From: Liolophura sinensis
Taxonomy: Eukaryota > Mollusca > Polyplacophora > Chitonida > Chitonidae
Reading direction: 5' to 3'
DNA: 64,000 nucleotides
Assembly: GCF_032854445.1 (NCBI RefSeq)
Contig: NC_088300.1
Coordinates: forward strand, 52,302,984-52,366,983
Made by a program: the position numbers and the translations under genes. The notes beneath the pieces are model-generated. The model was not told where the DNA came from, did no database searches, and was given only the letters and a program-made list of their open reading frames with translations. This document shows, piece after piece, positions 1 to 64,000 of this stretch (the stretch's first letter is position 1; each line of letters opens with the position of its first letter).

Positions 1-885
1 TTTCAGCCAACATTATAATCCTCGCTTTGAATTTACTGTGAGAATGATTCAGTACTGTACTCGGTCACCCACTTAATAGCTGTAAAGTTTTAAGTCTGAA
101 TAACAACACTGCATACTTGTAGAGCTATTATCGAGCACTGTTGTTATGCAGTGTACAGTAGATGTAAGGTGCATGTGGGTATGCATTTAAATTTGATCAA
201 CAAAAGCTTAAAATTAACTGCACATGTACATAAACTAATATATAAATTAATCAGAAATATTATTTTCTTGATGCGCAGTCACAGTGTCACCATTGAAGTT
301 TGGGTTCAGAACCTTTAATGTTTTTCTAGATATGGCCCTACTTATACACACATTCTTGTACACATGAAAAGAAAACGAAGCATTACAATGTTGTACTAGA
401 GAAGTGTAGTTTGTCATGTTAGCCAGCTGTACATGTAGTATTCAAGTAAGATCTTTACAGTCCTGCAGTAAGATCTTTACAGTCCTTTACAGTCCTGCAG
501 TCAAAATAGATTGTAAATCTACCTTTCAGCATAGATGTGCAATCAGATATATATGTGTGCAGTAATAATGAGGTACAGGTGATTCAGCTGTATTCAGTGC
601 ACATACATTGTACATTCAGATCATGGCTAAGGCTAGAATGGAAGTGAAATGTTTATTTTAATCACACAAAAGCCTTTTCTGCTAGTGGGTAAGTGAACAT
701 TCTGAGACCCTTTGAGATTACCTTCAGGTGGGGTAACAGACTTGGTTAACCTAATATAGGAATATGAGGTTAACGTAAATTTGTAATATATGTATGAATG
801 GAAAAACATGCGGTAAAACATGCGTTATCCTGCAGCATTTATTTCTAATTGATAGTTGTTAAAAAGTATCAATTCTTTGTTGCAG
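1..885. other. Upstream intron sequence of the PHF21A-like gene
   Basis: No coding exon is recognisable here. The first supported exon begins at 886 in phase 0 with a good acceptor, so this stretch is most simply the preceding intron. It holds a short direct repeat (AGATCTTTACAGTCCTGCAG-type units, about 450-502). It also holds a roughly 75-bp dispersed repeat (about 267-340) whose relative lies at 37370-37448. Confidence 0.6.
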
Positions 886-3800
886 CCAAAGCCTATTTTA
901 CCACGGTCAGATGTTCTACCTCAGCCCACCAACCTGTCCACCAAGGTGGTCAACACAGTCCCAGTGTCACCCTCTCCTCAAGCGCGGCAGATTGTGGTAC
1001 CCACTCGTCTAGTACAGCCCAATGGCCACATCAACACCACCACCAAGACAACAACGACAACATGCCCACAGATCCTCACCAGTTCTCCCGCAGTGCAGGC
1101 TGGAGACAAGCCCTCCAAGGTGCAGTTACCTCCCCATGTTCAGGTCCGACAGCCCGCCCCTACTCAGTATCGCAGCATTTCTCCAGCTACAGGTCCTCGC
1201 AGTAGATCTCCCTCAGTACAGGTCAAGAGCACTTCCTCTCCCATCAGAGTACCACAATATCCCCTCACCAAGTCTACACTGCTGCAGGTTAGTTATTCTG
1301 TCAAAAGCGCTATGTTAAAAAGGTGTCTCTTAAAAGGTAGAATAGGTTATTGGATGAATACAGGCTGATATGGATGAGTTCTATTTTTGTGTGGCGCCGA
1401 AGCCTGAACAAGCCTGAACGAGCTTGTGAATTCACGCTTCTGCTATGCCAAAACAGAACGAGTCCACATCAGCGTGTAATTATTCAATAACCTATTTATT
1501 ATGCGCCATACATCATACTATCCAACAAGGAAGCAAACCTTAATAGCTGAAAAGAAAATTTGACACAAAATACACAAAGATAGTTACACTGGTAATTTTT
1601 TAAGTACACTGTATGGGGCAAGGATATGTACAGGGGTGTCATCGAATGACGTCACCGTAATGTCATGTTTCTTATGGTGACATGTAATATGAAGTCTGTT
1701 GGTGATACAAATGATGGTGATGTACAATATTAAATGTGCAGGTGGCACCATCACCACAACATTAGTTGATAAGATACATGTAGATACATGTAGTTGATAA
1801 TGGTTCTTTTTAGATGCCTGGACTTGCTCTTTGTGTAATTGTTACTTACTGCTGTTAAAGAAGAATACATTCTAGTCTTCCATATCTTATAAATAAATAT
1901 CTTATCTTATAAATATGTTTTCAGATGGCATCTAAAGTTATAATTTTACTGATCGAATTTGTTGAAGATTTAGTGATTGATTTAATGGAGATTATAAGAA
2001 ATGCTGTAACATCGTTAATGATATCTACATATTCACATCTTAAAGAGCCAAAAGACTGTAAACAGCAAGGACAATGGAGACAAATCTTCTATGCCTCCGC
2101 CTCCAACTACCCCACCAGTACGAAAACCATCCGATTCTGAGCCAAGGGAATTAAAGCGAACAATGGACAAGAAACAAACATCGCCTGCAGAGAAAAAGGT
2201 GACATCAGAATTCTTGACTTGCCCCATGTGATAAAATACAGATAAAACAAATACTGTCTAATGTACTTTCTCCAAGATGTAGATTTAATTTACGGCATAG
2301 CAAAGAAATATATCTTCATTGCTGTTTCATTTAATTTGTGACCTGGACAAGTCCAATGAAAAGTGATATTGTCTGTTATCAGGGTTTGGCGATAACTATC
2401 AAAGTGTCTTGGTGTCTTGTTTTTTCTTGTTTGAAGTATTCTTAGGCAGAAGATCTTTGTTGCACGGTCTATAAATTTTAACTGAACTTTCATAGGACAT
2501 TTTCTTTCAGTAGAACTGAATGAATGAATGATATGATATGTTAAATTTTGTGCTGAATGAAAACCTCTCCCAGTAATATATTTCACTGAATTGTTCAAAC
2601 CCATTATGTTACATGTACCATATGTGGTGTTTTCAAAGTCAGTAACTGTTTACTTAATTGAATGTGATGCACATGTAGAACATGTAACCAGATTAAATAA
2701 TGTCAGAAGGGCTTTTTCTTAAAAATGACTGACATTAACTTATGCTGGATTTTCAACATATCAGACTAATTTCCTGACATTAAAAGTTTGAGATCATTCT
2801 TGTTTTTTCAAGTCTCTGTGCCTAATTGCCAAATTGTGCCAAAATCCATGATGGGAATACTGTTTGGTGCATATTAATTACCGTAATGAGGAATATGTTT
2901 CCCTCTCCAGTTAACTGGTTTGTTATGATCCACTTTTGGACATTGAAGTGGATCAATAACTATGGTGGATTAGGCCAGTTATTATAAAAGTCTGTTTACA
3001 GTTACCACATAACATCAAGGAGGGAAGGATTTTCGAAATAGTTCATTTGCTGCACATCTGTTTCATGTAATGATTAATTTGAGTGAGATTCTGTTGACAC
3101 AGAGGTCGTTCTATTCTGATAAACTGGTAAAATAAATCTGAGACTATGTATGAGCATTATCAAACATCTACATGTAAGGAGGAAAGGAATGTTACATAAT
3201 CATTTGATTTGACACTGATTGATTACGTTAAATACCTAGTTCATGTATTAAACACAGCTTACTATGGCTTTAAAAGGATAAAGAGCCAAAATTTAAAAAA
3301 TTCTGTTGGGTGCTATGGATGAATGTAAATTTGTTTTTTTTCTAAATAATTTATACTTATTCGTTTACAGAAGTTGGAATTCATGGCAGCGTTGGATCTA
3401 GTCACACCTGAAACATTAAAAGGTACGACCTTGTAAGATTTCCTTTTTTGTTGTCCAAAATGCATATTCCAGTAGAGAGAGATGTCATTTGGTTTTGAGT
3501 TGTATTGTTCTCTCAACCATGGGTTCCTGACCAGTAACGACTGAAGCCTGACTCCTAAACATTGGGTATGGCCCCTTAAGCCCCTAATAACTCCTTTCCA
3601 TAATACATTAATCCATCGGTAGAGGGATCTCTTTGTTCAGGTTAGTCTCTGAATAAGGGGTCCACAAGATACACTGATGCACAGGTTTCCTGTAGTGACA
3701 GGAAATGTTGGTACATGTAGTTAAACATGTATATTTGGGTACTACTGCGGATAGAGTTTGCATGCAAAAAGGAATTTTTATGGAATTTTTTCCATTAATT

Positions 3801-6800
3801 TGATGCCTGATGTCTAATGGAGGTAAATATTAAATCCTTAAGTTATTTGGTGTGTTTCAGAATTACAATGCAAGAGAACAGAAAGAAAGCGCAGAAGCAC
3901 AGCAAATCCACAGTTTAGTTACAACTTTGAACCAGAAGTAAGTCTAGTTATGGCTACAGCCAAATGATAATTCAACTTTTCATTTTTATTTAGACTCTGA
4001 TGTGCCACACCGCTTTGTATCGTGAAAAGCAACAGTGATAAAAGCTATCCTGTCAGAGAGAGAAAATATCTTGACGAAAGTGCTTTAGATGAACTATAAT
4101 AGGAGTTCACCATAACTTTTTATCTCTATCTACTGCAGTCATTTAGATTGAAGACAAGTGCTTTAATCTGCAGATGTATATGTATTGTATTAAGTGTTCC
4201 ACATCTGGTTAAATTAGAGAATGTACAGAGCATGTAGACAGTTCACAGCATGTTCTATTTTGCAGTGCTCACTTTTGCAGTTTAAGTTTCCCACTACCGC
4301 AACTCCTCCTGTCTTCTGTATCTCTTTCTTTTCCTGTTGTTTCTTTTGTGCTTGATACTGAACAGGCAGGATCAGACTGAAAAATGTCAAAAACATGCTT
4401 GCTAAATTGACCATTTCATGATTGACAATCAGAACCATGGTTTACAGTATCTTTGAAGGTTTTGTTGAATGCCACCATTACTCGTAAGGTTGAGTAGAAA
4501 GTTGTGTTATAAATTAATGATAATCTCCCTCAGAAGCTGTTCAAGTTTTATTGTATTACAGTAAACAATGACCTAAAATTTTGTCCCAAATAGTGCATTT
4601 TAAATATCTCCCAAAGAAACCTGTAAATACCTCTCTTAAGATCAACAGAACTCTCTGAATCAGGAAAAATGAACAGCTTAGTAATGGATGAAATTCTAGG
4701 TCATTTAGTTTAATTTGAATTGAAAAACAAAGCTTGAGGTGGAAATTTCATTTATTTGTAAGCAGAAAACATGATATTCTACTCTGTTGTTTCTTCACAG
4801 AGAAAGCGAGTTACAAATTACCTAGCAAACACATTACCACCAGGTGTGAAGAGACCCAGAGGTAAGGAAATACCTGTTATTGCAAAATTAAATTTAATGG
4901 ATGATCCATTTTTTTCTATCTGCTTTGTGGAAGTTGGTTATCTTTTTCAGAAAGTATGGATGTTATGCATCTTGTAACATAAAGATGCATGCATTAACTA
5001 AATACGTGAAAATTGTAATTGACTGAAAACATTAAGTGAATAATAAGGGCTTAATGTTGGAATGAAAACTGTGAAATGCTTGTCTGTACAAAGTACAGGT
5101 GTAGCGAATGTCGTACCAAGAGTGTCGGCGTCCAATAACAGGGAAAGCAATGTTAAACAAAATATTAGGGGTGGTATCTTAAAAAGTATGACCAGTTTTG
5201 AGATCAGGGTTTGCTCACATGTAGAGCACAATAACACAAGGGGTATATTCCATCATTAATTCGTTTTGTATGTATTAATTGCAGTAAATTACTGAATTCC
5301 TGACGTAGTGTATTGTGTATTAGAATCATTGTAAAACAAAATGTTAGCTGTGATGTATCAGAAAGTACGGCATGTATTGACTTGAAGTGTTATGTGTGTA
5401 TAAAGCACAGTGATGCAAGGTTGATGTTCCTTCACCAATGTTCTTTGTTCGTGTTAGTTACCTTCAATTACCAAATCCACGATTTCGTTACGTATTGAGC
5501 TGAAACTTTGCATTGATGTGTTTCCTACAGGCGAGCCGTTTTGTAGCCCGAGAGCTGTGTGGACCCAATTCAGTTATAATGCTTGTGTGATAATAGTGTG
5601 ATAGATGTAGTCAGCTGAATGATACATGTTCATCATAAATAGTACTTGCTTTCATGTGTGAAAATGCAGAATATGTTTATCTACAGTAATAAGTGGTATT
5701 TCCTGTGCTGGGAAGTGTGTGATGTTTTGTTGTCAGACTAATTTCACTCTTAATCTTTAAACAGGTCGTCCTCCCAAATATGGCCCTTCCCCAAACAATA
5801 GTAGACCAACAACCCCTGATGGCTTGGCAGGAGTTTCGTTTAAAAATGGCTTTCCTAGGAATGGATTGGCAGATGTAAGTTATGAAGGCCGAGTATCTGA
5901 TAATAAATCAGTGATCTGCTGTTAGCTTTTGTTCCGTTTTCCGTGGATAGGGTTTGTTAGAGAATGAAACAGTTGTTACTCACTGACTACCAGAGGTAAT
6001 AATTGCTTCAGTTGTTTTCTGTAATATTTTGTTGTATTTCTGTCTGTATCAGGGTGATGTGCATGATGATTTCTGTGCGGTATGTCGGCGAAGTGGGGAA
6101 CTGCTGATGTGTGACACCTGTAGTTTAGTCTATCACCTGAACTGCCTGGACCCACCACTGGCCACAATACCATCAGGCATGTGGAGCTGCCCCAAGTGTC
6201 AGGTACATGTAGTCGCCTCCCTGTTTTGTATTCTATAAGTAGGGCTTTTTTGGTACTTTAAAGTATTTTAGGTATGTGTACATGTAGAATTTTGTCAGTA
6301 AAGTTCTATATGCAAAATGTAATTTCTTACAACAAAAATCAGCAGAAAAAAAAATCTGGTTTTTAATTTTTAAACTTACCCAGATAAATTGCCCATGGGC
6401 CCCCTAGTGTCTTGATCATTGATGAAGGAACAATAAAAACTGTGTACTGCCCTTACAAAACAAGGTTACATTCTCACCTTCTGCTTTAGAGCAATATTAA
6501 TGAAATGCCAGATTTGAGTTTAACTCTTGTGCCTCTCTGAAGTAAGGCAAATGACGTTTCAGAGGTTTTAGGTAAGCATGCAAATTAAATATATTGTAGT
6601 AGATACTCCTGGGCATGTGGTAATAATGGATGTCCTTTGAAGAATCAGGGATATTGTTTGCTTGTTGAATTGTATGTTATTTACCAGACATTGCTGTTTT
6701 CTTTGTAGCTCACTGGTATGAAGAGACCGCCTCCCTCCCCTGTTAACTCGGGAACTCTGGCTATTGTACATTCCTATTTGACCACCAAAGCTTGTAAGTA

Positions 6801-8894
6801 CCTCACTAGATCACACTTTTCGCATAGTTGCCCCTTTTCTTACCCTTAACGGTGAATTGCACAGTGAAAAGCTTGATTAGTAAGTTTACCCTGTGCAAAT
6901 GCAATAGTCAGCTTCCCACAAGGAAAAAGACCTGGGGGTGCTTCATATGATCATGGCTGAGGTAGTTGTGTCTGCTCACACAGTGGCATAATGATTTAGG
7001 CCAAGTTGTAATGGTAGGTTAAGTCTGTGAATGCTGTAAATTCAGTTGTAATTCATTCAAATGAGTACTCAGCAAATCTGATGGATGGTATTTCTGATTG
7101 TGTTTTAGTAAACTTCCTATGTTAGCACTGCATATGTAAAACTACTACACAAATACAAGTAGTTATAAAATCTGTTCATTTTTTGCTGTTACCCTCAGAG
7201 AACAAGCCTATTGAAAACATTGCTTTTTAGTGGTATGCCTACTGTTCTTGATGTACAGGATTTTCTTGTCAACACTGTATTTTTAGATCTGCTTTTTGAG
7301 TTTTGAAAAGGGACACATCTGCATATCTCAGTCATCACCTTGCCTGATGGCATTGTCTCTTATTCACTTTGCTGTAGTGGGCATAAGTAGATGTCACAGA
7401 ACTTCTACTTTGAATCTGACTTCAAGGTATATGTCCTGTTTTCTGGGTACATCGTTAAAGGTTTGTTTTTCTTTAGCGAAAGAAGATGAGAGGAAAAAGC
7501 TACAAAAAAGGAGTGCAGAATTATCCAATGAGAAAGTCCAACTTGAAAATAAAAGTAAACAGCTTAATGAATGTCTTACGGTGAGTGAATGTCTCCTACT
7601 ACACCACAGCTTTGTAAAGCAGTAAATACATTGGATACAATGCCTTTATACTTGACTTGCTACATTCCTCTGCGAGGTGTGGGTATGAATGAAAAAATGG
7701 TGAGTGCAGTGCTAGACACCCATCAATCAGCCACTCATTCTCAACATAATGTCAGTACCTACAGTGATCAACATTATGGAGTAAATAATTTATATTTTGT
7801 TTATGAAACTGTTTACATAGAAAAACAGCTATTCATTTAGAAGAGCAGAAAGCCTTTGAAGGCAATTTCATGCTGTTTCCAAATGTGGTTCTCACTGTGA
7901 TGTCACTTTGCTACGCCTTCTTCAATGTGACCTCTGTAGTTGATCTTATATTTGCTTTTTATTCACTGCAAAAAAAGAAACAACAAAATCTTGAAATATC
8001 GTAAGAAACATCTGGAAGTCACTTGACTGCACACTTAGTGTCTTACAGGCACTAGAGGGACTGTGTGTACACCTCATCTGTGAGTCCAGCAGAAATCAGT
8101 TTTCTTTTTTTTCAACATGGTCCATCATCTTGAATTGAAATTTCGTGGATGGCTTAACCAGCAGAAGTTACATTGAATTAAATGCGAGCTTGAATCCATT
8201 TCATTGATTTTTGGCTCAGTTATAGCAGGTTTTGTCTTGTATTGAGCACATTTTTTAAAAATGATTGGCTATCCTGAATTGAAAGTTGGTAGTTGGCTTT
8301 ACCCAGACTAAACAGACCAACTTCAGATATTTTGGGCCGTCATTTATTTCTTTATTTTTTTAATTGGTGTTTTATGCTGTACTCAAGACTGTTTCACCCA
8401 TACGACGACGGCCAGCATTATGGTGAGAGTTGAACCCGGGAGAAACCCACGGCCATCCACAAACTGCTCACAGACCTTCCTACATGACTGGAGAGGAAGC
8501 TGGCATGAACTGGACTGGCATGAGCTGGACTTGAACTCAGTGACTTCATTGGTTTTGGTCCGTTTTCAGTAAAATGGTATCCCGTTTTGTTCTGTTATGG
8601 GCTTTAGCGCAACTATTGTTCTGATGACAGAAACTGGTAGAGACATGAGTTGCTTACATATTTATCCAGCAAAGCTTGTTTTGGAGGTGGTGTGTTCTTT
8701 TACAACACACCCCTCAGTATGTTGCTGATGACAGTTCACCTCATGGCATAAAGTATTTACAGGTTAAATAGGCAATAATTTCTCTTTTACAGAAACAAAT
8801 CCAACACAAACAGAAACTCCTAGCAGACACCAAAGAGGCCACAGAGTCCATGGAAAAGTTAAAGAAATTTATTCAAGTGTTCCAGTCTTCTTGA
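886..8894 (+). CDS. PHF21A: PHD finger protein 21A (BHC80) orthologue, 3' part, ten exons
   Basis: Exons, all with AG/GT borders and matching phase: 886-1287, 2070-2198, 3371-3422, 3861-3937, 4801-4861, 5765-5874, 6053-6202, 6709-6793, 7477-7580, 8793-8894 (TGA at 8892). Joined they give 423 residues. Order seen: a Pro/Ser/Thr/Gln-rich low-complexity region (1-134), a basic-proline linker, the family block [16 protein letters not shown] with [10 protein letters not shown] (about 178-210), an AT-hook (KRPRGRPPKYG, about 238-247), a C4HC3 PHD finger (about 284-326), the conserved [10 protein letters not shown] stretch, then a Lys/Glu/Gln-rich coiled coil to the end. This order is that of vertebrate PHF21A. 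Established for the family: it is a subunit of the LSD1-CoREST histone demethylase complex in the nucleus, and the PHD finger binds histone H3 unmethylated at Lys4. The N-terminal exons lie outside the window. The Ser/Pro-rich tail that follows the coiled coil in human PHF21A is absent; the protein stops at FQSS. Confidence 0.95.
4801..5874 (+). other. PHF21A: AT-hook of PHF21A split by an intron
   Basis: Exon 4801-4861 ends in GVKRPR plus one base. Exon 5765-5874 supplies the rest of the Gly codon and continues RPPKYG. The DNA-binding AT-hook core (R-G-R-P) therefore exists only after splicing across the 903-bp intron. Skipping either exon would destroy the hook; skipping both together (61+110=171 nt) would keep the reading frame and remove it cleanly. 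Vertebrate PHF21A has the same GRPPKY motif, so the motif is ancestral. Whether it is spliced differently here is unknown. Confidence 0.85.
6053..6202 (+). other. PHF21A: PHD-finger exon of PHF21A
   Basis: This 150-nt, phase 0-0 exon encodes the whole C4HC3 zinc finger. The zinc ligands run C-x2-C, C-x2-C, H-x4-C (YHLNC), then W-x-C-x2-C. The pattern [32 protein letters not shown] is near-identical to vertebrate BHC80. The acidic residue just before the first Cys and the LLMCDTC strand are conserved; these are the features known in BHC80 to pair with the H3 tail and to reject methylated Lys4. The finger is one symmetric exon, so it could be skipped without a frameshift. Confidence 0.95.
7477..8894 (+). 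other. PHF21A: Coiled-coil exons and stop of PHF21A
   Basis: Exons 7477-7580 and 8793-8894 encode a Lys/Glu/Gln-rich helix (residues about 356-420 of the visible protein, beginning [19 protein letters not shown]) ending in FIQVFQSS and TGA. The spacing of Leu/Val/Ile and the charge pattern suit the coiled coil that follows the PHD finger in the family. The 1.2-kb intron between them contains a reverse-oriented SINE (8341-8545). Confidence 0.88.
8341..8545 (-). mobile_element. tRNA-derived SINE, 5'-truncated, in a PHF21A intron
   Basis: Read on the minus strand, the end at 8545 gives GAGTTCAAGTCC (the Pol III B-box region). It then gives the family body and the conserved 3' part (CTTGAGTACAGC-like, AAACACCAAT) and finishes in an A/T tail of AAATAAA type. 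The same order occurs in the full-length copy at 39565-39848. The A-box end is missing. Divergence from the other copies suggests an old insertion. Confidence 0.8.
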
Positions 8895-9400
8895 AGGCTA
8901 AAGATGGGAGACTGAGGGTGCTACACTATTTACTGTCACATTGCCTTTGACAGGCTACAAACATTGACTACCATTTCTTGTCGTACTTGAAACATTATTG
9001 GAAAATATTTCATATGCAATTTTTATTTATGTTGTGCCCTTTTCTATTTTTTATGACAATCTGCTCATTCATGTCGATGATGGCAAAATTCTAGTGTTTC
9101 TCTCTTTTGTACATTTGTAAAACCATTTATACATTTCAAAGAGTACAAGTTCAGTTCATACTGGGCCTACTTTAAGGCAAAGGACATGAAGCTGGGGGTG
9201 TTTTCCATGCTATTTAGTCATTCCTCTCCAGTTCCTTCAGTGTTTTTTTCAGGCTTTTGCATGAGGAAATGTTGATATTGTACTAGTCTTGCCCTGGAAA
9301 GCAGTGTTTGAATGTGAAGTGTGTTTTCAAGGCTTAAGAGTTATCTCCCTTGTAAATACCTGTTGTAATAATATTAAAATGTTTTGCCAAGTGTTGTGTG
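8895..9400 (+). other. PHF21A: Probable 3' untranslated region of PHF21A
   Basis: No frame is open after the TGA at 8892. The sequence is T-rich and contains GTTATCTCCCTTG at 9340-9352 and an ATTAAA at about 9372-9379 that could serve as a poly(A) signal. AATAAA hexamers also occur at 10224 and 10275. The true end cannot be fixed from sequence alone. Confidence 0.45.
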
Positions 9401-10154
9401 ATACCCTGATGACTTAATTTTTGTGGCAAGTGGTCAGGGGAATGTTTTGAACTCTTGTGTGCCTCAGAATACAATAACTTATTTATTATCTTTGTTGATG
9501 TTATTGGCCATTGTAGATGCTGAATAGTTTGGCCACAGTTTAATGTCTTCAGTACTTATACTTTTCAGCTTGTAGAGATATATGTATATATGTATATTCC
9601 ATATGGAGTGTATTATATGGATATCTGGTGCCAGATTCTGTACCAGTTCCAGAGCAGTTAAAAATTTTAACCATGATTCAATACAAATGTGATTTAAGCT
9701 ACACATAGAAATTCAATTTCATGAATCAATATACATGTTTAAGACTGGATCAAAGAAATGCTGTATGTGATCTCAATTTCAACAATTTTTTTTTTAATTA
9801 AGGCTTTGAAATTAGATTTAAGTTAGACTTTTGTGTTGGTTTATTCCAGACAGTTTGTGATGTGTGTTTTTTTAGGGTGCAGTCTACCAGAGAGTATGTA
9901 AGCGCTCAGCTTTTGTTAAAATTACCATTTTCTTAGACCCTTGTGAGTGGTCGGATCTCTGTCATGAACTTTGTGGGTTCTGTAAACAGATATTTGAAGG
10001 AAGGATGGTCAAGTCTGACACACCTCAGAATAATGGACTGATTTCACAATGTTTCACATTCTTCTGGCTGACCCTTGAAATTATAGGTTCAAATTTAGCT
10101 CCTAATGGTTTGGTCACAGCCTGTAGCCTGTAGGGGGTTTTCGGTTATCTGACT

Positions 10155-10216
10155 CTGCTTGGTTTCTGCCACTCCTGCTCGGTTTCTGCCACTCCTGCTC
10201 AGTTTCTGCCACTCCT
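10155..10216. repeat. 20-bp tandem repeat, three copies
   Basis: The unit GGTTTCTGCCACTCCTGCTC is repeated three times with one or two changes. The array is short and has no coding potential. Confidence 0.85.
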
Positions 10217-13200
10217 ATAAGTAAATAAATTCTCTCAGATCTGTTTTATGCCCAGGTGAAGGTTGTGTTTGTAGAATAAACTACATGTAAATTAATTAAT
10301 ATTCGCTGTATTAATAGGGCTTGATATTTGAACAGTGTACTTGCTGGCTGAATGCAATCTACTTAACAGCTGCATTTATGCTATTGACTTGGTTAAACTT
10401 AAACATAAACACATTCGGTCTCATGTATTGCTTAGTGGTTTGCACTTTATGCAAGTATTCCAAATGTGAATATTATATTTCAATCAGAATGGGTAACAGT
10501 GTATAAAACTTGTGAATGTTAATAATTACCTTCATATAATAAGTTGTCAGTTGGGAATTTCCAGGATTATCTTCCATGATTTATTATATGATTATGTTTA
10601 TTAAATGCCTCATAAATTTTGTCGAGTCGGATGAAGCAGTGATTCCTGCTTAACTTACTACGTCATAATAACAGTGCCCTTTTCCAAAGGCCTAAAATAT
10701 GCATTATTCAGCAAGGTGTCACAATGAAGGAAGCAGTTTTAAGTGCCCTAAATTAATGTATTTTATTCGCTCCGTTTCTTGTGTGTATCTCATAAGCTCT
10801 CTGACTTGCCAGGTTTTCTATGTGCTCTTACAAGTGCTTCCTAAGAGCTGTGGTTCTGTCTTTGTGTGTAACTTAACAGATACTAGACTTTCGCTCTTAT
10901 TCATCCTCCCCAGTGGTAACTAATTAATATGGCATAAATATACACTCTGGTTAAGCATGTTGGAGAGTAACATGGTATGTCATGGTGTGTCAGTGATAAC
11001 AGATAACTCCTGTTAGTATACTCAGTAACAATCAGAACTGTTAAAATTTCTCAGACCTATGTGGCCACTTTCACAAAACTTGGTAAGTAAATTCTTTGTA
11101 AGCTTTCCTCAATCATTGTAGCATTAGGGCGGTATAACCTAAACCACCTCATTTAGGTAAATAGTTTCGAGAAATTGGATGTACAAAGTTTTGTGTAAGT
11201 GGCCTCTGGTGTGCATTGTATGAAAGGTCATGAATATGGAAGCACCAGCTGTTTGTTGATATTTCCTTGATGTTTTTGTACTCGGATATTTTAGACTTGG
11301 GGAAGGCTGTCTGCCTCTCCTTATGTTCCCTATATTCAGTGGTTGTGCATGGAGTTTGTATTGTATCTGATACATACAGGTTTGCAGCTGAGAGCCTGGG
11401 GTTCACTCCAGGACAGGTGAGGAAGAGAATTCTGGTGCTGATAACTTCCACACCAATTCTGGGATCAATTGATCTATTTTTTACACATATCTTGACTTAT
11501 ATATGCAGTCTGCGTGTTTGCTTGTCATCTCATATATACATGTCCATGTAATTGAATAATATGTGACTCTCCTACCATGGTGCATAATATACAGGACTTA
11601 ACATCATCCTACTCCAATATCAGCAAAGTCCTTATCATTGATGTCATCTCAGCAAAATGTGTACGAACTATATTTAAACCTTTTCAGTACCTTTTCTCCT
11701 GTTATTTGTAAATACTACAATTATATAGATACCCCAGCCTTTGAGGCATTTCTATTGACAATATAAATATTATCAATGTTGACCTGGTTTAAATGTATGT
11801 TATATATTATCGTATACAGAAATACTTAAAACTGAGTCTGCCGGCCACCAAGACTTTATGCTTTGCACGGCGGTTTTCTGGATACAAATGTGTCAATATG
11901 GCATTTTTTTTTTTAAATTTTGACACAGTTATGATAGCAGTATGTATGTGTATGTTTATGAAAGTACCAAACTTGTCCAGGAATAAATATCTGGAAAAAC
12001 TTACCCATTCTGTGTTTTGTATTTACTAGTAATTGTCTCCTCAAATCAGATTCACAGTGCAAAAAGAGTTAAAATGAGTGGATTGTCTGATTATGACATA
12101 ACTGGTGACTAATATAGCAGTATTTTTGGCATGTAAATCTCAGTTGACTACAGCAGTGTGGCGCAATCTTACACAAATGTGTAGTCTTCATTAACACACA
12201 CCCTTACTAAGTTTTGGTGTGCATGTGACCTGTAACGGCCTGCTTGTGCACAAAGATATGGCCAATATTTCTCACTGGAGAAAGGACACTTGGCTATACA
12301 ACCATCTACTTTTATAATAATTACATGTACCCTGATTCTTCAACCTTTCCAACTGCCTCGTGATTAATTTTTTGACATTCTGAGATAACTATGATTTGCA
12401 GAGAAATAGTTCGCAGTGTCATAAATCTGCATCTTTTGTGACAAACGGCATCATTTTCATATAATTGTATGCATAAATTCCACAGAAAAACTGTTGTATA
12501 GAGGATGAAGGATTTATAGTAGGCCTTGTCAAAGAACAAGATTTTCCATAAAATATTTCGAAGAACCCAACACTTGCCAGGGAATTAACTGGAGTAAAGT
12601 AGAGAGTTTGCTACCGTGCAACATGTATCAAAGAAATATTCCTTTTCCACATTTCTCTAGCTGCTGTGTGAATATGTAGATCTGTCTGGGAGCACAAAAA
12701 ATCACAGCTATGGTTGTCTGTGACCATGGAAGAAAGATACGATATTTGTTCTTGGCCCAGTCATCCAAGGTAATGCCCTGACTGCAAATATATGTCTTGA
12801 ACATGTGTCTGTACTTGCAATCCACTTAGCCTACACCTGTTTTGTGGACTTGTCTGTTTCACGCGCAAACCTAACCCAGCTGATTCAGCTGTAGCTTTAA
12901 TTATGCGTCGTGATAAACCTCTTCGTGCGCCAGTGAAATATTCTTTATTATGGTGTAAAACATGAAACAAATAAAAAAAATAAACAGTCGGAAATTTGAC
13001 AAATTAAAAACGAGCAAAACGCCGATGCATTGATACAGCCCATATACTGCTGGTACCGAGTATTTTATATAGTGCATGAAGACTAGAACGTGTCCCAAGG
13101 GGAGGTAACTTCGGTCATACTGTTCATTCATATTTGGTGCTTCTTTCCCCTGTTTTGGATGGTTAGACAAAACTAACTTTTTATTTTGTTTTACAGGAAA

Positions 13201-13629
13201 GCCGACGCTAAAAATTCAAAGATTGAATAAAAATAAATCTGAAAACCCAGTCATTATTTTATCTGACCTTGACATTTTTATGATTTTTCTTTCTTTCAAA
13301 GCTTTTCAAAAACCAGTTTGTAAATGTCTAACAGGAAAATTGTTGGGACAGTCAAAATTTCCCACAAATTTGAGGATTTTTGAGTTAATTTTTATACCTA
13401 CCTTCAACATTGGGAAAAGATTTATCCCACCCATAAAACAATGTAAATTGGTGTGGAAACAGTATGTTAAAGAATATAATATGGAAGCTAGCAGGCTCTT
13501 TGTTTTCCCTGGACAGATGATCCAAAACGCTTTCTTTGGTTTTTAACATATAAAAGCATTCTACCTCAAGTAAATTCTGGATCCAAGCTAACTACTTGAC
13601 ATGCAAATATCATACATAGTTTTTTCTCC

Positions 13630-13705
13630 AAATCATATTGAAAATGTGCATAAATTACATTGAAAGTTGCTCTTTCATATGTGAAAAGGCTGAGGAATCA
13701 GGGTA
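13630..13705 (+). mobile_element. MITE fragment (right end)
   Basis: The stretch carries the sequence TTGAAAGTTGCTCTTTCATA, then AAAAGGCTGAGGAATCAGGG and TA. It matches the right ends of the copies at 36463-36651 and 49894-50104. The left half is missing. Confidence 0.75.
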
Positions 13706-14984
13706 GTATGTGGCTTGTTGATTGATCATTAGGTCTGTTAGTTTTAAATTACAATTCCTGAACACAGAAGGAGTATAATTTAAGGATTTTTTTTTATTGA
13801 AATCTTTTGATGTTCTATCACCTCCAACAATACAGCACAAAAGAGGATATAGTGAATGAACAGGGATAAAATAATGTCTGCAATGTTATCAATTCTCTGA
13901 TATACATGCATAAATTAATGTCTCAGGAAAACCGTTAAAACCAAACAACCATGCTAAATCTATGTGAAATTCGCACATTTATATCCAAGTAGATAATACC
14001 ACGGATCAGAACTATGACCTTGAAACATACACTGGTTAAATCTACAATTACCAGTAGATCTAAAAGTATACAGAAAATGGATGATCGGTCTAAATGTGCG
14101 GTACATATATATTTTTTGTACCAAAACATTTACAGGAGTCTAAATTAAATAAATAAAACAGGTATATATGTAAATAAAAGCACAAATGCATATAAACCAT
14201 GCATATATATCTATGCCACAGTATCAACATATTCAACAAGTCCAAGAACAACCAAAACAAAGCAATATATAATTCAGCCAACTGCAAACAAGATTGCAAA
14301 TTAATATAAACCACTACAAAGAAAAGACCTCTAATATGTCGTATCAAATGCAGTATAGCAGATTGGACGTCTTACACTGCAATTGCCATAAAAACCAGAG
14401 TACTAATATGTATGCTGTACAATAAAGCAAAGAACATACAAATCTAAAACCCCTCTGAAGTTTAGATGCAAGTAGAAAAAATAAATGAATAATGCTTGAG
14501 AGAAAATAGTTATAAATGCATACCAAAATGCTTGAGAGAAAATAGATGTAAGTGTATACAAGTAAACACTTACAATGTAACCCACATCTATATGTAACTC
14601 AAGACAATTGATATGTTATTGCCTGCTTTGACTCAAACAAGCAGAATATATGTTAATATATAACAGATGATAACTGGTCAAGTTTGGCACGTGAAGACAA
14701 TTAAATTATTTGACAAGTGGTTTAAAATTATAACTTAAGCCAAAATATCTTCCAACAGATAAAACCTACAACATAATACAATGGTTTTTTAAAGGTCTTT
14801 TCTTAGAAAAACTGATCTGCAGCAAAGTAACTATACTATTCAGAGATACGCACACAACATACATGTACCATAATATTGCTTTTTGATGTCTTCAGCTAAA
14901 TTTCTGACCCTGGATTCACTGTCAATGTGTTAAATAAGCAAAATAAGTATATGTACATATAGGAAATAGGACAGAGCATTGCCT

Positions 14985-15850
14985 GCAGTGTTGCATCCTG
15001 AAATAGGACCCAGAGGAAGGAATGCATTAAATATTGTAGTCCGTGAAGTGTTCAATAGGCTATTCTGACACAGATTTAAGACTACAGGCAATGTTGTAAT
15101 CAGATGGAGTGTACAACAGTCTATCCTGAAATAGGACAAATAATACAGACTCCAGTTTTGCAGTCAGACGGAGTGTTCAATACACTATCTTATAGTCACT
15201 ACAGACACAGAGTTATGACTCTAGTATTACAGTCCATGAAGTGTTCAATAGGTTACCTCAGATAGGACACAGTGTAATGACTCCCATATTGCAGTCTGTG
15301 AAGTGTTCAACAAATTATCTTCCAAAAGGACAGAGTAATAACTCCCATATTGCAGTCTGTGAAGTGTTCAACAAATTATCTTCCAAAAGGACAGGGTAAT
15401 GACTCCTATATTGCAGTCTGTGAAGTGTTCAATAGGCTATATTAAAACTGGACACTAAGTAAAGACTCCAGTGTGGCTGTCTATGAAGTGTTCAATAACT
15501 TATCTTGAAACAGGATGTGTAATAACACCTATGTGAATGGACATGTGTTCAATAGGCTATCTTTAAATAGAACATGAGAGTAAGGACTCCAGCATTGCAG
15601 TCTGTTAAGTGTTCAAAAGGCTATCTTTAAATAGAACATGAGAGTAAGGACTCCAGCATTGCAGTCTGTTAAGTGTTCAAAAGGCTATCTTGAAATAGGA
15701 CATTGAGTAAATGACACCTATGTTTTACTCAGTGGAGTGTTCAATAGGATATTGTAAAATAAGACAGAGTGCAATGACTCCAATGTGAACACAGTGTTAA
15801 ATACAGTGTTCACAGTGTTCAATAGGCTATCCTGCACAAGAACACATTTA
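14985..15850. repeat. Degenerate 61-bp minisatellite, about 14 copies
   Basis: The key phrase GAAGTGTTCAATAGGCTATC recurs through the array. Three central units are spaced exactly 61 bp (GCAGTCTGTG at 15291, 15352 and 15413). The outer units are more diverged. A near-exact unit duplication lies at about 15560-15690, evidence of a recent local expansion. No frame stays open across it. Confidence 0.9.
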
Positions 15851-17964
15851 TGGTAACAAAGAACTTACATACATATAAAGTTTTGTTGTGAAGAGACATG
15901 AACACATCCAACATGTGGAACAAATTCTTATCCGACATTCTGTGGCACATATACTCAGTGCAAGTTAAAGAGCGTACAGTAGTTAATGACATGGAAGTTA
16001 ATAAAATTTAGCGAGCTCACCGACAATGGAAGACGACTCTGAAATGGTAGCTAATTTCAACGTGCACATAGTTTTTTAAGTATAAAGTAATACTTTGAAG
16101 TACCAGATTTTAGACTACCAAATGGATCAACATATTCAGATTAAAAATTCAAAGCATTCTGATAACATGAAGATGTGCTAAAACAAGCAAAAATACTTAA
16201 GCACAAAACTAGACATGGACAACTTCATAACATTTCCAGAATGATCTGTTCAACCATTTTCTTTGCTCTACTGTGAATCATACCTTCAGTTTGAAATATG
16301 TGGACTCTTTATTCACAACAGAATGGACATGTGGACTCTTTAATTCACAACAGAATGGACAGTTGGACTCTTTAATTCACAACAGAATGGACATGTGGAC
16401 TATTTATTCACAACAGAATGGGCATGTAGACTCTTTATTCACAACAGAATGGACCTGTAAAAGTTGTGAATGCATTTCTTACATAATACTGTAGTTACAG
16501 TAATGGTTGTGAGAGAACATTGTGCAGTATCAAGGCACTGATACAATGAGACTTTCAAAATGTTTATAGATTAAAAAGCTACAGCATGTGTCAAAGATGT
16601 TGAGCCACAAAATCTACTAACAAAAATTCTCTTTGGTTATAAAACCATCAACGGTTAGCTTTCTTAAAAAATGAGACTAAGATCAAAATATCTCACCCTG
16701 TTGCTGTTGTAATGTTTGTATTTGTGAAACAATAATTGTAAACATATATGTACAATAGTAGTATGTCAAACTGCACATTTTATATCATTAACAGCTGTAT
16801 ATCTCTGTTTTGATATGTCAATCGTAAGAACCTGGAATATGTATTGGTCCAGACCCCTTGGCTAAGCCACCTGTCTAGTGATTCATGTACACACACTTAT
16901 CAATTCAAACTTAAATCTTCATCCTATTCAACCACTAAAGCACTTTTTCAGTGGAATTTATGTGCACAATTAAATTGAAAATGACCCTAAAATTGATTTG
17001 CTCCTGTCATTAAAAACATAGGCTTCATAAAAATGTGCAAATTATTTCTACACACCCCATAGTTCTCTCAGAATGTTTCAAAATATTCCAAATGTTAAAA
17101 AATTAGGGTAATCTTTCTGACTGATAAGATAACATTTGTTGGAATCCTTTCAAATGGAAATGTTCCAATGTTTTCCATAGAAGTACATCTTGTCAACAAA
17201 AGTTTTTGTTGAGAGTGCAAATGCAACAATACTGAGTTACATTACATTAGGATGCAGGCAGACATATTTTGCCACCTGTAAGTGGCCTATTAAGAGAAGA
17301 TAGCTGACTGAGTTGTGCACCCTGATTGTTTCTCATTGGTTGGCAGCTGTTTTTTTTATGTCAGTGACTGATTCATTTCCCTGTACATAATAGTCCCTGT
17401 TTTGAATTTGAACAATAATTTCAATACTGTTTGGTTACGCTTAACTCACAAGCCTTCAATGATACTTGTTCCCATAGTATGATGGCCACATAGCTAGAAA
17501 TGGTAGGCCTACATGTACACTAGAACCATGTATGTGTGATTTTTGTTTTTTTCTCTGTATTTGTTTGAAACACTAAAAGCTTGAAAAATAATGTTGTCTG
17601 AAGCAAAGTATGTAATTTCTTCATAGAAAGGACATATAGCAGCAATGATGGATTTGATTTTTATGCACCAGCAGTATCTCTCTTCCACCAAAATTGACTC
17701 ATTATCAAAAACCTTGGAGGAACAGTAGTTTGTTTTACTGCAAGTAAACTTCTTTGACTTGAGTGCATCACTGATGAGGGTGCATAGTGACCAGTACATT
17801 TTAGGGGGATGTTACTTCTCAAAGTATTACGTATTTCACACATTAAGATGTTCTAGTGGTTCTAGTGAATGTTCTTTATAATCAGGTCTTTTTAATCAAA
17901 TCAGGTTATCGCCCACTGAGACACTATAAAATGACATCTTCTGGGGGATAAATCTGCATCAATG
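15851..17964. other. Intergenic sequence downstream of the SLC45A3-like gene
   Basis: Apart from the 31-bp array at 16296-16456 I recognise nothing. The stretch is AT-rich with scattered short open frames. No splice-bounded coding segment or RNA gene is evident. Confidence 0.55.
16296..16456. repeat. 31/32-bp tandem repeat, five copies
   Basis: The unit CACAACAGAATGGACATGTG plus GACTCTTTAATT repeats at 16314, 16346, 16378, 16409 and 16440, so spacings are 32, 32, 31 and 31 bp. An open frame of 73 codons runs through it, but the period changes in the middle and there is no homology, so I treat it as noncoding. Confidence 0.9.
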
Positions 17965-18414
17965 ATCAAAACGTCAGTGAGAAGCTTTATTGAATGTAAA
18001 GCTTAAATTTGCCTCTAAAAGCAAAAATATTTTTAAATGCGAAAGGGAGATAACTGCTCTTATCGAGCATGCTAATATGTTAAATTAAACTTTAGGTACA
18101 GCATGTTTCTGTAAATTAAGAGCCTTTGGACCATCTTCAACTTAAAAAAAAATGTATATAATGCTTGTACAAAGTATAAAATATAAAATGCGTATAGTCA
18201 TGTTAAAATATTATAAGCCGTAACTTAGGACAATATCACAATAAATTTGCAATAAGCTTCAGCCATGTATAGTTACAGTCAACTATAAACTAGCTAAAAG
18301 TTTCATCCTTTATGTATGTCTACATGAATATCACATTTACATATACACCACTAAAACAGAAAACCAGCTGGTTTCCAATGGTTTCTGTGTTCTTTGCTCC
18401 TGGGATATCTGAGG
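17965..18414 (-). other. Probable 3' untranslated region of the SLC45A3-like gene
   Basis: On the minus strand, after the TAA at 18417-18415, the sequence is AT-rich with no open frame. An AATAAA hexamer (TTTATT on the plus strand at 17986-17991) is a reasonable poly(A) signal. The stretch also holds an AAAGGGAGATAAC motif at 18042-18054. Confidence 0.45.
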
Positions 18415-18759
18415 TTAACAGTTGTTAGAAATTGACATCTGAAAAGCTTGCTGGTCCTGGTCAGAAACTGTCACTAACTTTTGATGTCTGTCGCGGATCA
18501 GCGAGATCACCTCCTGCTTGTCAGTGAGGATTCGCTGTAGCAGAACACAGGCCAGAATCCCCATCACAGCAGCCGTCACCATGTACGCCACGGCCGATCC
18601 CGTGTAATGCACAATGTATCCCATCACAGCCGACAAGGCCACTTCGGCGGAGAAGTAAGCACTGTCCAACAAGGCCATGTCACCCGCTATCCCACGATTC
18701 CTCAGCTTGCTGTTACGTTCGGAAGGTGACAAGTGTGGAGAAGCGTCGAAGAAATACAC
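18415..18759 (-). other. Last coding exon of the SLC45A3-like gene
   Basis: This is a 345-nt exon read on the minus strand, beginning GTG TAT TTC (Val-Tyr-Phe) after an acceptor TTATTTGCAG and ending in TAA. It carries the last two membrane segments (about [19 protein letters not shown] and [18 protein letters not shown]) and a 30-residue charged cytosolic tail. The RGI-x-D-x-A-x-LDSA motif is the clearest link to SLC45A3. Confidence 0.92.
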
Positions 18760-19443
18760 CTGCAAATAAGAAGCATGTACATGTAATTATGAGTCACTGA
18801 AATCTCATCAAAACACACCATCGTAATAAGGAATTACCATAACACACGTCTGAATTTTTATATAATATTTTGCATTTCATCAATTCCGTTTACTTTCTCA
18901 GAGGTTAGCACCATACTCAAGGATTTTTCTTTTATATGATGGCGGTCATATGTGCTTTGTATACAGACACCATGCTACAGAATGCTGGGGAAGAGAGTTT
19001 ATTATCCTTTCAGGTTTTGATCCATTTATTTATTTATTTGTTTATTTGATTGGTGTTTTACACCGTACCCATGAATATTTCACTGGTCAAGTTTTAAGAC
19101 TGCCTAGAGTAAATCACCACCTTCTACAAGGTTGGGGACAACACTCATAGCAGCCACTGCAGAGATAATGTAATTCTTCAACCTTTTCGCATGTGTCCTA
19201 CATGTATTCTGTTTGCATATTCTCAATGTATTATTCTGTGCAGGCTGAAAAAATTATACTTTTTGTCAAGCCCTGAAATCGACCAACTCAGCTGGTGCAG
19301 TTTTGTCTTCAAATTCAAATGAAAAAGGTCCATAAATACCATACAAAATGTTTGAGACCTGAAATCGGGTCCGAATGACAACTGATCAGTTCAATGTAAC
19401 AAACAATCCTTTGGGGTGAATATTTTAAGTTTACTCTTCATTG

Positions 19444-19533
<90 letters not shown>

Positions 19534-21483
19534 GTGTGCGTGCATGTGTGTGTGCATGTGTGTGCGTGTGTGCGTGTGTGTGCGTGTGTGATCATATCAA
19601 TTTTCCTAAACCTTCAGCTTAACATTAATGTACCTGTTAATGCAACTTTCACGTATCATAATGTACAAAAAAAAAAAAATTATTTAATTCCCCATTTTTC
19701 AGGTACTGAGGAATTGATGAAGACATCTGTTATACCTGTACTTTATGCAAATCTATTTTTCATCAGTTATCATTTTAAATAGGTCTGTTATCGTAGACAT
19801 CCTCAGCAGAGCACACTGTCAAATTTTACAGAAATTTTCACCATATGTACTAATTATTTTCAATTCAATTCAACCGAGGGGAGTTATCACAAATACACAT
19901 GTGGAATTTTTCTAACCTACCTCCTTGTCAGAATGGAACTCTGTCACTAGAGTGAACGGTATAATGGTGATACAAGCGTACCCAAATCCTGTGAGGGACG
20001 CCATTAGTGTCACCAGGGTAATGCTCTGCAGAAACACCATACAAAACATGGCCACTGTGAAAATGGTCATGCCAAACACCAAGGTTCTACGTGGTCCAAA
20101 ACGCTCGGACAGGCGTTCCACAAATGGGGCGAATACTGCTGATACAATACAGTGGAAGAGCAAACCCCAGCTGCCCATTCTCACTCCCTGATCATAGAGG
20201 TCCCGCTCGTTGGAATTCTCCGGGGCATTGGGCCGGCCACCATACACCACCTGTCCCATGAAGTCTGTGTAGAAGAAGTTAAAGCCCATGACAGCAGTCC
20301 AGCAGCAAAAGTCTGCAATTACCAAATTTTTCAACACCACAGGCATGTCCCAAAAATGTTTCATTCTTGAAGGGAGATAGCTCACTATAATCTGTTGTAT
20401 GGATCTACAGCGGCCTCGAAAAAACATCACCAGTCTTGACCTAAAGTTAAGATCACAGTGTCTTGTAAATATATTACAAACAGGTTTTATAGTCACAACG
20501 GACTTCAGCATGTCGCTTACTGAGTTTGTCCTTTCAAAATGTTTTCTGTGCGGTATTTTGGTTTGAACAGACGACGCATTCTCAGAAACAGAAGAGTTAC
20601 TGCTGGTCTCATAACCAGACTCATGCTGACCAGTGTTAACCTCTGGGGGTATAAGTGTCTCACCGTCTAATTTAGACATCAGATGACAACTGTCTGGTAT
20701 CGAGATGACAGGTTTCTCTTCCGCAATGAGTAATGTCGCTAACATTGTAATACTGAAAAGCACAATAAGTAGAGAAAATGCAGACTGTTCTTGTGATGAA
20801 AAATAAAGGCCAAGCGAGCTGGTTTTCCAGTTAATGGCAGTGATGAAGTAGCCCAGGCATCCACCGAGACTAATCATCACAGAATAGACTGTAAAGATGC
20901 TGTCCTGTTGACTGGTACCTTTGGAGGCATCTGACAGAAGAGCTTCACATGGATTAAGGCAGGCCTGTGTTGTGAAATCTAGTAACACAACCCCAAAACA
21001 CAACAACAGAACTCCAAACGTTCGTCCCATTCCCTCCATTCCGAAGACTCGCTCCGTCAAAATCTGTGCATAGGGTATCACAAGCAGGGAAAGAATACAA
21101 CCTAAGCTGAGCGCCAGTATAAAAGGTCTTCGTCTGCCGTAAGAACTTCGGCACTGGTCGCTGGCTTTACCAATAGCAGGCACAAAGAACAGTCCGAGAA
21201 GAGGCCCGAAACCAATGACAAAACTCATCCTCGACTCGCTGAGTCCGGCCTTCAGAAGTAGTGGAGGGATGTAGGTGAAACCCGCCGAGGCACAAAACTC
21301 CAGGCCACAGACCACAGCATTCAACAACACCATCTGTAGGAGGGACAGGGAGGGTTTCTTGTAAGCCATAGCCACCACCTGCCCTCCTTCGCCACCATCA
21401 GACCTTACCAGGGGCAGGGTATCCATGGTGGAGTCTTGTCGGTTAACTTTGGCCCTATTCACCACCACTGATGTGGTTTCCAT
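18415..21483 (-). CDS. SLC45A3-like (prostein-like) sugar/proton transporter of the MFS
   Basis: Two coding exons on the minus strand: 21483 down to 19921 (521 codons), donor GTAGGT at 19920, then 18759 down to 18415 (acceptor TTTGCAG), phase 0, 635 residues in all. The start is secure: an in-frame TAA sits immediately before ATG. Features: a hydrophilic N terminus (1-45), first TM bundle from about 48, family signature YGRRRPFI at about 115-122 (the RRRPF motif of SLC45 and plant sucrose carriers), LLDFTTQ and ISLGGCLGY in TM5-6, a long Ser-rich cytosolic loop (about 258-380), then the second bundle. The last exon encodes [15 protein letters not shown] and [11 protein letters not shown], which align with the C terminus of human SLC45A3 rather than A1, A2 or A4. 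It is a plasma-membrane or vesicle-membrane protein; SLC45 members are reported to cotransport H+ and sucrose or glucose. The substrate here is not determinable. Single-domain orthology to A3 is likely, but paralogy within invertebrate SLC45 is possible. Confidence 0.93.
19020..19085 (-). mobile_element. SINE 3' fragment
   Basis: On the minus strand this reads GAAATATTCATGGGTACGGT, then GTAAAACACCAATCAAATAAAC and a run of AAATA units. It is the 3' end of the same family as 39565-39848, strongly 5'-truncated. Confidence 0.8.
19166..19328 (+). mobile_element. MITE copy lacking its right end
   Basis: The left end TAATGTAATTCTTCAACCTT and internal blocks (AATTATACTTTTTGTCAAGC, then CAGTTTTGTCTTCAAATT) match the copy at 49894-50104. 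The right inverted end is absent. Confidence 0.75.
19444..19590. repeat. (TA)n(TG)n microsatellite
   Basis: About ten TA units pass directly into a long TG tract of roughly 120 bp with interspersed TGCG and TGCA variants towards the end. It lies in the intron of the transporter gene and is expected to be highly length-variable. Confidence 0.97.
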
Positions 21484-21848
21484 TTAGCAGGATTGTGCCA
21501 GTCACAGTCGGTGTGTGTTCCATCACCTCTGTCCTGCCTCATCTTGGACAAGACTACTCAGATATCCTTTAATCTGAAAACAATATGTAAACCACAGTTC
21601 ATTTCAGGTGTTTCAAACAGTCAAAGTAAAACATTATTCTCATTTTATAACATTTGATGCAAGTAAATTCAGACTGATTTTTGGTGGGAGGGGGTTGGGA
21701 GTGGAGTGTTGTCAACAAAAAAATTGTCTTAACACCTGGAATTCAGACAAGTTTGTAAGTATAGGCAAATAGGCTGCTAACATCAGGCGATCTGACAAGA
21801 TACAATCACATTTAAAATAAATAAAACTGTCAAATATCTCCACTTACC
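21484..21848 (-). promoter_or_regulatory. 5' untranslated exon region of the SLC45A3-like gene
   Basis: On the minus strand an acceptor (GTTTTCAG, exon from 21573) precedes the start codon by 90 nt. A candidate upstream donor AAG|GTAAGTG lies at 21848/21847. A short 5' UTR intron is therefore likely. A more distant first exon (for example the CpG-rich segment near 41.6 kb) cannot be excluded. No TATA box is evident here. Confidence 0.45.
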
Positions 21849-24800
21849 TTGAACCTACGAGCTAAAAAATGTCTCCAAGATTAATTCCAGAAAATATTAT
21901 TTTCGGCAAATGACCTCATCAGAATCAACAGATTGTGTAATCAATTCAGTCTAATCTTGACAACAATTAACCAAACTACATGTGGGTAGGGTCAGCACCA
22001 TGAAACACAGCCATCTCTTAATTGGTACAGACTACTTGGCACACTGGTACATGCACAGTCTTGTTTGTCTTTCAAAAACAAATGGCTTACTACTTTGGTT
22101 TGAGATTAGACCCCAAGCTGTATAATAAGACCAGTGCAAGTGTTCTTCACCGAGTCCAGACAGGCACCCCTAGGTTTTCCTGCGGTGCTATACACTGAAG
22201 ACAGCAGGTCTCAGAATGCGGACGATAGTATCATCACCACTTCCTCCCTACAATGCTGCATCTCAACCTACACAATACACATTTGTGACAGTGGTATATA
22301 CGTGCATTGAGCAGGAAGTGCTCTGGTAAGATACTAACTCACACTTCCAGGCTGCATGTTTACATGTGCATCCCACACCACATCATTCAAACTGCTTTTG
22401 TATGGCCGCAGAGGGAACATGGGTACACTAATGTAACACACCGTTAGAATCTAAAATCAGAGAAACACTGTTTCTGTTTCTTTACATCACGGTACCCACA
22501 TGTGATTGACAGATCAGCTGTGACAGTGTGGAGAAGGCAAAATCCAGCTTCAGAGACAATCTGAACTTACATGTAACTTGTATCTGTCTGCATGGTGGTT
22601 TGTCAGGTTAGATGTGAGATGTCAGGTCATGATTTCATAGCTGGTTGTCAAAGTGTGGGCGACAGTGCCATAGGAAAGGTGGTAAAGAGAGTAAGGGACA
22701 GTGCGCTAGTCAGGTATGACAGAGAAAGTGACAGTGTCACCCTGTTGTGACAAGAGTTTGAAGTGACCATGTAGCGACCAGGTGTCACAAAGTTTGTGAT
22801 GAATCTTCTCACATACAGACACGCGCGCGCACACCCCCACACAAACACGCGCGTTCTGGGATGGTGTCAGGAAACGTCCTGCAAACACAACAAACAAGGT
22901 AGCAATACAGCCACTGTCAAAGTTTAAATCGTTGTCAGATGACTAAAAAATTGTCAAGTACAAAATTAAAACCCCAAGCACTCAAAGTTTAAAAGAAGAA
23001 AAAAAATATGGTTTTTATGCCCCTAAATCACAGCTCATATGTTTCCCAAGCAAACAGCTATACATATCATGAGGCACAACATTGCCATGTACCTGGAACA
23101 ACCAACGCAGTGCTCGCTAAAATGGATGCACCACGTTACGATGGTTGAACACCTAGTACTATAAATAGACAAAATCCACTACCATGTACATATACATGTA
23201 GGCCTGTGCATGTTCCTTACTTCTTCAACCTTTTCAACCAACTCTGCAAGTAATATTTTGAACTACATTGTATGGGGTGTAGAGAAATAATTTGCACAGT
23301 TTTACAAAGCCTCTTCAATGACACAAACAAATCATTTCAGTGTCATTTCACTATACTGTTATAGTGTCACCATTACCATGGTTTTACACAGATAGGTGGG
23401 GTGGTTTTCATCCAGAGAACACCAGTAGCTCACCTGATCGAGCACTTTGTAAAACTGCATAATGTTTAAGAGACACATTGAAATGCTTACCTCTAAACCA
23501 AAATAAAGTAGAATGATACTGTCATACACAGATATTATCCTCAGATGTTCATATATTCAAGGATATTGTCCGTGTGAAATACAGAACTTTTATTCACGAT
23601 GTGTCTTCAGCTAGGCCATTTCGCTGTATACATGTAAAGCATTATCATACCACGTACCTCAATGGGGATAACTAGTCAAATAAAAATAATAATCATTATT
23701 ATTACACATGTAGATGTTTAGAAGATATAAAAGAATACCTGTACAGAAATATTCAGTGAAATTGGTTCAATACTTTAGTAGGAATTGCATGGACAAAATC
23801 TGTGTACATTAAAATCCATCACTGCACTAAGTACCCGAATCACCGATTGTAGTTAAACTTAAGTATGCACAAGTTTAGATGATAGGGAAGATGCATGTTA
23901 AGTTTCATGGAAATAGGTTCAGAACTTTAGGAAGAGTTGCATGGACAAAATGGGTCCTGAACTGAGGTAATAATGAAACTTCCCTAATTGCCATTAAATT
24001 TAAGCAAGCACACGTCCAGAGGATAGGCAAGATATACACGTTGGAATATAGTCAGTTTCATCAAAATCAGCGCAGTATTTTGGAAGGAGATGCATGGACA
24101 AAATGGTGTCTGCAGACAGACACAAGGACAGACGGTGATTCCAGTATACTCTCCCGAACTTTGTTAACAGTGGTATAAATATTAAGAAAAAAACAAAAAT
24201 GAAAAGTTTTACCTTGAGTTGTATGAATGTTCACTAAATTGTACACATCAACACTGACACTGATCCCCCACTCTCACAATACCTCTCCTTACTTCCTACA
24301 GGCCAGCTAAAACTAGAACTGAAAATTTTTAAAACCTACCCTTGAGTTGATAAATATATATACATGCGTGTACAGGTTCATGAACATATATGTATCCCAT
24401 TTCCTAACTAGAATACACTATAAATAAAATACTTGTATATTTAGGTAATATGAGATGTCCCCGAAGTTCATGAATTTGGAGAGCATGAATACATGGGCGT
24501 GGCTGTGAACCAGTTGACCTACCACGTACAAATTCAGTAGCGCCAACAGATCTACAGAAATATGTACATGTATGTATGATATCCCTTCAACCATGTATAA
24601 TCTCCCATGTGCACTGTACAACTTGGATTTCTGTTAGAAGACAGGTTTATAAATTACACGCAACATGCTATGCAATTTAAAGAGAAAAATACACGAAATT
24701 TAATATCTGAATGTACAGATTGCTTAATTCAATGTAAATTAAGCTGTTGTTGCAAAAATTTATGTACATATACAATACTGAATCTATTTTCCAGCTAGGA

Positions 24801-25738
24801 AACTATCACAATGAGTTGAGACTATGCCAGAGTATTTCTATACCTTGGCTTGTATATGTCCACGTCATTTCGAATTAATGCAGTGCTCAGCTTTGTCTGC
24901 CCTGCCATAGGCTTAAGCATAAGTAGTTAAGCTTGAAGAAAACCATGATTCTCTGCTTTGTTTTATGTTTACAATGATGCAATGACATCAGGACTCCTAA
25001 ATCTTCAACCTTAAAGTTGGAAGGATCATTTTCCAAACTGTCACACAAGAAGATGAATATTACCAATCATGATCACTACTGTTGTGAAGAGGCCAACTAG
25101 ATCTCTCAAGCAATGCTGACGTATGGACAATCTTTCTGTTATGCCATAGCATTACAATTTCGTTTCACTGAGAATAAGGAATGACAAGTGAGAGGCCATT
25201 TTGCTCAAATGATCATTACTGCGTAAAAACAGAAGCATCAACTGTGGTAATTTCTGAATGTGCACCAGTGGGCTATTAGAGGGAAAATACAGAAAATTCA
25301 GTGTGAATAACTTAGTTCACAGATTTACAATCAGTCTCCATTTTGGTTGATGGCTGGTATATGAATGTCTGTATCTGTGCATAGTTCTGCTATAGGTCAC
25401 TTTAATATGTTTAAAGCATATAAACATGTAGTTTTATGAAATTCTGTGTATACACATACTGAGTCAGAAGATAATTACCCTGCTTCACTGCAGCGATAAA
25501 GAAGTATTATCTACACTTACATGAACACATGTGTCTATGTACGCTTTAGAGTTTACACCAATATATGTGTCCAGTCATTTTTATCTTGAGCAGCCTGCCT
25601 TTCTTCCATGAGCAATCCATGCCCTTCATACATTATTGTACTGTGAGTGTACAGTAACATGTAAGAGTTCAACTACAAAACCAGCTTTGGAGTCATTACA
25701 TTCAGTTCTCCGAGTTATGACTGCTTGTGTTTACAGGT
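21849..25738. other. Sequence upstream of the transporter gene
   Basis: No supportable exon. It contains a decayed array with about 151-bp period (23745-24175) and AT-rich unique sequence. A CG-alternating tract lies at 22819-22853. Confidence 0.55.
23745..24175. repeat. Degenerate tandem repeat, about 151-bp period, three copies
   Basis: The phrase TTGCATGGACAAAAT recurs at about 23786, 23937 and 24089. Each time it is preceded by a GTTTCATNAAA...TTCAGNACTTTNGNAGGA-like stretch. The third copy continues into GACAGACACAAGGACAGACG and ACTCTCCCGAACTTTGTT. I have an impression of similar repeats in other mollusc genomes but cannot verify it. Confidence 0.75.
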
Positions 25739-27066
25739 CCATACATGTACAGCCATAGGCATCCATGTATAGCCATAGGCATATAGTACATGTAAAACCA
25801 TAAGCTAGAATACATGTACAACCATAGGCATCCATGTAAAGCCATAGGCATACATGTACAACCATAGGCATCCATGTACAGCCATAGGCATATAGTACAT
25901 GTAAAACCATAAGCTAGAATACATGTACAACCATAGGCATCCATGTAAAGCCATAGGCATACATGTACAGCCATAGGCATCCATGTACAGCCATAGGCAT
26001 ATAGTACATGTAAAACCATAAGCTAGAATACATGTACAACCATAGGCATCCATGTAAAGCCATAGGTATCCATGTACAACCATAGGCATCCATGTACAAC
26101 CATAGGCATCCATGCACATCCATAGGCATACATGTACAGCCATAGGCATCCATGTACAACCATAGGCATACAGTACATGTACAACGATACGCTAGAATAC
26201 ATGTACAACCATAGGCATCCATGTAAAGCCGTAGGCATCCATGTACATCCATGGGCATCCGTGTACAACCATAGGCATCCATGTACAGCCATAGGCATCC
26301 ATGTACAGCCATAGGCATCCATGTACAGCCATAGGCATCCATGCACAGCCATAGGCATACATGCACAACCATAGGCATCCATGTACAACCATAGGCATAC
26401 ATGTACAGCCATAGGCATACATGTACATCCACAGGTATCCATGTACAGCCATAAGCATACATGTGCCACCATAGGCATCCATGTACAACTATAGGCATCC
26501 ATGTACAACCATAGGCATTCATGTACAACCATACGCATACATGTACAACCACAGGCATCCATGTACAGCTAGGGGCATCCATGTACAGCGACAGGCATCA
26601 TGTACAGCAACAGGCATACATGTACAGCCACAGGCATACATGCACAACCACAGGCATACACGTACAACCACAGGCATCCATGTACAACCATAGGCATCCA
26701 TGTACAACCATAGGCATCCATGTACAACCATAGGCATACATGTACAACTATAGGCATCCATGTACAACTATAGGCATCCATGTACAGCCATAGGCACCCA
26801 TGTACAACCACAGGCATACATGCACAGCCACAGGCATACATGTACAACCAAAGGCATACATGTACAACCATAGGCATCCATGTACAACCATAGGCATCCA
26901 TGTACAGCCATAGGCATCCATGTAAAATCAAAGGCATACATGTACAGCCACAGGCATACATGTACAACCACAGGCATCCATGTACAACCATAGGCATCCA
27001 TGTACAATCACAGGCATCCATGTACAGCCACAGGCATACATGTACAGCCATAGGCACACATGTGCG
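25739..27066. repeat. 20-bp minisatellite, about 66 units, with a 109-bp higher-order repeat
   Basis: The unit is CCATAGGCATCCATGTACAA (variants ATACATG, CACAGG, AGCC). Because 20 is not a multiple of 3 and the unit lacks stops, long frames of about 20-residue periodic Met/Tyr/Cys/Trp-rich peptide run in several frames on both strands. I do not regard these as genes. At the left end a 109-bp block containing CATATAGTACATGTAAAACC recurs at 25781, 25890 and 25999, so there is a second level of organisation. A related variant follows at about 26168. Confidence 0.97.
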
Positions 27067-28117
27067 TACAGACGACATGCGGTCTTTTCAGAATGTCAAG
27101 GCCAGGCAATCATTGATTATTGTCCAAAAACTTGTTTGAAATCATGTATGTGTATGACCAACTCCCCCTGGAGCCACAAGCTGTTGACTCAGGTACTGCT
27201 GTGAGTATTGACAGAATAACCTTAATGCCTTAATCCATTGATGATACAATGTGCATGTATGTATGGCTTGGTGTTATACGTCATACTTAACAATTTTTCA
27301 GTCAATAAATATTTCTTCAGATAATTTTTTTTACTCATACTACTGTATTGTAGCCATCTGTATATATAAAAAACACTTCACAACTGTAACTGTGATTAAA
27401 GTTGTACTCAAGAATTTTTCATTCATGTGATGGGGGTCAGGCTTACAGTTTATAGTTGGGTTGATATCAATCAATCAAAAAGATTTCACCTTAGTTAATA
27501 ATTATATGTTCAAACCAACTGTAGGGTCTACTCTGGTGAACTACACAGACAGCCTAGTGCAATCAGTAAGGCAGCTGACACACAGCCAGATTTTTGCACC
27601 TCTGACCTTGATATGTCAGTAGGGCCGCACCGCATCGCCTCCCTTGAAATCACTTTCCCACTTAAATAGCGCTTTTTTAAGAGCAAGCTGTGGTCAGGTG
27701 AAACATTCGAAAATGGTAAATTGCCAGTTTTGAAGTTAACAGGTTAAAGTGGCATAAACTAGATGGAGACCTATCTTGAAGACAAATTTTAATTTTGTAA
27801 AGCCATTTGGAAAGAATAAACGTTTTAAGCCATTTGAAGGAAATTTAAAAATTTCCCAACAAAAGGCATGTACTCGTACAACCAACAACAGACAGCTTCC
27901 GCAAACTCTGGTATGCAAACTCAACTTAAGCTGAAAAAAATCTACCTCATTTAACATCTCTTGTCAATCCTCTGTCTCACAGTGCATGACTGATGTCACG
28001 TATTTCTACATTCTATTACCTAGAAAACAGTATAGCAACTTCGTGACAAACCTTATACATAATGCATGCTACAAAACCCTAGGTCCCACTTCTCGGAGTT
28101 TCGTGTCACAAAAACTA

Positions 28118-28178
28118 AAACTAATCTTGCGATACATCACAACTGCTATTGCATAGTAAGGGAGGTAATTCAGAGCCA
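28118..28178 (+). repeat. Dispersed repeat containing AAGGGAGGTAATTCAGAG
   Basis: About 60 bp from CTAATCTTG through AAGGGAGGTAATTCAGAG. It is related in inverted orientation to 35199-35256; the final 18 bp are identical and the rest is diverged. This suggests a short interspersed family. Confidence 0.65.
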
Positions 28179-28419
28179 TATTGGGTTGACATGTTGAGGA
28201 AAAAACACCACACAAATGTATATATTAGCACACTGCAAATATAACATAGACAGATTAGAACATGTCTCTAAGAGGAAAATGTTCATTTTAAAAATATCAT
28301 AATGCAGTATTGTCCATCTTGAGATATGGCCATAAAATCAGTATACAGCTGAAATAACAGTTCAATCAATGAAACTGCCACAGTACATGTATACTGTACA
28401 TGTAGCTATATAGTGAATA

Positions 28420-28503
28420 TTTACTTATTTCTTTGATTGGTGTTTTACGCCGTACTCAAGAATATTTCACTTATACGAAGGTGGCCAGCATTATGGTGTG
28501 AGG
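28420..28503 (-). mobile_element. SINE 3' end, 84 bp, with 16-bp target-site duplication
   Basis: On the minus strand it has the family 3' part (CATAATGCTGGCCACCTTCG, AAATATTCTTGAGTACGGCG, AAACACCAATCAAAGAAATA). It is flanked by perfect direct repeats AGCTATATAGTGAATA at 28404-28419 and 28504-28519. This is a complete, heavily 5'-truncated retrotransposition event and gives precise borders for the family's 3' end. Confidence 0.93.
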
Positions 28504-29937
28504 AGCTATATAGTGAATACATTGGCCTCGAATGTTGTAATAATTCAGATATGTATGTACAGGTATTTTACTAGTTTTTGATTACTGTACTGTAATCAAC
28601 GTTGCTATAAACTCTGAAAATATGATCACTACAATACCAATGTCAACAGTGAGAATACCATATCATTGGTACATGTAACTCAAAACACTATGACCAGTCA
28701 AAGAACTGATATACATTGACCTATCTCATTTAACTCCTGATTATTTAAAATTAAATCAGTATTCACATGGTCTGCGAACGCTACTGTTTACAGATCACGG
28801 GGATTATCTCAGCTTTTATCTAATGTACTTGTTCAGACTCGCAATAACTTGTATTGAACTACACATCTGGCTGTATCCCTGGTCATAATTGAAAATTTGC
28901 ATACTATTTACTGATACTTGATTTTTTGATTGTTTAATGCCATATCTCGAGATCTGCTTGTTTAGAATCATTTCACAACTGAGTTAAAAGCATGAACACA
29001 TAACGATGCACGATCAACCATGCATGCGTCGTTGACTACCGACTGTCCCCAAGGTTATTTAATCAACAGAGAGAGCAGGGTAACTGGATACTGTCCACGC
29101 TCTCCTCTCATACCATATTAACATTCCAGGTTACATTCTAACATGCTATAAGCATGTATACATATGATTCTTGAATAAATATTTTAATGCTTGTCCCAAT
29201 CCTCATTCATATGGATACCCTCACCTTAATAAATTAATTACACACAAAATTAAGAACAATCCAAATCCTGCACGAGTGAAGTGAAAAACAGATTACTGCA
29301 GTTAACATGTATACTAAAGTATGGTAATTCATCATTGGTGAATCTATACATAATGTATATGAAGAGGCATGGATTATACATGTAGATACCAATATCCTCT
29401 CTCTTGAATATTACTCAATATGCAAATGTGACATCTGAAAATCAATCACGATACTGCGGTGAAGTACAGGCACCCGTACATTCTCAGCGTCGAGAAGAAC
29501 TGACATAGTGCAGCTCAGATGGATATCTTTGAGAACAAGGAAAGATCTTTCTATGAGAACTTAAATGATTACCCGTCTTGTTGTCTGGATTAAAGCATGG
29601 AACTCAACAAATATACATGTATATTGATATACATATATACATTTATATAACCCTGTGCTTCTGATCCCTTTGTCTGCCTGTTATACTTTATTGGAGTCAA
29701 AAGTTCCAATAGTTTAAACAGATCCATTCAAAATGACATCTGTTAAAATGAATGGTCATAAAAAGTCTTCCATAATAAGCTAATTTCTTGCTTTATGGTA
29801 AAAGTTGACGTAAGATCTGAGTCAAAGCTGTTTTTTCCTTAGGTCTTCATAGCAAATAAATCAAAAATAACAAACAAACTGGGAACAAACGCATTTAAAC
29901 ATGATGATCATCATTAATTAAAGTACATGTACAAGAA

Positions 29938-30184
29938 GGCATTTGGCAAAGTGGTTAGAGTGCTAGTGCAACACAATGCCTTAGGATCCTCTCACCAATG
30001 TGGTTGCTGTGAGTTCAAGTCCAGCTCATGGTCCTATGTACATCTATGAAGGTTTGCCAGAAACCTGCGGATGGTTCATAGTCATGGGTTTCCCATGGGC
30101 TCTGCCTGGTTTTCTTCTTCCATATCATTGTGTAATGAAATATTCTTTAGCACTGCGTAAAACACCATTCAAATAAATAAATAT
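29938..30184 (+). mobile_element. tRNA-derived SINE, near full length
   Basis: It opens with an A-box-like TTTGGCAAAGTGGTTAGAGT, then has GTGAGTTCAAGTCC as the B box. The family body (GGAAACCTGCGGATGG-like, GGGCTCTGCCTGG) follows, with CTGCGTAAAACACC and an AAATAAATAAAT tail. It is more diverged than the copy at 39565 and no clear target duplication is seen. Confidence 0.87.
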
Positions 30185-33100
30185 ATAATGAACTAGAGGG
30201 CAGTTAATTTGCTACTCGCAGCTAACAGGAGAGGCAGCAAGTGTAGTGAGTGATGGCACAGTAAGTACCATCACATTAGGGCTTACCCAGTGAGACTTAC
30301 CTCAGAAGTGTGCTAACATTGTCCAAATGTGCCTGGTCATGACCCAGTCACATCCCCTGTTCAGCTGTATCCACTTAACCAACAAATAATGGCACATGCA
30401 TGTTTTAAAGTGCCATTGGCATGCTTTTTAGAATATCAAAACAACATCATCTGATGAAATCTAAAACTAACATATTATGCATACATGAGATGTATATTGT
30501 TTTTGCTTTAATAAGTGGCATCTGTAATGGGTTTATATGAGAAGCCATCTTGTTGAGCTTGAAGGTCTGTACAGCATGCTATGGTACGTCACTCTATACA
30601 TTTCTCGACTGAGACTTGAGTACGAAGTCAGGGTGTTCATACTTACATCCTATTTTAGACTACAAATGCATATTGTCTGTGAGTTTTTTTTCTTTAATAT
30701 ATTTTTTTTTATTTATTTTACTTATGTGAATTTGTGCATGGCTCACTGTGTGTGATAAATCAAAAGGTGAACGGTTTGGTAGTACTTATAATTGGTCCTT
30801 ATTTTTATTACAGTAGAGTTGACTAACTGTAAATATGAACCTACCAAGTACATGCAGCATATCTCTGATCTCAATTTTGTCAGAAAAAAAAAAACAAAAA
30901 AGAAATTTTCTGAATTTGGACACCTGAATCCTGTCACTCAACAGAGGAAGCAACAGTTTATGACAGCATTCTGATACACTGGGTGAGTCCCAGGCAAACT
31001 ATTACAAACCTTTGAATTACTATGAGATGAATGCGTCAATGTTCGCCAACTTTACACCTTCAGCCACACAGAATCCTAGCCTCTAGTATCTCAGATGCTA
31101 TGTAAAATGTTCCCATATGGTACATCAATGCCACATGCATCTGTTTTGCCTTAAGCAGGTTACATGTATAGAATCAAAGTAATAAATGACACAGTGCCCA
31201 GGATCATCTGCGGGAGGACACTCAAACTCGAACAATTCAAAAAAAATAACCCCCCAAAAAGGCCAAACATGATGTACATCTAAATACATGCGTTTTCCAA
31301 CAAAGAATGCTTTTCTTGTTAAAAATTGCTTCATACTGATCCCTTATCCCAATTAAAATATATCGCATAGGCAAATAAACTGAGCTTTAATGTATTACTG
31401 TATTAAACCTAAAGTCTACCTTTTGTCTGATCGATTCATGCATTCACCTGTTCTAGGTCCACTTTTTGTAAACTTTAATTACTCTCTTAGCAAAAAAACT
31501 GGAGTGTTACCATCAAAATTATCATTAAGCCTTTATGTGCTGTTGAAAGTGCATTCTGACTGGCCAAACTTTAGGTGAAAAACAGTATTATACTATATTA
31601 CCTGTACTCTGTGGAATTAATTTATTGGTTTAACATTAAAATGTGTCTATTGTATAAGCAAAAAGTGTAAGAATATTTAGAGAAGAAAAAACCACATGTA
31701 CACATACACGTTCATGTGTATATAAATTAACATGTAATTCTGACTTTTCCACTTTACCTTCCTTAATAACATAACTGTTAGCCTTACCTCCATACCTGCG
31801 GGTGGACGGTACAGCATCTTCTAGACAATATGTGCACATGTATACAGAAGTACACAGTTTCTGAGTGAAAGAAAGAAATACTGGATGCTGAGAGTTCAAT
31901 GTGGAACATGGGATCTGATGCAGAATGCCGATGGGCTGTGCTGAAGGGTCTTCGCTGTGACCATGTTAACAATGAGCACAACTCCACAGGTAGTCTACTG
32001 TTTCAAGTCAATCTGCCAGGTAGGCGAATCTTATGATCCACAGCTGGTTATAACCTATAAGGTGTACATTATCATTTATGGATCTACCAGCAGCTGTGTC
32101 ACACAGGCTACAGGTATCGAGTCCTGTGAGGGACCTGAGGTCTGGACCCCTTATTGGTCTGTACCCTCAGCCAGTGACAGATGGACACAGTGGGTGGTCC
32201 TTAGCAAGTCTCTACAACCTCCCACTATACCTTTCCCTTTTCCACTGCGTCTGTCACCAACATGGTGTTAAACTGCAAAATTTAAATTTATTTGCTATTA
32301 AATTTGCCCACTAAGTTCTAAATTTAATAGCATAAATCACCACGTAGCCTACGTGTACACGTATCAGCTACGATGACATGACTGGACACAAATCAATACT
32401 TAGCTTCAATGTGCGTTCATACTTAAATCATGTTTATACACCACACAACACTTACCTCTGACATAAAACTTTGTAATAAGCTCTAGATATGGCTTGCAGC
32501 AGGCACTATGTTCATGGTTTCAAACATCTGTCCCTCACAGATTTTACCACATACATTTTAAACATACCTTCATCTACATCAACAATTATTGAACAGCTGA
32601 CTTGTGCATTACATCATGCATTTCTTAATAGTCCGTGTACATGTACAACTGCACACTGGGTTCCAGGTAACACAGCACTAGTATTGTATAGTAGCCAAAG
32701 CTACGGATATTTCATTTGAGATGTGTAAACAATATAGGGTTACTGTTTGGTTTAAAGCTACACCATGACTACTGTTATTATGGTCTCCATTTGCCTCAAC
32801 AACAGACAACCAATGTCACACAATTTATAAGGGTACCAAGAGGTCAGCAGAAACAGAAGAATACTGGAGTGGTAGGGAATATACAGCTAGGCCCCAGTAA
32901 CCTTATTCTTGACAAGCAGACATAACTGCATCGTAACCTTTGATGACCTGAAAACGTAAACACTTTACTCATAAATGCAACTGAAACCAGTAGGCCTGTA
33001 CAAGTAAGTGACTGTGCTCTGTAGGTTGAATGGTCTGCCAATGCTCTGGCATTTACTAGTCCATGTGGAGATTAACTCAGTTTGTAGAGTTTAAATCATA

Positions 33101-33248
33101 CATGAGGTGACGTCCTCTTCAAAAGGATGTAAATAGCTTCCTGGTACTGCTGTTGTGGCAGTAAGGCATTCAGGACTGTTGACGTGATCTTACATGAAGT
33201 TTTATATGGATAATAAGAATCAGAGCCTGGAAAAAAGGACTGCCATTC

Positions 33249-33477
33249 TCTGGGCACCAGACTACCCTACTCGCTTTAAGTCGAAACAGCAGAAGGTAAA
33301 CTTGAGCAGACAGATCAATTTTCACTAGGCACTTGACTACCTGATTGGCTTTAAGTCGAAACAGCAGAAGGTAAACTTGAGCCGACAGATCAATTTTCCA
33401 CTAGGCACTTGACTACCTGATTGGCTTTAAGTCCAAACAGAAGAAGCTAAACTTGAGCAGACAGATCAATTTTCCAA
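33249..33477. repeat. 75/76-bp tandem repeat, three copies
   Basis: CTTTAAGTC(G/C)AAACAG occurs at 33274, 33349 and 33425, and each copy runs through AAACTTGAGCAGACAGATCA to the next. The copies are more than 90% alike by eye, so this is a recent expansion. Confidence 0.93.
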
Positions 33478-33796
33478 CATACAATAATTTCAGGTTTATA
33501 TTTTAGGAATACATGTACTTCTCAAAATATGGCATATAACTGATGATTTTGTAATTCAGTCCCATACATGAAATATCAGGCAGGTAATTTTCACTTCAAT
33601 GTTTGCTTTACTGACTTAACTGTTGTGTCAAAACTGTTTACAGTAAAGCTTTGCTTGAAACCAAGGGAGTCGTACACGTACAACTTACAAGTGTGTCCAT
33701 TTGGAAATGAGTCTGTAACCGGTATATGGATTGGACATTTCCATCTATTGACAGTTCCCTGTAAGGCATCTCTCCCCTATGGAACAACCCCCTCCA

Positions 33797-34236
33797 ACAT
33801 TTCCCAATGGACATTTCCCCTATCTGGACAATCCTCCACATGGACATCCCCCCCCCCCCATATGGACAATCCCCAACATGGACATTTCCCTCATATGGAC
33901 AATACCCACATGGCCATTTTCCCCCATATGGACAATCCCCCACATGGACATTTCACCATATGGATAATTCCCCCATATGGACATTTTCCCCCATATGGAC
34001 ATTTTCCCCCACATGGACATCTTCCCCCATATGGACAACCCCCCACATGGACATTTCCCCCATATGGACAATCCCCCACATGGACATTTCCCCCAAATGA
34101 ACAATCCCCCAAATGGACATTTCCCCATGTGGATAATTCCACTAGGACATTTCCCCTATGGACATTTCCCCCAAATGGACAACCCCTCACATGGACATTT
34201 CCCCCAAATGGATAATTCCACTAGGACATTTCCCCT
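33797..34236. repeat. 17-bp minisatellite (CCCCCATATGGACAATC type)
   Basis: Alternating units CCCCCATATGGACAATC and CCCCACATGGACATTTC give a 17/34-bp hierarchy with variable C-run length. One plus-strand frame (33568-34215, His/Met/Asp/Pro/Phe repeats) and several minus-strand frames (Gly/Pro/Trp repeats) stay open through it. The same happens in other frames, which argues against coding. The strand asymmetry (C-rich on plus) is strong. Confidence 0.95.
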
Positions 34237-35198
34237 TATAAATATTACCAAATATAAATTCGTTTTATAAATGTAATCTTGAGGCTTATGCATGACTGTT
34301 GATTTCACTGTCTTATAAAAATTCGACTGTAACTGGTATTAGTGACACTGAGAAAGACTGGATACTACCACTATTGGGGATTAAAAACGAAGACTAGCTT
34401 TTGATCATCCCAACAAGCCGACCACTTCATGAGATGGTAGCATACTAATTATGACATTTACACCATGTTACTCACATTATTAATTAAGTTGTTTAGCCTA
34501 TCTTTTTTGCCATGAATTTTATGTTGTGCAAATATGTGATGCATGGAATACATGTTTATTAGCGGGGAATACTTCAATATGTCCAATGGGAAAAGATGGA
34601 ATTGACCATCAGGAGAGAGGATAGACCTTGCACACAAAACAGCCTGCTGACAAGTGGACACAGTGAAGTAAACCAGCACTGCTAAACCATAACATCTAGA
34701 GTGACAAGAGCCTGAGTACAGAATCAACAGATGCCAGATTTCATCTGTGCCACATGTGTAGTCAAACCACCCTACATGCAGCTTTAACACAGGATGTTGT
34801 TCTAACAAATATTTCCTCATAACCTAACAAAATTGCCTGCTGCAGGAGTGGGGGAAGAGAGTACTTCCTCTGCATTTCCTCTTAACTTTTAACAGAGCAG
34901 ACCTCAGTGTTCTCCACCCAGCCAACAACACCTTATATGTAGACATGCCATGAACATTATATGTAGTTAACAAAGGTATAAAGAAAGAAACTCTTGCATC
35001 AAGTCACAGCCAAAAAGCTCAGCTGTCAATAATATATCAATACATGGTGTAATTTTTTCAGAGACGGTATATATGTTGTTCAGAGTTCAGGAACATGCAA
35101 GAATTTTCATAACCATGCAAAAACCTTTTTTGGTTTTATTTTATATGGTTCCAATCAACGGTTTTGCATGTGTGCACTAAGTAACGGCAAAAGGCCGC

Positions 35199-35256
35199 CT
35201 CTGAATTACCTCCCTTGTCACACAACATCAGTTATGACATAACACAAGATTAGCTT
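35199..35256 (-). repeat. Dispersed repeat, inverted relative of 28118-28178
   Basis: On the minus strand it reads CTAATCTTGTG...AAGGGAGGTAATTCAGAG. The last 18 bases are identical to the plus-strand copy at 28 kb. Confidence 0.65.
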
Positions 35257-35424
35257 TCAGGTGTTAAACTACGACCATTGGATATCGCCTGCCGAAGTTT
35301 GCAGTATGAATGTTTTATCACAAAAATACCAACTCTATTCTAGACATGAAACTGAAAAACATGACATCAGCCATTCAGAGTCGCAGAAATGTTCAGAGAT
35401 CAGACTTACATGTCTGACCCACAT

Positions 35425-35634
35425 GGCCCCAGGAGCCAATGCGGTCACTTTGAGTCCAGCTCATGCTGGTTTAATCTTTGGCCATACGTGGGAAGGTCTG
35501 CCAGCAACCTGCAGATGGTCGTGGGTTTCCCCTGGACTTCATCCACCATGATGCTGGCCGTCGTCGTATAAGTGAAATATTCTTGAGTGCAGCGTAAAAC
35601 ACCAATCAAACAAATAAATAAATAAACAAATAAA
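35425..35634 (+). mobile_element. SINE, 5'-truncated
   Basis: It begins inside the tRNA-like head (CCAGGAGCCAATGCGGTCAC), then GAGTCCAGCTCATGCTGG and GGAAGGTCTGCCAGCAACCT. It ends with TATAAGTGAAATATTCTTGA and GTAAAACACCAATCAAAC plus AAATAAATAAATAAAC. Sequence quality is high, so the copy is relatively young. Confidence 0.9.
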
Positions 35635-36462
35635 GTCAGTGATTTGCAGTTTGAAGATTTTAATTTCCCCCACTTGGCTTAAAAAATTATTTACAGTTCA
35701 TAATGAGCTTTTCAAATTCTTTTACAAAAATAAAATCTGCTTAAAATGTAAAACTTCTATTAGTTTGTAATGCGTTAACTTCGAAAATCTCCATTAGTCA
35801 TATCAGACGTCCCACCTAACCACAGCTTGATGGTCAAAATGTGCAATTTAAATGGGAGAGTAACCTCAATTTAAAAAAAATACAGCACACAGTATTAGTA
35901 TACCACATAAAGGTAACACAACACTATATAGGTCATACATATGAAGCCAAAAAAACCTATATATACTATGAACTCGTATATTATAACTGAAAGTAATCAA
36001 TAAATGTGTTCAATATTTTGCACAGCTGGTGACAACAAGCAACAATTTCAAAATTATATTGATCGTCCTCATAAACAATATTCATCGAAAAGTAGCATAA
36101 AATAAAGAGTGTGGTTTTTTAAAAAAATGAAAAGAAAAGTATGCCGAAATAAATAAAAAAAATAAAAAAAGAAAAGAAAAATTCAATTAGGCATATTTAA
36201 TATATACTTTAATAGCCCATATTCATATTTTCTGTCAGGGCTTGAGAATATTTGGCAATGATGTCATCGGTGAGCATACTTGAAATGCAGGACCAGCCTA
36301 GCACACTCCATTTGAGCTCTTCCCCCAACAAAGTTGTTTTGACAGCTATCATTATTGACGTCACCAAAGCAGGCTGACTACTGGGGCGTAGGAAAACTGT
36401 ACTTAAAGTCATTTTTTACACCCCGAGAAAAATGCTGACAAGCTTTTTGTAATTTCATATGT

Positions 36463-36651
36463 TACTGTAATTCTTCAACCTTTTTCGCAAATTTGCAAGG
36501 TGTTTATTCATGCATATTCTGAAGGAATTTTCCTGTGATGAAGCCCTGAAACTGACCAATCCAACCAATGTAGTTTTGTCTTGACAAAAATGTGCAAAAA
36601 TTGCACTGAAAGTTGCTCTATCAAACGTAAAAAGGTTGAGGAATAAGGGTA
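36463..36651 (+). mobile_element. MITE with imperfect terminal inverted repeats, TA-flanked
   Basis: The left end is TACTGTAATTCTTCAACCTT; the right end, read in reverse complement, is TACCCTTATTCCTCAACCTT (16 of 20 positions match). Length is 189 bp. Both ends sit on TA, the target dinucleotide of Tc1/mariner-type transposases. There is no internal coding capacity, so it would have moved only with a transposase supplied in trans. Confidence 0.85.
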
Positions 36652-37369
36652 GGCCACACCCTAAAACTGAGATTAAAAAATTAAAACCAAACATTTCATG
36701 TATTCTTTAATTACTGCATTTCATGTACATGTGTAACTTGATATATGAGGTACATGTACACAGCTTGTAGTTTTAAAGATAATGAACTATGTGTACCTCA
36801 AATGATAAACAAATTTATCACTTCCATAAATTCTAATCACTCCTCAGAACTTTATAATGATCATAAGTCCATGCTTAAAGTGTTCGTCATAAGAAAGTCG
36901 TTATATGTACATGTACCTCGGAAGTCGGTCATGCCCTGTGCGTTGCCATGCTGTTGCTGTGTGGGATGGGGGCTGATAATGAAACTGATAACGTACACCT
37001 TAGTAGTGGCCTCGTACTTCAACTTGGCTCATGACTTTTGATCCAACTGATATTGAGCAGATAACAACTGCAAAATGAACTCTCTTCAGGACATTGTTGC
37101 AATAACTGACCTTTTCTATGAGTATTTTAAAAATATTTTTTGTGCTTGCCGTATTGCAAGGTCGTCGTTTTGCTAATACACTTTATTACATAACTACCAG
37201 CTAGACATCAGTGACGAGGGCCGTATTTAGAACCATTTTAGTTCTGGTTCCTAAACTGTTTGGGCCCCAAACTGCATGTAATCAAGCTGTATTAAAACTA
37301 ACAAGTACATGTAAATATGATGGTTTACGAATAAAACATTTTCACACAAATCGTTGCCTTTCCTATAAA

Positions 37370-37542
37370 AATTTCTTGATGCATGTTGTCACAATGTCAC
37401 CTTTAAAATTTGGGGTCAGAACCTTCAATTTTTTTCTAGATTTGGCCCTGGTAACCATGGTGCATGAAAGTTTGTTGAAGGCCATAATTTCTAGATTTGG
37501 CCCTGGTAACCATGGTGCATGAAAGTTTGTTGAAGGCCATAA
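37370..37542. repeat. Dispersed repeat followed by a perfect 55-bp tandem duplication
   Basis: Positions 37370-37448 resemble 267-340 (TTCTTGATGC...GTCACNNTGTCACC...TCAGAACCTTNAAT...TTTTCTAGAT-TGGCCCT). Directly overlapping, a 55-bp unit from TTTCTAGATTTGGCCCTGGT to AAGGCCATAA is present twice without a mismatch (37433-37487, 37488-37542). Confidence 0.85.
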
Positions 37543-38244
37543 CAATGCCAACAGAGAATAATGCCCATGTTTCTGTGGGATTTTCCAGATTACTATGCAA
37601 TAACATGTAGGTCCCTTAACTGAAGAACCAGACCACGAAAAAAAAAAAAGCAAAAACCAGTCTAGCGATATTGGTAGCCTGAAAAAGCTTTTCCGTTTTA
37701 CTTATCTTTAAATGATAAGTGTCAGTGGTGATTGATTTTACTGATATGCATTCTTTGTTCAAAGACTCAATCTGCCAGGGTCTGGAATGTAACTATAACT
37801 ATAATTTTTTTTGGAAAAATCTGTCATGGTCAAATAGGCAATGTAGGTTCAGTTGCGATCACATAAGGCCATCATTAAAAAAAAATTCTGTTGAGGCTAA
37901 CATAACCCTATCAGGGCTCATGGGTCAATAGGTAAAAGTTTTTCCGACTATTATATCAGAGATAGGGGAATGGAAAAGAAATAAACGCTGAGAGAAAAAT
38001 AAAGAAGAAAAATTCCATCAAAAGCCATTCAAAAACTTTGAAGTGGCTAAACTGGAGATTTTTGGCATAAAATTCATATTCGGTAATAAAATAGAATTTT
38101 CTCTGTTTACTAAAAAACGTCAACTTATTGCCTTTCAGTAAATATCACTTTGACATGTAATGGATATATAGTATTAAAATGATTTGGAATTTGAGCTATT
38201 ATGTCATCCACTTCATAAATTTTAAAATCTTAATTATTACTCCC

Positions 38245-38330
38245 ACGTTCTTCCCACCATAATGCTCTCCTCTGTCTTGTACGTTAAATATTTTTGGGTA
38301 CAGCATAAAATACCAATAAAATGTATACAT
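38245..38330 (+). mobile_element. Decayed SINE 3' fragment
   Basis: The order CCACCATAATGCTCTCCTCT, AAATATTTTTGGGTACAGCA, AAAATACCAATAAAAT follows the SINE 3' region with many substitutions, so it is an old copy. Confidence 0.65.
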
Positions 38331-38709
38331 GTAAATTTTAAAATACACTTTGAATGGTAACATATGCACAGATGAAGCTGGCATTTTGTGAAAGGTAAAT
38401 TGACCGATCGATGGCTACGCCTCCTGAATTATCTCTAGCCAATCAGAAAACACGCTAAAAATACCTCACAGCATGGGAAGATGGCAAACAAAATAGCGAA
38501 AATAACTAATATCTGCAAAAAGTCCATAAAAATAGACAAATCTGATAAATCATAAAACCTGACAACCAAAACTGCAAAGCCGCACCCTTTGTGCTAATCA
38601 TACAGTGGATATCGATATCATGAGGTAATAACAAATTCTGAATCCTTTGGCGGCTAATTACTATGTTCAGCAGCCTACAGTAGACAGGGAAACTGAAAAC
38701 ACAAGGTTG

Positions 38710-38745
38710 TACGGCGTAAAATACTAATCAAATAAATAAATAAAT
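38710..38745 (+). mobile_element. Minimal SINE 3' insertion with imperfect target duplication
   Basis: Only the last approximately 36 bp of the family (TACGGCGTAAAATACTAATC and AAATAAATAAATAAAT) are present. The flanks AAAACACAAGGTTG (38696-38709) and AAAGCACAAGGCTG (38747-38760) match at all but two positions. An extremely 5'-truncated retrotransposition is the simplest reading. Confidence 0.7.
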
Positions 38746-39564
38746 AAAAGCACAAGGCTGTTTGGTCTTCATGTATATGTTTCAATTCGGAGAGCTTACT
38801 ACAACACAAGCAGACAAAACCGGAGCACACAGATTGCTAGATATTTATCCAACTGTCCGATCAGAATACACTGTTTGTATATACAGGTATAGAGGAAATG
38901 TATTTACAATGCTGCTTCACTGAAAGGCCATTCTGAAGACAGAGTACACAAGACTGGATCACAGTATGATGACACAACTGGATACAGCAGACTTGTTGCC
39001 AAAGAACAGATAAACAGTACAATTTTTCAAGATATGTACATATAGTTCATGTAGTAACCAATTTAGTCCAGTAAAGCGATAATATTTTCACCCGTCCCCA
39101 ATTAAGCAAATAAGGTAGATAGTTATATGAAACTGGCTGGATACTAACTAATGTACATGTAATTAAGTGACAACTACTTTATCATCTACATACATACATG
39201 TATCAACTCAGACACACAGAAAAACCTAATGACCAATTAGCAGAAAAATTAATCAAGTAATCACACTAATCATGCTACATCACAAGTGTATTTTCATTGG
39301 AGTAAAAGAACCTTATGGTAAAACTAACTTTTGCTTTACAACATGTACGGTATGCTGGTTACTACAAAGATTTAAAAAATTTTTTCTGAGTAAAAGATAA
39401 CTAACACTTCTTCTCAAACTGATTAGGTGAGAAAATTTGCAGAAATCTATAAATGGATAATGACTCTGTAGGTCAACAGCCAAACAATATGTGGATTTTA
39501 CTAAGAATACATATAGAAACAGTCAGAGCATAATGGAGCACTGCGAGTGCTTCAGTGGGATCTC

Positions 39565-39848
39565 CAGGGCCTCTGTGGCTCAGTTGGTTAGGGCGCTAGT
39601 GCAGCGTAATGACTCAGGAGTCTCTCAACAATGCAGTTGCTGTGAGCTCAAGTCCAGCTCATATGGGCTTCCTCTTCGGCCATAAGTGGGAAGGTCTGTC
39701 AGCAGCCTGCGGATGGTCGTGGGTTTTCCCCCGGCTCCGCCCGGTTTCCTCCCACCATAATGCTGGCCGCCGCTGTATAAGTGAAATATTCTTGAGTACG
39801 GCGTAAAACACCTATCAAATAAATAAATAAATCAAATAAATACATAAA
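39565..39848 (+). mobile_element. Full-length tRNA-derived SINE with 13-bp target-site duplication
   Basis: The head is tRNA-like: A box in TGGCTCAGTTGGTTAGGGC and B box in GTGAGCTCAAGTCC, about 60 bp apart. A conserved body (GGGAAGGTCTGTCAGCAGCC, GGATGGTCGTGGG, CTCCGCCCGGTTTCCTCCCA) leads to the 3' block AGTGAAATATTCTTGAGTAC and GGCGTAAAACACC, then an AAATAAATAAAT tail. Perfect direct repeats TCAGTGGGATCTC flank it (39552-39564 and 39849-39861). It encodes no protein and would depend on a LINE reverse transcriptase. Open frames through it are not genes. Confidence 0.96.
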
Positions 39849-40627
39849 TCAGTGGGATCTCACCTTCTGCCAGATTAAAGCACAGCCAGTTGGTAGTGCT
39901 AGACAATAAAGGCTATTTGGCTTTGTCACAGTATCAAATTTATGATGGTGTGGGTGATATCCTGGGCAAATGCTGTTGTTTAAGGTGTGTAGTCTTTATT
40001 GGATTATCATCACCAAATTTTGTGTGGCGATTGGAGGGGAGGTTAGTAAAGTGGTTATTCGGGCCGTCAAATGTGTCCCACCATTGAGACAACATGCTGA
40101 ATACAACATATTCTGGCCCTGAATGACTCCAACTCCTTTTCTTATACTGGCCTAGCGTCCTTGGAGTATTGACACTAACAGTATTAATTTCGCATTCAAT
40201 GAAGATCCAGGCCAATTGTCTTTGTTATCGAAAAAGTTTCACGTAACTAAAAGACACCAACCTAAAGACCTGCTTTCTGCACCCACCACTCTGTCACCAA
40301 ATATCCCTAATTGATTTAGCATAGATTTATTATAGCCATGAAGGATTCCACAGTACACAATTCTCGGCCACTGCCGCCATTTTCCCACAACTCCACGATG
40401 AAGCAGGACATGCGTTTAGCTGCTAGAGATTGCAGCAGAGGCCGAGGCGAGTGCCACTGAGGCCTTCATGGTTATAATAAGTCTACTCTAAGGCGAGTAG
40501 GGGCATATGGTGGTGGTGGTGTGGTGGTGCAGAAAGCAGGTAGTTAGGTTGGTGTCTTTTTAGACCTGTTTGTAACAAAGACAATTTGCCTGGACCCTTG
40601 TTGAGTACAAAATTAATACCAAACAAA

Positions 40628-40686
40628 ATGAGACCTACATTGTCGTTTAAGTTAAATTCATTCATCTGTCATATTTGTAGGACACG
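40628..40686 (+). other. Weak candidate for the RAD51AP1 initiator exon
   Basis: An ATG-initiated frame of 19 codons plus 2 nt runs into a strong donor CACG|GTAAGT. Its phase fits the next known exon at 44258, which starts with the third base of a codon, and would make CGG (Arg) at the junction. The phase match has a one-in-three chance and the encoded peptide is not RAD51AP1-like apart from MRP. I list it only as the best of poor candidates. Confidence 0.15.
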
Positions 40687-41559
40687 GTAAGTATGGCCGC
40701 CAAACATCAACAAGAGTCAACCACCCAGATTCTAAAATTTGTCTGCACCAGCGCTTTTGATTTTCAGCACCTTATGACACACAATCATAATTAATCTTTT
40801 GAACAGAGTTTTCTTTCTATGTGATTACTAACCATATGAGCTCAGTGTCAGAGATGTGATGGAGTTCAGCGTGGAGGTATCCCAGCCATATACAGTGGGC
40901 CAATAACAGCAATGGTATTGGTTAACAAGGGTACAAAATGCCAAAAACCATAGATTCTTCTTTTACTTTTACTGCGAAGTGTTTTAATAACCTTTCCTTA
41001 TTTATGTAAAGGTGAAATGTCAGGATTTTCATCACTGATAATAGTGACATTTCGCCTTTGGTTACACTAAGTGTGTCAACTACAGTAGGCCTATATAGAA
41101 CCTGAATGTTGATAACAGATCACTTATTAATTTGTCTCACTGAGGTTATATGTAGGCCTATACACTACGTTCAGTATTAGGCTTTGCCTATTTCATATTA
41201 CTGTTAGCGTCCTGACTTCAACGATGTTTAGCCAGTATAAGAATGGAGTTGGAGTCTTTCGGGGCTAGGTGTATCCACAAAGGCCTACTCCTCAACGAAT
41301 AGTCAGTGTACTCGGAGTCTTGGACTATGACATCTATTAATCTGGTATATCGGCAGCTGTAAAGACTATGTCGCTATAACCCCAGAATCCCTCCTTATCC
41401 ACATAACTGTCCTGTATCAGTAGACAAAGTTAACCATGCCCATTCTTGTCAGGGTTAGGAATATCACTGCGTGTTCAAATTTCGTCCGCCCCCAACATAG
41501 AGGCCTAATAGTAATAGCAAACAGGTTCTAAAGCAGAGCGCCTTTAGTCTAACTTTACA

Positions 41560-41960
41560 AATATGTAATTTATCAAGAATATTTCCACTTTACAAGCTCT
41601 TAGTCTTACCCTTCATGGCTATGCGTCAGGAGAAGTTTGTGTCCACGTTTTCCGTCACCTTTATCCAACGGCTCCGTTTTGACAACAGGGCCACCTCTCA
41701 ACCCAGTGCAAAATAACCACGCACTCGCTGACCCTTAGACAAGAAAAAGTGACAGCCACATTCGGTAAGCCGCAGTGTAGTATCTGAATAATGTAATACC
41801 ACACGTAAAGATTGTTTAGTAATACGGTGGAAATAAATCAAAATTCATACCTTTTCTGTGCTAAACTTAAATGTTTAAAATTATACATAAGGTATATTCC
41901 ACACACCAATTTTAATACCGACGGTGGCGTAACAATAATATCATAGCTCTGAACAGAAAT
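41560..41960. promoter_or_regulatory. CpG-richer segment, candidate divergent promoter
   Basis: In an otherwise CpG-poor region this stretch has many CG dinucleotides (ATGCGTCAGG, CACGTTTTCCGTCACC, CCAACGGCTCCG, CACGCACTCGCTG, ATTCGGTAAGCCGC, CCGACGGTGGCG). A minus-strand donor (GAAGG|GTAAGA, 41610/41609) and a plus-strand donor (TTCG|GTAAGC, 41764/41765) point outward from it. It could serve RAD51AP1 on the plus strand and a distant first exon of the minus-strand gene. Inference only. Confidence 0.35.
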
Positions 41961-42360
41961 GGAGGGACTTCTGAAAAGACACAGTTACATATCGTCCTGT
42001 GTTCTGAGCCCAGTTCATGATAGATTTTAGCTTTTCGTTGGTCGGATATAGGGTCTTTGTTTGACAGATCGCTCAAAGATGTCTGAATCCAGAAGACCAT
42101 GTCGGTATGTTTTGTGTGGAAGAAAGACATTGTGGTGTAAACGAATGCTGTTGTTGTAAAGCTCTTGGCTCTGCTTTCGGTGTAGCACACTGAAATGATT
42201 TTTAAAATTCACAGAAACCACAACAAACTATACATTTTTGGAAAGCGCAGTATATGTTTATTTCAAAAATACATTGTTCATTATTCAGCACGAAGACGAA
42301 TTTGCATAAAACGCAATTTTCTGAAAATAGCAAAATATGAGGACTTTTGTGTGAATGTTT

Positions 42361-42379
42361 GGGGGGGGGGGGGGGAGGG
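42361..42379. repeat. Poly-G tract
   Basis: Fifteen G followed by A and GGG. The tract is slippage-prone and may be an assembly or sequencing length uncertainty. It could form a G-quadruplex. Confidence 0.9.
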
Positions 42380-44257
42380 TATTGTCAAAACAAGGCCTAA
42401 AATATCCCATTATTGTTTCTCTGTGAAGTATATAGACACTATGATACTAAAGAAGAATTGCAGTATTTAAGAAGTAATCGTAAATTTAGGGGTACAAGTT
42501 GTGAAATTAAATATAAAAAAATGCAGAATTTCGGCTATTAGGGTACCCCATTTTGATTTTGCAGAAGCAGGTTCCACAAAAACATTTCTGCTTTGGTTAA
42601 TATGTAACAAATAAAAATTAAGTGTTTGGTAGCTTTCATTTTTAACTCAAAATTAAGTCACTCTTTTGTGAAATCCACCCCATGAATATTTGCCCTAAAA
42701 GAAAGTACTGTTTGTGTCATACTACCAACTATTTTACCTAAATATTAATAATTATTTATTTTGTAATGTCACATTACACTGTCAAAGCAAATGCCATAAT
42801 CTCTTCACATACAATCAGCTGTCAAGTATTTCTTAGCTTTAGAGCTGAACTGCTTTGGGAGGCATATAAATTCCATCCTTAGCCATTCAAATTTATTTGA
42901 TTCATTTAATCAGATATTTACTTATATCACATAATTCAGTTTAAAATAAGCTGATTATATTATGTGATCACGCACATTTAGTATGCCATTGTGAATTTAG
43001 AACCAGACAACTGAAAACTACACAGTCACTGAGCAATGCTGTGAACACTGTGCTCCAGTGTAAACAAATGCTTTCAGCACATTCACACTTAGCATTTTGT
43101 TACTTCCTACATTCAAATTCCAACCATCAAAATCAGCAATAAAATCACTCTGCTCCTCACTAAAAACCCCAGAAGAAGTGGGTTCTTGTTAGCCAATATG
43201 TTTGTCTTTGTTTCATATGCATAAAATCAATATTTGTATCTACCTGAAGTCTTTAGCACAGATTCGTGGCTGTGTCATGTCTGTTTCCTGCTGTAAAAAT
43301 GACAACCTCTGTACACAACCTCTAACACCTTGTTCGGCAATATTTTGAATCCGAACTTTGGCCAAGTCTCAGCAAGGTACCTCACTGACTGTTTAAAATT
43401 TTATAATGGCAAATAGGGCGTAATTTCCATTTAAACCTGAATTGTATCAGGAATGCATGAAGCTGACCAGCTCTGTACAGTATTACATTCTTAAATCATG
43501 TGTGGGCTTGACGTTCGGTTTTGTGAAATTTTGTTTGCCCTAGGATGCCCCCTAAGCAACATTAAAATCCTGATGTGCTTGCAATGGCAGTTTTTTGGCG
43601 GCATTTCCGAAAAAAAAATTACCTGTCAAATACATCTTATGGCCTATAGGATTGTAGGCACTTATGTTCATTACCCATTTGTCTGTGAATGTTGATAGTA
43701 AAACAAAACGTCGGTCAGTTATTTCCAAAGCTGCATAGGCCCATTGGCCCAATATTCCTTGGTAATGTTTAAAGCAACCTCAGAGCAATCTCAAACTATT
43801 ACCTTTAGTCAAAGTTTCAGCCAGCCAACTTAGCCCAGATTTGATGATTTGCTGAAAAACTCTCAAAAAAATGACCCCTATTGTCTCAGTGGTTATTTTC
43901 TTGCCTTACCATTGTCAGTTCTGTGATGGTTAGTCCATTGAAATGCTGTTTTGGGAAAAATTTTGGCAATAATTACTCTTACATAAAATGACCAGAAACA
44001 ATTAAAATTTATTACTGCAGCATATCTAAAAATAATTAGTTCTGTGAATACTGGTAAAATAATGAGGTAGTATGTTAAGATGCTTTGCTGTGGTAAATCC
44101 TTATGCCTACATGGTATGCATTCAGTGTGACTTTGAACTTTGAACCTTGTTCTGTACATCTAGGAAAAACATGGTCACAGTTTCACTTTTATCGTATTAT
44201 GTGAAACTTGTACGTGAAACTGGTACCTAATCTTCTTGTATTACATTTATTTTGTAG

Positions 44258-47200
44258 GTCAAGGAAGACAGTTGATTATTCAGCATTTGAAGGAGAAGAT
44301 AATGATGGTACTTGAATTTAAGTAGTCCTATTTTATGGTTTGATTTATTTACATATGACACTGTTTGTTTCACTGAAGAATTTATCACATATATGAACGT
44401 GGTCACGACTCAGATTTTGGGACTGCATGGATCACTATGTTTGATATTTTGAGCTCTTCAGAGTGATGGCCTGAATAAAAATTGAGGTCGTTTTCATTTT
44501 GGGCCCTTAAAAATCAGTTCTGAGATCAAACCAGGGTCCTTCACCAAGTGCCTTAAATGCCTTGTCACTTAACTCTGCAGTCAAAACAGTGAGAGTTTAT
44601 TGGTCAGGGGCCTGACAGTCACAAGACCTGTATGCTGTGCACATCTCAGCCAGCAGCATTTTAATGTTTAATATGAAATCTCTATGCCAGGTGTCAGAGT
44701 GTGTTATGATAGAATTTGTTTGACTGTCATTGATGATGTTTTAAGGCCAATAAATTCAATTTTTTCTTTTAATATTTATATTTGATAACTCAAAGTTTCT
44801 CCTACAGTTGACATTATTTCTGTTAGTATAGTTCTCCTTTTGCTTCAGATTTTGTTTGGGAAGTGTCCAGAATGATATCAAAGAGCCAGGTGTTTCCAAG
44901 ATGTTCCCTAATTAAAACAGCTGTCTTCTAACACTCTCTGTTAAATCTTCAGATGATTTCGCTGATCCTACTCCGCCAACTAAAAAGGCAAAAGGGTCAA
45001 ATAAAGAAAACAAGATGAACAGGAAAAAGGAGGGTGAGCTTCCCAAAATCAAGTCCCAGGACAGAGGATGTGGCAAGTAAGATTGGTGTGGAAGGCTCAC
45101 ATAAAGGATACAGGCTCTAGTTGACCCATGAATGAGTGGGTTTAGGCTTGCCCAATCATATAACATGTTACTGAAGCTGACAATGACCATATTAACATTG
45201 TTGACAACATATTTACTACTCTGCCTACATTTATCTTCTAGTTCCAGTGTACTGATTGCATACATGTAGATCATCAGTGGGCTAGGAGGTTTACAAAAGG
45301 AAAAACAGAAAGGAAAATCTCTGAAGTCTCTAGTAAAGTCATTACAACAACAGTGTACATGTAACATCCCGGTTTGTATTTTATCATGGCATTATTTGTG
45401 TTTAGCTAGAAATAGAGAGTTATTATTTTTGGAATATTTGACACCCAAACCCATACAAGAACATTATTCAGAAGATGGAGCTTATGTTTAATCATTTTTT
45501 TTATTGTATTCTGTCCTCACCATGGTAGAAATGGCAGATGAACCCTACTCTAGTTGTTATTCCAATCTAGCCCAAGGGATATTTTCAGCCCTGTTTTCAT
45601 TGTCGTAAAGCCAAACATGGAAGTGTGGCAGACTGCTGTGTACAAGGTTCTGTGTAATAAGTGTTTGTAAATTAAGGACAGAAGGTCAATAAACTGTTTT
45701 TTATTTGCCCTACATGTGAGTTATTTTTCCTGTATAACGTACACCAAGGCTGAGTTGTGTTCTCATGTGATATTATCTTGCTGCTGATTTTGACAGAAAA
45801 TGGTGTGCAAGAGAATATAATCCTTCTGTTAGTTTTAATGTTGGTGCTGTTATTACTGTCTACCTTTTTTATTTTTTTACATTACTAAGTGATGCCATGA
45901 ATAATGGCTACATAGAGGGACTCCCTTTGAAGTTAAATCTTTGATTTATGTTGGATTCAGGGAATGCATTCACCCCCAATTTGAAATAGCAGTTTTGGCT
46001 TTTTAAAAGAAATTGATAAGTTACTAAATTTGTTAGAATCAGAGACAGGAATTCAAAATATGATTTTGAATTAGAAAGGTACACTTTCTAATATGTTTAG
46101 ATTTTCCAGCTTACATGTAATGTTAAATGCGTTTATAGAGTCATTGGATCACAACTAGTTACACTGTAGTACATGTTGACTAGATGATAGCACCACATAC
46201 CTGTAAATGTTCGTGCATGTATATGTCCAGCCAGGCACCAAAAAGCCATCTGAATTGAAAATCAAATTTTAGAAATTGCTTTTACCTTTACAGCAAGAAA
46301 TGCTGATGAGCTCAAGCTTTTTGTCACTAGCTTTGATAGCAAGTATCTCAAGAAACTGATTTCCTGGGCCCAGTTTTTCGTATGTGTATTAGCTAATACT
46401 GGTATTAAGTCGTATTTGATATTCAAAATTTTAACCAAACTCAGCAGCCAATGCCGTTGTCCAAAGCCAAAGTATAACAGCCGCAGTTTTAGTTCATATT
46501 TATTACACAGGTACTCAAGTTTTTTTGCAGGCTAAGTACAAAATTGAAGACTTGGCTTTAAAATTATGGTATTAAGTCTTAAACCTGTTTGTTTTAAACC
46601 AGCCTGACCCTGTACTGTATATTCTGTTCTTATTTTTTGTTTATGCTTCACAGCCGGCAATCCCTTGATGAAAAACTGTTTGACAGAGACCTAGAAGCTG
46701 CTCTAAAACTCTCTATCCTGTCATCAGCAGACGCTGATCTCACAGAAGTTGCTGTAGAAACTCACAGTTCTGACAAACCTGCGTTGTCTTCGACAACTCC
46801 TAGTGTAGAATCTAGAGGATCAGGTGTGACAGAGAGCAAGCGTGAGTTTCATCTACTTTTTAAAATTTATTTACAAATGTGATGTAAATGTATCGTATCT
46901 GACGCATTTTAAATATGTAGCTTCTTTCTTTCAGGGCACTAATGCCTTGAAAAAGAAAACACTAATACTTTATTTTCGTGTTTTCTTTGCCATTCATGTT
47001 TGGCGAGCAGAATGTAGCTCAGTGGATAAGATGAGACAAACAAGGTTCTGGTACAATCCCAGCTTCATACAGCAAACTTGTCTTTTTCCCAGCTCTCACT
47101 GTTTGTAATGGTCTTATATATTTGTAATGGTGGCAATAAGGCGATGACACAGGTTTGGACGAGCCATGTTGGCGGCTAAGAGGTGTGATTTTAAGGTAGT

Positions 47201-50200
47201 TTCTAAATTGAATACACTTTCATAGTCTAGTCTGTCAACTAAACAGAGCTGTTGCCAACTATAGTAAAATCATGCCTTTTAGCCGCATTATCTTGTTTGA
47301 GCCCCCTCCTTATTTTTCCTAAACCTGGGTGAACTGGCAAGATTCTCGAAATGCATGTCATAATTGTATGGTCAAGGAACACCATGAAGCTTTCATTTAA
47401 GTTCCATATGTGAAATCATGAACTCTCTTATTTGAGAAGTCTGACAAACTTTGTCATTGTGATATACGTAATGCATATCATATTGGTGGAAGACAAATGG
47501 CCTTCAGGCAAAGCTAGGATACCGTAAAGGAGGGTACTGTACTTCGCATGACAAAGTATTGTCTCACCTCTAATACTAAAGAGCGTAGAGTATGGATTAT
47601 ACGACATTGTGTTTCCAGTTTCTCTAAAACAGATTATCCCATGGCCTTGAGAAAAAATTCCAGATTAAAAGGTGATTTACTGAGTTACCAAGCACATTAA
47701 TAAAAAATATGCCTATATCTGTTTAGGTCTGTGTGTATCCTTCTTCTGAAATAACTTTGGTTTGGTTTTTTCTTGTCTTTTTGTTTTTAAATGTATATTA
47801 AAAGTGTATACGGATTATTTCATGTTTAGGAGTGGGCAAGTTGATAGTTGACTATCAACTAGATAGTTGACAAACACCTTCAAGATGAAGTCTATACAGG
47901 TGGGCCAGTGATTATTCATTTATTGATTGAAGCCTTACTTTAGCCAGAAATGACAATATAAGGCCTATAAGTGACATATTAGAATACCACACTCCATTTT
48001 TTGTGCTATTTACTCTTTGGAAATGTTACAAAAGCATTTTATGTGTTTTCATGATTTACCTGAAGTCTTTTTTCCTTTTTTCGTAGATTCTCTGCCATCA
48101 GTGGCAAAGCTTGATGATGAGATTATAGCGTTACCAGATGATCTCTCTGAGAATCCTCGAAAACGGAGGAAAGCTGCTGTTAAGCCCGTGAGGTATGATG
48201 ACGCTGACGATGATGATGATGCTGTGGAAGAAGAATGGAACCCAGCAAAAGCAGACAAACTGAATTCAGGGAATGGTGTGGAACAGTTTTATTTTATTGA
48301 GTGGTTAAATGGTGCCCAAGACCCTCTTTTATTAAATTAATGACTAGATTTTGCAGTCTGGCTTTACTGAGTGAAGCGTGTTGGTAACTATCTATTGGCA
48401 TGAAAGGAAAAATGTTCACGTGAATAGTTTTCGTATGAATGCCACATTCAGGGGGAGTAACTCTTTACTTGCTGTGACAGGAATAGCTTCACAGCTTCAT
48501 TTATTGTAGTATTAGGATTAAATTTTACAGGGATTAGGTTGGATGTCAAAGTGGCAAAAGATTTCTGTGAAAATGTGTGAATAATAAAGAATAATAAATT
48601 GCAAAGTGAACTTCTCAATGTTTTCTTCATGTTGGTATAAACCCCTCCATAATCTGTTACACATGGAAAAGTTTGTCCATGGCTTACTTGCCAGAGGTCG
48701 TTGGTTTACGGGCACTTTGGTTTGCTCCACCCATAAAACTGATCTCTGTTGGATAAATGAATAATTCTTATGTATGGGGCTAAATTATACATGATTTGCT
48801 TGTGATCGGATTTTAGGATAAATTATATAATGTAAAAGACGTCATCATTAAGTGCATTTTTGCCTCATACGTATAATGGAATCTGAAAATGCCATGACAA
48901 AAACATAGAACTGATAGGCCAAACTGTGAAATATGGCTTGTGATAAAAGGTTTTGTCAGATTTTGCCATGAGATTGATGTGGAAAATACTGAAGTGTAAA
49001 ATATATTTCACCATGTGATTTGTGTTGTAAATGGAACTATGGTTTATGAATCAAAGGGGGTATTTTTGGTGGGTATTCATCATGGATCCTTGTTAACATA
49101 CATGTGCCTTATGTGCACTGTGGTGTAGATATTTTGCTTAGAGCTAGTAGTAATCATCTAAAATTGTCTCTTCAGATGATGATGATGATGATGATGAAGA
49201 ATTTGATCCAGAGGACAGTGATTCAGATTATGGCTCATCCAAGAAAAAGAGAGGAAACAAGAAGACAAAGTCAAAACCAGTGACTAAGAAGGTTACACCT
49301 ACAAAAACTAAACTGAAGTCAAATGTAACAGGTAAGCCAATGTCTTATTCAGCATTGGTACCAAAAGTCAATAACATTGGAAAACATACAGAGCCTTATT
49401 TATTGTAAAATCATGGATCATGATTTTCTCAAACAAGCTGTTTTTTTTAAATCATTTACAGATCTTAAACATTTTAACACAAACTTAATGTGTTTTTGCT
49501 CATACACAACAACTGTATTTGGCTGAATATAACACTTTTTTTTTCTGATGATACACCAGTTACTCCAGTCCATCAGAAGAAACCTTCAGTGAAGCAGACT
49601 AATCCCAAGTCAACAACTAAGAGTTCCCCGGTCACACCATCCCATCATACACCGAGCAGAGTTCTCTCTGGCGGCCTTAAAAAGGCATGGGTGCCACCAG
49701 GTGAGGGGCCTCAGTCAGTCATACAAAGATATGTTCATACACAAACATTTGGAAACTGTCTACTCTTTGTCTTATTATTCTCATGATAAATAGCTTTGCT
49801 GTGAGACTTGTGTGTTTGAGATTGTTGTATATTCATTACAGACACTGTATTGAAAGAGTGTCCAGTCTCCAGTGCCGCAATAAAGATTTCCAGTACTGTA
49901 ATTCTTCAACCTTTTTGCTGGTTTGCCAGGTGTTCATTCAGACATATTCAAGAGCCATTATTCTATGTAGATTGATAAAATTATACTTTTTGTGAAGCCT
50001 GAAATTAGCCAGTCCAATCATTGTAGTTTTGTGTGATTATAAATGAGCATAAATTGCACTGAAAGTTGCTCTTTTATATGCGGAAAGGTGGAGGAATTAG
50101 AGTAGTGATGTTGTTTAATGAATTATGTTAACTTTGCTGAAAAATATTGACCCTGACCTGTGGGCAGCCATTGAGCAGAGTATAGCGAGGTTATTTTCAA

Positions 50201-50857
50201 CTCCTCTAAAGGTAACTTATTGGCACAGGCAGATGGAAAATACACTTTTGATATAATAGAATGATTGTGGAAGTTTGCTATTTTTGTGTATACATATATA
50301 TATTAATTTTTGAGATATTGAACTTGGTTTAGACGATTTTATTGCCCAATGTAGAAGCCAGTGCTTTAAGCTTAAAGCTTATATGTAAGTTGTCAGATAC
50401 ATAGAGAAAGTTTCTCTTATTGAAGGAAATAAAAAGTAAATAAATCTGTTAAAAAAAAAACAATTTACAAATATACAAATACATATTAACATATTTATAA
50501 TGTGAAGAGGACTGGCGACACCCTATGTGAGCAGGTTGTTGTGCTGCAGGGCTCGCTAGACTCGAAGAGACCTTTTCGTTGCAGGGCTTCTCATAATGTT
50601 TTGTAATAGTTCCTTTTCCATGAAAAAAAAAGGTTCCATGTAATTTTCAGGAATGTTAAAATGTCAGATTTGTTTCATAACAATTCTGTGTTTTGCTGCT
50701 ATTCTTACTGTGATGTATTTATATCGTTTCCACAGCCAGATCCACCAGTTCATCACCGCTTGCCAGCCTTACTGTGAAGTCGCCAAGCAGCGGCCTTCGG
50801 CTGGGACTCTCACGTAACCAGAAAGTCAAGTCTCTACACCCCTCTGTTGTCAGCTGA
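44258..50857 (+). CDS. RAD51AP1: RAD51-associated protein 1 orthologue, seven exons, first exon missing
   Basis: Exons: 44258-44307, 44953-45076, 46654-46841, 48087-48275, 49176-49331, 49560-49700, 50736-50857 (TGA at 50855). All phases agree, giving 322 residues plus an unseen start. Human RAD51AP1 is about 335-350, so only a few N-terminal residues are lacking. Matches in order: KTVDYSAFEGEDNDDDFADP (N-terminal motif, human VNYSQFDHSDSDDDF), RQSLDEKLFDRDLEAALKLS (human LSLDDKLYQRDLEVALALS), acidic Asp/Glu tracts with basic Lys stretches, KKAWVPP, and SSPLASLTVKSPSSGLRLGL then LHP near the end. Known role: a nuclear, DNA-binding enhancer of RAD51 strand invasion in homologous recombination. 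The C-terminal LRLGLSR...LHP motif binds RAD51 and the WVPP motif is reported to bind DMC1. Both are intact. The donor after 48275 (GTGTGG) is weak; the alternatives break the frame. Confidence 0.93.
46654..46841 (+). other. RAD51AP1: RAD51AP1 exon with the conserved LDEKL-RDLEAAL block
   Basis: The 188-nt exon starts by completing an Asn codon and gives RQSLDEKLFDRDLEAALKLS, the second most conserved block of the family. It then gives a Ser/Thr/Asp-rich stretch. It ends TCT...AGCAAG C|GTGAGT. Read-through into the intron would add only a few residues before a stop. Confidence 0.9.
47012..47076 (+). mobile_element. tRNA-like fragment, probably a relic SINE head
   Basis: TGTAGCTCAGTGGATAAGAT resembles a tRNA D-arm/A box, and GGTTCTGGTACAATCCCAGC resembles a T-arm/B box with an insertion. 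The 3' strand that would close the acceptor stem is not found. It lies in the intron after exon 46654-46841. Confidence 0.35.
48087..49331 (+). other. RAD51AP1: RAD51AP1 acidic and basic exons
   Basis: Exon 48087-48275 encodes ENPRKRRKAAVKP (bipartite basic, nuclear-localisation-like) then YDDADDDDDAVEEEW. Exon 49176-49331 continues Asp/Glu-rich (DDDDDDEEFDPEDSDSDYGS) then Lys-rich (SKKKRGNKKTKSK). The alternation of acidic and basic tracts is that of the disordered central part of the vertebrate protein, where DNA-binding segments lie. The GAT-repeat codons at 49176-49196 are prone to length change. Confidence 0.88.
49560..50857 (+). other. RAD51AP1: RAD51AP1 C-terminal exons: WVPP and RAD51-binding motif
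   Basis: Exon 49560-49700 ends exactly after KKAWVPP. Exon 50736-50857 supplies ARSTSSSPLASLTVKS, then SGLRLGLSRNQKVKSLHP and the stop. Splicing gives WVPPARSTSSSPL, closely parallel to human WVPPAASGGSRSSSSPL. The intron between them holds a MITE (49894-50104). Confidence 0.93.
49894..50104 (+). mobile_element. MITE, full length, TA-flanked
   Basis: Starts TACTGTAATTCTTCAACCTT and ends with the complement of TACTCTAATTCCTCCACCTT. The middle shares GATAAAATTATACTTTTTGT, CAGTCCAATCATTGTAGTTT and GCACTGAAAGTTGCTCTTTT-type blocks with the copies at 19166 and 36463. Length 211 bp, no coding capacity, inside the last RAD51AP1 intron. Confidence 0.87.
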
Positions 50858-51631
50858 ATACACGTACATGGCATTTTAACTTAAATTTTTTTTCGTCATA
50901 TTTGTACGGAGTGATGTTTTAATGCAAAGATATAGATTGTATAGTTACAGCTGTCAGGTGTGTTTTTTGAAAATGAATTTGTTCAGATGATATTTTCTGT
51001 AAAGAATTGGCATAATCTTTGTACTCATGATTGTTCTTTTCATGAAGTGTCATTGAAAAGTTTGTTAGATCTGCACTCCTAGCCACTAGTTTTGTTTATA
51101 TCAAGGTTATCTCCCTTTATCATGGTACAGGTAATCATTCCAAGCATGCCATTGTATTCATTTAGTTGACTGCCAGGTGAGGACCACTCTTACTTTTATT
51201 ATTATTATAATTTATGTAGCAATCAATATTCTTTGAAATATATGATAATGAAGAACAAAGCTTGTATTATTTTCAAAAAATCCACATGTACATTATTTTT
51301 CTACCTCAACTCATTTTATTGAAAAACTGACCAATTTTAATCAACTACTTCTTGATACCTGTTTGCTAGATCGTGAAAATAACCTTAAATGTACAGTTGA
51401 AATACATGTGCTTCAAACGTGTGTATCCATATGCCTCAACAGAATACCACAAGTTGTGTTTTCTTCAAAGTTTGGTTTGTAAAATTTCACGTTCAGAACA
51501 CATAAAGGTCTTAAAATTACTCATGTGGATGACAACACTCAAGTGTTTGTGATACAATCAACCAAACTTCACAAAAAAGCCCCACTTAAATGGCCTTTTA
51601 TAGCTTGGAGTACACAAGAATCGATTTGGCC

Positions 51632-51721
51632 TGATCATTGAGTCAGGTTGTAAGCGTTTTTGTATACAAAATAACATGATCATTGAGTCAGGTTGTAAGC
51701 GCTTTTGTATGCAAAATAACA
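51632..51721. repeat. 45-bp tandem duplication
   Basis: The unit beginning TGATCATTGAGTCAGGTTGT and ending AAAATAACA is present twice, at 51632 and 51677, with two differences. It is a recent duplication without coding content. Confidence 0.93.
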
Positions 51722-52381
51722 TGATGACTGAACTGGAGCTATGTTCCAGTTGTTAAGTGTATACCTATTGCAAAAGTCCAATCCGAAATCATTTGGACAA
51801 CAGGGAAGGATCAGTCTTGCACAACCGGCTGAGTACCGCTGAGTCCCGCTGAGTCATGTCTTAATGTGATGAATCACTCAGAATGAAGAAAAGTGGGTCA
51901 CTTGACAAATGCTGAACTTTAGGTGAAATACGGAAATTCAGTTTACATCCATATTTAGATCAACATGAAAAGTTAGTGCTGTTACATGGTGACTTCAGGG
52001 TGATGTTCTTTCTATGCATATACAGAACTGACTTACTCTTCCGTTAATGTCAAAGTGAGTTGGTAGAGCTTCACCTTGCAATGGCTGATGTCATGTGTTG
52101 ACCTAAGTGTGCGTGTAGTGGTATGAAACTGCCAGTAGTTCATCACTAAATAAATTATTGTTTTTTGAAGTATGTAAGCCTGGCCCTCCAAAAGATCTTA
52201 GTTAGACAGTTATAAGTATGACTTCCAAAGAGAAGGGTACTGTGATCTATGAGTCCATTGCTTTCTGTATCTTGAAGTGTCAAACACTAACATATGTGAC
52301 TGATCTGACATTTGTGCAAGGCTTTTTATTTTATTTTATTTATCAAGTTGTGCTTGTATAACAGTTAGTGCTTACCACGTA

Positions 52382-52402
52382 ATATATATATATATATATA
52401 TA
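52382..52402. repeat. (AT)n microsatellite
   Basis: About ten AT units near the presumed 3' flank of RAD51AP1. Confidence 0.95.
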
Positions 52403-53299
52403 AATACTTGTAAATAAATTAAACTAAAATGGAAGGAGACTTAAGACTTTGCCTTGTCTTGTTAAATTTGCACAATATCTATTCACTTTGTGGTCCAAGC
52501 CTTGTCAAATACATGCGCATAGATACAGTGAGATAGTTTTATGTTATTTGTGCATTAGATGTGTTTTAAGTTATTGTATTCTGCTCTATATCTGTTCATT
52601 AAGATGCACATAGAAGTTGACAGAGTAACATCACAAAGTTTCTACATGGATATTAATTTCTGATTTATTTCTTGCATCATTTCGATGTATGTTCTAACAA
52701 ACGTGTGGTTCTAACAAAATGATGTTAGAGAAACAAAGTCATTATCTACGAAGGAACTTTGTGATGTTACTCTTTTTCTGACTAAGGTTTTAGTACTGTG
52801 TAGAGGGTTCCAATTCATCCGTCCGTCCAGAATATATTATTACATGCATTAGCTTACATCTGTGAACACATGACAGAAAGGCTAACCTACCTACTGATAC
52901 AAAGCTATCCTTGATGAGTGGATAACATGCTGGTCTTTCAGTCATAGAACACGAGGATTTGCTTTATTCTGAACCTTACAACCTTGAGATGCCAACGCCT
53001 CCACTGTTCTAAGGACCTTATTGGCAATAAGTCCTCAGTGTTTGTACGGCCTCTCTAGATTGTCTTGCATGCATCCGAGCAAGAGGACATACACCTGGAA
53101 AGTTTGTTAGTTACTTGACAAAAACAAGTGGTTTACTCTTCAGTTTCCTTGACAAATATTTTTTGATTAAGAAACTCAATCCCAATCATATTGATACAAA
53201 TCAATAAGCAAATCTTTGGTATGATGTCCTAGTAAGATAGCACATGGTTCCAATTAGTTTTTTCTTTTTAATTTAAGGATTTGTTTTGATACGAGAACA

Positions 53300-55150
53300 T
53301 AAAACGTCTTTGGACCAAACCCATGTGCCGTAAAATGGAATTTTTCTTTTTTTGAACACAGCCAAAGTATGAATCACCCTGCATCAGACAAAATAATCCT
53401 GTATTCATTGAACTGTTAGGTTCATGTGTGGCACCTGTATATTCTCATATCCTGCAGGCCATTCCATATGCGTCTGTTGACTAGGCTATCTCCCTTTGTT
53501 TGACTGAGAAAGCAATGTTGGTACAGAGGCAGTCTGGCTCTGCATTGATGGGTCACTAAGTAAGGTCTCATCCAACATGAGTTTAACTGACACTATATAT
53601 ATTTCCATATCTTGTCACTGAGTATTGTGTAACTGAGAGTAGCCTATAGCTTAAAATAACAATACCTCTGGCATGTAGCAGCTCAAACAGTGGACACATA
53701 TGTCCATTGGAAATGAAAATGCTGAAAGAGCCAGCGTATGTGTATGAACACTAAAGTCCTTGCATCAAACCCAAATGCCCTCAAAATTTAGTGGAGATTT
53801 TCCAAACAACCCTAGAGTTCACTCCATTATCCACGGATCAAGCGTATGGAACGCTCTTCTGGCTTATCACTACATGCAAAAACGAAGGTGTGAACACAAC
53901 TGTCCTTGGATAAAATCCATATTAACTCGCATGAAATTATTGATAAACAATTTTGGCTTGATCCTAACAGCCATGGTATGAAACCAACTGTGCTTGGATC
54001 AAACCTAGATGTCCTCAAAGAAATTCCTCTTGCTTATCGTGAACAGCTAGAGTATAAAACCAATTTATGCTTCCACTGCCATGCAATAGTTTTCGACCAG
54101 AATCTGCCAAATACTACTCTGAACAGTCAATCATTTGAACCACCAACAGACATATTTCGTAGAAGGGTGAATTGTCCGTTGATGTGGCATTTTGTATAAG
54201 CATGCAGACAGAGAACAAATCAAAAGGTCCTTGTATCAACTGCTGTTGACCTGAAAGAGAATTTCATCTGCCTTGTGGTAAACAGTTCTTCGATCAGACT
54301 TGTGAATTTAAACATCCCATGTAAATCTGTCTGCATGCAGACTAGAGCATGAATCCAGTAGTCCTTGGATCAAACCTACATGAACTGAATGGGAAATCGT
54401 ATGATCTGGGTGACTGCAAACAGATGGAAACCAATAAATGTCCTTGGATCCTACCCACTTACTCGAGACCTGACACGGAATATTCCTCTCGCTGGCTGCT
54501 AACAGGTGAAATTCCTTTGGCTTAATTTAACATGTTCATTTTAACAGAAAGGTTGTTGTCTGAGCGACACTAGAATGTATTCTGTTATTACAACACAATA
54601 ATGTGTCATATTCAACATAATATCCTATTAGTCTAATATAATCTTTATGTGGAATTAATAGAATATGTGTGTTATATTTAACAGAATAATCTGCTGCAAT
54701 AGCAGAATATATTCCAGCATCACTCAGACAACAGATTTTCTGTTAAAATTAACAGATTATTTTACTGAAAGTTGTGATCCATGTGAGTTAAAATGGAAAT
54801 CTCATGTTCTTTCTTGATGCGAGGAGACAACCGGAGTATTAACCCAAAAGTCCTTGGACCAAACCTACCTGACTGGTTGCAAACAACCGCGGAGCATGAA
54901 CCTATAAGTCCTTGTATCGAATCCACGTGATTGCAAACAACCAGCTTACAACGAAACTCTAGTATCAACAACCAGGTCTAGTATGAACCTCAATGTTCTA
55001 GGATCAAATGCACCTGACCTCAAATGGGAAATTCATGTTTTGTTACTGGAAAGTCATTCGATTGGACCCCCGTAAATGAAAACGGAAATCTCATCAGGAA
55101 ATGTCGGGTTGCAAAGAGACGGCTGAAATATGAACCACTAATTCTCTCGT
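53300..55150. repeat. Strongly decayed tandem array, GTCCTTGGATCAAACC phrase
   Basis: The phrase GTCCTTGGATCAAACC or a one-to-four-base variant recurs at about 53309, 53757, 53902, 53991, 54226, 54362, 54440, 54852, 54910 and 54985. Several times AAATTCCTCTTGCTTATCG-like sequence follows and a (T)ATGAACC phrase precedes. Spacing is irregular (about 60-150 bp) through decay. A fold-back element interrupts it at 54539-54748. Open frames here (for example 53906-54199) are not credible genes. Confidence 0.75.
54539..54748. mobile_element. 210-bp fold-back element with long inverted ends
   Basis: The left arm TTTTAACAGAAAGGTTGTTG...TCTGAGCGACACTAGAATGT matches the reverse complement of the right arm (TTTTAACAGAAAATCTGTTG, TCTGAGTGATGCTGGAATAT). 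The arms are about 45 nt, roughly 80% identical. The interior is AT-rich with further TAA/TTA palindromes. No coding capacity. It looks like a MITE or fold-back insertion into the decayed array; a target duplication is not clear. Confidence 0.8.
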
Positions 55151-55439
55151 CCAAAACAATATACACGAACGTCACATAAAAATGTATAGGCTATATAGGC
55201 CTACACGTTTAAATTGATGTACTGGTATCCCGCGATGATACAGGCGATCATACAATTGGGTTGGTAGGTATATCTGCACACAAAACACAGCGACATTCAA
55301 CAGCTTATGGTGAATAAATAAAATTGCACTGAACGCAGACATGTTATGTTGTATTCTGCGTAAATGACGAGAAACATATTAGGCTGTCAAAGTTTTTGGC
55401 CACGACATGCAGAAAACCATTATATGCGTCAATGAATGA

Positions 55440-55604
55440 ATCACGGAGCTCTTGGTATCGCCAAAACTTTCTGCCAATGAGAATCGGAAGAGATGGTCAC
55501 GTGATCTTCTCTCGCGACCGGGACAAGACGGAGGGTGCCTGAGGAAGACTTGGCTTCTACCGACTTTCGAACATTCCTTTAGGAATTTGCAGGCTTTCAG
55601 CTTT
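55440..55604 (+). promoter_or_regulatory. Candidate CpG/E-box promoter and first exon
   Basis: This is a locally GC- and CpG-richer stretch with CCAAT (55474-55478), the palindromic GTCACGTGAT (55496-55505, an E-box of the TFE/MITF/USF type) and CTCTCGCGACCGGGAC. It ends in a strong donor CTTT|GTAAGTA at 55604/55605. It could be a noncoding first exon of the gene starting at 58149. Orientation rests only on the donor. Confidence 0.4.
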
Positions 55605-56739
55605 GTAAGTATTAAAGATACATCACATTGATGGCTCCTTTTAGAAGAATCAAAAATATAAGCCAGGAACTGGTACAAAATGTTACCTTCCAATATACGT
55701 TTTGTATCATTCGTCTTGGCAATTGTCTGGTTGTTGACTTGTCTGTTCAGACAGTATATCATTTGAACAAGGTGAAATCATATAAATTATAACCTGTTAT
55801 CTGGAAGGATAAAATAGCATTTGCTTTTGTCTCTGGTCACAATTTTGATTAATGTATTTGTTAAGTGAAAAGTTTCCAAAAATGTTGATTACAAAGTAAT
55901 AGTACTTAATATTTCAAGATGATAGGTTTACTAAATGCCTATATTTTGCATGTTATGCGGAAATTCAGACTGCTTGAGAAGTTTTTGTCAGAATTACTTT
56001 TAAATAAGTATGTTAATGGTTTATAGTTTGTTGGACACCTATTGTAATTTTTGAGATCATTTCTAGCCCTATTTTGCAGACAGTTATTTGTTTGATCATT
56101 GTAAGTACAAATAAAAGACAAGCATTGGATTTGGTACACTGTGTAAGTGTTGGGAAAATGGTGATTCAACAATTATCATATGGTTTATCCTATCTTATGG
56201 ATCATAGTTCTTCCAACTGTTTGCTAATATGGCAGCTCTTAGTCATATGTTTGGGAGTGGCCATAGACGCAAACGTGCAAAGACCTGCTATTTTCTGTCT
56301 GTTTTTTTATTTATTTATTTTTTTTATGTGTTAGCACTCTATGCGATGTTACATAAATGTAATGTATAAATGAATGTAAGAGTACATGTATAGCAGTTTG
56401 TTTATGCTAAGTGCCTCACTGATTGCCAGAGGGAAATACGTTGATGTTTGACTAAAAATACTGTAGGTTGAAAACTGATAAAGATAATTATGTTATCTTG
56501 ACATGTTGGTATTGATGGCATTGCTGGACATGGAGTCTCTTGGTTTGTTAAGCCATGCACTATCCCCTCTAACTTAGAGTAAGTATATAGTGTTGTAGAA
56601 GTGTTAGATAACCCACCCATGGAGACCTACAGAATGTGATACAGCAGCAGATCAAATGGTACATACAAGTCTGCAGGTTGGCAAGGCAACTTGAGGGAGC
56701 ATTAGCAAACTGACTTATCCTAAATGCTGAAAAGCTTTA

Positions 56740-56957
56740 GCAGCTATAAATACCAGCTGTAGTGTTAGAAGCAATGAGATATCATTTTCCCTGGTGCCTA
56801 TATAAGGAACTGGCTGGGGCAGCATGGTACACCTAGCACACATGTAGCTTCTTCAGGCTTCTACTCCCCCCTCCCTCCTAAACACATGCCGGCCAGGTCC
56901 ACTGCCGCAGACACACCAGTAGGGGAGACAGGCAGTGGTATAACTGTCAGAACACAG
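56740..56957 (+). promoter_or_regulatory. Candidate muscle-type TATA promoter and noncoding exon
   Basis: In 65 bp the plus strand has CTATAAATAC (56744-56753, MEF2-like, last base off consensus), directly followed by CAGCTG (56754-56759, MyoD-type E-box), then CTATATAAGG (56798-56807, TATA box and CArG-like). A transcript from about 56830 would run to the donor ACACAG|GTAACA (56957/56958) and could splice to the 5' UTR exon at 58124. This combination is typical of muscle-gene promoters and fits the protein encoded downstream. An ATG inside the exon (56886) would form an upstream frame ending past the main ATG, which weakens this exact splice choice. Confidence 0.45.
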
Positions 56958-58123
56958 GTAACAAATTTATATATTTCCTTTTTGTATGCTTGGAAGCAAG
57001 TGTTTTCTTCAAAAACTGAAATTTTGAGACTAAAAACAGGACTTCTTGTGGTAGAAGGCTTTCTCTTTTTTTCGAACTGCCCCTCATATTGTAGCTCAGA
57101 AGACCTTTCCCCTCCATGGGGAAGCAGACTTTGGGCGTGTCCAGTTTGGGCTGATTTGTTTCTCTGTGTAGGACACAGCCTTGGCTGATCTTCCCTGCTG
57201 CTCATTCCTGCATCTTCTTGTAGCTATATTTTCCTCCTTCGGACATTCCGTCAGCCTTTTCTTTCTGGACGCCATTTTTCTTTGCAGCTTTTAGGTAGGA
57301 AATCTTGTTATTTGGTAATTCATTGTCTTAACCTCTCCTGTATATTCATTTTTTCTGTAACTTGTTTCATTTTGTTGTAAAGTGATATTTTATTATTATA
57401 TTTTCTGCTAAAGTGATTTCATCTGTCAGAATCTTTTCATATATCAGCATGACCCAGGTATATATGTACAGGTAATACGGTGTAAGCCAGTGTAGTATTC
57501 TCAAACTTCTCAAGGTTACTTAGTAGGTTGCTTAGTAGGCATGTGATATGTGTGTAGATGCTGTAATCGGCATATCAGTGTAAACTTATTCACTTCAGTA
57601 GAAATTTCCTATGACTTGCTTTGTGAACACAGATTTTGCTGGTACATTTTGCAAAGTATATTTATTGTTGAATGTTTATGTTACAGATGAAATGTATCTA
57701 AATATTTTACATTAATAACATATATATCGTGTGCAGTATAATGAAGTTATGTATTTAATATATGAGGAGTCCCAGGATATTTCAGGCTGAACTGGTCCTG
57801 TATAGCATGCTTGTGTTAATGAGACGTATATATATATATGATATATATCAGGGACAGAGAAATCAACATTTTCTTGGAAAGGTGTCAAGTTAATGATGGA
57901 GTTGTAAAGTTTATTGTGCCATTTTTGACATGTCGTAGAGGATATGACGTAAGTTTCATTGAAAACCTGTGTTTCACATTGAACAGCTGGATAAGTGGGT
58001 CAACATCAAAGGCACCACCGTAAAATCAGCAACGTTTTGTTATTGTTATTATTTTAGTCTTAAAAGTTCTGATTTCTTATTTGAAGTGTGCCGCTTAATT
58101 GATATCGTGTTTTTGTTTTTCAG

Positions 58124-61100
58124 TTTGTAACTGTAGATAACCGCCACAATGTCTGACGACGAACAGCAAGCAACGTAAGTCAAATAGTTTTGATTTTTAA
58201 AGAATTTTCATAATAAAGATACACAAAATCGGATCATAAATCGTAGAAAGTGTATGTGAGTGTTTTTTTATGACCCCAATAATATGACCATGTTGATCAA
58301 TATTTATTCATACTTTGTTTTACAATCTATTTGAATGTGTTGTGAAAATATGTAAATGTTTTCTTTTGATAAAGTAAAGAGAAAAGAAGTTTCAAAATTG
58401 TGAAATTACAGATGTATTAACAAAGCGTCAACTGTAATGTGATTGTGCGATGACAAAGTCTTTAAACTTACCTTTGATGGTCTGGCCTGGATGGTATTAT
58501 AAACATGTGCAGTGTTGGCCTGAGCAGCAATTATATTCATGTTTCATGTCAGAGATACAGTGTAGCACTGATACGTTGGTATTGATACAATAATTCTCTT
58601 GTGCTAGACAGTGTTATTTTTAAGCCCACTGAATATGAAACAGATCAAAAATGTCACTTATAAATACATGTAGATTATACCTTTGCAAATATCTTTCCAT
58701 TGAATGGAGCCACTGTCCGACTAATACTGTACATAATCCTTTAATGAGAGGAGTTGTGACTGCAGTTAAGAGTATTCGTTTCTTTAATACACAAGACAGA
58801 CATGTTCGTTTCACGTTCGTTTATTATGTTCAGAAGTAGTGGTGTTCAGGGGCAAGAGTGAGTATTACATTTTAAATTAAATTAGTTTATAATAAAAAGG
58901 AAGTTAATTTTTAAGGTTCATGTATCAGAATACAGCAACCTTCATATTTTTCTCCATGTATAATACAAGCAAGGATATGTGTTTCCCTGCTACAAGTATG
59001 CGGGATAGAGAACATTTAACCCGGTTGGAAGTGAACGATACCATAATAATGATATAATGAAAATAATGATAGAAAATGTTTCTGCTTGTAAATAAACGCC
59101 AGTCACCCTTCAGCGTTGTTTTTATACACTATGTTTTATATTCAGGGAGTCCGAGGCCCCAGTAGAACAGTAAGTTAAGCTGGAATGGTGTGACTGCATT
59201 TGTAGATCTATACACTCTCCATGATGACTCATGGGCTGATTTGAACTCAGTGCTTTTTAATCCAGAGAAAACTCTTATATGTGTCTCTGTGTAAGAAACA
59301 CAAAAGTCCAGATCAACCTCTGTTCTAAATGTGCCAGTAACCGGCATACGCTCCACCCCTCTCTTCTCATAACCTATAGAGAACTCTGTGCCCATCCTGT
59401 AGTGTGGCACTTCGCCAGTTCCACTAAGACTGTAACAGAGTTGTCATTTGTAATAATCATACATGCACCTGTGCTGGTCTCATGTCTTTAAGTAATGCTC
59501 TTTTCTAGATCAGGGTTAATTAGTAACCAAAGTATGTGTGTTAAGGATAGAGAAAGGAGTACTACATGTAGTTTGGAAGAACCCCACTGTTCCTCTAAAA
59601 AGATGTTCTAATGTTGAGTGAAAGAACCCGACTGATCCTTTGTTAAATCATGTAGCTTAGAAAATCCGCACTGATCCTGAATAAACTGGTCTGCTGTTGT
59701 TTAAAAGAACCTCACTTATCCTTTGTAAAACGAGTGGTACATGTAGTTTGAAGAAAATCCACTGATTCTCTGCTAAGTTATGAAATTGTGACTTGATTGA
59801 ACCCCATTGATCCTTTGTAAAACCAGTACTGCACTTGGAAGAACTTGGAAGAACCCTGTGCTGATCTTTTGTTAAAAGAAGAACAGCACTGCATGTAGTT
59901 TTGAAGAACCCAACTGATAACTGTAAAAACACAGTGCTACATGTAATTTGGATGGCCCTCACCTATCTTATGTCATGATATTCCTGTGATTTGAAAAAAG
60001 CTAGAAAGTATAAACAGTGTCCTCATGGTTTGTGATCAAGAGACTTGGTAATACATTTTCATCTGTATTGTCATCACTTGAGCTAATGATAATGAAATGA
60101 AAGTCTCACATTGGCTCGATATTTCAGCATTTCTCTGTTAATCTGTTTTGTAAATGTTATGTATGTTGAGTTAAAATGCATCATATCTAAAAAAAACAAC
60201 ACCCATACAGGAAAGAAAAAAGATTTACACCATCTCTGAAAATCTGTGGAAAAAATTGCCAACTTTACAAAGTTTCATGTGTAAGTATCATGATATGTAA
60301 TAATCCATATAGGATGTTTAAAACCTGTAAAAGAAAAAAATGACTACTTACATAAAATTTTCACAAAATTCTTGCTTATGTTGTTAACTGTTTTTATATC
60401 TCTGCAATAGGGAAGCACCAGCAGAGCAGTAAGTGTGTAGAATATCATAATTACACTCACTTAAAAATCAAGTGTTGCTCCCCATTACTTATGCTTAAGG
60501 TGTTTGAGTTTTGACTGCATAAATTAACATTTGCAGAATTGTGTGTACAAGTGTTACATGAAATAGCGTGTAGGAGACGATTATTATTATTGAATAAGTG
60601 TTACATGTTATACTTTAAGCACTGCATTCATAAATTCTCAAGCATCAGCTGTGTTTTGAGCAACACACTGTCTTTTAAGTGAGTGTATAAATAAAGTGTG
60701 TAATAGATCAATATGCCAGAGTTCTATAGTTTAGTCACCAGTGTGAATAGATCATATACACTTCACCACCCCCTCATTTCACTGTCAACTACACAACTCC
60801 CATTCTTTTGAATATTAATTTGACACAAAGGCAAGATGTGCCCCACCTGATGACCATAACATATGCTTACCCCATCTAACCCATTATATAGAAGTTAGAC
60901 TTACATGTACAAACTGAAATCTCTGCACTCTGTATGAAATTTCCCTCCTAAGGATTCTTTTCCCAGGATTGAACAAGTGTGCTATATTTTTTTTTCTTAA
61001 TTTACACATGTCTGACTCAGTCATAATAAATGGATTATTTGTAGCTTATTGTGTTAAGTGAATTGTCCAGTTTCTGTTAACTGTTTTCGTAAAACTGTGA

Positions 61101-61344
61101 AGTTAATGTTTCAGTAAGAGTTAAAACAAGTTGGAAACATCTCAGGTGGCTTGATAGCTGCTTTTTGTTTTTCAAAGATACAAAGTTAATGGTTTGTCTA
61201 ATAAATATTGCTTCTTGTGTGTAGTTGTACAGCTTTACATGTTCTGTTCATTAATGATATACAGCTTCAATTGTCTGTGCTATCTGCTATATTTGTGCTC
61301 ATAATGCCTTTCTCTTTTGCATCAAGGGAAGCAACTGGTGATCA
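58124..61344 (+). CDS. 5' end of an acidic muscle-type protein gene (troponin T-like?), microexon array
   Basis: Exons: 58124-58174 (28-nt UTR, ATG at 58149, A at -3), 59146-59169, 60411-60428, 61327-61344. Each ends in a GTAAGT donor and begins after AG; each intron is phase 2. Joined they read MSDDEQQATESEAPVEQEAP then AEQEATGDQ, and the gene continues beyond the window. Known of the family: arthropod and other invertebrate troponin T starts MSDDE or MSDEE followed by Glu/Ala/Pro-rich sequence, and in vertebrates this hypervariable N terminus is encoded by alternatively spliced mini-exons. The composition, exon structure and possible muscle promoter fit. No diagnostic tropomyosin-binding region is in the window, so troponin I or another thin-filament protein with an acidic leader is possible. 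The existence of the gene is more certain than its name. Confidence 0.6.
59146..59169 (+). other. 24-nt phase-2 microexon (ESEAPVEQ)
   Basis: Acceptor TTTTATATTCAG, donor CA|GTAAGTT. It encodes Glu-Ser-Glu-Ala-Pro-Val-Glu and two bases of Gln. Symmetric, so inclusion or skipping keeps the frame. Confidence 0.7.
59560..59965. repeat. Degenerate 46-bp tandem array in the microexon gene's intron
   Basis: AGAACCC(C/G)ACTGATCCTTTG variants recur at about 59578, 59624, 59660, 59706, 59753, 59799, 59850 and 59905, most at 46-47 bp spacing. TGTAGTTTG(G/A)A-like sequence often precedes the next unit. It lies between the 24-nt and first 18-nt microexons. Confidence 0.85.
60411..60428 (+). other. 18-nt phase-2 microexon (EAPAEQ)
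   Basis: Acceptor ATATCTCTGCAATAG, donor CA|GTAAGTG. It encodes Glu-Ala-Pro-Ala-Glu and two bases of Gln. It differs from the 61327 exon only in its middle and looks like an exon duplicate. Confidence 0.68.
61327..61344 (+). other. 18-nt phase-2 microexon (EATGDQ)
   Basis: Acceptor CTCTTTTGCATCAAG, donor CA|GTAAGTG. Starts GGAAGCA like the previous exon and ends in CA. It encodes Glu-Ala-Thr-Gly-Asp and two bases of Gln. Confidence 0.65.
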
Positions 61345-64000
61345 GTAAGTGGCACAAGTTATTTGGCGACTGTGCTCTAACCTTTGTTAGATTCCTACAA
61401 ATTACAAGCTTCTCTAAGCAGTCACTAAGATCAGATTGTTATAATGCTTAAGTTAAACTCCTGGATACTTGCATGGTCTGGCAGAGTATCCTGTTTGCCT
61501 TAAATCTGATAACAGACAATATTTGTGACCATAGAGGAGGTAGGATAAAGGATAAATGTGACAAAATTCAGAAGCTTGTAATGCGTATATAGTCCAGTGT
61601 AGCCATCTTAGAACTTTACCAGAGTGACCTCCCCTACACTGTCCTTTGTGGCTGTAGCAGCTTGTATTTCATTAGCTGTACTTGTTACTGTGGTGCTTAT
61701 TTAAAACATCACCCACAAACCTGTAGAAAGGGTTAGACTGAATCTACAAGTGGAGGGTTGTCTTGGCTCTTAGTCTGGAAGTGCAGACTGTCTGCTCTGA
61801 ACTGATAGATCATGATAGGGAGAAGAGAAACAACTTATAAGCTTATACTTATAAGCAAAACTTATAAGTATCAGGTCATAATACGTTTCAGCCTAACATC
61901 GTTAGATCTGAAGCAAAGTTATCATGGATATATCATTAATGAAAATTTTATAGAAAGCTGTTATGCACAGAAACAATCTGAAGTAACCCATAGGGCTGAT
62001 TGTGAAATTAAGTTGCACATGTATACATGCCAAGCTGGAAGGTCTGTGTTAGTCCTTAATTTAGTTATAGCACAAATATTTATACATTTTTGTTGACAAT
62101 TAATTGGGGTGACATGAGCTGTGTTTATAAAGGCTCTCCATATTGAAATGTTAAGAAAAATGTCATGCAGTTTGCAAGCTATATACCCACCCTCACTGCC
62201 AAATTATTAGTTTTCTCTCCCCCCCCCCCATGTCTTTGTTTTATTAGATTATTATGTACTTCTTTTAGCATTCTCTGCCAGTTTGAAGTGTTCTGTCTGC
62301 ATAAATCCTGTTTTCAGGCTTCCTGTCTGTATTGTAATATTGCAGGTCTGTCCCTGAAACACACCACATCTGACACTTGTGTTGTTAAACATGAGTGTGA
62401 GATGTTTTCAGGTGATGACGATGGCGCCTAACTACTGGAATTTCTTGTATTTAATTTCTCACTTTTTTTGTAGGACAGTCGTTAAAACGTGTTTGTCTTT
62501 TCCTCAGATGGCATCTAAGTACTTTTCTTACAGGCTATTAATCTGCTGTGTATAAGGTGACATTCTGAGTCAGTGGGAGTGTTTACTAGTAGTTCCTCTG
62601 ACAGGAACAAAAGTTTATGTTATATGTACACGCATAGTATGTTGTATGTTTTGTTGAGGAAGTTTACATGACATTGTTTGTTTCATGGTAGAGATGATAT
62701 ATGATGGCCAGGTGGGATTGATACATGGAATTGATCTCATATCTATATTGATCTTCTTGTTGCATGTTGTTCGTTTCTTGTCTGTTTTTGTTTATTGAAT
62801 TGTTCCTCTAACTGTGTCATACTTCAGTAACCGCAAGTTTTATACATGTATGAAACAGAAACAACTGGTTTGGCAACATTTATATGCATTTTTGCACATA
62901 TCTTCTAAATAACACTGAACATCACCACCATCCTACGTCATTGCTTCTTTTTGACCTGACCGTAATTACAACTGTTGTGTGTTGTAATGCTGTCATGTTA
63001 TGCACTTAAAAGTGTTGCTGCTGAGGAGTTTATTTGGACAGAAATATATGCAGCAAAAACTGTAGTGCCCCTTACAAGCAGTATTGGACAATTTGTAATA
63101 TAGGGTACCGTAAATTGAAACAACTGTATAGACGTATTATATGACTTTGGTGCAGCATTGCACACATTATCAAAACTTGTCTACAACTTCCATCGGTAAA
63201 TTCATTCTCCTGTTACCTTAGAAGAAGGAGTAGCCATCTTTTTTTTTTTTTTTTTTTTTTTTTTCTGATACAGCTACATGTAGGGGTACAAAGACTTTTG
63301 ATGTCAGTTGATTATCACCTGACAGGTGCTTGTCTCTACTAACCAGTGGTGAAACCCATGCCTATAAGACTGTGGTCCTTGCTGTTTAAACAGAAACATA
63401 TGGAAAAAAAGCATTTCTCAGGATGAGTCTTCAAGTAGAGCTGAACAGGCTAATTATATGCATTAATATGGATGTTTGAAGAGGTTCACATGAGTAAAAT
63501 CTTTAAGAAGTGAACAGCTTTATTATCTGCATTAGTGTGAGATTGCCTGGAAAACAAAACAAAACAAAAATAGGTTATAAACTTTAAAGTAAACACAATA
63601 TGATCGGTAGCTCAAAACTTAATTGGCAGGTGAATTATTTTATCGTTATGATTCTGGCAGATTTGGAGAACCTGTTACCCACTAATAACAACACTGTACA
63701 ACTATGGCCAGGTACATGCCAATAAAATCCTAACCCATACATGTGCAGCTATAGGAATATACCAACTCCTTCCTATGTCCTGTTTATGTGTTTACATGTA
63801 TGTATCTGTATATAGTGATCATGTCTGCATATTCAGTGTGGCCTGACACATCCAGTAAATGAAATTCTCCCTTGACAAGAGACAATATCTTCAGGTCAAA
63901 TATACTTTGTTTTTACTGACTTGGTTTACATGTACTGTATCTGAGTATCTGTATATCATAGGGGATGTTTTGTCCATTTAATGTATGTCAGAATCTGTTT
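61345..64000 (+). other. Intron of the microexon gene to the window end
   Basis: I find no further segment of the form AG|G...CA|GTAAGT and no splice-bounded acidic or helical exon. Present are a C11 run (62219-62229) and a T26 run (63239-63264). The remaining exons presumably lie downstream of the window. Confidence 0.5.
63239..63264. repeat. Poly-T tract of 26
   Basis: Uninterrupted T run. There is no recognisable SINE body of the local family beside it, so it is probably a simple homopolymer or the tail of an unrecognised minus-strand retroelement. Confidence 0.9.

Follow-up and report, generated by a model that had tools for sequence, protein, structure and literature searches.

The chiton Liolophura sinensis carries, at the 5' end of the only troponin T (TnT) locus found in its assembly, an array of five symmetric microexons which, by analogy with TnT genes of other animals, probably serve in part or in whole as cassette exons that set the length and charge of the N terminus. 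The array (m1-m5) lies between the start exon E1 and exon E7 (Table 1). It begins within the 64,000-nucleotide stretch of genomic DNA that was analysed, here called the window, and extends past its end. The species was first published as Liolophura japonica, a name that the authors of the chiton assembly later corrected to L. sinensis (PMC12441733). The assembly also has eight matches to the haemocyanin beta-sandwich domain (PF14830), not known outside molluscs, inside 12 kb of a single contig, as befits a mollusc.

The gene is identified as TnT from the sequence of its downstream exons. A six-frame Pfam search of the whole assembly placed a Troponin domain 8.2 kb beyond the window end, on the + strand like the microexons, and a gene model was assembled from exons read with AG and GT borders and consistent phase, with 50 kb of further sequence to take the reading past the window. 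The model comprises 16 exons on the + strand from 58124 to 75488 (window numbering continued past 64000), and with exon E15a left out it yields a complete open frame of 348 residues with AG and GT at all junctions and consistent phases; the donor of E10, CCG/GTTCGT (the slash marks the exon border), is weak and the boundary of that exon is uncertain. The encoded protein matches the Pfam Troponin family (PF00992) with an E-value of 1.5e-10 (41.9 bits, above the curated cut-off, which is 26.2). In a PDB search it recovered cardiac TnT at the top (E 2e-11), then cardiac and fast TnT chains, with the best TnI chain reaching only E 2.2e-4, which places it nearer to TnT than to TnI. Its predicted layout is also that of a TnT, with an acidic tail, a long charged stretch rich in K, R and E encoded by E8-E10 (T1), and a putative heptad T2 region, the Pfam domain spanning residues 190-264. 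The earlier note likened the layout to that of troponin T; the gene is indeed troponin T, and the exons past the window do not encode an unrelated protein. We rejected a gene other than TnT on the Pfam Troponin and PDB TnT matches, and a TnI identity on the wide lead of the TnT over the TnI chains. When the C-terminal 167 residues of the protein were used to search the assembly, two places came up, both of them exons of this same gene, and at the sensitivity of that search no second TnT locus was found. One other Pfam Troponin match is present in the assembly, at C6:80739173-80739280 (E 6.3e-4) on the same contig and 28 Mb away; reading it by eye we take it to be a TnI exon, and its open frame continues into repeated units.

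Table 1. Features of the chiton TnT gene, in window numbering continued past 64000 unless marked otherwise
Feature	Position	Strand	Description
Muscle-promoter-like cluster	56744-56807	+	MEF2-like CTATAAATAC at 56744, E-box CAGCTG at 56754, TATA/CArG-like CTATATAAGG at 56798
Start exon E1	58124-58174	+	End of 5' UTR, ATG at 58149, MSDDEQQA, ends in phase 2 at AC/GTAAGT
Microexon m1	59146-59169	+	24 nt, phase 2-2, ESEAPVE(Q)
Microexon m2	60411-60428	+	18 nt, phase 2-2, EAPAE(Q)
Microexon m3	61327-61344	+	18 nt, phase 2-2, EATGD(Q)
Intron m3 to m4, first part	61345-64000	+	Reaches window end
Microexon m4	64460-64498	+	39 nt, phase 2-2, opens GGA, closes GC/GTAAGT, EEAPSAPAPAAP; past window
Microexon m5	66518-66547	+	30 nt, phase 2-2, TEEIKPSAA; past window
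E7	67563-67596	+	34 nt, phase 2 to 0, ends the array; past window
E8-E15b	68327-75488	+	Rest of TnT model, stop at 75486-75488
E11	72154-72372	+	Troponin domain exon; past window
E15a	75169-75252	+	28 aa, frame-neutral C-terminal exon
E15b	75318-75488	+	C-terminal exon with stop, 65 nt from E15a
Whole TnT model	C6:52361107-52378471	+	Genome coordinates

The five microexons that follow the start exon are consecutive, small and frame-neutral, and all have phase 2-2. The start exon and m1-m3 are just as the earlier note described them in length, phase, borders and peptides: each of the three microexons starts with GGA after AG and finishes CA/GTAAGT, and the closing Q of its peptide borrows the first G of the following exon. 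The acceptor of m3 ends in TCAAG, and the remaining acceptors of the gene end in CAG or TAG. All 32 of the 32 subsets of m1-m5 are in frame and free of stops; depending on the subset, the tail through E7 is 20-63 residues long and carries a net charge between -5 and -14, in line with the proposal of an acidic N terminus built from frame-neutral microexons. The eight combinations of m1-m3 counted in that proposal are indeed all in frame, but because m4 and m5 sit past the window edge the size of the array and the number of isoforms had been set too low, and the ceiling is 32. A scan of the introns for stretches that are open in phase 2, start with G and have a consensus-like donor and a pyrimidine tract gave nine candidates, namely m1-m5, a second reading that overlaps m5, and three more that are not acidic. 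Candidates at 62605, 63962 and 66668 were rejected, as they encode no acidic residue and lack other support, and an alternative m5 donor, TAC/GTAAGA, was likewise set aside, as its use would make E7 read ACA TGA. A degenerate repeat of ~45 nt, of the ACATGTAGTTTGGAAGAACCCCACTGATCC type, lies at 59552-59964 in the m1-m2 intron.

That the microexons are chance open stretches bounded by AG and GT, never spliced, is hardly credible. The pattern AG/GGA...CA/GTAAGT occurs at three sites on both strands of the 64 kb, these being m1, m2 and m3, and not once on the + strand of 100 dinucleotide-shuffled versions of the window, figures which describe rarity rather than give a clean P value, as the pattern was defined after the exons had been seen. 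With CA, GC or AC allowed before the GTAAGT, four sites are found on both strands of 108 kb, all four of them inside the array. A blind scan of the + strand of the 108 kb for AG...GTAAGT stretches of 12-45 nt, open in phase 2 and with a length that is a multiple of 3, returned 13 candidates; the nine that fall outside 58100-67600 show that such stretches do arise by chance, but all four within that interval open with GGA, encode peptides with at least two acidic residues, and connect without frameshift to the start exon and the body of TnT. With no preset pattern, a repeat finder applied to 59140-64000 placed m1-m3 in one 27-nt family (70-81% identity to m2). This grouping also counts against a different account of their likeness, in which it stems from a low-complexity acidic tail of E, A, P and Q, an acceptor-side G, and selection for GTAAGT where the last exon base is not G, with no tandem descent. 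We regard this account as quite possible, though not as the one to be expected. It draws on several observations: GGA amounts to the acceptor-side G and the beginning of a Glu codon; the introns have no common sequence beyond chance; and GTAAGT is present at 6 of the 8 TnT donors whose last exon base is non-G and at none of the 7 with G (Fisher P 0.007, 15 donors). Where a phase-2 border cuts a codon just ahead of its last G, the exon ends in a base other than G, for which the perfect intronic half GTAAGT seems to compensate; since such compensation also accounts for GTAAGT, the identical donors can do without duplication. What speaks for descent is the exons themselves, as the joint similarity of m1-m4 exceeds that of codon-shuffled exons that keep the borders, under three nulls (P 0.0050, 0.0024 and 0.0052), the last of which permutes the codon order within each exon and preserves its composition and borders. 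Likeness beyond composition thus characterizes m1-m4, with m5 outside the test. Between single pairs the likeness is weak, the lowest of 10 uncorrected P values being 0.0235 for m2-m4, 0.027 for m2-m3 and 0.052 for m1-m2, and m5 was similar to none of m1-m4 in the pairwise tests. Over ~200 nt of intron flank, 3 of 30 comparisons gave P 0.02-0.03 and none gave a lower value, which is about chance but compatible with an old duplication; two of these three comparisons involve E1. We infer that copying is likely but old, because m1-m4 are jointly alike and yet their flanks agree at about chance level. The exon sequences lend moderate support to a shared ancestry of m1-m4, with m1, m2 and m4 looking like copies of one ancestral exon of the EAP type and m3 probably another. 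Of the earlier argument for tandem duplication, then, the likeness of the exons stands, and that of their borders can be explained in another way.

How the exons are used and regulated, and to what effect, we infer largely from other TnT genes, and use as cassettes is the likeliest reading because the chiton array has a like place and a like character to the known alternative exons of TnT. Inclusion of some or all of m1-m5 would be set by muscle type or stage, and would alter the length and negative charge of the tail; such variation may, on the model of vertebrates and insects, tune tropomyosin affinity and the calcium sensitivity of the thin filament. It is unlikely that the microexons are real but constitutive, so that a finely split gene makes a single chiton TnT N terminus. 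The splice sites would suit such a gene: the splice sites of m1-m5 match CAG/GTAAGT at 6-7 of 9 positions (6-8 of 9 elsewhere in the gene) and have a pyrimidine content of 0.65-0.80 (elsewhere 0.60-0.75), so that skipping is not predicted from weak sites. Small exons, moreover, occur throughout the gene, 10 of the 16 modelled exons being at most 51 nt, including E12-E14 near the 3' end. Constitutive splicing would, however, have to accommodate five successive symmetric exons of the same phase in the very place where vertebrate and fly TnT splice alternatively. It also runs against the prior from Drosophila, where 31.1% of classified microexons are constitutive and ~69% alternative, the alternative share among longer exons being 9.8% (PMC8042270). 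Of the splicing-factor motifs counted up to 250 nt from m1-m5, YGCY has a density per kb of 12.0 on the upstream side and 14.3 on the downstream side (7.8 in introns, 9.2 in the 108 kb) and TGTGT one of 5.6 upstream and 7.2 downstream (4.6 in introns, 2.8 in the 108 kb), counts made without a significance test and given no weight here. RNA-seq from foot and heart exists for this species (BioProject PRJNA973839, foot sample SAMN35319766; PMC11068029). As to where cassette use came from, the array might be orthologous to the vertebrate TnT mini-exons and represent an ancestral bilaterian device, an idea that is improbable in our view. The two share the gene, the place in it and the acidic character, and the 5' alternative exons of human TNNT3 are mostly of one phase class (PMC2447309). 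In the full-length PDB search the cardiac TnT chains 9e2e_K, 8uww_E and 8dd0_K align from query residue 1 or 5, but the N-terminal 63 residues alone have no PDB match even at E 10. Exon 5 of vertebrate TNNT2 is phase 1-1, as against 2-2 in the chiton, and this difference leans toward an independent origin, making the 'ancestral version' of the vertebrate exons envisaged in the earlier note doubtful.

More tentatively, and still as something we would call somewhat unlikely, molluscs or chitons may have independently evolved a five-exon combinatorial cassette through repeated copying of a 2-2 microexon of the EAP type. If so, a single TnT gene could provide up to 32 N termini for different muscles, and the chiton cassette would parallel the vertebrate and avian arrays, which differ from it in phase. 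Besides N-terminal splicing, vertebrates possess three TnT genes (PMC8559874); if its cassette is used, the chiton would be a clear example of a single gene supplying every muscle through the choice of microexons. Because the phase and position of exons can be read from any genome, the array also makes it possible to test whether animals evolved N-terminal splicing of TnT a single time or repeatedly.

The remainder of the gene has further features of its own. A motif scan combined with reading of the sequence found a 64-bp cluster, ~1.3 kb ahead of the start exon, that looks like a muscle promoter, and a 5' UTR exon ending at ~56957 possibly follows it. Downstream of the Troponin domain and ahead of the C terminus, exon E13 (36 nt, 73258-73293) is also symmetric with phase 2-2, and TnT isoforms may vary there as well. 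At the 3' end, the peptides of E15a and E15b are alike (9 of 24 residues identical, BLASTP E 4e-5 in a single comparison); a Pfam search with these two exons alone gave nothing at E 0.1. E15a is possibly an optional C-terminal segment, in loose analogy to vertebrate exons 16 and 17.

Elsewhere in the window, an exon at 5987-6235 (+) encodes a PHD finger (Pfam PHD, E 2.5e-12) and resembles PHF21A/BHC80. Long open frames at 18418-21483 (-) encode a multi-pass transporter, whose first 189 residues match MFS_2 below the cut-off (E 1.9e-5, 23.9 bits against 27) and which seems SLC45-like. Upstream of TnT, exon-like open frames at 46598-49783 (+) encode a nuclear-looking, charged low-complexity protein; three pieces of it gave no Pfam match at E 0.1, and it may resemble RAD51AP1. 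Repetitive open frames on both strands at 25705-27201 and 33547-34267 suggest minisatellite arrays.

Alternative N-terminal exons of TnT are already known in vertebrates and insects, and the chiton array would be a molluscan case. In molluscs, no TnT N-terminal exons of such kind were found by title and start of abstract among the open-access papers listed, outside which most subscription papers lie. Scallop TnT, the other molluscan TnT considered here, has a higher level in the striated than in the catch part of the adductor muscle (PMC5963113), and the account drawn on here gives no N-terminal exon structure or TnT splicing for it. In Drosophila TnT (upheld) the alternative Glu-rich N-terminal exon 3 depends on Muscleblind (PMC2238819), and an exon 10A is reported (PMC13322953). 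The chiton gene is like that of the fly in being an invertebrate TnT with an acidic N-terminal exon region, which in the fly is alternative. A 3-bp microexon has reportedly been described in Drosophila TnT, and we know of no array of five symmetric similar exons in that gene. Insect TnT carries a long Glu-rich C-terminal extension (PMC7581897), unlike the chiton protein, which ends ...GQSAGEATEAAE. The N-terminal exons of vertebrate TnT are alternatively spliced (PMC2447309; PMC8559874), and in fast TnT this concerns exons 4-8, the altered acidity of the tail affecting calcium sensitivity and tolerance of acidosis (PMC8559874). Vertebrate TNNT3, with alternative exons 4-8 and a fetal exon, resembles the chiton gene in family, in the location of the exons near the 5' coding end, in their acidity and in their being mostly of a single phase class. 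The peptides of vertebrate N-terminal exons are mostly Glu; those of the chiton differ from TNNT3 in being composed of E, A, P and Q, in exons of phase 2-2 whose alternative use is here predicted. Avian fast TnT has as many as seven P exons, which carry repeated motifs rich in His and Glu and are described as specific to birds, with reported developmental splice-in (PMC7581897). As repeated small N-terminal exons in one TnT gene, these are the best parallel for the copies in the chiton, from which they differ in that the chiton motif is of the EAPAEQ type, without His, and its splice-in would be expected by analogy.
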